Shown: positions 1 through 51,283 of the stretch, in pieces
How positions within the stretch are numbered: the stretch's first letter is position 1
How the letters are laid out: every line of letters starts with the position of its first letter
Assembly: GCA_017431345.1 (NCBI GenBank)
Contig: JAFRLH010000056.1
Location: 1-51,283 of the forward strand
Direction: 5' to 3'
DNA: 51,283 nucleotides
DNA from: Lachnospiraceae bacterium
GTDB taxonomy: Bacteria; Bacillota; Clostridia; Lachnospirales; Lachnospiraceae
Program-made: the position numbers and the translations under genes
Notes under the pieces: model-generated
What the model was told of the DNA's origin: nothing
The model's database searches: none
What the model saw: only the letters and a program-made list of their open reading frames with translations

Positions 1-6
1 ACAGTA

Positions 7-35
7 ATATACCCTATATAAAAAAAGTATGTCAA
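7..35 (-). promoter_or_regulatory. candidate divergent promoter facing out of the window
   Basis: Read on the minus strand there is a perfect -35 TTGACA (30-35), a 17-nt spacer and GTATAT (7-12); an 18-nt spacer would give TATATT. It points away from the TetR gene toward a gene beyond the left edge. TetR regulators often control such a divergent neighbour, so this is inferred to be the regulator's target. Confidence 0.5.
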
Positions 36-53
36 CACTAATCCCCTTTTTAC

Positions 54-82
54 TTTACCGAATCTTAATTTAGTGCTATATT
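54..82 (+). promoter_or_regulatory. candidate promoter of the TetR gene
   Basis: TTTACC (54-59), 17-nt spacer and TATATT (77-82) lie about 35 nt before the chosen start at 117. The half-sites CACTAA (36-41) and TTAGTG (70-75) flank the promoter as a widely spaced inverted repeat and could be part of an operator, though this is weak. Confidence 0.4.
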
Positions 83-116
83 AAAACAATGGAACACCCT
101 GATGAAAGGTGACATT

Positions 117-698
117 ATGGCAAAGAAACCTTCTACAAAAGACAAAATTATTACAGCTGCATGGCAGCTGTTCCGCGAAAAAGGATATAATGAAACCACG
201 ATCGAGGATATCATAGAGAAGTCCGACACCAGCAAGGGAACGTTTTATCATTACTTTGTCGGCAAGGACGCTCTTTTAAGCTCCCTGTCCACCATCTTCG
301 ATTCATATTACGAGGAATACTATCCGACACTGGATCCGGAGATGAACCGGGTGGACATGCTGATCACCTTATGTAAGAATGTCCATAAAATGATCGGTGA
401 AGATATCCAGCTCAATGTCCTTTCCCATCTGTATTCTTCCCAGGTGGTAACAAAAGGCGACAAGCATCTGCTTGACCGGAACCGTTATTATTACCGGATG
501 ATCCAGGCGATCGCTGAAGAAGGGATCAGAAGGGGCGAGATCGATGCTTCCCTGACGGTCACGGATGTCACAGCAATCTATACGATGTGCGAAAGAGCGA
601 TCATTTATGACTACTGTATCAGCGACGGATCGTTTGATCTCGGGGAATATACCTGCAAGATGATTCCGATCCTGCTGGCCGGTATACGGGCAAAATAA
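117..698 (+). CDS. TetR/AcrR family transcriptional regulator
   Basis: A one-component repressor of the TetR family, expected to bind DNA as a dimer and release it on ligand binding. The N-terminal 50 residues carry the classical helix-turn-helix (TIEDIIEKSDTSKGTFYHYF, ending in the typical GTFYHYF helix). The remaining ~140 residues are a helical ligand/dimer domain of unknown specificity. I chose the ATG at 117 (193 aa) rather than the one at 102 because AAAGGTG (105-111) is well placed as a ribosome binding site for it. The gene is convergent with scpB and divergent from a promoter at the left edge, whose product is the likely regulated gene but lies outside the window. Confidence 0.9.
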   Translation: MAKKPSTKDKIITAAWQLFREKGYNETTIEDIIEKSDTSKGTFYHYFVGKDALLSSLSTIFDSYYEEYYPTLDPEMNRVDMLITLCKNVHKMIGEDIQLNVLSHLYSSQVVTKGDKHLLDRNRYYYRMIQAIAEEGIRRGEIDASLTVTDVTAIYTMCERAIIYDYCISDGSFDLGEYTCKMIPILLAGIRAK

Positions 699-707
699 AG
701 AGCCAGG

Positions 708-778
708 TGAGCCATGGGGACGGTTCTCCGGCTCATTTTTTTACGAAAAAAGAGCCGGAGAACCGTCCCCATGGCTCA
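708..778. terminator. bidirectional double-unit hairpin terminator (REP-like unit)
   Basis: Two inverted copies of a 27-nt unit (708-734 and 752-778) are perfect reverse complements. Between them lie T7 (736-742), ACG and A6 (746-751), so the whole 71 bp can fold as one nearly perfect stem. Each unit can also fold alone (GAGCC pairs with GGCTC, GG with CC) and is followed by a T-run in its own direction. That suits terminators for the convergent TetR and scpB genes. The unit belongs to a dispersed repeat family in this window. Confidence 0.75.
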
Positions 779-785
779 TCCCGGC

Positions 786-1343
786 TCACACTTCCACTTC
801 CGTGCTCTCCTGCTCCGCTTCTTCCGCAAACTCCGCCAGCTTCTCCGCAGAGATATCCGGCAGATCATCTGTCGATGACAAAGCAAAATGCCGCAAAAAC
901 TCTTCCGATGTCCCGAAGAGGATCGGCCGGCCCGGCGCCTCCAGTCTTCCGGCTTCCGCTACCAGTCCGTATTCCACGAGCCTGTTGACCGCATGGTCGG
1001 AATTCACGCCTCTGATCTTTGCGATCTCGGCTTTTGTGACCGGCTGCTTATAGGCAATGATCGCCAGCGTTTCACGAACAGCGTTTGTCAGTACCGGCTT
1101 TCTTGCATGGGAAGCAAGCCTGATCAGCGCATCGTAGCACTCCTTCCTGCTCCCCAGCTGCAGCCGGTCGTCCAGACGAAGCAGTGTGATGCCGCTCTCC
1201 TCCGATGCCAGCCTCGCTTCCAGTGCATCCGCCGCCTCCTCTATTTCCTTCTCCTCCGCATCCAACGCTTCGGCAAGTTCTTTCTTCGAGACCGAACTGC
1301 CCATCGCGAACAGGATCCCTTCTATCATTCCGTCAAGCTTCAT
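786..1343 (-). CDS. scpB: segregation and condensation protein B (ScpB)
   Basis: ScpB is the winged-helix subunit of the SMC-ScpA-ScpB condensin complex that compacts and segregates the nucleoid. The 185-residue protein has the two winged-helix domains of the family, with the conserved stretch ETLAIIAYKQPVTKAEI and IRGVNSDHAV in the middle and LGRPILFGTSEEFL-like sequence (here APGRPILFGTSEEFLRHF) near residue 145. The acidic C-terminal tail is usual. Its ATG overlaps the stop codon of scpA by one base (TAATG), which implies translational coupling. It ends 8 nt before the large bidirectional terminator. Confidence 0.96.
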   Translation of the reverse strand: MKLDGMIEGILFAMGSSVSKKELAEALDAEEKEIEEAADALEARLASEESGITLLRLDDRLQLGSRKECYDALIRLASHARKPVLTNAVRETLAIIAYKQPVTKAEIAKIRGVNSDHAVNRLVEYGLVAEAGRLEAPGRPILFGTSEEFLRHFALSSTDDLPDISAEKLAEFAEEAEQESTEVEV

Positions 1344-2128
1344 TATATATCCTCTGCAAACTCCGATACGATCTCCTCTGAGTGAGTCTCTCCTTCCATC
1401 AGGATGAAATCATCCCTGGTCGAATCCTCTGTCAGTTTCAGATCGCCGGTCCTGATCAGTTCCAGCACTGCAAGGAAGGTGACCACAACTTCCAGTTTCG
1501 TCACTCCTGTTCCCAGCAGTTCCCTGAAAGACTGCCTTTTCCCGCCTTTCAGCTTCCCTCTTACATGTTTGATCCGTTCTCCGATATTAACCGTCTGCCG
1601 TTTGATCTTTCCGAACCGGCTTTTTTCATGATCGATCTTGTCTTCGCGTCTCTTCATAACATCGTCGAAGATCGCCTTCAGACGTGCAAGCGACACATCT
1701 CCGAGAAGTTCGTCAAGATCCACCGGCGGCCGGTAAGCCCTGACTTCCGCCGGAAGATCCTCTCCATGGACCATGACCCGGATCCCATCGACTTCATAAT
1801 CGGCCAGTTCTTCCCCCAGATGCCTGTATTTCTTGTACTCGATCAGCCTTTCGACAAGTTCAGCCCTCGGATCGCCTTCCTCTTCTTCTTTTTCCTCCGC
1901 CGGCAGAAGCATTCTCGCCTTAATATCCAGCAGCGTGGCAGCCATGACAAGAAAATCGCTCACAAGATCCAGATCCTCATGCGGCATAGCGGATACGTAT
2001 TCGATATACTGATCCGTGATCTGCACGATCGGGATATCATAGATGCTCACTTTATTTTTTTCGATCAAATGAAGCAGAAGATCCAGCGGACCTTCAAACA
2101 CTTCAAGCTTAAATGCAAGCGTTTCCAT
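1343..2128 (-). CDS. scpA: segregation and condensation protein A (ScpA)
   Basis: ScpA is the kleisin that bridges the head domains of the SMC dimer and binds ScpB. The 261-residue protein starts with the family signature FEGPLDLLLHLIEKNKVSIYDIP and has DLVSDFLVMAATLLDIKARMLLP at about residues 58-80, then an acidic linker. The C-terminal winged helix ends in the expected VVTFLAVLELIRTGDL segment. It is separated by a single nucleotide from the upstream phosphoesterase gene and overlaps scpB by one base, so the three are certainly one transcript. Confidence 0.97.
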   Translation of the reverse strand: METLAFKLEVFEGPLDLLLHLIEKNKVSIYDIPIVQITDQYIEYVSAMPHEDLDLVSDFLVMAATLLDIKARMLLPAEEKEEEEGDPRAELVERLIEYKKYRHLGEELADYEVDGIRVMVHGEDLPAEVRAYRPPVDLDELLGDVSLARLKAIFDDVMKRREDKIDHEKSRFGKIKRQTVNIGERIKHVRGKLKGGKRQSFRELLGTGVTKLEVVVTFLAVLELIRTGDLKLTEDSTRDDFILMEGETHSEEIVSEFAEDI

Positions 2129-2129
2129 C

Positions 2130-2954
2130 TCATGCTTTCCTTGTCAACGTGATATAGACCGCTTCCGGCGGATTGTTGAACCGCAGCGGAATGGTATGTG
2201 TACCGAGTCCGGCGCTGACGATCATTTTTCCGTTCTGCATCTGATACAGTCCCTTGTCATAGGCAGGGAACAGTTTCCAGCCTGTACTGATCACACCGCC
2301 GAGAACAGGGAGCCTCATCTGACCGCCGTGATAATGCCCTGACAGCGTAAGATCCGCGCCCCATTCATCATAATTATCATGATATGTGGGCGTGTGGGCC
2401 AGCAGTATCTGAAAATGTTCCGGATCCGGATCTCCGGCAAGCCTGCTGACAACTGACGCGGCAAGCGCATCATGTCCTCTGCCGAAATACCGCAGCGGGA
2501 GTGAAAGGCCTGTGAGCCGGATCACTTCATTCCCCTTATGCAGTTTTACGGAACGGTTGTCCAGGAACCGGACTCCCGCCGACTCCAGTGTGTTCTTAAA
2601 ATCATCGAAAGATTCGGTATGCCTTCTTTCCGGATCTTTCCATCTGGCTTCATGATTGCCGATACTGTAATATACCGGTGCCATCTCTGCCAGTCTGAGC
2701 ACCAGATCCAGCGCGTTCCCGCACTCGGTATCGTGAACCCCTCTCTTCCTTTCGGTGATCATATCTCCGCCCAGCAGGATCGCATCCGGACGGCGCTTTC
2801 CGATGTTCTCCTTCACCAGGCTGTTATTTCCGCCCACACAAACATCATGAAGATCCGCAAGATAAGCGAATGTAAATCCGTCAAAGGCCCGGCCGATCTT
2901 CTCCGAAGCGATGACATATTCGGTTGTGATGAGTTTGTTGAATTTAAACGACAA
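2130..2954 (-). CDS. metallophosphoesterase (YkuE-like)
   Basis: A calcineurin-like binuclear metallophosphoesterase of 274 residues. All metal-binding motifs can be read in order: DLHD (about 34), GGD (62), GNHE (101), LLAHTP (about 186) and GHYHGG (206-211). No clear signal peptide is present, although related YkuE proteins are membrane- or wall-associated. The substrate cannot be told from the sequence. It lies 26 nt after the Nudix gene and 1 nt before scpA, so it belongs to the nudix-phosphoesterase-scpA-scpB operon. Confidence 0.9.
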   Translation of the reverse strand: MSFKFNKLITTEYVIASEKIGRAFDGFTFAYLADLHDVCVGGNNSLVKENIGKRRPDAILLGGDMITERKRGVHDTECGNALDLVLRLAEMAPVYYSIGNHEARWKDPERRHTESFDDFKNTLESAGVRFLDNRSVKLHKGNEVIRLTGLSLPLRYFGRGHDALAASVVSRLAGDPDPEHFQILLAHTPTYHDNYDEWGADLTLSGHYHGGQMRLPVLGGVISTGWKLFPAYDKGLYQMQNGKMIVSAGLGTHTIPLRFNNPPEAVYITLTRKA

Positions 2955-2980
2955 GCTGCCTCACTCCATCCATTCATGCC

Positions 2981-3514
2981 TTACTTTATAAAAGCAAGAT
3001 ATGCCAATATGCCTGCGACCGTCTTGGAATCCGTCATTTTCTGCTGCCTGATCATATCCAGCAGCTCTTCCGGCGTAAATTCATACAGTTCGATCTCTTC
3101 ATCGACATCCAGATGCTGCTCTGTCTTCTGAAGATCCAGCGCCGCAAAGATCCCGATCTTTTCGTTGCAGAAAGCAACTGTCGTATTCACCGTGATCAGC
3201 GGAAGCAGCTTCCCGGCAATGTATCCGGTCTCTTCCTCCAGCTCCCTCGCCGCGCATACTTCCATCGGCTCGTCCGCAGCATCGCGCTTTCCGGCCGGCA
3301 GTTCATAAGTGAAACGGTCCAGCGCATTGCGGTACTGTTTTACCAGAAGGATCTTTCCTTCCGCCGTCACCGGAACAACGGCGGCGGCGCCGACATGATC
3401 GATATAATCCCAGACGGATTCGCGGCCGTCCGAAAACCGTACATTATCTTTATATACTTCTATGATTCTGCCTTTGTAGGCAAGGGTCCTTTTCACTCTT
3501 TCCACAGGTTCCAT
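2981..3514 (-). CDS. Nudix hydrolase, ADP-ribose pyrophosphatase type
   Basis: A 177-residue Nudix hydrolase of the ADP-ribose pyrophosphatase (NudF-like) subgroup, expected to split ADP-ribose into AMP and ribose-5-phosphate. The N-terminal beta strands (KRTLAYKGRIIEVYKDNVRF) and the Nudix helix (GKRDAADE...REleEETGY, about residues 75-98) are clear. The catalytic REXXEEXG is intact, but the loop before it is one residue longer than the GX5E consensus. The ATG follows AGGGGAGAAG, a good ribosome binding site. It is the first gene of the operon leading to scpB. Confidence 0.9.
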   Translation of the reverse strand: MEPVERVKRTLAYKGRIIEVYKDNVRFSDGRESVWDYIDHVGAAAVVPVTAEGKILLVKQYRNALDRFTYELPAGKRDAADEPMEVCAARELEEETGYIAGKLLPLITVNTTVAFCNEKIGIFAALDLQKTEQHLDVDEEIELYEFTPEELLDMIRQQKMTDSKTVAGILAYLAFIK

Positions 3515-3589
3515 TTTTCTTCTCCCCTCGTGTCATAAGGAAGTGCTGATTGAAAAACGGCAGCCGCATTCTGCCCCGAAAGCAGAAGC

Positions 3590-3615
3590 AGCCGGAGAGA
3601 CTATGCTCTCCGGCT
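3590..3615 (-). terminator. hairpin after rny, possible terminator
   Basis: A perfect 10-bp stem (590-599 with 606-615, AGCCGGAGAG/CTCTCCGGCT) with a 6-nt loop sits 13 nt after the rny stop codon. The following minus-strand sequence is only moderately T-rich, so it may end transcription inefficiently or protect the 3' end. Confidence 0.55.
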
Positions 3616-3628
3616 GATTTTCCGTCTC

Positions 3629-5179
3629 CTACTTCGCGTAATCCACTGCACGGGATTCGCGAATCACGCTGACCTTTATCTGTCCCGGATATTCCAGCTC
3701 GGATTCGATCTGTTTTGAAATGTCACGAGCCATCAAAACCATATCGTCATCACTGACCTGTTCCGGCACTACCATGATACGTACCTCACGTCCGGCCTGC
3801 ACCGCAAAGGATTTTTCGACTCCCTTGTAGGAATTCGTGATCTCCTCAAGCTGCTTCAGCCTGTTCGCGTACGTCTCCAGCGTCTCTCTTCTGGCTCCGG
3901 GTCTGGCTGCCGATATGGTATCCGCCGCCTGAACGATACAGGAAATCAGGCTTGTCGGTTCCACATCTCCGTGATGGGATTCCACCGCATTGATAACAGT
4001 GGCGGATTCCTTGTACTTCCGGCAGAGATCTGCGCCGATCTGTACGTGGGATCCTTCCATATCGTGATCCAGGCTCTTTCCTATATCATGCAGAAGTCCG
4101 GCACGTTTTGCGACGCGGACATCCAGTCCCATTTCTCCTGCCAGAAGACCTGACAGATGGGCCACCTCTATGGAATGCTTCAGTGCGTTCTGACCATAAC
4201 TGGTACGGAAACGCATCTTTCCAAGCAGACGCACGAGCTCCGGATGAATGCCATGTACGCCGACTTCGAGAAGAGCATTTTCTCCCTCTTCGCGGATCAT
4301 GGCTTCCACTTCTCTTTGTGCCTTTTCCACACTCTCTTCGATCCGCGCCGGATGGATACGTCCGTCCGTAATGAGCTTCTCCAGAGCGATCTTCGCGATC
4401 TCTCTGCGCATCGGATCAAAGCCCGAAAGGATGACTGCTTCAGGGGTATCATCGATGATCAGATCAATGCCCGTAAGCGTCTCCAGAGTACGGATGTTCC
4501 TTCCTTCACGTCCGATGATGCGGCCCTTCATTTCATCATTGGGCAGCTGCACCACGGAGATCGTGGATTCGGCAACATGATCGGCCGCACATTTCTGAAT
4601 GGCGGTCACGATACATTCTCTGGCCTTCTTCGATGCTTCCTCCTTTGCCCGCGTCTCCATTTCGCGGATCATCTTCGCAGTGTCGTGCTTTACATCTTCC
4701 TCCACGCTGCGCAGCAGGTATTCCTTCGCCTGATCCGCAGTCAGTCCCGATACCCGTTCCAGTTCGGCCTGCTGCTTTTCGATCAGCGCTTCCACCTCCT
4801 GCGTTTTTGCCTTCAGTTTCTCCTCTTTTGCTGCAAAACTGTTCTCTCGTCTTTCCATAGCGTCCAGCTTTTTATCAAGGCTCTCTTCCTTGTTCACCAG
4901 ACGTCTTTCAGAACGCTGAAGCTCTGCCCGCCTTTCCCTGGTCTCTTTTTCCAGTTCGTTCTTTGCCTTCAGATTTTCCTCTTTGGCTTCGAGCAGTGTT
5001 TCCCGTTTTTTAGTCTCAGCGGTCTTTTCGGCTTCGTCTATGATCTCCCTGGCTCTGTCCTCCGCGGATCCGATCTTTTTTTCGTAGACCTGTTTCCTGT
5101 AAAGAGAAGAGAGGAGCCATGTCACGACGGCAGTAATCAGTATCGCCACGACACATGCGACTATAGTTTGACTAGTCAC
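3629..5179 (-). CDS. rny: ribonuclease Y
   Basis: RNase Y is the membrane-anchored endoribonuclease that starts mRNA decay in many Firmicutes. The 516-residue protein has an N-terminal transmembrane helix (about 5-25), a long charged coiled coil (30-185), a KH domain with the GREGRN loop ([15 protein letters not shown], about 217-232) and an HD domain with [11 protein letters not shown] (about 358-368). The last residues [12 protein letters not shown] are those of the family. Translation starts at a GTG preceded by AAGGAGG at ideal spacing. The length is normal and no key residue is missing. It has its own strong promoter. Confidence 0.97.
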
Positions 5180-5295
5180 AGGAGCACCTCCTTATTTAGT
5201 TTTCATTGTACAAAATCATGCAAATTTAGTGATATCTGCCCGGCAGGATGTCAGTTTGGCATGCCTTACCGTGTTGAAATCAATACAACTATTTT

Positions 5296-5324
5296 ATATT
5301 AATCTTTTTTATGGTCCGTGTCAA
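5296..5324 (-). promoter_or_regulatory. rny promoter
   Basis: Minus-strand TTGACA (319-324), exact 17-nt spacer and TAATAT (296-301) form a near-consensus sigma-A promoter about 115 nt before the GTG start of rny. Confidence 0.75.
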
Positions 5325-5343
5325 GATATCTGAAATGTATATC

Positions 5344-5355
5344 AGACCGCGGTCT
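5344..5355. promoter_or_regulatory. 12-bp palindrome upstream of the rny promoter
   Basis: AGACCGCGGTCT is a perfect palindrome 20 bp upstream of the rny -35 box and 22 bp after the end of the preceding gene. It has no T-run, so it is more likely a protein site or a chance palindrome than a terminator. Confidence 0.3.
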
Positions 5356-5376
5356 AAGGGGTTTTCTGCGGGATTT

Positions 5377-6525
5377 TCAGGAAAGATAATAGTACCGCGA
5401 AGGCCTGGATACAAAAGTTTTTCCGCCGGTGCGCTTTACGGCGGCGACGGAAATATAATACGTTTTTCCGATCTTCAACGCCTTTCCGCCATATCGTTTC
5501 AGGGTAAAATGCGCCTTTTTTACAGTCTTTACGCACTTCATCCCGGACAGCCTGTCCGGCGCCTTTTCCGAAACATAGATCCTGTAGGATTCCGCCCCTT
5601 TGACGCCCTTCCAGCGGATCTTTATCCTTCTGCCGTTCCTTTTCAGTTTCACAGTCCTTACATTGCCGCAGAAATACGTCCGGCCGGACCACGGGCCGGC
5701 AGCCGTTCCCTCTGCCAGTGCGACGGTCCCCCTCACACGGATCCCGTAAAATGCGCCGTCCTTCAGACGGCTGTCCCCGATCCATGCCGTGTTCCTGATG
5801 CTTGTGCCGGCAAATATCTTTTTCCCGCTGCTGTCTGAGATCTCGTATTCATAGCCGGCTGCTGCCGGACTCACGTCCCAGGAAAAATATGCGCTTCCAT
5901 TACCGAGACGGTTCTTTTTATACTCCGGCGCTTTCAGTTTCGCAGGCAATGTCCGAAAGGTCAGACCGCTCTCAAAACGGCTGCCGTCTGCACAGTATTT
6001 TGCTGTCTTTTTCACCGGAATAATACAGATCCGGTATCTTTCATCCTCCCGCGGCAGTTTGATCCTTCCGTATTCGGAAGCCGTGAGATGTTCATTGAAA
6101 ATATGTCCGGCCGCGTCTGCCCCGCTGATCCTGTAAGCATCGGCATGCGGGACTTTTTCCCATGACACCGTAACATAGTTCCTGCCGGAGCCTGTCTGTA
6201 CTGCAGATTTTATGCTGCCTTTCGGGGCGGTGACAACAGAGACCGGGCGGCTGTTCCCCAGCCTCACATAATAGCGGCTCCCTTCATAGAGACCTTTGAG
6301 TTCATATTCCGAAGCAGAGAGCGTTCTCGTCTTCTCCTTCCAGTCCGCATAGATTCCGTACGGCGAAGTACTGATTCTGATTGCTGCGTCCGCCGGCGTG
6401 CCGGAGACTTCTATTCTCACCCTGCTGCAGTCCGCATACGTTTGTTTTATGTTCACCGCTGCGCTGACGCGGCAGGGAAGGAGGACAGCAGTGAGTAAAA
6501 ATGCAAACGGCAGTATTTTATTCAT
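5377..6525 (-). CDS. secreted protein with fibronectin type III-like domains
   Basis: A 382-residue exported protein of unknown role. Residues 1-22 form a signal peptide ending in VSA. The rest consists of about four beta-sandwich repeats with the FN3-like pattern: W-K-V-x-G/H-A-x-x-Y-x-I (VSWEKVPHADAYRIS, FSWDVSPAAAGYEYEIS, IRWKGVKGAESYRIYVS). Such domains in Clostridia usually decorate cell-surface proteins. There is no sortase motif, catalytic motif or anchor. Its start codon lies inside the end of the upstream membrane-protein gene (8-nt overlap), so the two are translationally coupled and probably act together at the cell envelope. Confidence 0.7.
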   Translation of the reverse strand: MNKILPFAFLLTAVLLPCRVSAAVNIKQTYADCSRVRIEVSGTPADAAIRISTSPYGIYADWKEKTRTLSASEYELKGLYEGSRYYVRLGNSRPVSVVTAPKGSIKSAVQTGSGRNYVTVSWEKVPHADAYRISGADAAGHIFNEHLTASEYGRIKLPREDERYRICIIPVKKTAKYCADGSRFESGLTFRTLPAKLKAPEYKKNRLGNGSAYFSWDVSPAAAGYEYEISDSSGKKIFAGTSIRNTAWIGDSRLKDGAFYGIRVRGTVALAEGTAAGPWSGRTYFCGNVRTVKLKRNGRRIKIRWKGVKGAESYRIYVSEKAPDRLSGMKCVKTVKKAHFTLKRYGGKALKIGKTYYISVAAVKRTGGKTFVSRPSRYYYLS

Positions 6526-7174
6526 CCTTCAGCTTTCCTTCTTTCTGGGTCTCTTTCTTTTTCTTCCTGCTGCTCTTTTTTGCTTCGGTACTCCTGGAAG
6601 CACTTTTCTTTTTCGCAGCAGAGGCGGTCTTTTTTGCAGATTTACTGCCGGAAGATTTTTTTCTTACCGCAGTTCGCGAACGTGTTTCCGGCGATGCCTC
6701 CGGCTCCGTCCTTATATCGGCAGATACCTCTGTCAAATCTTCCGCCGACACTTCCGCGGACGTTTCCGGCAGTGTGGTTTCAGCAGTCTCCTGATTTACC
6801 TTCTCCGTCTGTCCCGCAGCAGTCGTTTCCGCCATCAGTTCCGAGAGTCTGTTTTCATAAACGGTGGCGGAAACGGTCTCAGAGGACGATTCCGTTGGAG
6901 CAGCGGAAGTTTCGGTCTCCGGCGGCAGCGTTTCCGGCGGTAATGTCTCCGGCGGCAGCGTCTCCACTGTATATTCCTCCGTTTCCTCTTCCGTGAAGAA
7001 TTCCGTTTCATATACTTCCGTCACCGGGAATGCACCTGCCCCGGTCTCCGCCGCGGCTGTCTCCTCTTCTTCTCCGCCAATAAAAAATGCCCCTGCTGAA
7101 ACAATGATCAGCAGAAGCATGACTGCCTGCGCAGCATACAATATGAATTCTCCTTTTGGCGGCCGCAGTTTCAT
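6518..7174 (-). CDS. single-pass membrane protein with acidic stalk and basic tail
   Basis: I do not recognise this 218-residue protein. After a short cytoplasmic N-terminus (MKLRPPKGEF) comes one transmembrane helix (about 11-33), then a long Glu/Thr/Ser-rich low-complexity stalk (34-165) that includes three tandem TLPPE units. The final ~50 residues (KKSSGSKSAKKTASAAKKK and onward) are rich in Lys, Ser and Ala and strongly basic, like a histone H1 tail. The predicted topology puts the tail outside, where it could bind anionic wall polymers, extracellular DNA or the acidic stalks of its neighbours. This is speculation. It is coupled to the FN3-like secreted gene downstream. Confidence 0.6.
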   Translation of the reverse strand: MKLRPPKGEFILYAAQAVMLLLIIVSAGAFFIGGEEEETAAAETGAGAFPVTEVYETEFFTEEETEEYTVETLPPETLPPETLPPETETSAAPTESSSETVSATVYENRLSELMAETTAAGQTEKVNQETAETTLPETSAEVSAEDLTEVSADIRTEPEASPETRSRTAVRKKSSGSKSAKKTASAAKKKSASRSTEAKKSSRKKKKETQKEGKLKDE

Positions 7175-7198
7175 GTTCTTTCCTCCCCCTGTAAGATG

Positions 7199-7220
7199 AA
7201 AAAACGGACATTTCTGTCCG
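7199..7220 (-). terminator. rho-independent terminator or leader attenuator
   Basis: A perfect 6-bp stem CGGACA/TGTCCG (205-210, 215-220) with loop TTTC is followed on the minus strand by six T (7199-7204). It lies about 125 nt after the stop of the 7346-8101 gene but only 24 nt before the ATG of the 6518-7174 gene. It either ends the upstream transcript or attenuates the downstream pair. Confidence 0.65.
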
Positions 7221-7345
7221 CTTTTGCTTCAACCTTATACTATCACATCCGCCAGGTCTGGTGCGGTCATTTCTTGTCACCGGCAGTCACCGCCGGTTCC
7301 GGGTTTATTCTCATCAACCGTTCTCTTCCGCCGTCTGTCCCGGGA

Positions 7346-8101
7346 TCAGGCTTTTGCGCTTCCCCTTACCGGCTCACCCTTCAGTCTTTTCTTATAAGCG
7401 CAGGTCACATCCCTGCAGTTCTCGCACTTCAGCACACGGTTCGATCCCTCCCAGAAACGTTCCGGATGCGCGCTGTAAATGATCTCCCAGTGAATGAGAA
7501 CGATCAGTGACATGAAGAACAGGCTCCAGCTGAAGAAATTCTTGATGAACAGCATCGGCGTGAACATCATGAAATGTCCCCAGTCGTAGATGCGGCAGTT
7601 CACGCAGCATTTCCCTTTCATGATATACGTCTGGAACGGACAGAATAACAGGATGCAGATATAGTCGCTGAGGAAATAGAATGCTGTCAGCAGAAGCAGC
7701 TCCGCTTCATGGATGATCCCGATCAGATAAAGCAGCCCGAAGACCGCATTGAAGAGCAGCCACACCAGCAGCACTCTCCAGGCACGGCGGTTCTGCGCCT
7801 GTACATACCGCAGCAGCGACAGCTCCTCGTACGATTCCACAGGCACGTAATTTTCTTCTTTCATCTTGAGCCACGCCATCGTCCTGCTCTTGGCGTCTCC
7901 CGGAATCAGGTGAAAGAGCATGATCACCATGAAGATCGCCCAGAGGATGTGCAGCGGAGAAATTCCTGCATGAAAAGGATTCTGCAGCACCGAAGTGATC
8001 CATTCCCTTCGATAGATATACAGTACAACGAATCCCAGAAAAATAACCAGTCTGAGAATGAATTTTCCCGTATACAGCTTCAGTTTATAAGTGCGCTTCA
8101 T
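7346..8101 (-). CDS. multipass membrane protein with conserved cysteine motifs
   Basis: A 251-residue integral membrane protein I cannot name. Hydrophobic helices are visible at about 12-30, 48-66, 106-130, 133-152 and 180-200. Two cysteine clusters stand out: CPFQTYIMKGKCCVNC (about 154-169) and CENCRDVTC near the C-terminus (about 226-234). Both resemble metal or cluster ligands and both are predicted on the same side of the membrane. The conserved-looking DWGHFMMFTP segment follows the first cluster. It is the last gene after prmA (73-nt gap) and may be read from the heat-shock operon. A redox or metal-binding role is only inferred. Confidence 0.6.
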   Translation of the reverse strand: MKRTYKLKLYTGKFILRLVIFLGFVVLYIYRREWITSVLQNPFHAGISPLHILWAIFMVIMLFHLIPGDAKSRTMAWLKMKEENYVPVESYEELSLLRYVQAQNRRAWRVLLVWLLFNAVFGLLYLIGIIHEAELLLLTAFYFLSDYICILLFCPFQTYIMKGKCCVNCRIYDWGHFMMFTPMLFIKNFFSWSLFFMSLIVLIHWEIIYSAHPERFWEGSNRVLKCENCRDVTCAYKKRLKGEPVRGSAKA

Positions 8102-8174
8102 TTTTATCCTCCCGCTCAGAGAAAGATCTAAAACGCAAATCTTCTGTCTGTAAAATGGTTCCGCCGGCCGGGTA

Positions 8175-9191
8175 TCATTTCACCCGCCTTGCCGTAATGC
8201 TCACCCAGCCTCCGTCATGTTCTGTCCCGAGGACTTCATATTCCGGCCGCGCCTTGATCGCCGCCAGTACTTCCGCTTCCTTTTCGGCTACGATTCCCGA
8301 ACTGATCCAGACCGCGCCCGGTTTCAGATGTCTGTACATGATCCCGGCCAGTGCAATGATCACCGGCGCAAGGATGTTCGACACGACCAGATCGTATTTC
8401 TCATAGCCGATCTCTTCCCTTAAGGCGGCGTCCTCCAGAATATTTCCGCCGAAAACGCTGATCCTGCCCTCGCATGCCTCATTCAGTGCAGCGTTTTCCT
8501 CTGTCGCTCTGACTGCTTCGGGATCAATGTCACAGGCCGTGACATTGTCTGCGCCAAGCACAGCGGCTGCTATGGCAAGTATACCACTTCCACACCCGGC
8601 GTCAAATACTGTCATCCCCGGCCTTATATATTTCTGCATGCCGGACAGGCACAGCCTCGTTGTTTCGTGGATCCCGGTCCCGAACGCCGTGCCCGGATCG
8701 AGGATCACGACAGGACCGTCATGCGGAACATCCTCTTCCCAGACGGGTTTGATCAGGACGTTTCCGAGCACGAACGGTTTGAAGAACTCCTTGTAAGCGT
8801 TCATCCAGTCCGCATCCTCCGTCTCGGAGATCTCTATTTCGCCCGTACCGATATCCATATAGGAAGAAATATCTGCAAGGCCGCTCTTCACCGCTTCCAT
8901 GAGTTCCTCAAACGGCATGTCCGGCTCGTCCTGGCTTCTAACGGTGTCGCCGCTCTGAAAGGATGCTTCCTTCGTTTCCTCATCCGCGGAGAGATAAAAA
9001 CTGACTTTTGCCGTGCCGTCATCCGGCGGGAGATCAGGAAGAATGTCGATGAACATTCCCTTCGTTTCTTCTTCGGAGATGGGGACGTTGTCCTCGATCT
9101 CGATGCCGCAGACGCCAAGACCTGCAAGCATGTCGGAGATGAGGTCGACAGCCTGCGTGGTGGTGGTGATTTTAATTTGTTTCCACTTCAT
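8175..9191 (-). CDS. prmA: ribosomal protein L11 methyltransferase
   Basis: PrmA is an SAM-dependent methyltransferase that modifies ribosomal protein L11. The N-terminal substrate-recognition domain (MKWKQIKITTTTQAVDLISDML) is followed by the methyltransferase fold with DPGTAFGTGIHETTRLCL (about 170), the SAM loop VFDAGCGSGILAIAA (about 196-210), CDIDPEAV (about 220) and the catalytic-site NILAPVI (about 270). The length of 338 is usual for Firmicutes, where the N-terminal part carries an extra insertion. It starts 12 nt after dnaJ, the arrangement known from many Gram-positive dnaK operons. Confidence 0.95.
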   Translation of the reverse strand: MKWKQIKITTTTQAVDLISDMLAGLGVCGIEIEDNVPISEEETKGMFIDILPDLPPDDGTAKVSFYLSADEETKEASFQSGDTVRSQDEPDMPFEELMEAVKSGLADISSYMDIGTGEIEISETEDADWMNAYKEFFKPFVLGNVLIKPVWEEDVPHDGPVVILDPGTAFGTGIHETTRLCLSGMQKYIRPGMTVFDAGCGSGILAIAAAVLGADNVTACDIDPEAVRATEENAALNEACEGRISVFGGNILEDAALREEIGYEKYDLVVSNILAPVIIALAGIMYRHLKPGAVWISSGIVAEKEAEVLAAIKARPEYEVLGTEHDGGWVSITARRVK

Positions 9192-9203
9192 GGGACTTCT
9201 CCG

Positions 9204-10379
9204 TCAGCTGAAAAATCTTTTCTTTTTATGTTTCGTCTCTGTATTTCCGCTGCCGCTGCCGCTTCCGTCCGGCTTCTTTCCGGTCATCAGCTCGTCAAAC
9301 GCGCGCAGCGCCGCCTTTTGCTCCTCGTTCATCTTCTCAGGCACATTCACGACCAGCGTTACATAATGATCTCCCCTGAGATTGCTGTTCCTCAGATAAG
9401 GAACCCCTTTTCCGCGGAGCCTTACTCTCGTATCCGTCTGTGTGCCGGGTTTCACTTCATACTCCACCTGGCCGTCGACAGTGTTGATCCGGATCGTCCC
9501 GCCGAGCGCTGCCTGTGCAAAACTGATCGGAACGGTAGAATAAATGTTGGTATCCTGGCGCTTGAAGGTCGGATGATTGCTTACCGCGATCTCCACGAGC
9601 AGATCACCGCGTTCGCCGCCGTTCACGCCGGGTTCGCCCTTGCCCCTGATCCTGATGCTCTGGCCGTGATCGATGCCGGCAGGCACAGACACCTGGATCT
9701 TCTTTCTGGACTGGGTGTATCCTGTACCATAGCAGTGGGGGCATTTCTCCTTGATGATCGTGCCCTTGCCGCCGCAGTCCGGGCAGGGCTGGACATTTCT
9801 GACCATGCCGAACATGGACTGCTGGGTATAAACGACCTGGCCGGAGCCGCCGCACTTGGAGCAGGTGACAGGCGAAGTTCCTTCCTTCGCACCCGTACCG
9901 TGGCAGTGCGTACATTCGTCCTTCAGGTTCATCTCGATCTCTTTTTCACATCCGAAAACAGCCTCGTTGAACGAGATCCTGATGCCGGTGCGCAGATTTG
10001 CGCCCTTCATCGGCGCATTTGCTCTCCTCGCACCGCCCCTGGTCCCGAAGCCGCCGCCGAAAAGATCCCCGAAGATATCGCCGAAGCCGCCGAAAATATC
10101 CGAGAAATCAGCAGAATTGAAATCAAAGCCGCCCGCGCCGGGACCGCCGTTCTCAAAAGCTGCGTGACCGAACTGGTCATACTGTTTTCTCTTCTCCGGA
10201 TCGGAAAGCACCGCGTAGGCTTCGGAGGCTTCCTTGAACTTCTCCGCTGCCGTTTCATCGCCGGGGTTAGCATCCGGATGATATTTTTTTGCAAGCTGTC
10301 TGTAGGCATGCTTCAGGGTGGAATCATCCGCGTCTTTCGCTACGCCCAGCACCTCGTAATAATCTCTTTTATCTGCCAT
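9204..10379 (-). CDS. dnaJ: chaperone protein DnaJ
   Basis: DnaJ is the J-domain co-chaperone that delivers clients to DnaK and stimulates its ATPase. The J domain (1-70) has the HPD motif ([10 protein letters not shown]). It is followed by a Gly/Phe-rich linker (about 75-120), four zinc-binding CXXCXGXG repeats ([32 protein letters not shown], about 146-212) and the C-terminal peptide-binding domains. I place the start at 10379 (391 aa, [10 protein letters not shown]) instead of 10400. This N-terminus is the family one, and AAAGGG lies 8 nt before it. It is separated from dnaK by a long hairpin. Confidence 0.97.
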
Positions 10380-10400
10380 TGTTTTAACCCTTTGTATCAC

Positions 10401-10437
10401 GCGGAAAGCCTACGGTCATGAACCGCAGGCTTTCCGC
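10401..10437 (-). other. intercistronic stem-loop between dnaK and dnaJ
   Basis: GCGGAAAGCCT (401-411) pairs perfectly with AGGCTTTCCGC (427-437). The inner CGGT/ACCG pairs continue the stem across one mismatch to a 5-nt loop. No T-run follows in the direction of transcription, so it is unlikely to be a simple terminator. It more likely partly attenuates or processes the transcript, giving less dnaJ than dnaK. Confidence 0.7.
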
Positions 10438-10466
10438 CGTATTTTCAATTCTGCCGATTATAAATA

Positions 10467-12952
<2,486 letters not shown>

Positions 12953-12963
12953 AAGGCTTCCTC

Positions 12964-14010
12964 CTAACTGTCATTCTCATCGGAGAAGATCACATCCAGC
13001 TGCGACATGGTGTCCTTCAGGGTATCCACAACTTTCTGATAATCCATTCTCTTCGGCCCGATGATGCCGATCTTGCCCTGCACACCCTCGCCCAGCTCAT
13101 AGGTGGCGGTAACAACGCTGCAGTCCTTCATGGAATCCACCGGCACTTCATCGCCGATGTAGACCTGGATGTCATGCCTGCCGTCTTCCCCGTCCACGCT
13201 GCTGACGATATTTCCGAGCGGTTCCTTCTCTTCCAGCGTGCTGATCAGCTCACTGGCTTTATCGCCGCCGGTCAGCTCCGGATATTTGAAGATGTTCGGC
13301 GCACCGCTCGTGAAAATGCGCATCTTGTCATTTTCCCTGATCGATTCGGCGACTGCGTCAAGGACCTTGTTGATGATCTCGGCATGCTCATCGTCTTCAT
13401 GCTTGATCTTCGAGATGATCTCCAGACTGATCTCATCCATCGTAAGGCCCGCAAGGTTCTGATTGAGCAGGATATTGAGCCCCAGCAGACTTTCCTGGGA
13501 CATATCCTCTCCGATATTCAGGATATTGTTCTTGACGATATTTCCTTCACTGACGACCACCGCCAGGATCCGGCCCTCTCCCATCGGGGAGAGCTGTATG
13601 AACTTGAGCTTCGTCTTCTGATACTTCGGCCCGGTGATCATCGCGGCGTAATTTGTGTTCGCCGCCAGGATCCTGGCCATCTGCATCAGCAGTTCCTCAA
13701 CTCTGTCCACACGCTTGATCAGGAACTGGTTCTCCGACCGCTGCTCGGCCGGCAGCGCCCGCTCAGAGAGCATCCTGTCCACGTAAAGCCTGTAGCCTTT
13801 ATCCGTGGGGATCCGGCCTGCGGATGTATGCGGCTGTACGATATATCCCATCTCCTCCAGATCAGACATCTCGTTCCTGATCGTGGCGGGAGAAAGCTTC
13901 ACATCCAGATATTTGGAAATCGTTCTCGAGCCCACCGGCTCGCCGCTCTCCTGGTAATTCTGAATGATCGCATACAGGATCTTTTCCTTTCGCGCGTCCA
14001 GCGTCGGCAT
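12964..14010 (-). CDS. hrcA: heat-inducible transcription repressor HrcA
   Basis: HrcA binds the CIRCE operator and represses class I heat-shock genes, with GroEL acting as its folding modulator in characterised species. The 348-residue protein has the N-terminal winged helix (MPTLDARKEKILYAIIQNYQ; GSRTISKYLDVKLSPATIRNEMSDLEE; the HTSAGRIPTDKGYRLYVD loop, about 60-77) and the C-terminal HrcA domain ending in IGIIGPKRMDYQKVVDTL. It is the first gene of its operon and follows AAAGGAGAG. A CIRCE element lies 72 bp before the ATG, so it is expected to repress itself and the whole chaperone operon. Confidence 0.98.
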   Translation of the reverse strand: MPTLDARKEKILYAIIQNYQESGEPVGSRTISKYLDVKLSPATIRNEMSDLEEMGYIVQPHTSAGRIPTDKGYRLYVDRMLSERALPAEQRSENQFLIKRVDRVEELLMQMARILAANTNYAAMITGPKYQKTKLKFIQLSPMGEGRILAVVVSEGNIVKNNILNIGEDMSQESLLGLNILLNQNLAGLTMDEISLEIISKIKHEDDEHAEIINKVLDAVAESIRENDKMRIFTSGAPNIFKYPELTGGDKASELISTLEEKEPLGNIVSSVDGEDGRHDIQVYIGDEVPVDSMKDCSVVTATYELGEGVQGKIGIIGPKRMDYQKVVDTLKDTMSQLDVIFSDENDS

Positions 14011-14082
14011 GATACTCTCCTTTCGGCAATCTCTTCAGACCGTCTGCAGGGATCATCTGGATCCTGCCCTGTCTGAAGATTG

Positions 14083-14109
14083 TTAGCACTCAATCGGTTA
14101 GAGTGCTAA
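14083..14109 (-). promoter_or_regulatory. CIRCE operator
   Basis: TTAGCACTC (14083-14091), nine nucleotides, GAGTGCTAA (14101-14109): an exact match to the CIRCE consensus bound by HrcA. It lies just downstream of the -10 box, covering the start of the transcript. Confidence 0.97.
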
Positions 14110-14121
14110 TACGCTATAAGT

Positions 14122-14150
14122 AAGATACCACCCGCATTGACCTTTGTCAA
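14122..14150 (-). promoter_or_regulatory. hrcA operon promoter
   Basis: Minus-strand TTGACA (14145-14150), 17-nt spacer and TATCTT (14122-14127). The CIRCE element begins 12 bp after the -10 box. The combination gives a vegetative promoter relieved by heat through HrcA. Confidence 0.85.
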
Positions 14151-14196
14151 CCGGTTTAGAATGTTTTTTCACAATCTTTTCATCATTTCCGGAAGC

Positions 14197-14350
14197 GGCA
14201 GGGAACTGCTGTTCCCGGTTCTTCCGCTTTCCCGCCTACGGCAGGGAATTCCTGTTCCTGGTTCTTCCGCTTTCCCGCCGGCAGCAGGGAATTCCTGTTC
14301 CTGGTTCTTCCGCTTTCCCGCCTACGGCAGGGAATTTCTGTTCTTTGTTC
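14197..14350. repeat. 43-bp tandem repeat, about 3.5 copies
   Basis: The motif GCAGGGAA recurs at 14198, 14241, 14284 and 14327, an exact 43-bp period. Each unit holds GTTCYYGGTTCTTCCGCTTT and CCCGCC. The third junction differs (GGCA in place of TACG). The period is not a multiple of three and no spacers are present, so it is neither coding nor a CRISPR. It lies between the hrcA promoter and the glpK 3' end. Confidence 0.9.
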
Positions 14351-14458
14351 AGACAGCAGGCTTTTCAACCAAATATACATCCCCGCTTTTTTGCGGAAAT
14401 CACTGCAATTATTGATTGAAGCACATTATTGTTCATATTATTGATAAAACCAAAATAA

Positions 14459-14511
14459 ATACATCCTTTTTTCCGGCTTAACATTTCGTTTCCCGTTTAA
14501 AAAGGATGTAT
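14459..14511 (-). terminator. 13-bp inverted repeat, possible glpK terminator
   Basis: ATACATCCTTTTT (459-471) and AAAAAGGATGTAT (499-511) are perfect inverted repeats around a 27-nt loop. On the minus strand the stem is followed by TTATTTTGGTTTT. It lies about 160 nt after the glpK stop in an AT-rich stretch. The region between it and glpK (14512-14669) holds nothing else I can identify. Confidence 0.4.
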
Positions 14512-14669
14512 AAATCAAAAGTTTGATTCAGATATGAACAATCAGCAGTTTTTCAGGCGTCCAGCACTTTATCACAAACACACATGGGGGTGTATTCTTT
14601 TTTATTTCGTACTGTATATGAACAAATACTGCTCATTTCGCCCTTCAGCAGTCTTTGCTCCCCGTCTCC

Positions 14670-16163
14670 TTACTCGCTCTCCCAGCGCATCGCCCGCTTC
14701 ACGGCTTTCTTCCAGCCGGCATAAAGCTCCTGTCTCTTCTCCGCGCTCATTTCCGGCACGAATTCCCTTCCGCAGGCCCAGTTGCTCTTGATTTCTTCCG
14801 TATCTTTATAGAACCCCACAGCAAGGCCTGCCAGATAAGCCGCCCCGAGCGCAGTCGTCTCCAGGCAGGTCGGCCTGATCACGTGGGCATTCAGGATATC
14901 CGCCTGGAATTCCATCAGGAAATTATTCGCGGCAGCGCCGCCGTCCACCTTGAGCGCCGCAAGCGCCACACCGGCATCCGCTTCCATGGCTTTGATCAGA
15001 TCCGCTGCCTGATAAGCAAGCGATTCCACAGCCGCTCGCACGATATGATCCCGGCCCGCGCCTCTGGTGAGACCGAGGATCGATCCTCTGGCATACTGAT
15101 CCCAGTACGGCGCACCGAGTCCGGTGAATGCCGGCACCACATACACGCCGTTCGTATCCGGCACTCTCCGGCAGCAGTCTTCCGACTCCGCAGCCGTCCT
15201 GATCAGTCCCAGCTCATCCCGCAGCCATTTGATCACTGCGCCGGCAACGAACACGCTCCCCTCCAGCGCATATCTGACTTCCGCATCCGGCGAAGCCGCA
15301 ATTGTCGTCAGCAGGCCGTTCCCGCTCCTGACAGCATCCTTCCCTGTATTCATCAGCAGGAAACAGCCGGTGCCGTAAGTATTCTTGACCTCTCCCGGCT
15401 CAAAGCAGCATTGTCCGAACAGGGCCGACTGCTGGTCGCCTGCCACGCCGGCGATCGGAATACCGTCCTCGATCCGGCAGCCCTTCGTATAACCGAAGAC
15501 ATGGGACGATGGATGCACTGCCGGCAGCATCGACGCCGGGATATTCAGCTTCGCCAGGATCTCTTCATCCCAGCACAGCCGGTGAATGTCATAAAGCATA
15601 GTGCGGGACGCATTCGTACGGTCTGTCGCATGCACCGCGCCGCCCGTCAGTTTCCAGATCAGCCAGGTGTCCACTGTGCCGAACAGGAGGTCTCCCGCTT
15701 CCGCGCGCTCCCGCGCACCGGGCACATTGTCCAGGATCCATCTAATCTTCGTGCCGGAAAAATAGGCGTCCGGGATCAGGCCGGTCTTTTCTCTGATCAC
15801 GTCCCCGAAGCCGTCCTTCACCAGCCGGTCCACCATTTCAGATGTCCTGCGGCACTGCCAGACGATGGCATTGCAGACCGGTTCGCCGGTCTTCTTATCC
15901 CAGACGATCGTCGTCTCACGCTGGTTCGTGATGCCGATGGCGGCAATATCACTGCCGTGCATGCCTGCTGTCTGCATGGCTTTGGCCGCAACAGCAATCT
16001 GTGTGTCCCAGATCTCCATCGGATCATGCTCGACCCAGCCGGGCTTCGGGAAGATCTGCGTGAATTCTTTCTGGGCAAGGCTGATGATATTTCCTTCCTT
16101 ATCAAAAATGATGCAGCGGGAACTGGTCGTGCCCTGGTCGAATGTCATTAAGTACTTTCCCAT
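14670..16163 (-). CDS. glpK: glycerol kinase
   Basis: GlpK phosphorylates glycerol to glycerol-3-phosphate. The 497-residue FGGY-family kinase starts with [21 protein letters not shown] (4-24) and has [28 protein letters not shown] (about 80-107), the ATP-site stretch [15 protein letters not shown] (about 241-255) and [22 protein letters not shown] (about 364-385). The length is normal. It is monocistronic here, with no glpF or glpD neighbour. The 5' leader holds a strong GC-rich palindrome followed by TTTT immediately before the ribosome binding site AAAGGAG, suggesting control by antitermination. The bacillary histidine-phosphorylation site was not checked. Confidence 0.97.
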
Positions 16164-16182
16164 ATCTTCTCCTTTATAAAAG

Positions 16183-16200
16183 CAGCAGCCGCGGCTGCTG
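16183..16200 (-). promoter_or_regulatory. palindromic terminator/attenuator in the glpK leader
   Basis: CAGCAGCCGCGGCTGCTG is a perfect 18-bp palindrome, followed on the minus strand by CTTTTAT and then the glpK ribosome binding site. A stem-loop plus T-run this close to the gene could stop transcription before glpK or hide the start. In Bacillus, GlpP antitermination works at such glp leaders, but no GlpP is visible here. Confidence 0.5.
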
Positions 16201-16217
16201 TGCCGCTCTGAACGTTA

Positions 16218-16270
16218 GTGTAGGGCTGTCATCCTGAGCCTGCCGAAGGATCTTCGCCCTGCATCAGGCG
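16218..16270. repeat. dispersed repeat of the TGTCATCCTGAGC type
   Basis: The segment contains TGTCATCCTGAGC, then GAAGGATCTTC and CCTGCATCAGGCGG. It resembles a motif found between genes of many unrelated bacteria. It adjoins the 27-bp tandem array and seems to share its core (GTCAT.CTGAGC). Confidence 0.55.
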
Positions 16271-16308
16271 GTTTTGCTGAAGCCGAAGAACATACTCGGT
16301 GGATACTT

Positions 16309-16430
16309 CGACGCGCTTCGCTTGCTCAGTATGACAGACGCGCTTCGCTTGCTCAGTATGACAGACACGCTTCGCTTGCTCAGTACGACAGACACGCTTC
16401 GCTCGCTCAGTATGACAGACTTGCTTCGTG
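16309..16430. repeat. 27-bp tandem repeat, about 4.5 copies
   Basis: CGCTTCG recurs at 16314, 16341, 16368 and 16395 and in variant form (TGCTTCG) at 16422, an exact 27-bp period. Each unit has CTTGCTCAGTATGACAGAC or a one-base variant. On the minus strand the unit reads through in frame as CHTEQAKRV repeats. This follows from the period being a multiple of three and does not show a gene. It lies in the region before glpK. Confidence 0.9.
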
Positions 16431-16442
16431 TCGCAGAGCCGG

Positions 16443-16901
16443 TCAGCTGAGTGTGTTCCCGTTATAAATGAACGGCGCATCGCCGCCCCAGAGCGCCTTC
16501 ATGAGCTTGGGATAAGCTTCGTCTGTAATGCCGAGCAGATTGTTGACGAGTTCAAAAACGATCTCTCCGGCGCCCTCTGGCGTCAGCACGGCATCGATGG
16601 CCGCTTCGATCATATCGTCGTCCTCATCGATCGAGAACTTGACCCAGCGGTAATCGTTGTTGAGGTTCGACATAACACGGTAAAGGTCCGGTTTCTTCGA
16701 AGCCGGCACAGGGGAACCGATGTTGAAAATGCGGATCGCGGCGGATTCATCATCATCGTCAAAGATCACGATGACTTCTGCCTGGCCCATATTGTCGAGT
16801 CCCATGACGCCGAGGCGCAGCGCCTTGCCGTCTTCTGTTTCATCATATTCAAAACCGTTGGCTTTGAGATAGGCTTTTGTTATTTCCATTGAAACGCCCA
16901 T
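16443..16901 (-). CDS. YbjN-like domain protein
   Basis: A 152-residue soluble acidic protein that fits the YbjN (type III secretion chaperone-like) fold. An N-terminal helix (ITKAYLKANGFEYDETEDGKALRLG) is followed by beta strands (AEVIVIFDDDDESAAIRIFNIG), then NDYRWVKFSIDEDDDMIEAAIDAVL and a C-terminal helix EIVFELVNNLLGITDEAYPKLMKALWG. The function of such proteins is poorly known. The start MGVSM is supported by GGAGG 8 nt upstream. It is transcribed toward glpK but is separated from it by repeats. Confidence 0.65.
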   Translation of the reverse strand: MGVSMEITKAYLKANGFEYDETEDGKALRLGVMGLDNMGQAEVIVIFDDDDESAAIRIFNIGSPVPASKKPDLYRVMSNLNNDYRWVKFSIDEDDDMIEAAIDAVLTPEGAGEIVFELVNNLLGITDEAYPKLMKALWGGDAPFIYNGNTLS

Positions 16902-16995
16902 GGTATTTCCTCCAGAATTTCTTTATTTGTGATAGTTTAGCACAATTCTAATGCTATGTAAAAACCTTTATTTTGCTCCGAATGACAAGCGCCGG

Positions 16996-17045
16996 TTTAT
17001 CATACCTGGGAGCACAGCGACGAAGGATCCACGCCCTGCATCATG
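16996..17045. repeat. degenerate copy of the dispersed repeat
   Basis: TCATACCTGGGAGC, then GACGAAGGATCCACGCCCTGCATCATGC resembles the 16218-16270 repeat (TCATCCTGAGC..GAAGGATC..GCCCTGCATCAGGC). It sits just after the MocR gene stop. Confidence 0.45.
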
Positions 17046-17050
17046 CAGCT

Positions 17051-18448
17051 TCACTGCGTCAGCCACACTTCCCCCAGCCGCCGCACGCCTTCCCGGATCT
17101 CCTCTTCACTCAGATTCGCGAACCCCAGCAGCACACTGCTGCTCTCCCGCGGCGTCAGAAAATATTCTGACACCCCGTAGATCTTCACGCCCGCTTCCTT
17201 CGCAGCAGCGATCAGCGCACTCTCTGCGCACCCGCTCTTCGAAGTGAGCCGCAGATACAGGCCGGCTCTTTCCCCGGATATCGCGAACCGGTTCCTGAGC
17301 GGCTGCAGCGCATCGATCAGCGCATCGTGCTTTCCTTTATACACGCCCCTCATGCGGTTCAGATGCCGTTCAAAATATCCGTCATCCATGAACTTCGCCA
17401 GCACTTCCTGATCGATCCTGGAGACCGTCTGCGAATAATACCCGCACTTTTCGTCAAAATCCCTGTTCAGGCTCTCCGGCAGCACCATAAAACTCACACG
17501 GATCGCCGGCGCAACAGTCTGTGAAAAGGTTCCGAGATAAACGATCGGATCCGAAACGCCGAGCGCCGACAGGGACGGAATCGGCTTTCCCCTGTATCTG
17601 AACTCGGAATCGTAATCATCCTCCATCAGATATCTTCCCGGTTTCTCCTCTGCCCATCGCAGCAGCTCCTGCCTTCTGTCTAACGGAAGCACAGCCCCTG
17701 TCGGGAACTGATGTGCCGGCATAACATATGCCATGTCCGCTTCCGTCTCCCGCAGTTTCTCCGTCTTCATCCCCTGCCTGTCCGTACTCACCGGAATGAT
17801 TTCATGCGACAGCCTTCTCAGCATCCTGCTCACATGCCTGTAAGTCGGATCTTCCACAGCCACGCGCCGGGCGCCCGTCAGCTGCGTGAGCAGCATCAGA
17901 AGATAGGCTGTACCCGCGCCGACCACCACCTGCTCCGGTCTTGCACGCATTCCCCTGGAGGAATTCAGATATCTGCAGATCGAAGCCCGCAGTCCGTATT
18001 CGCCCCGCGGATCACCGCCGGTCAGCACTTCCCGGTTCTCCTCGCTGAGGATCTCTCTTGCAAGCTTTCTCCATGTCGCGAACGGAAAATGCGCCACATC
18101 CACGCCGAAAGGCGCAAAATCCACGGCATATTCTTCTGTGTCCGCCTCTGTGTCCTGTGAAAACGATTCCTGCGCAGCCATATTTTCCACGGAATAATTC
18201 CACTGCAGGCCTGCGGCAAAATATCCTCTCTGCGGTTCAGGGATCAGGTACCCCTCCGCCGTCAGCTGGTCATACGCCGTCTGCACGGTATTTCTGCTCA
18301 CGGAAAGCGCGAGTGACAGTGCTCTGGTGGAGGGCAGTTTCTCCCCTTTGCGGATCCTGCCCGAAAGGATTTCCTTCTTTATATAAGAATAGATCTGCTC
18401 GTAGTACGGCGTTCCGCCGTCCCCGGCAAGCGGTATCGAAATCTCCAT
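17051..18448 (-). CDS. MocR/PdxR-type GntR regulator with aminotransferase-like domain lacking the PLP lysine
   Basis: MocR regulators fuse a GntR winged helix to a fold-type I aminotransferase domain that binds PLP and an amino acid effector. Residues 1-75 are the GntR domain (YYEQIYSYIKKEILSGRIRKGEKLPSTRALSLALSVSRNTVQTAY). Residues 110-465 are the aminotransferase-like domain, with PAHQFPTGAVLP and EDDYDSEFRYRG intact. The usual Schiff-base lysine in GTFSK is glutamine here (GTFSQTVAPAIR, Q310, codon CAG). It probably cannot form an internal aldimine and may bind a different ligand or bind PLP loosely. The gene is alone between hicB and YbjN. Its target is unknown, and no pdxST genes are in the window. 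Confidence 0.88.
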   Translation of the reverse strand: MEISIPLAGDGGTPYYEQIYSYIKKEILSGRIRKGEKLPSTRALSLALSVSRNTVQTAYDQLTAEGYLIPEPQRGYFAAGLQWNYSVENMAAQESFSQDTEADTEEYAVDFAPFGVDVAHFPFATWRKLAREILSEENREVLTGGDPRGEYGLRASICRYLNSSRGMRARPEQVVVGAGTAYLLMLLTQLTGARRVAVEDPTYRHVSRMLRRLSHEIIPVSTDRQGMKTEKLRETEADMAYVMPAHQFPTGAVLPLDRRQELLRWAEEKPGRYLMEDDYDSEFRYRGKPIPSLSALGVSDPIVYLGTFSQTVAPAIRVSFMVLPESLNRDFDEKCGYYSQTVSRIDQEVLAKFMDDGYFERHLNRMRGVYKGKHDALIDALQPLRNRFAISGERAGLYLRLTSKSGCAESALIAAAKEAGVKIYGVSEYFLTPRESSSVLLGFANLSEEEIREGVRRLGEVWLTQ

Positions 18449-18452
18449 GGCA

Positions 18453-18818
18453 CTATCCTTTTTTCCTCAAAGCATCATTTCTGGTCAAAAGGTACAGACA
18501 ATACTGATTCATGCTGGTTCCCTCTTCTTTTGCATGTTCCGAAAGTGCGCGATGAAGGCTTTTGGGAATGCGGAGTTTGAACTGTCCGGAATAATCTTCA
18601 TCCGAAGCAGGTTCAGGAATACACATTCCGTCTTCAAAAGCCGCCGTTATCCATGCAAGCTTTGCATCCTCTGCATTTTCAAGCGCGTCACGCATAGTAC
18701 TCCCTGAAGAAATGCATCCCGGCAGATCCGGGTATCGTGCTACAAATCCGCCTTCTTCGGGGTCGGAAAGAATCTCCAGACGATAGGGGAGTTTTCTATA
18801 ATACTCAATCGTTTTCAT
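18453..18818 (-). CDS. hicB: HicB-type antitoxin
   Basis: HicB neutralises the HicA mRNA interferase and represses the hicAB promoter. The 121-residue protein has the degenerate RNase H-like HicB fold (YRLEILSDPEEGGFVARYPDLPGCISSGSTMRDALENAEDAKLAWI, about 12-57). A C-terminal ribbon-helix-helix DNA-binding segment follows (SGQFKLRIPKSLHRALSEHAKEEGTSMNQYCLYLL, about 77-111). It overlaps the 3' end of hicA by 14 nt. It appears intact although the toxin gene upstream is frameshifted. Confidence 0.9.
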   Translation of the reverse strand: MKTIEYYRKLPYRLEILSDPEEGGFVARYPDLPGCISSGSTMRDALENAEDAKLAWITAAFEDGMCIPEPASDEDYSGQFKLRIPKSLHRALSEHAKEEGTSMNQYCLYLLTRNDALRKKG

Positions 18819-19057
18819 TGCTCATTTCCTCCTCCGCAACATCCCGTACCAATTCCACATAAATCTTTCTGATCGGTTCATGTTTCGGAATCGTAATCGG
18901 ACTCCTTCCTTTTTTTCCTGAATGTATCATGACTGCTGCCGCTTCCTGGTGCGTGCATAGTATACCCATAACTTTCAAGCACTTTTCGAAGTTCATCGAA
19001 ACGCATATTTTTATCAAGCAGCAGCATTCTTGCTATCAGTTTATCCCATTTGGACAT
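18805..19057 (-). pseudogene. hicA: hicA toxin gene with a frameshift in an A7 tract
   Basis: Read from the ATG at 19057, the first 48 codons match HicA (MSKWDKLIARMLLLDKNMRF... GSGSSHDTFRK). At a run of seven A (plus-strand T7, 18910-18916) the frame shifts and ends at an early stop. The expected C-terminus (KKGRSPITIPKHEPIRKIYVELV) continues in another frame to 18805. Six A would restore one open frame of about 84 residues, the normal HicA length. The catalytic histidine in SSHDTF is kept. This may be a true loss, a reversible slippage switch or a sequencing error. Promoter and hicB are intact. Confidence 0.85.
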
Positions 19058-19071
19058 ACATTTCCTTTCTT

Positions 19072-19100
19072 ATTATAAATGGTGTCATATATGGTGTCAA
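19072..19100 (-). promoter_or_regulatory. hicAB promoter with embedded direct repeats
   Basis: Minus-strand TTGACA (19095-19100), 17-nt spacer and TATAAT (19072-19077) are both perfect consensus. ATGGTGTCA occurs twice on the plus strand (19079-19087 and 19091-19099, 12 bp apart) across the spacer and -35 box, a natural place for a HicB operator. Confidence 0.8.
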
Positions 19101-19120
19101 TATTTCATCCTGCAATCATG

Positions 19121-19163
19121 CAAGGGACCCGATCCGCGGTATCCCGCAGGATCAAGTCCCTTG
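19121..19163. repeat. imperfect inverted repeat
   Basis: CAAGGGAC (121-128) pairs with GTCCCTTG (156-163). The inner GATCC/GGATC and GCGG/CCGC segments extend the stem with small bulges. It lies between the glnS 3' end and the hicAB promoter and could end either transcript, although it has no clear T-run. Confidence 0.55.
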
Positions 19164-19200
19164 TGTAAGATCTTATGTCATAGATTGTAAAACGAATTCA

Positions 19201-19231
19201 CAGGAGACAGAGGACCGTCCCCTGTCTCCTG
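19201..19231. repeat. REP-like hairpin after glnS
   Basis: CAGGAGACAG (201-210) and CTGTCTCCTG (222-231) form a perfect 10-bp stem around AGGACCGTCCC. The loop resembles the AGAACCGTCCCC core of the dispersed family in this window. It lies 16 nt after the glnS stop. Confidence 0.65.
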
Positions 19232-19246
19232 TGTCTCCTGACTTCT

Positions 19247-20923
19247 TTACTTCGGCAGTTTGAACGAGCTCTTCAGGCTCACGATCCGGTTGAAGACCGG
19301 CTGGCCGGGCTTCGAATCATGGCTGTCGCAGCAGAAATATCCGTTCCTCACGAACTGGAACCTGTCGAACGGCTTCGCTTCCGCCAGCGCCGGCTCCACA
19401 TAGCATTCGGTCCGCTCGATCAGCGAATTCGGGTTCAGGTTCAGGCTTCCGTCCTCCGCGAACATGCCCGCTTCCTCATCCACGATATTCTCATACAGCC
19501 TTACGGTCACCTTCTTCGCGGTCTCTGCAGCTACCCAGTGAATGGTCCCCTTCACTTTTCTTCCGGTAAAGCCGCTGCCGCTCTTCGTCTCGGGATCGTA
19601 AGTCGCATGGATCACGGTCACATTCCCGTTCTCATCCTTCTCATAATCCGTGCAGCGGACGAAATAAGCATTCATCAGGCGGACTTCATTGCCGGGGAAC
19701 AGGCGGAAATATTTCTTCGGCGGTTCCTCCATGAAATCCTCGCGCTCGATATAAAGCTCCCTGCCGAACGGGATCTGCCGGCTTCCGAGCTCTTCATTTT
19801 CCATGTTGTTCGGGGCATCCAGATACTCGATCTGCCCTTCCGGATAATTGTCGATCACCAGTTTTACCGGATCCAGGATGGCCATCTGGCGCGGCACCTT
19901 CAGCTTCAGATCCTCGCGGATGCAGTACTCAAGCATCGGCATTTCCGCCGTACTCTGCGCCTTGCTGATGCCGGCCAGCTCCACGAACATCTTGATCGCT
20001 TCCGGCGTATAGCCTCTGCGGCGCAGTCCGCTGATGCTGACGAGCCTGGGATCGTCCCAGCCGTCGACCGTTCCGTTCTCGACCAGTTTCTTGATATAGC
20101 GCTTTCCGGTGACAACGTTCTTCAGATAAAGCTTCGCAAACTCGATCTGTCTGGGCGGCTCTTCGAATTCGCACTCGCGCACGACCCAGTCATACAGCGG
20201 TCTGTGGTCTTCGAATTCCAGCGTGCAGATGGAATGCGTGACATGCTCGATCGCGTCCTCGATCGGATGCGCAAAATCGTACATCGGATAAATGCACCAT
20301 TTGTCCCCTGTATTGTGGTGGGACATATGGGCGACACGGTAGATGATCGGATCGCGCATATTGATGTTGGCAGCTGCCATATCGATCTTTGCGCGCAGCA
20401 CCTTTTCGCCGTCCGCATATACGCCTTCCTTCATTTCCTCGAAGAGCTTCAGGTTCTCCTCCACGGAGCGGTTCCTGTAGGGGCTCTCCTTTCCGGGCTC
20501 GGTAAGCGTACCGCGGTATTCCTTGATCTCTTCCGCAGAAAGGTCGCAGACATACGCTTTGCCTTTCTTTATCAGAAGTACCGCGCATTCGTACATCTTC
20601 TGGAAATAATCGGAAGCGAAATACAGCCTGTCCTCCCAGTCTGCACCGAGCCAGGCAACGTCTTCCTTGATGGATTCCACGAATTCGATCTTCTCTTTGG
20701 TCGGATTGGTGTCGTCAAAACGAAGATTGAACTGTCCGCCGTACTGCTGCGCAAGGCCGTAGTTCAGAAGAATGGATTTCGCGTGGCCGATGTGCAGATA
20801 GCCGTTCGGTTCCGGCGGGAATCTGGTCATAACGTGTGTATAAACGCCTTCCGCCAGATCCTTGTCGATCGCCTGCTCGATAAAATTGCGTGATACCGGT
20901 GTCGTCTTTTCAGTTGTTTCCAT
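19247..20923 (-). CDS. glnS: glutaminyl-tRNA synthetase
   Basis: GlnRS charges tRNA-Gln with glutamine. The 558-residue class I synthetase shows [19 protein letters not shown] (about 33-51, with the HIGH motif), the [12 protein letters not shown] segment, [33 protein letters not shown] (about 209-241) and [17 protein letters not shown]. The second signature reads VVTGKR rather than VMSKR, a variant I believe occurs in Clostridia. The C-terminal anticodon-binding beta-barrels are present. Many Firmicutes use GatCAB instead, so a glnS gene is a useful lineage marker. It starts 48 nt after the HPt gene and could share its transcript. Confidence 0.96.
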
Positions 20924-20971
20924 AGTTTTCTCCGTAAATATGTCAGTGCATTTTTCGTTTCTGAAATAATA

Positions 20972-21307
20972 TCACAGCGCCTTCAGCTTCGCAAGTTCCT
21001 CGTCCATCTTGTCCAGCAAGCCGCTGTAATCGCGCTGCTCTCTTGCGCGAAGCGCTTCCGTCATCTCCGCGATCGGATCCAGCAGATTCGTCAGGGCGAC
21101 ATTTGCGAGCATCCCCTTCAGCGCATGGGCATACTCAAATCCGGCAGTCAGATCACCGGCCTCGACAGCCTCTCTCAGTTTTCCGTACTTATCGTCCTGC
21201 AGCGCCATTCCCGCCAGGCGAAGATAAAACGCTTCGTTATTCATGCATCTGCCCAGGCCTTCCTCTGTATTCGCACCAAGCTGCTTTAATGCATCAATCG
21301 TCATCAT
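20972..21307 (-). CDS. stand-alone HPt (histidine phosphotransfer) domain protein
   Basis: A 111-residue, all-helical HPt protein that would shuttle phosphoryl groups between a hybrid kinase and a response regulator. The phosphoacceptor is His61 in AHALKGMLANV, the HPt signature (H-x-L/I-K-G). No histidine kinase is encoded in the window. The nearest receiver domain is that of the 28079-31258 protein. It begins 14 nt after pilT, so it belongs to the pilus-like operon. Partnership with that receiver is only inferred. Confidence 0.85.
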   Translation of the reverse strand: MMTIDALKQLGANTEEGLGRCMNNEAFYLRLAGMALQDDKYGKLREAVEAGDLTAGFEYAHALKGMLANVALTNLLDPIAEMTEALRAREQRDYSGLLDKMDEELAKLKAL

Positions 21308-21321
21308 TCTGCTTACCCCCT

Positions 21322-22374
21322 TTATATACGTCTGCTCATGAATTCATAATTGGAACACGCCATAAGCGCTGTTTCTTTTGTGATCAGTTTCTTCTGGTAA
21401 AGCCCGATCAGGCTCTGATCCATCGTTGTCATTCCGTCCGCCGCATTCGCCTGCATCGCCGAATCCAGCTGATGCAGCTTGCCCTCACGGATCATGTTCT
21501 GGACTGCCGGATTGCTCTTCAGCACTTCGAACACGGGCATCATATGTCCATCCGTGCCGGTCACGAGCTGCTGGCACACCACGCCGCGGATCAGCTGCGC
21601 CAGCTGTCCCCTCACCTGCATCTGCTGGTTCGCCGGGAACACGTCCACGATCCGGTTGATCGTGTTCGCCGCGCTGCTCGTGTGCAGGGTGCTGAAGAGC
21701 AGCACGCCCGTCTCCGCCGCGGTAATAGCCGCCGAAATCGTCTCATAATCCCTCATCTCGCCCAGCAGGATCACATCCGGGCTCTCCCGCAGTGCCGAGC
21801 GGAGCGATTCCAGATAGCCAGGCGTGTCGATGAACACTTCCCGCTGGCTGACGATGCTCTTATTGTGGGAATGGATGTACTCGATCGGATCCTCCATGGT
21901 GATCACATGGCATTCCCTGCTCTTGTTGATCCTGTCGATCATGCAGGCGAGGGTAGTGGATTTTCCTGATCCTGCCGCGCCGGCAACGAGTACAAGGCCG
22001 GTCTTATTGTCCGCCAGTGAAAGCACGCTTTCCGGAATGCCCAGCGCTGCCGGATCCGGAATGCCGAACCGGATCACGCGGATCACGGCTGCTACCGAGC
22101 CGCGCTGCCGGAATACATTAACACGGAAACGCCCCAGTTCCCGAATGGAAAAGGAGAAATCATCATCCGTATTATTCTCATAATTCATCCTGTCGCGGCG
22201 CCCGCTTTCATAGATCTCATCGATCAGCGGAAGGATATCCGCAGGCTTCAGGAAGCCGTTCCCGTCCCGCAGCTGCATCCCCTTGATCTTATACGTCACG
22301 GGAAGTCCTGCGATCAGGAAGATGTCGGACGCACCGTTCTCAACGGCTGTCTTCAGAATCTCAAATAATGTCAT
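21322..22374 (-). CDS. pilT: PilT-type secretion/twitching ATPase
   Basis: A hexameric AAA-like ATPase of the type II/IV secretion superfamily. The 350-residue protein has the N-terminal PAS-like domain (SDIFLIAGLPVTYKIKG), Walker A GAAGSGKST (132-140), Asp box ITMEDPIEY (about 158), Walker B VILLGEMRD (201-209) and the His box STLHTSSA (about 228). AVQNMIRE (290-297) corresponds to the AIRNLIRE motif of PilT retraction ATPases. PilB assembly ATPases are longer and carry a tetracysteine zinc site, which is absent. It is the only ATPase of its operon, so it may power both directions or a non-classical process. Confidence 0.92.
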   Translation of the reverse strand: MTLFEILKTAVENGASDIFLIAGLPVTYKIKGMQLRDGNGFLKPADILPLIDEIYESGRRDRMNYENNTDDDFSFSIRELGRFRVNVFRQRGSVAAVIRVIRFGIPDPAALGIPESVLSLADNKTGLVLVAGAAGSGKSTTLACMIDRINKSRECHVITMEDPIEYIHSHNKSIVSQREVFIDTPGYLESLRSALRESPDVILLGEMRDYETISAAITAAETGVLLFSTLHTSSAANTINRIVDVFPANQQMQVRGQLAQLIRGVVCQQLVTGTDGHMMPVFEVLKSNPAVQNMIREGKLHQLDSAMQANAADGMTTMDQSLIGLYQKKLITKETALMACSNYEFMSRRI

Positions 22375-22401
22375 TGCCAGTCCCTCGTTCTCCTCCTGCC
22401 G

Positions 22402-22803
22402 TCACATGCCCGGCCAGAGATCCTCCATCGGATCGTCCTCTTCCCAGAGTTTCCTGAGCTTCCACCCGGTGATATCATAACCCGTACCGTAGTCCGCAAG
22501 GGAGATCTCCAGGGAATAACCATCCTTTTCTTTTGTATACGCTAATCCGTTTTCCGTCTGTGTACAGCCCTCCGGCAGTGCAACCAGTCCTGCACGGTAC
22601 TCTTCCGCTTCCTTCACGAACCGGCTTCCGTCCGCTTCCAGCTCATATCGGAGCTTTGTCACATCGGCATAACGTTCCGCCAGCCTGGCGTCCGCCCGCG
22701 ATGTCGCCACCGTCAGCATGGCAAGGGAAGCAAGCACGGCAGCAATGATCGTAAGAAATACCGCGATCGGTCCGAGTCTGATCTTTGTTCCCATACCGCT
22801 CAC
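22402..22803 (-). CDS. small membrane-anchored pilin-like protein
   Basis: A 133-residue protein with one N-terminal transmembrane helix (about 11-31: AVFLTIIAAVLASLAMLTVATS), a short helix and a small globular domain. No K/R-G-F-x4-E prepilin peptidase site precedes the helix, so it would stay uncleaved. I do not recognise a family. Position between pilT and another pilin-like gene suggests a minor pseudopilin or assembly factor. The longest frame starts at a GTG overlapping the previous stop (GTGA). The ATG at 22794, 8 nt after GAGG, may be the true start. Confidence 0.65.
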   Translation of the reverse strand: MSGMGTKIRLGPIAVFLTIIAAVLASLAMLTVATSRADARLAERYADVTKLRYELEADGSRFVKEAEEYRAGLVALPEGCTQTENGLAYTKEKDGYSLEISLADYGTGYDITGWKLRKLWEEDDPMEDLWPGM

Positions 22804-23240
22804 CTCTTCCTGTACGACCCTGCATGCAGGGTATAAAGAGGTTCATCCTCTCCGCCATAATATACCATGATATCGCTCTCGCTGAAAGTCCCGGTGCCGG
22901 AATCCTCATCCTTCCAGTCTATCTTCACAGTATACCTGTCTTCTGTTCCGCTTTTGTCCGTAAAATCCATTTCCAGGATCCCGGCCTGCGGATCCGCGCT
23001 TTCTACCTGTTCCATCTGTTCAAACAGGGAAAACGCCTCCTCCCTGTCTGCCGCAGCCATCCCGACCTCAGCGACATCCGAAGCCAGGCTGACCGCCTCG
23101 GTCAGATGCTTCGCGTACAGGCTCTGTCCTCTGGCGGACATAAAGGTGCCTGTTACCACGACTGTCACCATGACCATCAGCACGAACAGCCCGAGCAGTT
23201 CCACTATGAATACCGGATTTCTTGTTTTTACGCTGTTCAT
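22800..23240 (-). CDS. small membrane-anchored pilin-like protein
   Basis: A 146-residue protein with a transmembrane helix at about residues 12-32 (VELLGLFVLMVMVTVVVTGTFMSA), then a helical stretch that continues like the pilin alpha-1 helix, and a beta-rich C-terminal part (RYTVKIDWKDEDSGTGTFSESDIMVYYGG). A glutamate occurs early (E14), but no Gly-Phe cleavage site is present. Start and stop codons overlap those of both neighbours (ATGA upstream, GTGA downstream), so the proteins are made in matched amounts. Function is inferred from the operon. Confidence 0.65.
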   Translation of the reverse strand: MNSVKTRNPVFIVELLGLFVLMVMVTVVVTGTFMSARGQSLYAKHLTEAVSLASDVAEVGMAAADREEAFSLFEQMEQVESADPQAGILEMDFTDKSGTEDRYTVKIDWKDEDSGTGTFSESDIMVYYGGEDEPLYTLHAGSYRKR

Positions 23241-23689
23241 ATTGCCGCCTTTATATGCACATAAGATGTACCGAGATCCGTCCGGATCATCAGCAGATCC
23301 TTTTTTATCAGTTTCATTTCAAACGATTCCGCAGTGCCGATCAGGACCGCGTCGTCTGCCGCAGGTGCACTTCCCTCCTTCGCATAGGTTTCCATCACCT
23401 GTCCGTCCAGCCAGAAGATCTGCTGCTCGTAGCCGGTCGACCCGTCGTTGATCACCAACACCTGCACGCCGCTTCTGTCTTCCAGGATGACCCAGCTCCC
23501 TTCGGAAGCCTTGACTGCTGTGGTCACATAGGAAAGCACTGCTCTCGTATTATTGTTTCCGTCCTGAATATCCACTGAGCGCTGATAAGTGAGCGCGGAA
23601 AATACTACCAGTGTCAGGATCACCAGAAAAAGCACAGTGATCAGCACCACGGATATCAGATCTGAAAATATTTTCCTGCTCTTTGTCAT
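23237..23689 (-). CDS. membrane-anchored pilin-like protein (DUF4860-like)
   Basis: A 150-residue protein, counted from the ATG at 23689, which follows GGGGAGAG. A longer frame begins at 23731 but has no ribosome binding site. Residues about 10-32 are a transmembrane helix (LISVVLITVLFLVILTLVVFSAL). The rest is a beta-rich extracellular domain (SWVILEDRSGVQVLVINDG, QQIFWLDGQVMETYA). It resembles the DUF4860 group that I associate with clostridial pilus-like loci. That match is from memory. There is no prepilin cleavage motif. Confidence 0.6.
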   Translation of the reverse strand: MTKSRKIFSDLISVVLITVLFLVILTLVVFSALTYQRSVDIQDGNNNTRAVLSYVTTAVKASEGSWVILEDRSGVQVLVINDGSTGYEQQIFWLDGQVMETYAKEGSAPAADDAVLIGTAESFEMKLIKKDLLMIRTDLGTSYVHIKAAI

Positions 23690-23744
23690 CTCTCTCCCCG
23701 GCAGCCGTATGGCCTGCCCTCTGCCGCGCACGGGCGCAGCATCC

Positions 23745-24059
23745 TCACGATCCTCTGTAGATCACCTTCACCTCCGGCGGGAGATTTTCCGCGTAAGGGG
23801 TATAGATGATCAGGTATTCTTCCGTATTGACCGTAAGCCCGTAATTCTCCTGCAGATATTCCAGACCTTCCGGATACGCTCCTTCTATCACATAGCACTG
23901 CAGCGCCATTTTCTGCACCGTTTCGGTGATCGACCGGATACTGTCCTCGCGCTCATCCGCGCGGGCCCTTCCCGAAAACGGTACCGCTGCGATCACAATG
24001 ACCGCAACGATCACGGCCAGCACTCCTGCAGTCCATGCGGCTCTTGTTTTCTTCGTCAT
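23745..24059 (-). CDS. pilin-like protein with uncleaved N-terminus
   Basis: A 104-residue protein with an N-terminal transmembrane helix (about 10-27) after MTKKTRAAWT. The following amphipathic helix carries the type IV pilin-like pattern Y56...G60-x-Y62-P63...L66..L69 (VIEGAYPEGLEYL), which is typical right after alpha-1 in pilins and pseudopilins. As in its neighbours, the Gly|Phe cleavage site and Glu5 are lacking. It starts 16 nt after pilC and is 55 nt from the next gene. Confidence 0.7.
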   Translation of the reverse strand: MTKKTRAAWTAGVLAVIVAVIVIAAVPFSGRARADEREDSIRSITETVQKMALQCYVIEGAYPEGLEYLQENYGLTVNTEEYLIIYTPYAENLPPEVKVIYRGS

Positions 24060-24075
24060 TGCCGCACCTCCGGGA

Positions 24076-25131
24076 TCAGCCGATCGAATTCATGATGCCG
24101 ATCAGCGGGATCATCAGGCTGATGAGCATCAGGCCGATCGCGATCATCAGGACGCCGGTCAGCAGCGGCTCCATCGTGCTCGCGATCCTGCTGACATGGC
24201 TTTCGCTGCTCGACTTAAGATTTCCCAGGATCTTCTGCAGGATCGAATCCAGCATGCCGCTTCGCTCCGCCGGGATCAGCATCCTGTTGTTGACCGGATC
24301 GTAGAGCTTTTCCTTATAGGAAGCCTGCGAAAAGCTGTCCCCGGCTTCCATCGCCGCCAGCACGCGTTCGGTCTTTTCCTTCACTTTCCTTGTTTCCACG
24401 ACAGTCATGCTCTTTTTCAGCGCTTCATCCTGCATTTCCCCGCCGGATATGAACATATCAAAGCACGAAGTGAACCGGTACAGATCCAGGTCGTCAAAAA
24501 GCGCCCTGAACACAGGCAGTTTTGTCAGGATTCCCTGCACTGTCTCCTTCTTCCCGTTCTTCCACATCAGCACACCGATCAGGAGGACCGCAACGATCAC
24601 GACCATGACAGCCAGCAGGATCCTGCAGATCGTAAATGACGCGTCGATATACCGGAAGGAGGAAGAAGACAGGCTTCCTGTCAGATTGTTGTACACACCG
24701 TAGAACGCCGGAAAGACCAGCTTCAGCATGGCTGCCAGCACCGCGATCACCATGAACAGAAGGATGATCGGATAACGCACTGCCGAAGTGAACGTCTTCC
24801 GCATCGAATCCTCTGCCCGGTAATAATCACTCAGATGGAACAGGGTATTCTCCAGCTTTCCGGTGTATTCCGCCACCGAGACCATATCGACAGCATAATC
24901 CGGAAAGGCGCCGGCTTCCTTCATCGCATCGCCAAGCGGATATCCCACCGACATTTTCTCCGACATGAATGACAGCGCGCCGTAGAGCACCGCGTGATCC
25001 TTTTCTGTTTCCTCCAGAAGCAGGCTGACTGCTTCATTCGATGTGATTCCGGCTTTCAGCATCATGGCCATGTTCTCAAAGAACGAACCCATTTCCGCGT
25101 AGCCAAGCATTTTCTTTGCGTCTGCACTCAT
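24076..25131 (-). CDS. pilC: PilC/GspF-type inner membrane platform protein
   Basis: The polytopic platform that couples the cytoplasmic ATPase to pilin movement. The 351-residue protein has two GspF-type halves (FFENMAMMLKAGITSNEAVSLL at about 17-38; RFTSCFDMFISGGEMQDEALKKSM at about 217-240). Its transmembrane helices are at about 109-133 (YPIILLFMVIAVLAAMLKLVFPAFY), 165-187 (ILLAVMVVIVAVLLIGVLMW) and near the C-terminus (LTGVLMIAIGLMLISLMIPLIGIM). It is shorter than typical PilC (about 400), mainly at the N-terminus. It heads the pilus-like genes. Confidence 0.9.
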   Translation of the reverse strand: MSADAKKMLGYAEMGSFFENMAMMLKAGITSNEAVSLLLEETEKDHAVLYGALSFMSEKMSVGYPLGDAMKEAGAFPDYAVDMVSVAEYTGKLENTLFHLSDYYRAEDSMRKTFTSAVRYPIILLFMVIAVLAAMLKLVFPAFYGVYNNLTGSLSSSSFRYIDASFTICRILLAVMVVIVAVLLIGVLMWKNGKKETVQGILTKLPVFRALFDDLDLYRFTSCFDMFISGGEMQDEALKKSMTVVETRKVKEKTERVLAAMEAGDSFSQASYKEKLYDPVNNRMLIPAERSGMLDSILQKILGNLKSSSESHVSRIASTMEPLLTGVLMIAIGLMLISLMIPLIGIMNSIG

Positions 25132-25185
25132 TGTTTTTCTCCGTTTTATCTCATATTCAGGACGGCTGCGGTCTGTCTGCCGCCG

Positions 25186-26178
25186 TCAGAAAGCGTATGC
25201 CTCCATATAATTGCTGCCGTCGCCGATGAAATCACTGCCGGCGTTCCCGGCGTAGAATGTCAGATCGATGCGGTTCCAGTCGCGGTTCACCTTGAATTCC
25301 ACCAGCTGCCATCCGCCTTCCTCGGTGTAGAATTTATTCCAGGCATGATAGACATCATTCGGCGAAACATAGCCGAAAATGATCTGGGTGGGAATGCCCT
25401 GGCTGCGCAGCATCGAGGCCGCCAGGCTGGCATAGTCAAAACAGATGCCTTTCTTTGTGCTCAGGGTATCATCCGGCACCGGCAGATAGCCCGACTGGAC
25501 GGTCGCGGCTTTTTCCCGGTCGTAAGTAACGTTCTTAACAATGTAATCGTAGACCGCTGCGATGAAATCCTGTTTGCTGGCGGAGCTTTCTGCAAGCGAT
25601 CCCGCGAACTTCACGCACTCCGAATTCTGCGTATAATCCGCATACTGGTTCGGCCGCAGGAAGGGATCCAGCGGATCGGAGATCGTCACCTGCGCTTCGC
25701 ATTTGTACAGCTCGGCGTACTTCTTGTCCGTGATATTCTTCATCACGCGGAAAACATAATTTCCGTCTCCGCTCTGGAGCGGGAAGATCTGATCCTTCCC
25801 CGTGACAACAGAATAGGTCACCGTCAGATCACCCTTGATCACCTGGAATTTGATCTTTGTATCCGTCGGCTCACAGTGGATGGCAACATACCCTTTGCTG
25901 ACGGAAGACATGTCCACCATAACTTCGTCATTGCCTTCCGCGGCACTGCTGTCAAAGGAAGAGCTGCGGAACTCCGGCTCCCAGGAGCCCCCGCCGGGCA
26001 TGGCTTTGGGGACAGCATCATCCTCAACTTCTTCTGCAGCCGCAGTTTGCGCCGGGACAGACTGCTCCGGTTTCGCGGTCTGCCCGCTGCTGCCGCAGGA
26101 ACACAGTAAAAAAGCAGTCACCGCAAACAGTACTGCAAGAATATTTATTTTTAAATGCTTTTTTACTGTATTCTTCAT
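25186..26178 (-). CDS. transglutaminase-like domain lipoprotein
   Basis: A 330-residue exported lipoprotein. The signal sequence ends in a lipobox (FLLCSC, Cys28 or nearby) and is followed by a Gln/Ala-rich linker. The C-terminal half is a transglutaminase/protease-like fold: GICFDYASLAASMLRSQGIPTQIIFGYV holds the catalytic Cys, VYHAWNKFYTEEGGWQLVE the His, and NRIDLTFYAG the Asp. Such proteins crosslink or cleave proteins at the surface. It ends 54 nt before pilC and follows a terminator, so it is likely the first gene of the pilus-like operon. No convincing promoter was found before it. Confidence 0.82.
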   Translation of the reverse strand: MKNTVKKHLKINILAVLFAVTAFLLCSCGSSGQTAKPEQSVPAQTAAAEEVEDDAVPKAMPGGGSWEPEFRSSSFDSSAAEGNDEVMVDMSSVSKGYVAIHCEPTDTKIKFQVIKGDLTVTYSVVTGKDQIFPLQSGDGNYVFRVMKNITDKKYAELYKCEAQVTISDPLDPFLRPNQYADYTQNSECVKFAGSLAESSASKQDFIAAVYDYIVKNVTYDREKAATVQSGYLPVPDDTLSTKKGICFDYASLAASMLRSQGIPTQIIFGYVSPNDVYHAWNKFYTEEGGWQLVEFKVNRDWNRIDLTFYAGNAGSDFIGDGSNYMEAYAF

Positions 26179-26262
26179 TCCGGGTAAATGCGCGCTCCTC
26201 TCGCTTCAGGACTAGAATATCATATATTTTGTCTTTACGCTATGATAATATAATTTTTAAGG

Positions 26263-26289
26263 AATAAAAAACCTCTCCCGAAGGAGAGG
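26263..26289 (-). terminator. rho-independent terminator of the c-di-GMP operon
   Basis: CCTCTCC/GGAGAGG (272-278, 283-289) with a tetraloop, followed on the minus strand by TTTTTTATT. It lies 50 nt after the stop of the 26340-26810 gene and separates this operon from the transglutaminase-pilus operon. Confidence 0.92.
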
Positions 26290-26339
26290 ATCGCAGTTAT
26301 GCCTCTGCAGGCACTGCTGCTTTTATCCGGCTTCTCATT

Positions 26340-26810
26340 CTATTCCCATTCCGGCACTTTCGGTACTTCTTCCTCCGGAATATCCTCATAAATGGCGTTC
26401 TCCATCATATGCACCATCTCCCAGACCGAACGGAAATTGAGCTTGATGTTCTTCTCCGCCCATGTGATCTGTCCCTGCCAGGTGCTGTTCTGTCTGTGCT
26501 GCACCCGTACGATAAAAGTTTGCTGCTGTCCGTGCTTTTCGAGCAATTCTTCGTCTGTCATATATTTCTCCTTATATTCGGTCTGTGCTTCTTCTCTTTT
26601 TACGAACACCCTCGGCCTGTCTCCGCGCCGGGGGAACTGAATGCCGTCGAATAGTTTTTCCATCTCAAGCAGCATGCCCGTCATGCTGTCAAATCCCAAC
26701 GGTTCCGCGCTGAAACGGTGATAGAGCCTGCCGGAAAAACCGGTCTTATCCGCGCCGTCTACACAGAGCACGATGCCGTTCACTGCGCCTATATACAGAT
26801 TATTTCCCAT
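26340..26810 (-). CDS. small conserved-type protein of unknown function
   Basis: A 156-residue cytoplasmic protein I cannot assign. The N-terminus (NNLYIGAVNGIVLCVDGADKTGFSGRLYHRFSAEPLGFDSMTGMLLEMEKLFD) looks like an alpha/beta domain. The C-terminal half has RQNSTWQGQITWAEKNIKLNFRSVWEMVHMMENAI, a pattern I associate with small regulators in Lachnospiraceae, without a known role. Its start overlaps the stop of the BTAD regulator gene by one base, so it is co-translated. It is probably an accessory or output partner of that regulator. Confidence 0.7.
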   Translation of the reverse strand: MGNNLYIGAVNGIVLCVDGADKTGFSGRLYHRFSAEPLGFDSMTGMLLEMEKLFDGIQFPRRGDRPRVFVKREEAQTEYKEKYMTDEELLEKHGQQQTFIVRVQHRQNSTWQGQITWAEKNIKLNFRSVWEMVHMMENAIYEDIPEEEVPKVPEWE

Positions 26811-28036
26811 CAGACCACCGTCCCGTCCCGTGTCATAATCACACTGTTCACGAAGAATTCCACGTCTGCGCGCTGCGTCCCCGCCAGGAAATGACGGTTA
26901 ATACGCTTCTGGACGATCGTGCAGTCTTCCCGCGTTGTATTCAAAAGCAATGTCAGATACTGTCCTTTTCCATACCGGCAGACCACATCCGATCTTCTGA
27001 CCGCATGGCTGATCGCATCACCGAGCTTTGAAGACAGCTTATCCAGCGCCGGGACATCCCTCATCAGGTTCCCGTTGCGGTCCACGATCGTGCAGAGCAT
27101 GATATAAATGGACTGGCCGCCGCGCTCCAGCATCCGTTCGATCATCCGGTAGACGCCTCTGAACACCGGATAGGAACAGATATATCCGCCCGGCATATCT
27201 ACATCTGTCCCGGTCAGGGATTCCTGGATCTCATCCAGCAGCGCATACTGGTGTTCCAGCTGATTGCCCAGACGCTCCAGCAGCTCCACGGAAGTAAACG
27301 ACGGCTTAAAGCCCATTTCTTCCATGTAGTATTTCTCGGTGCTTTCATACAGCTTTCGGGCATCCTCATCCCGGCCCAGCGCAATGAGCGCTTCCATGGA
27401 GATCGCTTCCCATTCCATCAGCGGCTGGACCATTGCTGCGTGCTTCCCGAGTTCATACAGCTGATTGTAATCTTTATTCATCCTCAGCAGCACTGCCGCA
27501 TTGTGCACGCAGCGGTCGAACAGCTCCCGGTAATGTCTGTCCTCCTGCGCCACCCAGATCATGTGCGTCTGCAGCGGCAGGAATTCCCCGGTATAGATGT
27601 CCGCCGCTTTCAGATAAAGCCGCAGGCGGACATCCGGATCCTTCTCATCCTCAGCCTCGCGGAATATTCTTTCGAACTCCCAGGCGTCCACCACTACCGG
27701 GATCTCCTTTGTCCAGTAGTAGCGCCCCGCATGGCTCTCGATGAATGAAACCGCAGGCAACCCCTCTTTGGTGAGCTTTTTCTTTGTATTGTAGATAATG
27801 GTACGCAGTCCGTGGGATGCATCCTCTATATCCCGGCCTTCAAAAAGCGCCTCCAGCAGCTGCGAACGGGGGAATCCCTTCTCTCCGCTGTGAATGACCG
27901 CTTCCAGCAGCCTGACATTCTGCGAATCCCTCTCCTTCGGACCGTTCAGTACCGTCTTTCCGTTCCATGTCATGGTGAAGCCGCCCAGCGTCTCCACATA
28001 GAACACATTTTCCTTCCGGTCTTTTTTGCTGATCAT
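26810..28036 (-). CDS. BTAD/SARP-type regulator fused to a degenerate GGDEF domain with I-site
   Basis: A 408-residue transcription factor in three parts. Residues 10-108 are an OmpR/SARP-like winged helix (ETLGGFTMTWNGKTVL; the DASHGLRTIIYNTKKKL recognition helix). Residues 110-260 are a BTAD/TPR-like helical domain (DAWEFERIFREAEDE... YTGEFLP). Residues 280-400 have the GGDEF fold (YPVFRGVYRMIERML... LGDAISHAVRRSDVVCRYGKGQYLTLLL). The active-site GGDEF is GKGQY (356-360), so cyclase activity is not expected. RRSD (347-350) sits exactly five residues before it, the position of the RxxD inhibitory site that binds c-di-GMP. I infer a c-di-GMP-sensing regulator. Confidence 0.8.
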   Translation of the reverse strand: MISKKDRKENVFYVETLGGFTMTWNGKTVLNGPKERDSQNVRLLEAVIHSGEKGFPRSQLLEALFEGRDIEDASHGLRTIIYNTKKKLTKEGLPAVSFIESHAGRYYWTKEIPVVVDAWEFERIFREAEDEKDPDVRLRLYLKAADIYTGEFLPLQTHMIWVAQEDRHYRELFDRCVHNAAVLLRMNKDYNQLYELGKHAAMVQPLMEWEAISMEALIALGRDEDARKLYESTEKYYMEEMGFKPSFTSVELLERLGNQLEHQYALLDEIQESLTGTDVDMPGGYICSYPVFRGVYRMIERMLERGGQSIYIMLCTIVDRNGNLMRDVPALDKLSSKLGDAISHAVRRSDVVCRYGKGQYLTLLLNTTREDCTIVQKRINRHFLAGTQRADVEFFVNSVIMTRDGTVV

Positions 28037-28078
28037 TTCCGGTGTTTCCCTTCTCAGGCCGAGCAGCCAGTGAAATCA

Positions 28079-31000
28079 TTACTCTCCCTTGTATATTGCG
28101 CATCCGTTCCTGCCGGCTTCTTTTACATCGTAAAGCGCGGAATCCGCATCCTTGAAAATGTCTCCCTGCGGATTGTCCCTGTCGGAAAATGCCACGCCCA
28201 CGGAAAGCGATACCGGCGGCAGGTCGTCCTTCGGATTCTGCAGATTCGAATTGATCTGGCTGATCTTATTGATGACCAGCTGGCTCATGGAGCTGTTCAC
28301 ACGCGTCATGATGACCGCGAATTCGTCTCCGCCGAGCCTGCAGATCACATCGACGGAACGGAAGCTGTGCTTCAGCAGTTCCGCGACACGCTTCAGCACG
28401 CGGTCGCCGACAGCATGGCCGTAAGTATCGTTGACCTGCTTGAAATAATCGACGTCGACCAGAATCAGCGCGATATGCTCCGTGTCCACGCTCGCCATCA
28501 GCATGTCATAGGCGCCCCGGTTGAACAGGCCGGTCAGCGCGTCGTGCGAAGCAGCATGGCTCAGTTTGTCCCGTGCGTCCAGGTTTTCCTTCAGGATCGA
28601 ATTATAGGTCCTTGCAACGAAACGCAGTTCCTCCGCGCCTTCAGGGCTCATCGGCTTCTGTCCGCGCATCAATTCGACCATCTTCGTGAGCGGTCTGCGG
28701 ATCTGCTTGTTTATGAAGATGACCATAGTGAGCACAGTCAGCAGGAACACCACCGTCAGCATGGTCTGTATATTGGTAAAAACAGACATCCTGGCGGATG
28801 CGGCTTCCAGTTCCTGTCTCGAATTGCGGATCAGGGCCTGCGTACATTCGTTCACATTTTCCCTGATCCTGTCTTTGGAATGCATATAGTTGTTCCCGAA
28901 GACCATATCCTGCGCTCTCAGCTTCTTTTCTTCCGGCGTCAATGCCGTCTCCTCCGGCGTCAGCTCCACTGCTTCGATCGCCGGCGGAACATCCGTTTCC
29001 CTGTAATCGCCTGCGGCAAGCGTCAGCTTCATGGCACGGTATTCTATGTCCACCAGTTCGTTGGAAAGCTGCAGCGCCGCATTCAGGCTCCCGATCGCCT
29101 CCTTATCCTTTCCTCCAAGCAGTTCTTCCAGATCTGCCACCGCCCGGTCCCTGGTCCTGGTGACTTCGACTTCTTCAAAGAAATCATCCAGGTATTCCAC
29201 TTCGCCTGTTACCACAAAGCAGCGTACGCGGTCAGTCAGATAATCGGAACCGGACTCCATGTTGGAGGCGGCGAACTGGGCGGCAATATAGCGGTCGCTC
29301 GCATCCTCCATATTCCGGTAGCCTTTGGCAACGAACAGGTCGGAGATGAAAAGCGAAGCGGCAACAACGATCGCGACGATCATAAAAAAGCTATTGGCCG
29401 TGCGCAGATGCAGCCCGCCGGGCTTTTCTTCCGGTGCAAAGTCCTGCACCTCCGCCTCTTCCCCGTCTGCTTCCTCCTCTGCTCTGTGATCATTAACGAT
29501 ATGTTCTCCGATCTTTTTTACGGCTTCATCGACATTCTTCAGCTTTTCCGCTTTATCGGTTTCCTTCCTCTGCAGAATGAACGGTTCGAAATCTTTTGCC
29601 GGGACGGGTTTGGAGAAGAAATAACCCTGTACAAAATCGCAGCTCAGTGTCTTCAGTGTGTTGAGCTGGGCTTCGGTCTCCACGCCTTCGGCAATCACGG
29701 GAACGTGCAGATAATCCGCAATTTCCAGGATCACCTCTACCATGCGGGTGCTGCCGCCGGGCCGGAAGGCGCTCCGGACAAATTCCATATCCAGCTTCAG
29801 CGCATCCAGCGGAAGCTTGGAGAGCATGTTCAGGGAGGAATACCCCGTTCCGAAATCGTCCATTTCGATCCGGAATCCCATCTTCCTGAGTTCATGCACT
29901 TTCTCAATGATCTGCTCCGTCCCGTCCGTATAGGCGGATTCCGTGACTTCCAGCAGAAGATCGCTGCTTGTCAGGCCGAAATCACCGAGGATCGTCCCGA
30001 AAGTCTGAATCAGATCAGGATCATGCATGTCAATGCGCGATACATTGACGGAAACGGGAACGGAATAACCGAGGCGGTCTTTCCAGTCCCTGATCTGCCT
30101 TGCCGTCTCCCTCCATACATAGGTATCCAGTTCTACGATGAGCCCGCTTTTTTCAAAAAGAGGAATGAACACCCCGGGGCTGATCATGCCGAGCTCCGGA
30201 TGGATCCACCGGACCAGTGCTTCCGCGCTCGCGAGGATCGGGGTATCCGGCCGGACATCGAATTTCGGCTGATAGAATACCTGGAACTGTCTCTCCTCGA
30301 CCGCTTTCTGGAACCCTTCAATGAGCTGTTCCGCGAAAATCTCCTTCTCGTGCATCTCGCTGTCGTAGAAACCGATCGCTTTCGTTATGTTTCCTTTGAC
30401 GGTATCGGCAGCCATCTTTGCACGGTCAAAACGGCGCTCAATATCAATATTCTTGTCCGCATTGGAATAAACGCCCATGCGGATTCGCACCCTGTTGTCG
30501 GATTCCCCGTCTTCCATCAGCACGACGGAGGCCGCCTCCAGGAGCTCTTTCGGATCTTTGCGGTGCGGACAGTAGATCAGGAAAACGTCCGATTCCCTGC
30601 GGCAGACCATCCCGCCCTCTTCGGCCACCGCCTCGCGCAGATTCCCGGCGATCCTTTTGAGCACATCGTCGCCGTGCGCCTTGCCGAATCGTTCGTTGAT
30701 CGTGCGGAAATGGTTCACATCGAGCATGATGGCATCCGTTCCGACATCCGTATGGAAACGGTCGAACTGTGCAGCATAGCGGTAGAAATATTCTTTGTTA
30801 TACAGCCCTGTCAGCGGATCACGCTCCGTCTGGCTGATGATATCACGGTCTTCTGAAAGCTCGATCGTGCGCAGCACTCTCGCGAGGATGACTTCCGGCG
30901 CCGGGTACGGCTTCGGAATAAAGTCGATCGCCCCGATCTTCAGGCTTTCCACTTCCATGCTCTGTTCGGAAGTCACGACGATCACCGGGATCCTGACAAG

Positions 31001-31258
31001 ATCAACGTCGGCTCTGCAGATCTTCAGGACCTCTATCCCGTTCATCTCCGGCATCAGGATATCAAGCAGCACAAGAGAAAGCGTATGTCTGTTGGCGCGC
31101 ATCAGTTCAAGTGCTTCTTTTCCGTTTTCGGCATAGATCACTTCATATTCATTCTGCAGGATCATGCCCAGCATCTCGCGGTTGATCATTTCATCATCCG
31201 CGACGAGGATCTGCCGCCGGCCGGCGGCGGCATTGAATTTATTGATTGTATTTGCCAT
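28079..31258 (-). CDS. REC-GGDEF*-EAL-membrane sensor-GGDEF cyclic di-GMP protein
   Basis: A 1059-residue protein that can both make and degrade c-di-GMP. REC (15-135): acid pair D21/D22, phosphoacceptor D66, K116. Degenerate GGDEF (146-300): signature is ESDVF (222-226). EAL (305-565): E346, N405, E437, D467/D468, K488 and E524 all present, so it is probably an active phosphodiesterase. Then TM (about 622-643), a helical extracytoplasmic domain and TM (about 833-851). C-terminal GGDEF is intact (976-980), with RSVD I-site at 967-970. Both enzyme domains and the REC would be cytoplasmic. First gene of a three-gene operon. Confidence 0.93.
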   Translation of the reverse strand: MANTINKFNAAAGRRQILVADDEMINREMLGMILQNEYEVIYAENGKEALELMRANRHTLSLVLLDILMPEMNGIEVLKICRADVDLVRIPVIVVTSEQSMEVESLKIGAIDFIPKPYPAPEVILARVLRTIELSEDRDIISQTERDPLTGLYNKEYFYRYAAQFDRFHTDVGTDAIMLDVNHFRTINERFGKAHGDDVLKRIAGNLREAVAEEGGMVCRRESDVFLIYCPHRKDPKELLEAASVVLMEDGESDNRVRIRMGVYSNADKNIDIERRFDRAKMAADTVKGNITKAIGFYDSEMHEKEIFAEQLIEGFQKAVEERQFQVFYQPKFDVRPDTPILASAEALVRWIHPELGMISPGVFIPLFEKSGLIVELDTYVWRETARQIRDWKDRLGYSVPVSVNVSRIDMHDPDLIQTFGTILGDFGLTSSDLLLEVTESAYTDGTEQIIEKVHELRKMGFRIEMDDFGTGYSSLNMLSKLPLDALKLDMEFVRSAFRPGGSTRMVEVILEIADYLHVPVIAEGVETEAQLNTLKTLSCDFVQGYFFSKPVPAKDFEPFILQRKETDKAEKLKNVDEAVKKIGEHIVNDHRAEEEADGEEAEVQDFAPEEKPGGLHLRTANSFFMIVAIVVAASLFISDLFVAKGYRNMEDASDRYIAAQFAASNMESGSDYLTDRVRCFVVTGEVEYLDDFFEEVEVTRTRDRAVADLEELLGGKDKEAIGSLNAALQLSNELVDIEYRAMKLTLAAGDYRETDVPPAIEAVELTPEETALTPEEKKLRAQDMVFGNNYMHSKDRIRENVNECTQALIRNSRQELEAASARMSVFTNIQTMLTVVFLLTVLTMVIFINKQIRRPLTKMVELMRGQKPMSPEGAEELRFVARTYNSILKENLDARDKLSHAASHDALTGLFNRGAYDMLMASVDTEHIALILVDVDYFKQVNDTYGHAVGDRVLKRVAELLKHSFRSVDVICRLGGDEFAVIMTRVNSSMSQLVINKISQINSNLQNPKDDLPPVSLSVGVAFSDRDNPQGDIFKDADSALYDVKEAGRNGCAIYKGE

Positions 31259-31307
31259 ATCTGATCTCCCTCTGCATCATGGCGAAAGAAAGCTTTTATC
31301 CATTGTA

Positions 31308-31336
31308 ATTATAATAATGTTATGCCGCATCGTCAA
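31308..31336 (-). promoter_or_regulatory. promoter of the c-di-GMP operon
   Basis: Minus-strand TTGACG (31331-31336), exactly 17 nt, TATAAT (31308-31313). ATTGACGAT occurs twice 13 bp apart (second copy around 31344-31349), so the -35 region may also be a direct-repeat binding site for a regulator. Confidence 0.82.
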
Positions 31337-31383
31337 TCGAAATCGTCAATGTTCTGCATTTTTTATGGTCTTTTGTCGATAAT

Positions 31384-31417
31384 AAAAAACGGCAGACCAG
31401 GCGGCCTGCCGTTTTTT
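31384..31417. terminator. bidirectional terminator after the phosphohexomutase gene
   Basis: CGGCAG (390-395) pairs with CTGCCG (406-411). A6 before and T6 after give a T-run in both directions. It lies 20 nt after the stop of the 31438-33126 gene. Confidence 0.88.
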
Positions 31418-31437
31418 CATGATTTCAGGATGCTTTC

Positions 31438-33126
31438 TTATGCCAGGATCGGTTTGATCGCCTCAGCCAGCGCGTCTTTCTCCGCCTGTGCTTCCGCCAG
31501 ATCCTTTCCGAGCGTTGTGAAATAGGTCTTGATCTTCGGCTCTGTGCCGGAAGGACGGACAACAACGGTCGCGCCGTCTTCCAGTCCGTAGATCAGCACG
31601 TTCGCCTTCGGCAGTCCGGTCTCCTCGGGCTTCGCATAGTCGGTCGCCTTTACGACTTTCTTTCCGGCGAATTCCGCGGGCGGATCCTTTCTCAGGCCGT
31701 CCATGATGCCGGCCATCTTGTCCATGCCGGAAAGGCCGGGGAACTCAAAGCTGTCCACCTTGTTCAGGTAACGGCCGTACTGCGCATAGATCTCCTCCAG
31801 GCGTTCCTTGATGCTGGAGCCGATCGAACGATAATAAGCAGCCATCTCGCAGATCAGCATGGAGCCGATGATGGCATCCTTGTCGCGGACATACGGTCCT
31901 GCCAGATATCCGTAGCTCTCTTCGAATCCGAAGATGAATCTGTCGACTTCACCGGCTGCTTCCAGACCCGCGATCTGATCGCCGATCCACTTGAATCCGG
32001 TAAGGACATTGCGCATCTCAACACCGTAATGCGCTGCAACAGCGTCTGCCAGCGGAGTGGAAACGATGGATTTTACAGCTACCGCGTTCTGCGGCATGGT
32101 TCCCTTCTCGATCCTTCCTGCGCAGATGTAGTCCAGAAGGAGAACGCCCATCTCATTTCCGCTGACCAGCTCGTAGGAGCCGTCCGGGCACTTCATGGCG
32201 ATGCCGACACGGTCCGCATCGGGATCGGTCGCCAGCATCAGATCGGCGCCGGTCTTCTTCGCAAGCTCAAGGCCCTTCTCCAGCGCGGCATAGATCTCGG
32301 GATTCGGATAGGAGCAGGTGGTGAAGTAGCCGTTCGGATACTCCTGCTCGGGAACGATGGTGATATCTGTGATGCCCATGTCTTTCAGGACACGGGTAAC
32401 GGGCACAAGACCGGTTCCGTTCAGCGGGGAATAAACCAGCTTCAGGCCTGCTGTCTTGCAGAGACCGGGTCTTACCTGGCGCGCTTCGATGGCTTCATAA
32501 AGTGCTTCCTTGCAGTCGTCGCCGACAAATTTGATCAGGCCCTTCTCCACGCCCTCTGCGAAACTCATGTACTTCGCGCCTGTCAGCACGTCGGTCTTCT
32601 GGATCGAATCATATACGACCGCAGCGGCATCGTCCGTCATCTGGCAGCCGTCCGGTCCGTAAGCCTTATAGCCGTTGTACTGCGCCGGATTGTGGGAAGC
32701 GGTCACCATGATGCCGGCGTTGCAGTTATAATAACGCGTTGCAAAAGAAAGCGCAGGAACAGGCATCAGCTCGTCATAGATCCTTACCTTGATGCCGTTC
32801 GCCGCCAGAACACCGGCAGCATCCCTGGCAAAGTTCCAGCCCTTCAGGCGGCTGTCATAGCTGATGGCAACGGTCTGTGTGCTGCCCTGCGTCTTTACCC
32901 AGTCGGCAACGCCCTGCGTAGCCTGGCGGACGACCCAGATATTCATCCGGTTGGTGCCCGCGCCGAGCGTACCGCGAAGGCCGGCAGTACCGAATTTCAG
33001 CGCGACCGCAAAACGTTCCTTGATCGCGTCGTCATCCCCTTCGATGTTGCGCAGTTCCGTGCCGAGATCCACATCCAGCAGATCAGCTTCCAGCCAGCGT
33101 TTGTATTCATCCTGATACATATTCAT
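31438..33126 (-). CDS. phosphoglucomutase/phosphomannomutase (alpha-D-phosphohexomutase)
   Basis: Interconverts hexose 1- and 6-phosphates. It resembles PgcA-type alpha-phosphoglucomutases in length (562 residues). The catalytic serine loop is VTASHNPAQYNGYKAYGPDGCQM (about 138-160), the metal loop is TDPDADRVGIA (about 302-312), the sugar loop is FGFEESYGYL (about 396-405) and the phosphate loop is RPSGTEPKIK (about 526). It is flanked by terminators on both sides and is probably monocistronic. It would supply UDP-glucose and cell-surface glycan pathways. The specificity for glucose or mannose is not decided by sequence alone. Confidence 0.94.
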   Translation of the reverse strand: MNMYQDEYKRWLEADLLDVDLGTELRNIEGDDDAIKERFAVALKFGTAGLRGTLGAGTNRMNIWVVRQATQGVADWVKTQGSTQTVAISYDSRLKGWNFARDAAGVLAANGIKVRIYDELMPVPALSFATRYYNCNAGIMVTASHNPAQYNGYKAYGPDGCQMTDDAAAVVYDSIQKTDVLTGAKYMSFAEGVEKGLIKFVGDDCKEALYEAIEARQVRPGLCKTAGLKLVYSPLNGTGLVPVTRVLKDMGITDITIVPEQEYPNGYFTTCSYPNPEIYAALEKGLELAKKTGADLMLATDPDADRVGIAMKCPDGSYELVSGNEMGVLLLDYICAGRIEKGTMPQNAVAVKSIVSTPLADAVAAHYGVEMRNVLTGFKWIGDQIAGLEAAGEVDRFIFGFEESYGYLAGPYVRDKDAIIGSMLICEMAAYYRSIGSSIKERLEEIYAQYGRYLNKVDSFEFPGLSGMDKMAGIMDGLRKDPPAEFAGKKVVKATDYAKPEETGLPKANVLIYGLEDGATVVVRPSGTEPKIKTYFTTLGKDLAEAQAEKDALAEAIKPILA

Positions 33127-33233
33127 CCCGTCCTTTTCTTGTCCTTATTTTAGTGGAAATTGCTATATCATAAGATTACCTGATTACGTAGAATATCTCA
33201 AGCATTAAATTCGTAAAATTTTCGGACAGACGC

Positions 33234-33258
33234 AAAAAAGCTGCCGCAGCAGCTTTTT
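33234..33258 (-). terminator. rho-independent terminator after degV
   Basis: GCTGC/GCAGC (240-244, 249-253) with loop CGCA, flanked by A6 and T5. The minus-strand T-run directly follows the stem, and the site begins 4 nt after the degV-family stop. Confidence 0.9.
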
Positions 33259-33262
33259 ACGT

Positions 33263-34150
33263 TCAGTCTTCTCTCAGATCGCCCCAGAAAAAGAGGGCGA
33301 GCGTCCCGGGGCCGGTGTGGCTGCCGATCGTCGCGCCGATCGGGAAGATCTGCACTTTCCCGTTCAGATCCGGGAACTTTCTTTCGATCATGGCAGCGAT
33401 CATTTCCGCCTGTTCCTGACGGAGCGAATGGCAGAGAAAGCATTTTTCGGAATAAGCCGCGCCGTCCTGTGCATGCTTCTCCATCATTTCCACGGTCCTC
33501 TGCATCACCTTTTTCATCCCGCGTATTTTCTCACGGGGAGTGAGCTTGCCTTCATGATCCACGTTCAGAAGCGGGCAGATATTCAGCAGCTGGCCGAACA
33601 TGCCCGCTGTTTTGGATATTCTGCCGCCGCGGATATAATATGTCAGATCCGTGGAATAGAACCAGTGATGCACTTTGCGTTTGTTCTCTTCCGCCCACGC
33701 ATACAGTTCATCGATGCCCATCCCCGCATCTCTCAGATCAGCAAGCTTATCCACGAACAATCCGTATCCGCTCGAGGCGCCGAGGGAATCGACCACGCAG
33801 ATCTTCCGGTCCGGATATAATTCCATCAGGTCCTCCCGTGCGATCATGGCGGACTGATAGGTCCCCGAGATGCCGGAAGAAACGGTAACGTGCAGGATAT
33901 CCAGCCCCTGTTCCAGATACGGCTTCCAGAAATCACTGTATTCACTGACGGAGATCTGCGATGTTTTCGTATCCGCGCCGGCGTCCATCCGTTTGAACAG
34001 TTCTTCCGGCGAAATGCTGTCTCCGCAGTCATCCAGATATTCCACCCCGTCCAGTTCGAAGTGGAAAAATACTACTTTGATGTCTCTTTCCCTAAAATGC
34101 TCTTTCGAAAGATCCGCTGTCGAACAGCAGGTCAGTACATAATTTCCCAT
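33263..34150 (-). CDS. DegV family fatty acid-binding protein
   Basis: DegV/FakB proteins bind a fatty acid and present it to the kinase FakA for phosphorylation. The 295-residue protein has the N-terminal STADLS motif (residues 11-16), TSQISVSEY (about 63-71), TVSSGISGTYQSA (about 86-98) with the fatty-acid phosphate loop, VVDSLGASSGYGLFVD (about 118-133) and IRGGRISKTAGMFG (about 178-191), all family features. No fakA is nearby, which is common because FakB paralogues are scattered. Stand-alone gene with its own terminator. Confidence 0.93.
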   Translation of the reverse strand: MGNYVLTCCSTADLSKEHFRERDIKVVFFHFELDGVEYLDDCGDSISPEELFKRMDAGADTKTSQISVSEYSDFWKPYLEQGLDILHVTVSSGISGTYQSAMIAREDLMELYPDRKICVVDSLGASSGYGLFVDKLADLRDAGMGIDELYAWAEENKRKVHHWFYSTDLTYYIRGGRISKTAGMFGQLLNICPLLNVDHEGKLTPREKIRGMKKVMQRTVEMMEKHAQDGAAYSEKCFLCHSLRQEQAEMIAAMIERKFPDLNGKVQIFPIGATIGSHTGPGTLALFFWGDLRED

Positions 34151-34398
34151 GTTCTTTCTTCTCCTTTAGCGTCTCTGCAGACGCCAGAAACATAATTTGA
34201 CTACAGTCTCTGTCTGACTATCCCCCCGCTATCTTATACGATTTTCTGTTTTAAGTCTACCCTTTCATGCCTGCAGCGTCCCCCGGGGCACACCTGTACG
34301 CTTATGCGCCCCTCCGCATTCCGCCTGCAGGCGCCGGTGTGTTTTGTTCCGGCTTTTCCCGTACTTTTTGCTTTTTATCTGCAGCGATCAGTGATATA

Positions 34399-34413
34399 TT
34401 GATACTGTATCAA
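34399..34413. promoter_or_regulatory. candidate operator upstream of the OYE-type reductase gene
   Basis: TTGATACTGTATCAA is a perfect 7-bp inverted repeat around one central base, 50 bp before the chosen start of the reductase gene. Its position overlaps where a promoter should lie, so a repressor could bind here. No -10/-35 pair with good spacing was found. Confidence 0.5.
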
Positions 34414-34462
34414 AAACCTATCATTGTATTATTTTGCGGCAGTACAGAAAGGAGAAGTACAG

Positions 34463-36400
34463 ATGTCTTACGAGAAACTGTTTTCACCGGGTTTCATCGG
34501 CTCACTGGAACTGAAGAACCGCATTGTCATGCCTGCTATGGGCTGCTCGCTCGCAGAATCAACGGGCGAAGCCGGCGCTCGGATCATCAAATATTATGCT
34601 GACCGCGCCAGAGGCGGCGCCGGGCTGATCATCACCGAGATCACAAGAGTGGATGATGAGACGGGCGTAGGCACGCCGAACCAGCTCAGTGTCACAAATA
34701 CACACATGATCGCGCAGCTTTCCCGCCTTGTCGAGGCAGTCCATGCCTACGATACCAAAATCTTTGTCCAGCTGCACCATCCGGGCAATCAGACGCCGAG
34801 CCGCCTGATCGGCGGAAAGCAGCCGGTCTCCGCGTCGGATGTGACCTGCAGGGTCATCGGCGAACAGCCCCGTGCCCTCAAGACGGAGGAAGTCGAAGGA
34901 CTTGTAAAGAAATTCGTGACCGGCGCAGTCATCGCCCAGAAGGCCGGCCTGGACGGCGTGGAGATCCATGCGGCACACGGTTATCTGGTCAGCCAGTTCC
35001 TGTCCCCGCACACCAACAAACGTACTGATAAATACGGCGGAAGCTTTGAAGGCAGGATGCGTTTCGTCACCGAGATCATCATGGGGATCAAGGCATACTG
35101 CGGTCCGAAATTCCCCATTTCCGTGCGTATGAACGGAAGTGATTATCTGGAAGACGGCATTACCGAAGAAGACGCGATCCACCAGGCAAAATATCTGGAA
35201 GCGCTCGGCATCAGCTGTCTGAACGTCAGCTGCGGCACTTATGATTCCGGCGCGACCATCATCGAGCCGAACTATTTTGCGGAAGGCTGGAAACGCCATC
35301 TCGCAGCGAACATCAAAAAAGCGGTGAATATTCCCGTCATCGCTGTCTGCAACATCAAACATCCCGCCTTCGCCGAAGAAATGCTCGAAGCCGGCGACAC
35401 GGATTTCATCGGCATCGCGCGCGGCCATCTGGCAGATCCCGACTGGGGCGTCAAGGCGCAGGCCGGTCAGGATAAGCTGATCCGCAAATGCATCGGCTGC
35501 ATGGAATGCTTCCGCATCCTCAACGACGGCCTCCCGCTCGGCTGCACACTGAATCCCGTGATCGGCCGCGAATTCGAGTACGGCGACGAGAAGCTTGTAA
35601 AGAACGGAGCCGGACGCAAGATCGCGGTCGTCGGCGGAGGCCCCGCAGGCATGGAAGCCGCGCTGACACTGGCAAAACGCGGATTTGAGACCACCCTTTT
35701 CGAAGCGGCCGATAAGCTCGGCGGCACTGCGAATCTGGCGGCGATCCCTCCGAACAAGGGAATGCTGAACGAATTTGTCGAAACAATGGCAGCACAGCTT
35801 GCAGAAGCCGGCGTCAAAGTATGTACCGGCGTATGCGCGACGCCCGAACTGGTCAAAGAGACCGGCGCGGAAGCTGTATTCATCGCCGCGGGCGGAAAGC
35901 CTGTTCTCCCGCCGATTCCCGGCATTGAAAACGCTGTCACGGCGGAAGATGTGCTGTCCGGCAAAGCGCAGGTAACCGGTGAGAATATCGTCGTCATCGG
36001 CGGCGGCGTCACCGGCCTTGAGACAGCGGAATATCTGGCGCCCGGCCGCCATGTGACCGTGGTGGAGATGCTTGACAAGATCGGCGGCAATCTGTATCCG
36101 TCCGTCGTGATGCATCTGGCACAGGAGATCATGAAGAACGGCGGCATGATCGCCAAAGGAAAGAAACTGACTGCTATAGAAGGCGTCACGGTGACTGTGG
36201 AAGACACAAAGACCGGCGAAGCAAGCGCGATTCCTGCCGATACAGTCATCCTGGCGATGGGCGTCCGCTCCAACCGTCCGGATCTGGATGCGTTCAGGGA
36301 AGCATTCGGCGGAAAGGTGATCCTGGTCGGCGATTCCGCAAAGCCCGGACAGATCTATGACGCGCTGCATTCCGGCCACGACAGGGCCTTTGTTTACTGA
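34463..36400 (+). CDS. Old Yellow Enzyme-type NAD(P)H-dependent 2-enoate/dienoyl reductase
   Basis: A 645-residue flavo-iron-sulfur reductase like FadH, clostridial enoate reductase and BaiCD/BaiH. Residues 1-330 are the FMN TIM barrel (LFSPGFIGSLELKNRIVM; GVEIHAAHGYLVSQFLSP, H169 and H172). The 4Fe-4S ligands are C343, C346, C349 and C361, with C-x2-C-x2-C spacing rather than the more usual C-x2-C-x3-C. Then comes the FAD loop VVGGGPAGMEAA (389-400) and the NAD(P) loop VVIGGGVTGLETAE. I start at MSYEKLF (34463) because AGAAAGGAG precedes it. Substrate is unknown; enoates, bile acids and other unsaturated carbonyls are possible. Confidence 0.92.
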   Translation: MSYEKLFSPGFIGSLELKNRIVMPAMGCSLAESTGEAGARIIKYYADRARGGAGLIITEITRVDDETGVGTPNQLSVTNTHMIAQLSRLVEAVHAYDTKIFVQLHHPGNQTPSRLIGGKQPVSASDVTCRVIGEQPRALKTEEVEGLVKKFVTGAVIAQKAGLDGVEIHAAHGYLVSQFLSPHTNKRTDKYGGSFEGRMRFVTEIIMGIKAYCGPKFPISVRMNGSDYLEDGITEEDAIHQAKYLEALGISCLNVSCGTYDSGATIIEPNYFAEGWKRHLAANIKKAVNIPVIAVCNIKHPAFAEEMLEAGDTDFIGIARGHLADPDWGVKAQAGQDKLIRKCIGCMECFRILNDGLPLGCTLNPVIGREFEYGDEKLVKNGAGRKIAVVGGGPAGMEAALTLAKRGFETTLFEAADKLGGTANLAAIPPNKGMLNEFVETMAAQLAEAGVKVCTGVCATPELVKETGAEAVFIAAGGKPVLPPIPGIENAVTAEDVLSGKAQVTGENIVVIGGGVTGLETAEYLAPGRHVTVVEMLDKIGGNLYPSVVMHLAQEIMKNGGMIAKGKKLTAIEGVTVTVEDTKTGEASAIPADTVILAMGVRSNRPDLDAFREAFGGKVILVGDSAKPGQIYDALHSGHDRAFVY

Positions 36401-36594
36401 ACAAAGCGTACTGCGGAAAACGCTTGACGTCTCCCGCATAATGCACTATCGTTATAATATGATTTACCCCTGTATCCCGGCACCCTTTCTCCGGGACCGC
36501 ACAGGGAGCAGCAGATAATAAAGAAAAAAGAGGGCAGGCTGCCTGCATCCTTAAGATGCCGTCGATCGTCTGCCTTCTCTTTCACCCTTGTAAT

Positions 36595-36608
36595 CGAACA
36601 TATGTTCC
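36595..36608 (+). promoter_or_regulatory. LexA (SOS) box
   Basis: CGAACATATGTTCC matches the Gram-positive LexA/DinR consensus CGAACRNRYGTTYG at 13 of 14 positions. It lies 12 bp before the start codon of the Y-family polymerase, as expected for a DNA-damage-inducible gene. Confidence 0.9.
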
Positions 36609-36620
36609 CTTTTTGACATT

Positions 36621-38060
36621 ATGAGAAACGAAAACGAACAATTTCAGGCTGCAGACCCGCTCTCAGAGGACATTTTTATCGCGATTGACCAGAAATCTTT
36701 TTACGCCAGTATCGAATGCGTAGCCCGCGGCCTGGATCCGCTGCGGGCCAACCTTCTGGTCGCCGACCCCACCCGTTCGGACAAGACCATCTGCCTGGCC
36801 GTCAGCCCGGCCCTCAAAGCCATCGGGGTCCCGGCCCGGCCAAGGCTTTTTGAAGCGAAACAGGCGATCCGGCTCTACGAACGGACCCACCATACCCGGA
36901 TCCTCTACTGCATCGCGACGCCCCGGATGGCGGAATATGAGCGGGTCTCCGCGCTGATCTACTCTGTCTATCTGCGCTATGCCGCGGCAGAAGACATCCA
37001 TGTGTACAGTGTGGACGAAGCATTCATCTACGCCACGCCGTATCTTCATCTGTATGAAAAAGAAGCGGAACAGACCGGCCGGCACCCGGCGCATATCATG
37101 GCGATGACCATGATCCGCGACGTCCTGCGCACGACCGGCATCACCGCCACTGTCGGCATTGGCACGAACCTGTATCTTGCCAAAGTCGCGATGGATATCG
37201 TTGCAAAAAAAGCGCCGCCCGACAAGGACGGCGTACGGATCGCGGAACTGAACGAAAGTTCCTACTGCTACCGGCTCTGGGATCATGCGCCGCTCACCGA
37301 TTTCTGGCAGATCGGCCCGGGCAAGGCAAGACGCCTGCAGAAGAACTTTATGTTTACCATGGGGGAAGTTGCCCTGCGGTCGCTGTATCAGGAAGAGTGG
37401 TTCTATAAGGAATTCGGCATTGACGGCGAGATCCTGATCGACCACGCCTGGGGCATTGAGCCGGTCAGGATGTGCGACATCAAGCGCTTTAAGCCGTCCG
37501 GGAACAGTCTCTCGAACGGGCAGGTGCTGCCAAGGCCGTATCCGTTCGAGGAAGCCCGCATTGTATTTCTGGAAATGATCGATGTGCTGTGCGCGGATAT
37601 GTTCCGGAAGAAACTGGTCTCCCGGGTCTTCACCTGGTGGGTCAGTTTTGACTGGAAAAGCCTGGAGGAATGCCCGGAGTACGATGGTCCGGTCTCGGTC
37701 GACTTCTACGGCCGGCTGCATCCGAAACATGCAAACGGGACCGTCCGGTTTACCAACGCCACCGCTTCCTTTTCCGTCATCTCCGCCGCGCTTTCGGATT
37801 CCTTCGACAAAAAAGTCGACAGGAGGCTTCTGATCCGCCGGCTCGGCGTGAACGCCGACCAGACTGCCGCCGACAGCGGCATGTTCCAGCTCGACCTTTT
37901 TACGGATTATGAAGCACTAAAGCGGGAAAAGGCCATCCAGGGGGCCATGCTGGAGATCCGGCAGAAGTACGGGAAGAACGCGGTCGTAAAAGGCCTGAAT
38001 ATGCTGGAAGGCGCGACCGCGATAGAACGGAACCGGCAGATCGGCGGACACAAGGCGTGA
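36621..38060 (+). CDS. Y-family translesion DNA polymerase (ImpB/UmuC type)
   Basis: An error-prone DNA polymerase for damage bypass. The 479-residue protein has the catalytic motifs AIDQKSFYASIECV (about 21-34, first Asp) and VYSVDEAFI (about 130-138, Asp-Glu pair), the helix-hairpin-helix DFWQIGPGKARRLQK (about 231-245) and a little-finger domain. The C-terminal FQLDLFTDYEAL resembles a beta-clamp-binding QLxLF motif (about 423-428). It resembles UvrX/UmuC-like enzymes of Firmicutes more than DinB. The LexA box directly upstream shows SOS control. No good ribosome binding site precedes the ATG, so translation may be near-leaderless. Confidence 0.92.
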   Translation: MRNENEQFQAADPLSEDIFIAIDQKSFYASIECVARGLDPLRANLLVADPTRSDKTICLAVSPALKAIGVPARPRLFEAKQAIRLYERTHHTRILYCIATPRMAEYERVSALIYSVYLRYAAAEDIHVYSVDEAFIYATPYLHLYEKEAEQTGRHPAHIMAMTMIRDVLRTTGITATVGIGTNLYLAKVAMDIVAKKAPPDKDGVRIAELNESSYCYRLWDHAPLTDFWQIGPGKARRLQKNFMFTMGEVALRSLYQEEWFYKEFGIDGEILIDHAWGIEPVRMCDIKRFKPSGNSLSNGQVLPRPYPFEEARIVFLEMIDVLCADMFRKKLVSRVFTWWVSFDWKSLEECPEYDGPVSVDFYGRLHPKHANGTVRFTNATASFSVISAALSDSFDKKVDRRLLIRRLGVNADQTAADSGMFQLDLFTDYEALKREKAIQGAMLEIRQKYGKNAVVKGLNMLEGATAIERNRQIGGHKA

Positions 38061-38103
38061 AGACGGCGATCGACGTCAGCGGATTACCGTTAGTCGGTCG
38101 CCA

Positions 38104-38757
38104 TCAGCCGCAGGAAAAAATGATTTCTTCAAAGATCCTTCGGGTCTTCTCCTCCCCGAAAAGCTTCCTGAACTGGTCCACTGCCGGACCTCCGTTCGTG
38201 AGCAGTCCCTCTGCGTAAGCTTTCGTCTTTGCCTTTTTGACGGCCGGATCGCAGGCGGGTGCCTGCCTGATATTGGCCAGATACGCCTTCAGATAATCCG
38301 CTGTGATCGCTTCTTTCCTGTCCTTTAAGCGCTTGTCCGTCACGCCGAGCGTAAAATCATAGCGGATGTCGTCATACCAGCGCGGTTCGGTCTTATAAGC
38401 CGGGAACGAATCATACCTCGCCTTGACTGCCCGGTATCTTTCTGCGGATTCCTCATCCAGCGGCGTGATCATCGTGTCGTAGAACTCGTCCAGGAGGGTG
38501 CATTTGCCGGCAGCCTGAATATAATCACCATTGAACAGGGGCAGATCTTTCTCTTCTGCTGTCAAAATAAAGCTTTCCATTTTCATCAGGCCCAGCATCG
38601 CGCTCATCTCGATCACGCTCATGGAGCCGAAGCCCTCGATATCGTACGCGGAGAGCGTGAAGGTCATGCCGTTCTTTTTCAGGATATGGTCTTCGCCGAG
38701 ATCACGTTCCCTGACGGTATACAGCGTTTGCATTGCTTTCAGTGCTAATTTCTTCAT
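38104..38757 (-). CDS. conserved-type protein of unknown function
   Basis: A 217-residue soluble protein I cannot name. It begins MKKLALKAMQTLYTVRERDLGEDHILKKNGMTFTLSAYDIEGFGSMSVIEMSAMLG-like sequence, with LTAEEKDLPLFNGDYI at about 67-82 and YDTMITPLDEESAERY following. The C-terminal third is helical (KAYLANIRQAPACDPAVKKAKTKAYAEGLLTNGG). The DLPLFNGDYI segment is faintly like ferredoxin-dependent bilin reductases, but I do not rely on this. It stands alone, convergent with the polymerase gene (43-nt gap). Confidence 0.75.
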   Translation of the reverse strand: MKKLALKAMQTLYTVRERDLGEDHILKKNGMTFTLSAYDIEGFGSMSVIEMSAMLGLMKMESFILTAEEKDLPLFNGDYIQAAGKCTLLDEFYDTMITPLDEESAERYRAVKARYDSFPAYKTEPRWYDDIRYDFTLGVTDKRLKDRKEAITADYLKAYLANIRQAPACDPAVKKAKTKAYAEGLLTNGGPAVDQFRKLFGEEKTRRIFEEIIFSCG

Positions 38758-38860
38758 TTTAAATAACCCCTTTTTTTCATCAGCAGATCCGGTTACAGTT
38801 CAATCCACTCTCCGTTTTACCTGCCCCTGCTTTTTCCCTTCTATATCTGCTTTCCTGCCG

Positions 38861-39466
38861 TCAGCCCGTCTTCTCAAAGACCATCTCCGTCAGCGCATAG
38901 GGAAGCAGTTCCTCCGGCTTCACATCCGGGCGGATCCATTCATCCACCAGTTTCTCCGGCATGATCAGCGGCATCCGGTCGTGGATAAAACGGATCTCTT
39001 CACCGGGCTCCCTGGTCAGGACCACAAACACCGGCAGCCCTTCCTCGATCCGGTACAGGCCGCAGAGCCATGTCATCGCAGAATCTTTGGGCTGGATCAT
39101 GTACTTGTCACCGTTCTTTTTTTTGCCGTCCCGTCCCGTCAGGTGTTCCCATTCAAAGTACCAGGAAGCCGGCACGATACAGCGGTGTTTCGCCCAATCT
39201 TCCCGGAAAGTGGGCTTTTCCGCAGCTGTTTCCGTCCGCGCATTCAGCAGCAGCGTTCTTCCGGAATAGCCCCATTTCATGGGGTAGACAGCCCTCGCGC
39301 CGTACCGGTTCGGCGCGATGACAGGTGCGACATCGGTCGGACGGATCTCCCCGTATGTTTTGACCGCGGTCGTTCTCTGCCATTTCCTCACAAGCGGAGA
39401 ACGGTTCATTTCTTCTACGATCTCCCGGAGCTCCGGGGATTCATCAGTCCAGTATCGGCAGCACAT
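38861..39466 (-). CDS. HMCES/YedK-type abasic-site protection protein
   Basis: An SRAP-domain protein that covalently traps abasic sites in single-stranded DNA through the N-terminal cysteine at position 2. The 201-residue protein starts MCCRYWTDESPEL (most members read MCGRY). It has PTDVAPVIAPNRYGARAVYPMKWGY (about 47-71), LLNARTETAAEKPTFREDWAKHRCIVPASWYFEW (about 76-109, with the catalytic-site Asn and Glu) and VLTREPGEEIRFIHDRMPLIM (about 153-173, with the His). It fits with SOS-type repair, like the Y-family polymerase nearby, but no LexA box was seen before it. It starts 27 nt after the GNAT gene. Confidence 0.93.
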   Translation of the reverse strand: MCCRYWTDESPELREIVEEMNRSPLVRKWQRTTAVKTYGEIRPTDVAPVIAPNRYGARAVYPMKWGYSGRTLLLNARTETAAEKPTFREDWAKHRCIVPASWYFEWEHLTGRDGKKKNGDKYMIQPKDSAMTWLCGLYRIEEGLPVFVVLTREPGEEIRFIHDRMPLIMPEKLVDEWIRPDVKPEELLPYALTEMVFEKTG

Positions 39467-39493
39467 CTGCGCTTCTCCTCCCTGTGTCTGTTG

Positions 39494-39991
39494 TCAGATC
39501 TTCTCGTAGGCATATCTCGGATCATTGTCCTCGACCACATGGATGATCCCGCACCGGACAAAGCCCAGGCTGCACAGAAGGTTCTGCATGATCCGGTTAT
39601 CCGGGTGTGTGTCCATCCGCAAATGCCCGCACTGCTCATAGGCCCAGTTGATACAGTATCGTCCGATTCCTTTCTCCGAACCGTCAGCGGCGATCCTGTG
39701 AACCACGCCGTATACATCGCTGCCAAGCCAGGTGCCATCCATTATTTCCCGATAAGTCGGTTCGATATCCTTCCCCTTTGTGAAAAAGAAAGTACCGACA
39801 ATCTCTTTCTTATCATTCAGGCACACATAACTGCAGCCTTCCCGGATATCCTTATGGATCAATGCTTCGGGAGGCCAGTTCGTCGGTCCCCATTGATGGG
39901 GATTGCCTGTCCGCGCCATGAAATCTCTCGCATAAGCGTAGATCTCCATGATCCTTTCAAAATCTTCCTCTGCGGCTTTTCTTATCTTCAT
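39494..39991 (-). CDS. GNAT family N-acetyltransferase
   Basis: A 165-residue GNAT acetyltransferase. The N-terminal strand-helix (MKIRKAAEEDFERIMEIYAYARDFM), a central strand (VGTFFFTKGKDIEPTY) and the acetyl-CoA loop region (VVHRIAADGSEKGIGRYCINWAYEQ, about 99-123) are visible. HLRMDTHPDNRIMQNLLCSLGFVRCGIIHV is the typical C-terminal part. The acceptor substrate is unknown. Parts of its 5' region are repeated twice upstream. Confidence 0.85.
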   Translation of the reverse strand: MKIRKAAEEDFERIMEIYAYARDFMARTGNPHQWGPTNWPPEALIHKDIREGCSYVCLNDKKEIVGTFFFTKGKDIEPTYREIMDGTWLGSDVYGVVHRIAADGSEKGIGRYCINWAYEQCGHLRMDTHPDNRIMQNLLCSLGFVRCGIIHVVEDNDPRYAYEKI

Positions 39992-40080
39992 AATATCGTT
40001 TTCAATTATCCTTTATGGCTTTTCTTATCTTCATTATACCATTTAAGGTCATCCTCTGCGGTTTTTCTGATCAGAATCAT
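39974..40080. repeat. degenerate 43-bp tandem copies of the GNAT 5' region
   Basis: GGCTTTTCTTATCTTCAT at 39974-39991 (the first codons of the GNAT gene read on the minus strand) recurs exactly at 40017-40034 and in altered form at about 40060-40080 (GGTTTTTCTGATCAGAATCAT). The spacing is 43 bp. It suggests tandem duplication of the gene start. Confidence 0.75.
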
Positions 40081-40128
40081 CCCCCAGGGGCCCTTCCGGA
40101 AGCAGCTGGTCGAATGAAGACATCGGCC

Positions 40129-40364
40129 TGTGCATATTTGACTTGATTTTTGAAATTATGGTCTGGAGACGTGCACAATTCATCTTTTCCAGCAAATTTA
40201 TGGTCCCTCATATATTGAATTCAAAATAAATCTATGCAAAATAGAAATAAATTTATGACATTTTGTCTTGCTTTTTTGTAAGACACGGGACCTAATTTCT
40301 CCTCCTCAGTGATTTCATGCACAACCCAAGACCATAAATCATCAAAAATCATTTTTTGTGCACA
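40129..40364. mobile_element. MITE-like inverted-repeat element (candidate)
   Basis: About 36-nt imperfect inverted repeats bound a 236-bp AT-rich stretch. Both ends begin TGTGCA and share TGATTTTTGA and TTATGGTCT (left 40129-40164, right 40329-40364 as reverse complement). A further ATTTATGGTC copy lies inside near 40196. No open frame or clear target-site duplication is seen. It could be a non-autonomous transposon remnant or a large structured 3' region. Confidence 0.45.
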
Positions 40365-40410
40365 GCGCGATTCCTGTGCAAGCCAGCGTAAGTTACTTTA
40401 CACTAAATCA

Positions 40411-40486
40411 GGCATCAATTTCTTCCTCAGGCAATACTTTCTTCCTCAGGCAATACTTTCTTCCTCAGGCATCAATTTCTTCCTCA
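40411..40486. repeat. 19-bp tandem repeat, four copies
   Basis: Units start at 40411, 40430, 40449 and 40468. The two middle ones are identical (GGCAATACTTTCTTCCTCA) and the outer ones share GGCATCAATTTCTTCCTCA. A partial fifth unit follows at 40487. The minus-strand version CCTGAGGAAGAA resembles the codons at the end of the adjacent HAD gene, so the array may have grown from that 3' end. Confidence 0.9.
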
Positions 40487-40509
40487 GGCTGCAATGGCTT
40501 CCCACTGCT

Positions 40510-41847
40510 TCAGGCTGCGTTGTCCAGCTCTTCCTCTACACCGGGCAGCTCAGTCTTCTCCACTCCTTCGCCGTAAATGGTCTTCCAGTCGTTCGCCATC
40601 GAAATGCCCGTCCAGCCTTCTTTTTCCACGACTTCATTGTACTCGGCAGCCTTCTCCTCGCTGCCGTATTCCCGTTCAGTATCGTCGCACACCACGAAAA
40701 AGCCCATGCCGGTATGCTCCGGGTTGCCTTCGGCATAATTGACCATCGAATAATCGCCTGAACTGTTGCCGAAAGCCAGGACCGGGCGTTTTCCGATCTC
40801 GCGGATGATACCCGCCGGTTTGCCCGACTTTCCGCATTCCACTTCGGCAAGCGGCGTGCCAAGCAGTATTTCCTCATCTTTTTCCATGTTGTACTCGTCC
40901 GCAACTTCTTCTCCCTTGCCGGAAGCGACGTAAGGCACGTCGGTCGCGATCACATGATCATACGGAATATCATACCGTTCCACGAGTGCCCGCACGACCT
41001 CGCGTTCACAGGCCGAGACCATCCACACGTCGAAATCATTGGCCTTCAGATAGCTGATCACCTCGATCATAGGTTTGTAGAACGACTGCCCGTAGGTCAT
41101 GCCGGAAAAGCCCACCACATCCGTATTGTCAGCGAAATCGACCACATAAGAACGGAATTCTTCCGGCGTCATGCCGGCAAAAGCTGACGCGACCAGATCA
41201 GCTTTGCAGAGTCCCTCAGGATGGAATGTCTCGCCTTCCGTATAAGCGTGCTCGCGTATCTGCTCCATGGAATCCCGCTCTTCCTCTGTCGCGTTATACG
41301 TCGGATCATCGAGCACACGGTACATCGTCAGGCAGTAATCGATGTAGACCGGCGCTTTCTCACAAAGGATGGTGCCGTCCATGTCAAAGACAGCGATACG
41401 GTCTGCCGGCTCAAGATAATCCGGATTTGATTTATCTGTGCAAGCGGACACAAATGCCGCCAGTTCGCCCAGCGATGCACTCTCCGGATTCCAGGAAGGG
41501 AATGTCTCTGCATAGTCGATCTCTCCGCCGGACGTTTTCCCGTCCTGCGCTGTCTCTGCGCCCTGCTCCGCAGCACCGTTTTTCAGCGCATTATAGGTTC
41601 CCGTCCCGACAATGCCGGTCTCATCCAGATCATGATCCTTCTGAAATGCTAACACAGCCTGTTCCGTTTTTCTGCCGAACACGCCGTCTGCGCGGTCATC
41701 CAGATAGCCCTGGGAGATCAGCATCTCCTGAATTTCCCGGACATCATCGCCCCGTTTTCCCCTCTTCAGCAGTTCCATGGCAAAGCAGTTCGCCGTCATG
41801 GAAAAGATGATCACAGCGCTGACAGCAATCGTAAATATCTTCTTCAT
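40510..41847 (-). CDS. secreted peptidoglycan-binding domain/HAD phosphatase fusion
   Basis: An exported 445-residue protein. The ATG at 41847 follows GGAGGAGGAG; a longer frame begins at 41934. Residues 1-23 form a signal peptide (ending CFA). Residues about 25-92 are a PG_binding_1 domain (LKRGKRGDDVREIQEMLISQGYLDDRADGVFGRKTEQAVLAFQKDHDLD). The rest is a HAD hydrolase, with FDMDGTIL (catalytic Asp pair, about 159-166), VWMVSACEREVV (second motif, about 283) and FGNSSGDYSM (metal motif, about 384). A wall-attached phosphatase is inferred. The substrate is unknown. Confidence 0.85.
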   Translation of the reverse strand: MKKIFTIAVSAVIIFSMTANCFAMELLKRGKRGDDVREIQEMLISQGYLDDRADGVFGRKTEQAVLAFQKDHDLDETGIVGTGTYNALKNGAAEQGAETAQDGKTSGGEIDYAETFPSWNPESASLGELAAFVSACTDKSNPDYLEPADRIAVFDMDGTILCEKAPVYIDYCLTMYRVLDDPTYNATEEERDSMEQIREHAYTEGETFHPEGLCKADLVASAFAGMTPEEFRSYVVDFADNTDVVGFSGMTYGQSFYKPMIEVISYLKANDFDVWMVSACEREVVRALVERYDIPYDHVIATDVPYVASGKGEEVADEYNMEKDEEILLGTPLAEVECGKSGKPAGIIREIGKRPVLAFGNSSGDYSMVNYAEGNPEHTGMGFFVVCDDTEREYGSEEKAAEYNEVVEKEGWTGISMANDWKTIYGEGVEKTELPGVEEELDNAA

Positions 41848-41914
41848 TTCTCCTCCTCCGGGGGACGATTTTTGTGTAACCATCCCCAGTGTCTTCCTTT
41901 TTATCCGATTATAA

Positions 41915-41953
41915 AACAAAGGGGACGGCTGCACAAGAACCGTCCCCTTTGTT
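41915..41953. terminator. REP-like hairpin, probable terminator
   Basis: AACAAAGGGGACGG (915-928) and CCGTCCCCTTTGTT (940-953) form a perfect 14-bp stem with an 11-nt loop, followed on the minus strand by TTTATAATC. It lies 26 nt after the MBL-rubredoxin stop and shares the GGGGACGG core of the dispersed family. Confidence 0.75.
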
Positions 41954-41978
41954 CCCCCCTATGTTCCTAAAGCGCATT

Positions 41979-42920
41979 TTACGCTTTATTGAACTTCTCC
42001 TTCGGCTGTCTGCAGCGCGGGCATTTCCAGTCATCCGGCAGATCCTCGAAAGCGACGCCGTCATGTTCCGCAGGATCATAGACATACCCACAGATGGAAC
42101 ATACATATTTGCCGCTGGCCTTTTGCGCTGTGAAATCGACCTCCGCCAGCACTGTCGGAACAGGATTGTCCAGATCCATCACGCGCTTTGCCTCCAGATT
42201 TTCATAACCCTGCGGTGTATGGGTGCCGCAGTAAACGGTCGGATGATTCCTGATGAACTCACGAATGCGGTCCTGCGTCTGGCGCGCAGCAGCAAGATCA
42301 TCGTAGACGATGGAAAGCTTATCCTCGTACAGAGCCTCATCCACATAAGTGATATCGCCGTGGATCATATAGAACAGACCGTCTGCCTCCACAATAATAA
42401 TGCTGTTGCCGTTGGTATGGCCCTTCGCTTTAATGAGCCGGATGCCGTCACAGATCTTCTGGCTTTCCGGGAAGTTATAGTACGCACCGTCCGTGAAACT
42501 TACCGGTACAAGATTCGGAATGCCCTGCAGCTCCTGCGCGGACATTTCCTCGGCATTCACATAGATTTCTGCGCCCGGGAACGATTTCAGCTCGCCGGAA
42601 TGATCAGCGTGCTTATGGGTGAGCAGGATCTTTGTGACCTGCTCTGGCTTGTAGCCGAGGGCAGCGAAGGCTTCCATATAACTGCAGATATCTTTTCCCG
42701 TAAATACAAGGCTTGTTTCATCGGGCACTTCCTCCGGTGTCCCCGCGGGAAGCCCGGTATCGACAAGGATCACTTCATCGCCTGTATCGATCAGATAATT
42801 CTGCAGGCTGCCGCGATACCGCACAGAGATATCGAACTTATCCGGCCCCTCTTCTCCGCCGAATACCATCGGCTGGGTATAAAACCCGTCTTTTCTGAAC
42901 TTTACTGCCTTAATGACCAT
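41979..42920 (-). CDS. MBL-fold metallo-hydrolase with C-terminal rubredoxin domain
   Basis: A 313-residue fusion. Residues 1-265 are a metallo-beta-lactamase fold with metal motif H102-x-H104-x-D106-H107 ([10 protein letters not shown]). [12 protein letters not shown] and [10 protein letters not shown] supply further ligands. Residues about 272-313 are a rubredoxin ([16 protein letters not shown] ... [13 protein letters not shown], with the two C-x2-C pairs that bind iron). It looks like a flavodiiron-type partner without the flavodoxin domain, and probably takes part in electron transfer to oxygen, peroxide or NO. It is 24 nt after the ferritin-like gene. RBS is AAGGAGG. Confidence 0.9.
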
Positions 42921-42944
42921 CTGGATCCCTCCTTGAAAAATGTT

Positions 42945-43394
42945 TTAATCACCAAGCATCTCAATGATGTAATTTTCCATACCGATCTGCTCGATCAGGC
43001 AGAGATGACCTTTGACCCAGTTAAAATGATCCTGTTCACCAATGATGAATTCCTCGATCATATGTCTGGTCACATAGTCATCATCAAACATGGCTAACGA
43101 TTTGCTCATCATCGGCAGGGCTTCAGCTGCATCTTTGCAATCGTATTCCAGCATTTCCTTAATATCGGTAATAACGGGATACGCCTCAAGTTCAACAGCC
43201 GGTGTCTCGCCCAGTTCGATCAGACGGGCGTTGACCTTCTTGGCCTCTTCCCATTCTTCATCGGACTCTGCCATGATCTTGTCCGCCAGCTTATTCACGC
43301 CGCGGGCTTTCAGAAGCTGTGCATGAATGGAATGCTGCTGAGAGTTGCCGAACCAGCCTTTTGCCAGCGCCTTCAGGAATTCAATTTTTGTCAT
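42945..43394 (-). CDS. ferritin-like diiron protein
   Basis: A 149-residue four-helix protein of the ferritin-like superfamily. Candidate diiron ligands are in EEWEEAKKVNARLIELGE and in EEFIIGEQDHFNWVKGH (E-x2-H type near residue 125-130), with SQQHSIHAQ near residue 19. It may store iron or reduce peroxide. Sequence alone does not separate Dps, bacterioferritin-like and rubrerythrin-like members. It precedes the MBL-rubredoxin gene, a likely electron carrier, by 24 nt. The strong RBS is GGAGG. A TCTCTC/GAGAGA inverted repeat (43516-43532) is at the end of the upstream tetR gene. Confidence 0.75.
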   Translation of the reverse strand: MTKIEFLKALAKGWFGNSQQHSIHAQLLKARGVNKLADKIMAESDEEWEEAKKVNARLIELGETPAVELEAYPVITDIKEMLEYDCKDAAEALPMMSKSLAMFDDDYVTRHMIEEFIIGEQDHFNWVKGHLCLIEQIGMENYIIEMLGD

Positions 43395-43519
43395 TTCAGT
43401 AGACCTCCGTCATCAGATGATAATTCCTGCGGTTGTGCACTGTATGATCGTATGCAGCCGCTGATAATATTTTCATCCCAGGAGGAAAACCTTTCAATTC
43501 AGAATATAGACATTTTCTC

Positions 43520-44104
43520 TCATAACGAGAGATTTCGATCGTTTTCTATCGGTTCTGCGGCAAGATATTTTTTCAGCGGTACAGGCAGGGAATATTCGTA
43601 AACATCAGCAATTTCCTCTGGTGTAATATCATACAGACCAAGAATCCACTCACAGGTCAGGCCTACCGTGCCGAGGCAATAGGTTCTTGCGAGCATTTCT
43701 TCCATCTGATCCGGTTTCTGATTTCCTTTTACGGAAAGAATATGCTTTATCAGGGCATTGTAATTGATCTCGACCATATATCGAACGAAGGAATCGTGGC
43801 CGGTCGTATACTGCAGCAGATTCGTCAGGTATTCCCTCTCCTGATCGAACCAGCGTGCACCGTCGCAAAGCGATTGTTTCCAGGTATAACTGTCTGCATC
43901 GATCCTGCTCATGATCTCTGCAACGCCTCTCGTATGTTCCCAGGCAATGAGATCATATTTATCCTTAAAATTCCGGTAAAAGGTTGCCGGAGAATAGCCG
44001 CAGTTATCCACAATATCCCGGATGGTGATCTTGTTGATGTTCTTTGTTCCGGCAATCTCCCGGAAAGACTCCGCCAGGATCTCTTTTGCTGTTTTTCGTC
44101 TCAT
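43520..44104 (-). CDS. TetR family transcriptional regulator
   Basis: A 194-residue TetR-like regulator of the DhaS/AcrR_C_8 kind. The HTH is ITIRDIVDNCGYSPATFYRNFKDKYDLIAW (about 26-55). The C-terminal domain (LTNLLQYTTGHDSFVRYMVEINYNALIKHIL ... GTVGLTCEWILG) is typical of the TetR_C_8 group. It lies between bcp and the ferritin-like/MBL-rubredoxin genes, all minus strand, and probably controls these redox genes. Ligand unknown. Confidence 0.88.
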   Translation of the reverse strand: MRRKTAKEILAESFREIAGTKNINKITIRDIVDNCGYSPATFYRNFKDKYDLIAWEHTRGVAEIMSRIDADSYTWKQSLCDGARWFDQEREYLTNLLQYTTGHDSFVRYMVEINYNALIKHILSVKGNQKPDQMEEMLARTYCLGTVGLTCEWILGLYDITPEEIADVYEYSLPVPLKKYLAAEPIENDRNLSL

Positions 44105-44123
44105 TTCCTGCTCTCCTCATGTG

Positions 44124-44146
44124 CCAGGGGACGGTTCTCCGGCTCA
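44124..44146. repeat. REP-like unit between bcp and tetR
   Basis: CAGGGGACGGTTCTCCGGCT and the following CACC match the core of the 708-734 unit. It lies directly after the bcp stop codon and before the TetR start, so it could form a weak terminator. Confidence 0.7.
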
Positions 44147-44148
44147 CC

Positions 44149-44601
44149 TTACAGCTCGCCCAGCATCTGCGCCGGATTGTCCGCTGCCTTCACCTTTCCA
44201 AAAGCTTTTATGATCACGCCGTTCTCATCGATCAGATAAGTCGTCCGGACAACGCCCATACTGACCTTGCCGTAATTCTTCTTTTCCTTCCAGACATCGT
44301 AAGCCTGGATCACTTCTTTTTCCGTGTCAGAAAGAAGTACAAACGGCAGGCCGTATTTTTCCTCAAACTTCTTATGCGATGCCACACTGTCCTTGCTGAC
44401 ACCGAGAACAACGGCGCCTTTTTCACGGAACTGCGGATACAGATCCCCGAACGCGCAGGCCTGCTTCGTACATCCGGCTGTCATGTCCTTCGGGTAAAAA
44501 TACAGGATCACCTTCTGTCCCTGATAATCCGCCAGGCTTCTCATTTCCCCATTCTGATCCGGCAATGTAAACGCCGGCGCTTTTGTGCCGATCTCCAGCA
44601 T
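44149..44601 (-). CDS. bcp: thiol peroxidase Bcp (peroxiredoxin)
   Basis: A thioredoxin-dependent peroxiredoxin of the BCP/PrxQ group that reduces H2O2 and organic peroxides. The 150-residue protein has YFYPKDMTAGCTKQACAF (about 35-52) with peroxidatic Cys44 and likely resolving Cys49, the PrxQ arrangement. VLGVSKDSVASHKKFEEKYGLPFVLLSDTEKEV and VSMGVVRTTYLID complete the thioredoxin fold. It is preceded by AAAGGAGG. It groups functionally with the nearby ferritin-like and MBL-rubredoxin genes. Confidence 0.95.
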   Translation of the reverse strand: MLEIGTKAPAFTLPDQNGEMRSLADYQGQKVILYFYPKDMTAGCTKQACAFGDLYPQFREKGAVVLGVSKDSVASHKKFEEKYGLPFVLLSDTEKEVIQAYDVWKEKKNYGKVSMGVVRTTYLIDENGVIIKAFGKVKAADNPAQMLGEL

Positions 44602-44656
44602 ATTTCAATCCTCCTTTTACAACAGAAACTGTCCGAAAGCTGATACGCACCCGCGC

Positions 44657-45328
44657 CTACCAGACAAACGGAATCACTTTATACTTCACTTTTCTTTTGT
44701 ATTCTGTATACCCCTCCAGGCCTTCTTCCAGCACCGCCTCCTCATTCCGGATCCGCTTCGCAATGATCGGGAAATACAGCAGCGTGATCAGGAAAGAGAA
44801 CACAGAGCCCAGGATCAGCGGCATGGAGAGGAACAGCAGCAGCGTTGTCATATACATGGGATGCCGTACGATTCCATACAGACCGGTGTCCACCACTTTC
44901 TGGTTCTCCTGCACCTCCACGGTTCTGGAGAGCCATACATTTTCCCGGAGGACTTCCGCATACAGCGCGTACCCCAGAAGAAATACCGCTGCCGCTGCAT
45001 AGGAAATCCAGGCAGGGAGAATGATCCAGCCAAAGCGATAGTTCAGGCCGGCGACGATAAAAGCCGCAAGAAACATCAGGCCGCTGAACAGGATCACGCT
45101 CTTCTGCTCTGCCTGCTCTTCTCTCACGTTCAGACGCCTTCGCAGAAGTTCCGGCGATTTCCGCATCATCACGAGTCCGGCAATAAACATCGGAACGAAC
45201 AGAATAATGATCAGGAGCCATGCTCCGGGATAGCGGAACGTTCCCGCCGGGAGGAACAGCAGCAGGCCGGCGGCAATCAGACCGGACAGAAATTTTGTAA
45301 TTGCCTGAGAAAAGAGTTTCCTATCCAT
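44657..45328 (-). CDS. isoprenylcysteine methyltransferase-like membrane protein
   Basis: A 223-residue polytopic membrane methyltransferase of the ICMT/PEMT-like superfamily (MDRKLFSQ start at 45328, after AAAGGAGG; the longer frame to 45430 runs through a REP copy and lacks a site). Transmembrane helices are at about 10-30, 38-58, 76-96 and 100-122. The C-terminal SAM site is TGLYGIVRHPMYMTTLLLFLSMPL (about 146-169) and IRNEEAVLEEGLEGYTEYKRKVKYKVIPFVW, both family signatures. The substrate is unknown. Confidence 0.88.
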   Translation of the reverse strand: MDRKLFSQAITKFLSGLIAAGLLLFLPAGTFRYPGAWLLIIILFVPMFIAGLVMMRKSPELLRRRLNVREEQAEQKSVILFSGLMFLAAFIVAGLNYRFGWIILPAWISYAAAAVFLLGYALYAEVLRENVWLSRTVEVQENQKVVDTGLYGIVRHPMYMTTLLLFLSMPLILGSVFSFLITLLYFPIIAKRIRNEEAVLEEGLEGYTEYKRKVKYKVIPFVW

Positions 45329-45356
45329 TCTGCCTCCTTTTCTGAATATATCCGGA

Positions 45357-45407
45357 CCAGGGGACGGTTCTCCGGCTCCCCCGCCAAGTGACACAAGAGC
45401 CGTCTCC
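45357..45407. repeat. REP-like unit pair before the methyltransferase gene
   Basis: CCAGGGGACGGTTCTCCGGC (45357 on) is a copy of the dispersed core. GAGCCGTCTCC (45397-45407) is a partial inverted partner. It fills the gap between the MmcQ-fusion stop and the methyltransferase RBS. Confidence 0.65.
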
Positions 45408-45430
45408 ATGTCCATGGATCCCCGATCCAA

Positions 45431-46171
45431 TCAGTTCAGCGCAGCGCTCAGGGAACCCGGAATCCCCCTCGGCCCGCGGACAGCATAAATTCCATATTCA
45501 GACTTCAGGACCTCAAAGGGGAACCGATCCGGCGCATAACGTTTCTGCAATCTGATCCTCATCAGCGCCTTGATCGTAATATATTTATTCTCCCGTTCAT
45601 ACGGAATCCCGGTCTCCATGACTTTGCATTTATAAAGCACGGCGGAAACGGGCGCGCCGACATACATAAAAACGGTATCTCCTTTTTTGATCCCTGCCCC
45701 CTGCTTCCAGTTGATCGTATCTTTATCATCAAAGGCATGGATGATGTCGAAGTACTTCGGGTTCGCCGGAATGATCCATTCCTTCGGCGGCCGCATTTTC
45801 TCTTTTTTCTTTGCGGACGCAGTCGCCAGAAAGCTCATGTCGATCAGATCAAAAACTCTTTCCTCCGGCACAGTGCCGTCCAGCAGTACCGAGATCCAGT
45901 GCACCTTATTCATATGGTAAGCGGGCATGATCCCGTTTTCCTGTATGATCAGATCCCGGAAAAACATGTCGTCCACCTTCAGGTTGATCACATCCACATA
46001 ATCCTCCCCGGCAAGACCGACCCGGTCACGCTGTATGTCCATCACCAGCGCGAACCACTTGTTGTTATCCGAATGTCGGAAGACCGCATTGCCGCCGTAT
46101 TTCCGCCATGGATATTCCGGCAGCACTTTATATTTCTGTTTGATGTAATCATAGACCATCTGCCGATCCAT
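45431..46171 (-). CDS. MmcQ/YjbR-like protein with extra C-terminal domain
   Basis: A 246-residue protein. Residues 1-105 are an MmcQ/YjbR (CyaY-like) domain (YDYIKQKYKVLPEYPWRKYGGNAVFRHSDNNKWFALVMDI ... YHMNKVHWISVLLDG). The C-terminal part (about 128-240: PPKEWIIPANPKYFDIIHAFDDKDTINWKQGAGIKKGDTVFMYVGAPVSAVLYKCKV) resembles an EVE/PUA-like domain that binds modified bases in nucleic acids. That assignment is moderate. The fusion is known from Clostridia as far as I recall, but its role is unclear. RBS GGAGG is good. Alone between repeats. Confidence 0.75.
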   Translation of the reverse strand: MDRQMVYDYIKQKYKVLPEYPWRKYGGNAVFRHSDNNKWFALVMDIQRDRVGLAGEDYVDVINLKVDDMFFRDLIIQENGIMPAYHMNKVHWISVLLDGTVPEERVFDLIDMSFLATASAKKKEKMRPPKEWIIPANPKYFDIIHAFDDKDTINWKQGAGIKKGDTVFMYVGAPVSAVLYKCKVMETGIPYERENKYITIKALMRIRLQKRYAPDRFPFEVLKSEYGIYAVRGPRGIPGSLSAALN

Positions 46172-46256
46172 AAAATCTCCTCCATCGGGACTCAGAGAAC
46201 AATGACCAAAGAACCGTCTCCAGTGTCCGATTTTATTTCCCCCTGTTCACAGAACT

Positions 46257-47162
46257 TCAGTGCAGCGGGGGCAGGCTGTGGATATCGTAGTTATCATAAT
46301 AAATCTTAAAAGCCGTTTCAACATCTCCGAACAGTTCGATCAGGGCACCGGCCTGGAACATTGCCGACAATGATCCGGAAGGAGCTTTCAACGCAGCATT
46401 GGACACGATTTCCAGCTTCTCATTGCCGGGTGCATTCGCCCGCAGGACCGCCTCGGATTTAAACAGAAGTTCCCCTGTCGGAATGTGATAATCGCTGGAT
46501 ACAATGGCGAGTTTCTTTACCGAAGGATAAAGCGATGTCAGAATATCATAGGTGAAGATCGCATTCTGCGCTGTAGTGATGGAATTATTCTCAATGATGA
46601 TCCTGTCTTTCTCCACGCCCTGTTCTTCCAGCCATTCCGCCATTTCCCCGGCTTCGGAGGCGGCTTCATTTTCAGCGGCAGTTCCTCCGCCGGTACAGAC
46701 AACGTATGCGTTCGGATACTTTTTCAGACTTTCAAGCGCGACGTTCAGACGCCCGATCAGTTCGTCTTTCATTGTACCGTCAGGATTCAGCTGAAATCCC
46801 AGGACAACGATGCACAGCTCATCCGTATCGGGCAGACCATCCGGGAGAACGTCATAATTAAGCGGCTGTCCGAGCTGCGGAGACCGCCACAGATCCATGA
46901 TCGTTTTCCAGCGTACTCCTGCCGTTTCATCCACCGAGGAGATGTCCTTCAACAGCGTATCGATCCTGTCCTCCGCCTCCGCGCCGTACGTACCGTAATC
47001 CACAGCCATCTCTTCAACGATTTTCTCAATGCTTTGCGGTTCATCAGTATCCCCTGTTTTCTGACACCCTGCAGCAGCACTGCAAATACACAGGATCAGG
47101 ATAAATGAAACGAAACGGGTAAACGAAATTCTTTTTATGATTGCCGGTCTGTTCATGGTCAT
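46257..47162 (-). CDS. YdcF (DUF218) domain lipoprotein
   Basis: A 301-residue exported protein. The N-terminal signal ends with a lipobox (AAGC, Cys33). The DUF218/YdcF domain follows: DELCIVVLGFQLNPDGTMKDELIGRLNVALESLKKYPNAYVVCTGGG (about 109-155), KDRIIIENNSITTAQNAIFTYDIL and KKLAIVSSDYHIPTGELLFKSEA. YdcF-like proteins are thought to act in envelope polymer metabolism and some bind SAM, but the function is not settled. It begins 26 nt after the GNAT gene on the same strand and likely shares its transcript. Confidence 0.85.
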   Translation of the reverse strand: MTMNRPAIIKRISFTRFVSFILILCICSAAAGCQKTGDTDEPQSIEKIVEEMAVDYGTYGAEAEDRIDTLLKDISSVDETAGVRWKTIMDLWRSPQLGQPLNYDVLPDGLPDTDELCIVVLGFQLNPDGTMKDELIGRLNVALESLKKYPNAYVVCTGGGTAAENEAASEAGEMAEWLEEQGVEKDRIIIENNSITTAQNAIFTYDILTSLYPSVKKLAIVSSDYHIPTGELLFKSEAVLRANAPGNEKLEIVSNAALKAPSGSLSAMFQAGALIELFGDVETAFKIYYDNYDIHSLPPLH

Positions 47163-47188
47163 CTGCTCCTTTTCCGCTCCACTGCATG

Positions 47189-47749
47189 TTAATGAGTCTC
47201 ATCCTGTAATTCCATCCGCATATATACAAGTTCCTGATAGCCGGATGAGCGGGACTTAAACCCTTTCGGATTTCTGCCGAATTCCACGAACCCGGCCGTC
47301 TCATACAAAGCGATCGCCCGTTTGTTTTCCGCCACCACATTCAGCTCGATCTGTTCATAGCCGGCTTTTACGGCACATTCAATGCAGGCATCAAGAAGGG
47401 CTCTCCCGATCCCCAGATGCCAATAAGCCTGATCAATACTAAGCCCGAATTCCGCCCGGTGCCGGATCTTGTACTTGTCCCCCACTGAACTGATCCCTGC
47501 CATACCGGCGACAGCGCCGTCCACTTCAGCGATCATTTCGATCTCACAGGGACTTTCCGTCCTGCTCTTCAGGAACTGCCCCTCCTGCTCTGCTGTAAAA
47601 ACTGTCTCCTCCGGATAAGTGAGCAGGTTATCCGTCTGCTCGTGCGTCAGGGTGAAATTGTCCAGCGCTGCCTGTCCGTCGTTTTCCGTTCCGTTCCGCA
47701 GGATGCAGGTCCGCCCATCCTTTAATTCAATGATCTTCCTGTATTCCAA
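47189..47749 (-). CDS. GNAT family N-acetyltransferase
   Basis: A 186-residue GNAT enzyme with all parts of the fold: DAVAGMAGISSVGDKYKIRHRAEFGLSIDQAYWHLGIGRALLDACIECAVKAGYEQIELNVVAENKRAIALYETAGFVEFG, with the pyrophosphate loop HLGIGRALL at about 109-117. The start codon appears to be TTG (47747-47749) after GGGGAAGAG. No better ATG gives this N-terminus (MEYRKIIELKDG). The substrate is unknown; a ribosomal-protein or small-amine acceptor is possible. Confidence 0.88.
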   Translation of the reverse strand: MEYRKIIELKDGRTCILRNGTENDGQAALDNFTLTHEQTDNLLTYPEETVFTAEQEGQFLKSRTESPCEIEMIAEVDGAVAGMAGISSVGDKYKIRHRAEFGLSIDQAYWHLGIGRALLDACIECAVKAGYEQIELNVVAENKRAIALYETAGFVEFGRNPKGFKSRSSGYQELVYMRMELQDETH

Positions 47750-47873
47750 AATCTCTTCCCCTTTTCCGATTCTTCATTCCCTGTCCGCCGTCCCACTGTC
47801 ATTGAGAGACTATATACGAAGCATACCATATTCTGTCGAATAATGGACTATTTTTTCATTAATTACAGCATAC

Positions 47874-47909
47874 AAAAAAACCTGCCTCCGGCCTTCACCA
47901 AAAGCAGGT
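47874..47909 (-). terminator. flavodoxin gene terminator
   Basis: ACCTGC (47880-47885) pairs with GCAGGT (47904-47909), followed on the minus strand by seven T. It lies 38 nt after the flavodoxin stop, with another loose hairpin in between. Confidence 0.8.
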
Positions 47910-47947
47910 CAAAGATAAGAAGGAACCGAAACATCCTCCGTTCCTTA

Positions 47948-48370
47948 TCAGCTCAATGCCGCGCCGAGATTCCTGCAGTTCTCCGTCTCCTCATCGCCCG
48001 GCGCTTCGTTGGCCATTACGCTCTCTGCAGCGAGTACGGCTCCCGCCGCCTTGCACCGTTCTTCCCAGTCACGCATCCACTGTCCGTCGCCCCAGCCATA
48101 GGAGCCGAAGAGGGCGATCTTTTTGCCTGAAAGCGACGCTTCCACGTCCGCAAACATCGGCTCGAATTCGCTCTCCTCCAGGACTTCATCGCCCATCGCC
48201 GGGCAGCCGAATGCGATCGCATCATAGGCGCCGACCTGATCCGCAGTGAATTCTGCTGCTTCCACAACAGATACTTCCGCTCCTTTTTCCTTTGCGCCTT
48301 CTGCTACTGCTTCAGCCATGGCCTGTGTGTTTCCGGTGCCGCTCCAATACACTACTGCTACCTTGCTCAT
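47948..48370 (-). CDS. flavodoxin
   Basis: A 140-residue long-wavelength FMN electron carrier. The phosphate loop VVYWSGTGNTQAMAEAV (6-22) is a perfect flavodoxin signature. The GSYGWGDGQWMRDWEERCKAAGAVL segment (about 88-112) forms the second FMN loop with aromatic residues. Flavodoxins replace ferredoxin under iron limitation, which fits the iron-box-like sites upstream. It begins two nucleotides after the DUF3793 gene, so the two are co-transcribed. Confidence 0.96.
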   Translation of the reverse strand: MSKVAVVYWSGTGNTQAMAEAVAEGAKEKGAEVSVVEAAEFTADQVGAYDAIAFGCPAMGDEVLEESEFEPMFADVEASLSGKKIALFGSYGWGDGQWMRDWEERCKAAGAVLAAESVMANEAPGDEETENCRNLGAALS

Positions 48371-48372
48371 AT

Positions 48373-48966
48373 TTATGCCTTGCCTTTCTTTATTTTATCC
48401 TGCCTGCTGCGGCCGGCTGTCCGGACCGTCAGCTGCAGCATGGATTTTCCTTTGCCAAATTGCCTGCGGTAAGCTTCCGTACATTTCCTGTACTTTGCAA
48501 ACGTCTTCTCTGCTTCCTCCTCATTTCCGTATGCTTTCCAGCAGCCGGTACATTTCACGCCGCACCGCGAATCCTTCATAAAGCAGCGGACATCTTCCGG
48601 CGGATATCCGAGAAACAGACCGACCTCATGCGGAAATTCCGCATCCTCCGTCATATGCCGTATCAACTGCGCAACAAAGTTCCCCGTGCTGCTGCAGCAG
48701 TATCCCTTCGATTGCAGGATTTCTCTTGCAGCAGGAACGGCGAGATCCCTGTCCAGGTAATCCGGTCTGTAAAGATAAAGCAATGCATTGTCAGCCGACC
48801 GGCGGAGGATCACGGTCCGGATTCCCTTTCCCCCGAGGATCCGGTTCAGATTCCGCACCTCTTCGTTAATATCTTCCCCTGCTTCCAGTTTTACCGGAAA
48901 CATATTCGCGGTTTTGAGGCCCGCCAGCGTCGGCGAGCAATGGTCGATCACATATTCTTCCGGCAT
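48373..48966 (-). CDS. DUF3793 family protein
   Basis: A 197-residue protein of the DUF3793 family, of unknown function, commonly seen in anaerobic Firmicutes. Recognisable parts are IDHCSPTLAGLKTANMFPV (about 8-26), NRILGGKGIRTVILRRSADNALLYLYRP (about 41-69) and HEVGLFLGYPPEDVRCFMKD (about 113-132) followed by GVKCTGCWKAYGNEEEAEKTFAKYRKCTEAYRRQF. Several cysteines could bind metal or heme. It is the first gene with flavodoxin downstream, under an iron-box-like promoter, so iron homeostasis or stress is inferred. Confidence 0.85.
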   Translation of the reverse strand: MPEEYVIDHCSPTLAGLKTANMFPVKLEAGEDINEEVRNLNRILGGKGIRTVILRRSADNALLYLYRPDYLDRDLAVPAAREILQSKGYCCSSTGNFVAQLIRHMTEDAEFPHEVGLFLGYPPEDVRCFMKDSRCGVKCTGCWKAYGNEEEAEKTFAKYRKCTEAYRRQFGKGKSMLQLTVRTAGRSRQDKIKKGKA

Positions 48967-48986
48967 TTGTGTACTCCTGTCATTTG

Positions 48987-49004
48987 GGTTAGTTTAAGCT
49001 AACC
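48987..49004. promoter_or_regulatory. DtxR/IdeR-like iron box 1
   Basis: GGTTAGTTTAAGCTAACC is a near-perfect inverted repeat (8 of 9 pairs) that matches the TTAGGTTAGSCTAACCTAA type bound by DtxR-family iron regulators. It lies about 20 nt before the DUF3793 start codon. Confidence 0.65.
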
Positions 49005-49043
49005 TCAACCCGTTTTTAAACCGCAGCACAGCAGCTGCGGTTG

Positions 49044-49059
49044 GTTAGTTGACTCTAAC
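49044..49059. promoter_or_regulatory. DtxR/IdeR-like iron box 2
   Basis: GTTAGTTGACTCTAAC has the same GTTAG-N6-CTAAC layout as box 1. It lies immediately after the -10 box of the promoter, where a repressor would block initiation. A perfect 8-bp hairpin (AACCGCAG/CTGCGGTT, 49019-49042) is next to it. Confidence 0.6.
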
Positions 49060-49088
49060 AATATATCATCTCAAATTCCGTCTGTCAA
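49060..49088 (-). promoter_or_regulatory. promoter of the DUF3793-flavodoxin operon
   Basis: Minus-strand TTGACA (49083-49088), 17-nt spacer, TATATT (49060-49065). It is followed at once by iron box 2. Confidence 0.78.
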
Positions 49089-49107
49089 TACCCCATATAG
49101 AAGCCGG

Positions 49108-49127
49108 TGAGCCGGAGAACCGTCCCC
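49108..49127. repeat. REP-like unit
   Basis: TGAGCCGGAGAACCGTCCCC is a copy of the dispersed core in the reverse orientation, matching the right arm of the 708-778 structure. It lies between the iron-regulated promoter and the BspA-like gene. Confidence 0.7.
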
Positions 49128-49148
49128 CGGCCCGCTTCCAAAGAACAT

Positions 49149-49176
49149 CGGGGACAGTTCCTGCGAACTGTCCCCG
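49149..49176 (-). terminator. hairpin after the BspA-like gene
   Basis: CGGGGACAGTTC (149-160) and GAACTGTCCCCG (165-176) form a perfect 12-bp stem with a 4-nt loop, 18 nt after the stop codon. The T-run is short. It may be a variant of the GGGGAC repeat family used as terminator. Confidence 0.65.
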
Positions 49177-49194
49177 GGGTCCTCCTGTCCTCTT

Positions 49195-51138
49195 TTACTT
49201 CTTTATCTTCATGGTCTTTTTCTTAAATCCTGTTTTTCCGGAAAACAGCTTTTTATACTTTTTCAGTTTCGCTTTAGGCACTTTGATCACTGCTTTCTTA
49301 TGAATGCTCTTGATCGCATTCTTCCCGACTGATCTCAGTTTTGAAGATTTAATAACGATCTTCTTCAGCTTTTTATCGCCGGAAAATGCCGCCTTGCCGA
49401 TCTTCGTGACATTCTTTCCGATCGTTACAGTCTTCAGCTTCTTAAGTCCTTTGCAGGCATTCGCGGAAACAGCAGTCACTTTGTATTTTTTGCCATTCGC
49501 AGATACCGTTGCGGGGATCGTCAGTTTCGTGATATTCTTTTTCTTCGGTTTTGTCAGCACTGCCGTGGAACCGGAAAGTTTGTAAACACCGCCGCCTTTC
49601 GTCACAGTCGATACTGTCTTTGTTTCTGTATCTTTGGTACCCGTTTTGTCAGTTGTATTCGTTTTATCAGCTGTATTCGTTTTATTAGTTGTATTCGTTT
49701 TATTAGTTGTATTCGTTTTGTCAGTTGTATTCGTTTTCTTACCCGTGACCGTAATTGTGGTCGCTGCGATCACTTTTTTCTTTGTACTGTCGGCATATAG
49801 GGTGACTGTCGCCTTTCCGGGATTGACGCCCTTCACCGTAACGGTAAAGAAATAGGTGACGGCGTCGGCTAAGATCATATTGCCGCCCCGTGCGATCGAC
49901 ACTACTTTCACGACAGATTCGTCAGAGGATGCTGCGGCAAATGCAGTTTCCACCAGCGCGCCTTTTACGGTAGCTTCGCCCCGACATTCCAGCTGTGCCC
50001 CGGCTGCCACTGTAAAGCCTGTTGCAAAAGAATTTTTCGTTTCCGTTTTCTCCGGTTCGACCGGATCTTCTCCTGTAACGGTAAACGTTATTTTGCTGAC
50101 GACTCTTGTCTTTGTACTGTCCGTGTATACGGTAACAACTGCCTGCCCTGTATGAATGCCCTTCACGCCGAGAACATAATAATACGTAGCGCCATTGGCA
50201 TAAACGACGCTCCCGTTTCGTGTCAGTGATGTAATCTGAAGAATTGATTCATCGGAAGAATCCGCGTAAAAATAACCATCCAGCGATTTTACATCCAGGG
50301 TAGTCTGAAGCTGGCAGTCCCTTTTTTCCCCGACGTCCACCGTAAATCCGGTCTCCGCTGTTTCTTTAAAGTTCAATTTAGCCTTCACAGCCGCTTCGCT
50401 GGCTGCATCCAGCGGACAGCCTTCAAACGCGTCTTCCGCTATACTTTTCTTTCCCAGACTGTCGGGCAGCGTTACTTTCGTCAGACTTTTGCACCCCCAG
50501 AAAGCAGAGGCATTGATCTTTGTGACACCTTCCGGAATTGTGACGGCCTTCAGCGCGCCGCAGTTTGAAAAGCAATCCTGCGGAATCTCTGTGATGCCGC
50601 CGGAGATCACTATATTGTTCAACAGTTCACAGCAGTTAAACGCATAGCTTCCCATGCTCGTCACACTGCCGGGCATCACAACGGATGTCAGTTTTTTACA
50701 GAATGCAAACGCTCCGGTCGCGATCGTTTTAACAGACGAAGGGATGGTATAGGCCCTGGCCTTTCCGGGCGGGCAGGAGACCAGCGTCGTTTTATCCTTA
50801 TTGAACAGAACGCCGTCTGCTGAGGCATAATTGCTGTTCGAAGACGCCACATTGAAACTCTCACAATTGCCGCAGCCAATGAATAAGGCTTCCTCTATGG
50901 ATGTTACGCCTTCCGGGATCGATACTTTTATGATACTTCCTTCATTCCATGATCCTTTCGTAAGTTTTCCGGTCCCGCTGATCTGAAGCGTTCCGTCATC
51001 AGAAAGGATCCACGTCAGATTATCCCCGCAGCTTCCTGAAGATTCCGCGAGTACATTGCCGGGACAGAACACTGCTGCTGTCATGCAAAAGACTGTGATC
51101 AGAAGCACTCTGACCGCGTTTTGAAATGTCTTGTTCAT
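49195..51138 (-). CDS. BspA-like leucine-rich repeat surface protein
   Basis: A 647-residue exported protein. Residues 1-32 are a signal peptide (FCMTAAVFCPGNVLA). Residues about 40-245 and the C-terminal 130 are BspA/LRR_5 repeats (ISGTGKL, VSIPEGVTSIEEALFIGCGN, AVTIPEGVTKINASAFWGCKSLTKVTLPDSL). The middle has two Ig-like/cadherin-like modules (about 265-355 and 370-465) and then a Thr/Asn/Lys linker with NKTNTT repeats (about 468-500). Such proteins mediate adhesion to host or other cells. The Lys-rich C-terminus (KKLFSGKTGFKKKTMKIKK) has no sortase site. RBS AGGAAGGAG is strong. Confidence 0.9.
   Translation of the reverse strand: MNKTFQNAVRVLLITVFCMTAAVFCPGNVLAESSGSCGDNLTWILSDDGTLQISGTGKLTKGSWNEGSIIKVSIPEGVTSIEEALFIGCGNCESFNVASSNSNYASADGVLFNKDKTTLVSCPPGKARAYTIPSSVKTIATGAFAFCKKLTSVVMPGSVTSMGSYAFNCCELLNNIVISGGITEIPQDCFSNCGALKAVTIPEGVTKINASAFWGCKSLTKVTLPDSLGKKSIAEDAFEGCPLDAASEAAVKAKLNFKETAETGFTVDVGEKRDCQLQTTLDVKSLDGYFYADSSDESILQITSLTRNGSVVYANGATYYYVLGVKGIHTGQAVVTVYTDSTKTRVVSKITFTVTGEDPVEPEKTETKNSFATGFTVAAGAQLECRGEATVKGALVETAFAAASSDESVVKVVSIARGGNMILADAVTYFFTVTVKGVNPGKATVTLYADSTKKKVIAATTITVTGKKTNTTDKTNTTNKTNTTNKTNTADKTNTTDKTGTKDTETKTVSTVTKGGGVYKLSGSTAVLTKPKKKNITKLTIPATVSANGKKYKVTAVSANACKGLKKLKTVTIGKNVTKIGKAAFSGDKKLKKIVIKSSKLRSVGKNAIKSIHKKAVIKVPKAKLKKYKKLFSGKTGFKKKTMKIKK
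49642..49740. repeat. 18-bp in-frame repeat inside the BspA-like gene
   Basis: CGTTTT-type units begin at 49642, 49660, 49678, 49696, 49714 and 49732, an exact 18-bp period. They encode the TNTTNK/TNTTDK linker. Copy number could vary by slippage without changing the frame, altering the linker length. Confidence 0.9.
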
Positions 51139-51160
51139 TTTGTTCTCCTTCCTATCAAGT

Positions 51161-51192
51161 CAAGCCCTAAATTCAGATTTTATGCGGGCTTG
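51161..51192 (-). other. inverted repeat in the BspA-like gene leader
   Basis: CAAGCCC (161-167) and GGGCTTG (186-192) are perfect 7-bp inverted repeats around an 18-nt loop, 23 nt before the start codon. I see no convincing promoter in 51139-51283. The remaining 90 nt to the edge hold nothing I can identify with confidence. Confidence 0.4.
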
Positions 51193-51283
51193 TTGAAATT
51201 CTATACCTCATGAAACAGAGCCAGATGGGTATGAACATCATCGTATTGGATACTGAATGGCTGATAGTGGGTATGGTGAATAG

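Follow-up and report, generated by a model that had tools for sequence, protein, structure and literature searches.

Textbooks present PilT as the retraction motor that counteracts PilB in type IV pili, and the cleavage of prepilins as the step that opens assembly. In the type IVa pili of monoderms such as Clostridium perfringens, Clostridium difficile and Streptococcus sanguinis, a PilT-family motor and a PilC/GspF platform are combined with prepilin-derived subunits, and all three recur in the locus considered here, which lies in a stretch of 51,283 nucleotides of Lachnospiraceae DNA (the window). Unlike these pili, the conserved module at this locus – a transglutaminase lipoprotein, a short PilC/GspF protein, four bitopic proteins (psi1 to psi4) and PilT – has no PilB or PilD and apparently no PilM, has mostly lost its cleavage sites and has an added transglutaminase gene. 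The type II secretion pseudopilus, or minor-pilin tip complex (GspG, GspI-J-K like), resembles the module in placing a few differing pilin-like subunits on a GspF platform (presumably, judging from motifs, psi1 corresponds to G, psi2 to J, psi3 to I and psi4 to K), but in the module PilT replaces GspE, the operon encodes no secretin and the sites are lost.

Three further systems invite comparison. For archaeal type IV pili, one report mentions a genomic link of pilus genes with transglutaminase-family surface peptidases of unknown role (PMC4858521), which is the same gene link as in the module, with other motors and in other clades. Gram-positive tad-like loci are likewise pilus-type loci in which, according to their description, no protein has an apparent prepilin site, although these loci hold tadA, tadC, tadV and a peptidase gene where the module has PilT and GspF (PMC3244431). 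Lastly, C. difficile type IV pili are reported to be under c-di-GMP control (PMC6916266, PMC6200980), whereas a c-di-GMP riboswitch was rejected as the control element here, since there is no Rfam match at gathering score within the window and none among the Rfam matches of five module loci. A literature search found no published description of a PilT-only module.

Organisation of the two operons

All genes of both operons are on the minus strand, as are the other features given below, and they lie where the first-pass annotation places them. Its division of the locus into two same-strand operons parted by a terminator agrees with both the gene positions and the hairpin. This intrinsic terminator (26263..26289) consists of the stem CCTCTCC-TTCG-GGAGAGG followed by six T (26289-26272, minus strand), with a folding energy of -12.6 kcal/mol (z -2.2; an equal fold in 6 of 200 shuffles). 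A promoter-like conserved block 5' of the second operon (26213..26241), common to G003 and G010, occurs only once in the genome even when three mismatches are allowed; a regulon acting through it was rejected for this reason, and the block cannot be tied to the BTAD regulator of the first operon.

The content proposed for the second operon is borne out. Its first gene (25186..26178) encodes a transglutaminase-like protein (Pfam, 4.3e-23), with a lipobox read from the sequence and an intact Cys-His-Asp triad (C246, H278, D305) that is invariant in 21 of 21 aligned proteins. It is followed by the platform protein (24076..25131), which is short (351 aa) and matches T2SSF at 2.7e-32 (16 members were aligned), then by psi1 to psi4. 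The PilT-family ATPase (21322..22374) scores 408 bits against TIGR01420, for a cut-off of 319, and its catalytic residues are invariant across 14 aligned sequences. The last gene (20972..21307) encodes an HPt protein (Pfam Hpt, 1.5e-8) in which the motif of the phosphorylatable His reads HALKG.

A widespread module and its subunits

The module is common in gut Clostridia: searching the order with a profile of psi1 recovers it from 93 of 294 genomes and 48 of 145 genera. Its genes recur jointly in 80 fetched loci (a set that excludes the incomplete L041, L047, L048, L055, L056, L058 and L081), and this makes the arrangement more than a product of chance. Scans were confined to the best 80 of 587 relatives. 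The transglutaminase gene is found in 70 of these 80 loci and in none of 54 canonical pilus loci, a control that is not taxon-matched and includes the partial module L088, whose PilT groups next to those of the module. Module PilTs form a single group of 67 rows (SH-aLRT 99) in a tree that leaves out the PilTs of genus g52, whose PilT genes lie some 40 kb away from psi1 or on a different contig. As for other neighbours, neither sortases (2/40 module versus 0/54 canonical loci, p 0.18) nor ECF factors (7/40 versus 9/54) differ significantly, and LPxTG surface proteins were rejected as a general partner (3/80 loci when a strict pattern is applied).

This is no ordinary pilus operon, and the lineage mostly does without PilB and PilD. 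PilB is absent from the operon of the window, no PilB label is found in L057-L083 and a PilM query has no match in L038-L083, while PilD is encoded in 0/80 module loci versus 23/54 canonical ones. At the level of genomes, where the presence of PilB, PilD, BTAD and the small partner protein was read by eye from match lists, PilB is missing from 40 of the 65 with psi1. Among 60 near-complete genomes taken as the window's lineage, 38 are without PilB and none of the 38 has a PilD-size peptidase listed. Defined as an A24 protein of at least 235 aa (a threshold set after the lists, which extend to about 1e-6, had been inspected), such a peptidase is found in 1 of 40 PilB-less psi1-positive genomes and in 24 of 25 with PilB. 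The A24 frames of the PilB-less G314, G057 and G283 measure 214, 222 and 226 aa.

One could imagine that the module is an accessory of its host's canonical type IV pilus, borrowing PilB and PilD in trans, as the 25 of 65 hosts with PilB would permit, including the window's own genome, which has a canonical locus with PilB- and PilD-type genes on C65. We find this quite improbable, given the 40 hosts that have no PilB to lend, the missing cleavage sites and a module endowed with its own platform protein and its own group of motors.

The four subunits are psi1 (23745..24059), which carries a C-Y-x2-E-G-x-Y-P motif, psi2 (23237..23689), psi3 (22800..23240) and psi4 (22402..22794), with starts corrected by reading the sequence to 22794 for psi4 and, probably, 23689 for psi2. 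Only psi2 has a Pfam match in the window (DUF4860, 5.3e-9), and 16 psi3 and 16 psi1 members gave no convincing one. A PDB sequence search yielded nothing meaningful for psi1, psi2 and psi4; for psi3, the two best matches are type IV pilins, at E values of only 0.034 and 0.059. Profiles match 73 canonical prepilins to very different extents (psi3 96%, psi2 77%, psi1 49%, psi4 10%).

The term peptidase-site-free, used for the operon in the first-pass annotation, proves apt within the window: psi1 and psi2 have no G/A-x4-E, psi3 has a Pro at -1 (P-VFIVE) and psi4 a Gly followed by a Pro. A test for class III signal peptides across the window's lineage found a site in 0/73 psi1, 0/73 psi2 and, in its x4-E form, 0/72 psi4, versus 12/72 psi3 with Gly at -1 and thus the full G|xxxxE, while Glu+5 of psi3 is kept in 79/79 rows and the Gly of psi4 in 77/77 aligned rows (two rows being gapped). 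In the sister group (G072 and G093, assigned by genus), psi3 has a textbook prepilin site in 7/7 and psi2 a site in 3/7. These textbook sites, together with the graded loss in the window's lineage, show that psi proteins have their origin in type IV prepilins. With a homologous motor, a homologous platform and such subunits, the module is by descent part of the type IV filament superfamily.

Two other readings bear on these data. The first is that of a decaying pilus locus with no function, in keeping with the loss of PilB, PilD and cleavage sites. It was rejected and is extremely improbable, since the gene set is maintained across families and conservation extends to invariant residues in PilT, the transglutaminase, psi3 (Glu) and psi4 (Gly). 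The second is a true extracellular filament, with some psi proteins cut by another peptidase (an A24 enzyme of TadV size, or a signal peptidase of type I/SipW-like kind) and with PilT as the one motor for both extension and retraction. There is a precedent for the latter in the Vibrio cholerae MSHA pilus, whose extension is reported to need PilT (PMC9815625). An A24 match of some size is found in 39/40 PilB-less psi1-positive genomes and could, which counts against the view that psi proteins are uncut, act on psi3 (with its 12 retained sites) or psi4 (with its conserved Gly). However, psi1 and psi2 are uniformly without a site, G054 has no A24 match at all in a genome search and SipW-like genes are rare near the module (5/80 loci), all of which makes a true filament unlikely, if worth keeping in mind.

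The c-di-GMP genes and their association with the module

The first operon starts with a 1059-aa protein (28079..31258) that was first described as a dual GGDEF/EAL membrane protein. Pfam confirms its domains (Response_reg, that is REC, EAL and two GGDEF stretches), but one GGDEF is degenerate, the order read from the sequence being REC, degenerate GGDEF, EAL, two hydrophobic transmembrane helices and an intact GGDEF with an I-site; the protein is a putative c-di-GMP enzyme. In L057, its two halves are separate genes. Next comes a putative transcription factor (26810..28036) with a BTAD domain (1.7e-8, over the cut-off), a Trans_reg_C match below the cut-off (18.1 bits for 26.2) and a weak C-terminal GGDEF match (1.4e-4). 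Its proposed role as a c-di-GMP sensor fits with what alignment reveals: R347, D350 and Q359 are invariant and, in 20/20 rows, the RxxD I-site is kept and the catalytic GGDEF motif lost. It thus looks like a c-di-GMP receptor with a dead GGDEF and an intact I-site, similar to known degenerate-GGDEF I-site effectors, except that here the domain is joined to a BTAD transcription factor, a fusion absent from the literature matches listed. The small partner protein (26340..26810), which has no Pfam family, is a tandem of two related stretches of about 60 residues around a WQG motif; single-domain copies also occur. It is found in 39 of 65 psi1-positive genomes, never without BTAD there.

The expectation that both operons would occur jointly in relatives holds in part. 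BTAD is present in 43/65 psi1-positive versus 1/15 psi1-negative genomes (p 2.6e-5, not corrected for phylogeny; the 15 are listed genomes and were not randomly drawn, and loci adjoining the module contributed to the models of BTAD and the small protein). In 18 of the 43, no more than 10 kb separates it from the module; 9/18 genera have such a co-located case, and genus g59 supplies nine of the 18 co-located genomes. In Pseudobutyrivibrio ruminis AD2017 (L079), a cultured commensal like the module host [Clostridium] asparagiforme DSM 15981 (L068), the genes for BTAD and the small protein come immediately before the module. In the other 25 genomes the two are apart, which in drafts can mean on different contigs; separation in most relatives is the outcome that the first-pass annotation named as refuting its proposal.

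The c-di-GMP operon might be a mere neighbour exerting no control, as would befit these 25 genomes, the terminator that separates the operons and the existence of modules with no such neighbour, many having an ECF/anti-sigma pair or no regulator within the stretch. Against this, BTAD and psi1 co-occur at the genome level and the genes re-associate in differing arrangements: L042, L152 and L057 again have BTAD, the small protein and REC-GGDEF-EAL near the module, together with HPt (absent from the L057 stretch), and c-di-GMP association concerns 10/40 one-per-genus module loci versus 1/54 canonical ones (p 7e-4, with a control that is not taxon-matched). Neither GGDEF/EAL proteins as such (6/40 versus 2/54, p 0.07) nor HPt (1/40 versus 0/54) are significantly enriched; in 5/8 loci with HPt, a REC or GGDEF/EAL protein is encoded as well. 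Association of c-di-GMP genes with the module is real in several genera, and simple neighbourhood has, in our opinion, perhaps one chance in a few of being the whole story.

Proposed mode of action and its implications

With a "retraction" motor only and pilin-like proteins mostly devoid of a cutting site, the module probably does not build an ordinary pilus. The reading that we favour, which we consider just about probable, is that 26178-21322 encodes a derived system within the type IV filament superfamily that has PilT as sole dedicated motor, lacks a dedicated prepilin peptidase and works as a non-filamentous membrane-anchored complex, probably under c-di-GMP control here. The PilB- and PilD-type genes elsewhere in the window's genome and the hosts in which BTAD and module are apart count against it. 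Most likely a short, pseudopilus-like complex would form, in which psi1-psi4 would stay membrane-bound for want of leader removal, PilC would serve as platform and PilT would turn or pull the whole. The lipoprotein transglutaminase may act at the cell exterior, with either the complex or surface proteins as its target, and the complex, rather than producing a long pilus, would transmit force to surface proteins, or display or remodel them. As for control, we infer that HPt may phosphorylate the REC domain of the GGDEF/EAL protein, upon which c-di-GMP would shift, be read by the BTAD regulator at its I-site and lead it to act, in one direction or the other, on the promoter before 26178.

Extending this beyond the window is more tentative, with a somewhat less than even prospect of being right: a widespread envelope machine of Clostridia, in which PilT as sole motor and uncut, membrane-held pilin relatives, derived from a type IV pilus, would generate force without forming a filament, in conjunction with an extracellular transglutaminase and, in many hosts, switched by a c-di-GMP-sensing BTAD regulator. 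Because Pfam covers only one of the four psi proteins of the window, and that one as a DUF, surveys that depend on PilB or on a prepilin site would overlook the module. If confirmed, the rules of PilB antagonism and prepilin cleavage could be dropped for a conserved system found in about one-third of the sampled genomes of the order, most near-complete hosts of which have neither PilB nor a PilD-size peptidase that could be found. The roles of PilT and pilin-like proteins without an extension motor would become testable, and the BTAD regulator offers a possible handle to switch the module.

Gene layout and distribution of the module

Both operons lie on the minus strand. The first runs from a REC-GGDEF-EAL-TM-GGDEF protein through a BTAD regulator to a small protein and is followed by a terminator; the second starts with a transglutaminase lipoprotein and continues with PilC/GspF, four small bitopic proteins (psi1–psi4), the PilT-family ATPase and, last, HPt. 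The first-pass annotation had described two same-strand operons parted by a terminator, and that is what was found. A conserved block 5' of the transglutaminase gene (26241-26213), single-copy in the window genome, is common to a second genome (G003), where the terminator is present too, and to a third (G010), although the G010 sequence further upstream differs; on this sequence conservation, the second operon seems likely to have its own promoter.

Elsewhere in the window, (i) at 18453-19017 a HicB-like antitoxin gene, with a small ORF upstream (18805-19017) that may be its toxin partner, adjoins a GlnRS-like gene, (ii) a single protein combines a peptidoglycan-binding domain with a haloacid-dehalogenase-like domain (40510-41934), (iii) a BspA-type leucine-rich-repeat protein is a possible surface protein (49195-51138) and (iv) a 1014-aa open frame (27812-30856, plus strand) runs opposite the GGDEF/EAL gene. 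Such long antisense frames abound in the window and look mechanical in origin.

The module, i.e. the second operon from transglutaminase to PilT, is widespread. Across 61 genomes searched, further genera and families proved to have GspF and PilT spaced ~2.7 kb from each other, and the loci fetched for these pairs carry the same gene set. When the loci of the best 80 of 587 confirmed relatives from a PilT-alignment scan (L057-L136) were sorted by models built from alignments, they split sharply into module and PilB-type loci: in 27 (L057-L083) module genes are present and the fetched stretch shows no PilB label, and 41 of the other 53 (L084-L136) have a PilB label. Hosts among the matches listed include [Clostridium] asparagiforme DSM 15981, Pseudobutyrivibrio ruminis AD2017 and MAGs filed as Blautia, Mogibacterium, Oscillospiraceae and Erysipelotrichaceae. 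Within the order, psi1 profile matches occur in 93 of 294 genomes and 48 of 145 genera (requested completeness at least 90%). Gene order varies slightly, the transglutaminase gene being 3' of PilT in L050 and on the opposite strand in L054 and L059; the fetched stretch has no PilT in L137, L141, L142 and L147. A 131-ATPase tree places the 67 module PilTs together in a single group (SH-aLRT 99), outside which sits the PilT from the canonical pilus locus of the window genome. That locus (L037, G000:C65:1-20000) carries genes of PilB, PilT, PilC and PilD type, and its prepilins show sites of the G|FTLAE type.

No description of the module was found in titles and abstract openings of the papers listed from the open-access literature on monoderm pili, PilT, PilB-less pili, transglutaminase or BTAD with GGDEF, nor in passages of PMC3244431, PMC6668835 and PMC6916266; the literature search found no paper on DUF4860, and those that it gave on Lachnospiraceae type IV pili (judged by title) or on PilT in Roseburia dealt with other topics.

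Pilin-like proteins and their cleavage sites

In alignments, the psi1 motif Y-x2-E-G-x-Y-P is invariant (16/16), a psi3 Glu is kept in 79/79 rows and a psi4 Gly in 77/77 aligned rows (two further rows are gapped). In canonical type IV pili, Glu+5 is important for assembly. On sequence grounds, the origin of the psi proteins is visible in a sister group of seven loci (L159-L163, L165, L172), in which the ATPase gene comes first and whose ATPases form one group (support 100). There, textbook prepilin sites are found in psi3 (7/7, e.g. G|FTLIE), G|[AS][TS]S[VI]L in psi4 (6/7, the start of the seventh not being seen) and G|xxLxEL in psi2 (3/7), and psi1 has no prepilin site in the seven loci, the one A-x4-E match (L165) lying outside the membrane helix. 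One sister-group genome (G057, locus L159) has a module relative without PilB.

In the window's lineage (the remaining 73 loci), psi1 and psi2 each have a cleavage site in 0/73. In psi3 the -1 residue is Gly in 12/72 on a pattern search (13 if the alignment column is read) and Ala in 2; psi4 retains Gly without an acidic +5. The window itself has Pro at -1 in psi3 and Pro at +1 in psi4, which bears out the earlier description of the operon as peptidase-site-free. Among canonical loci, 28/54 yielded 75 ORFs with strict prepilin sites. Profile comparison with 73 canonical prepilins gave 96% for psi3, 77% for psi2, 49% for psi1 and 10% for psi4. Prepilin ancestry is thus firm for psi3; for psi2 and psi4 it is well supported by way of the sister group, and for psi1 it rests on topology and motif.

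The link to c-di-GMP

At its C-terminus the BTAD regulator has a GGDEF-like domain that has lost its catalytic motif (GKGQY in the window), with Gln at the Glu position and the I-site RxxD kept, both in 20/20. The neighbouring small protein (26810-26340) seems, from its sequence, to be a duplicated ~60-residue WQG domain; single-domain relatives (66-90 aa) adjoin the full-length form in L144, L146, L152 and L154. The pair lies directly 3' of PilT in G005, G009 and L057 and directly 5' of the transglutaminase gene in L079 and L139, and in L152 the module is flanked by BTAD, small protein, HPt and REC-GGDEF-EAL.

BTAD is beside the module in 10/40 one-per-genus loci vs 1/54 canonical loci (p 7e-4), and the small protein in 8/40 vs 0/54; enrichment was not significant for other GGDEF/EAL proteins (6/40 vs 2/54, p 0.07) or HPt (1/40 vs 0/54). 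At genome level, full-length BTAD is present in 43/65 genomes with a psi1 match vs 1/15 without (small protein 39/65 vs 1/15, never without BTAD in either set), but no more than 18 of the 43 have it within 10 kb of psi1, these cases covering 9/18 genera and nine of the 18 coming from a single genus. Within the genus of the window, 4/6 genomes with the module have BTAD and 0/5 without. G003 has both on one contig, ~11.5 kb of surface-protein genes apart; at L038 9351-18193, between c-di-GMP genes and module, surface-type proteins of 404 and 2468 aa are encoded (DUF7601, FctA).

An anti-sigma gene with an ECF factor accompanies nine of 80 modules. In six of the nine (L061, L066, L070, L142, L150, L152) the pair, just 5' of the module, stands beside the gene of a membrane protein whose GGDEF-like domain is degenerate (GRNGGNKF or similar); this may be a second switch of the c-di-GMP type. 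The kept I-site, co-occurrence and separate promoter argue for putative BTAD action on the module upon a c-di-GMP change; predicted phosphotransfer from HPt to REC is plausible.

PilB, peptidase and a possible mechanism

Among 65 genomes with a psi1 match (at least 98% complete), PilB is present in 25 (at least 516 bits to the GspE model) and absent in 40 (at most 143 bits, i.e. PilT level). Among the matches listed, an A24 prepilin peptidase frame of at least 235 aa occurs in 24/25 PilB-bearing genomes, the gene being split across two frames in G037, and in 1/40 PilB-less ones (G093). In 39 of these 40 an A24 protein was matched, in most cases one of TadV size; the exception is G054, which is rated 100% complete, gives no A24 match and has only one ATPase match. 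With five sister-group genomes removed, PilB is absent in 38/60 genomes and 14/28 genera, and a PilD-size A24 was found in none of the 38 (among the matches listed). Of 15 genomes without psi1, six have PilB and seven a PilD-size A24. The window genome has PilB- and PilD-type genes, both at the separate locus L037.

The transglutaminase, whose Cys246, His278 and Asp305 are invariant (21/21), is encoded in 70/80 module loci vs 0/54 canonical loci. A strong association, of unknown role, between archaeal pilus genes and transglutaminase-family surface peptidases is reported in PMC4858521. Two kinds of gene near the module hint at surface proteins as its clients: sortase-like genes (7/80 vs 0/54, not significant by one-per-genus count), which in L043 and L164 sit between those for transglutaminase and platform, and genes for SipW-like signal peptidases (5/80 vs 0/54). 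The window's genus includes two genomes in which SipW-like genes flank the operon on both sides (L042: 8034-8549, 17225-17812, 18202-18810; L041: 10905-11519, 11890-12501).

PilT, PilC and pilin relatives that stay uncut in the membrane could assemble into a short complex, rotated or pulled by PilT, with the transglutaminase outside. The main rival is a filament built by PilT, since PilT supports extension of one known pilus (PMC9815625). Set against the type IVa pilus, the module has motor and platform and lacks PilB, PilD and, for the most part, signal sites; it is therefore a variant within the type IV filament kind, set apart from the type IVa pilus.
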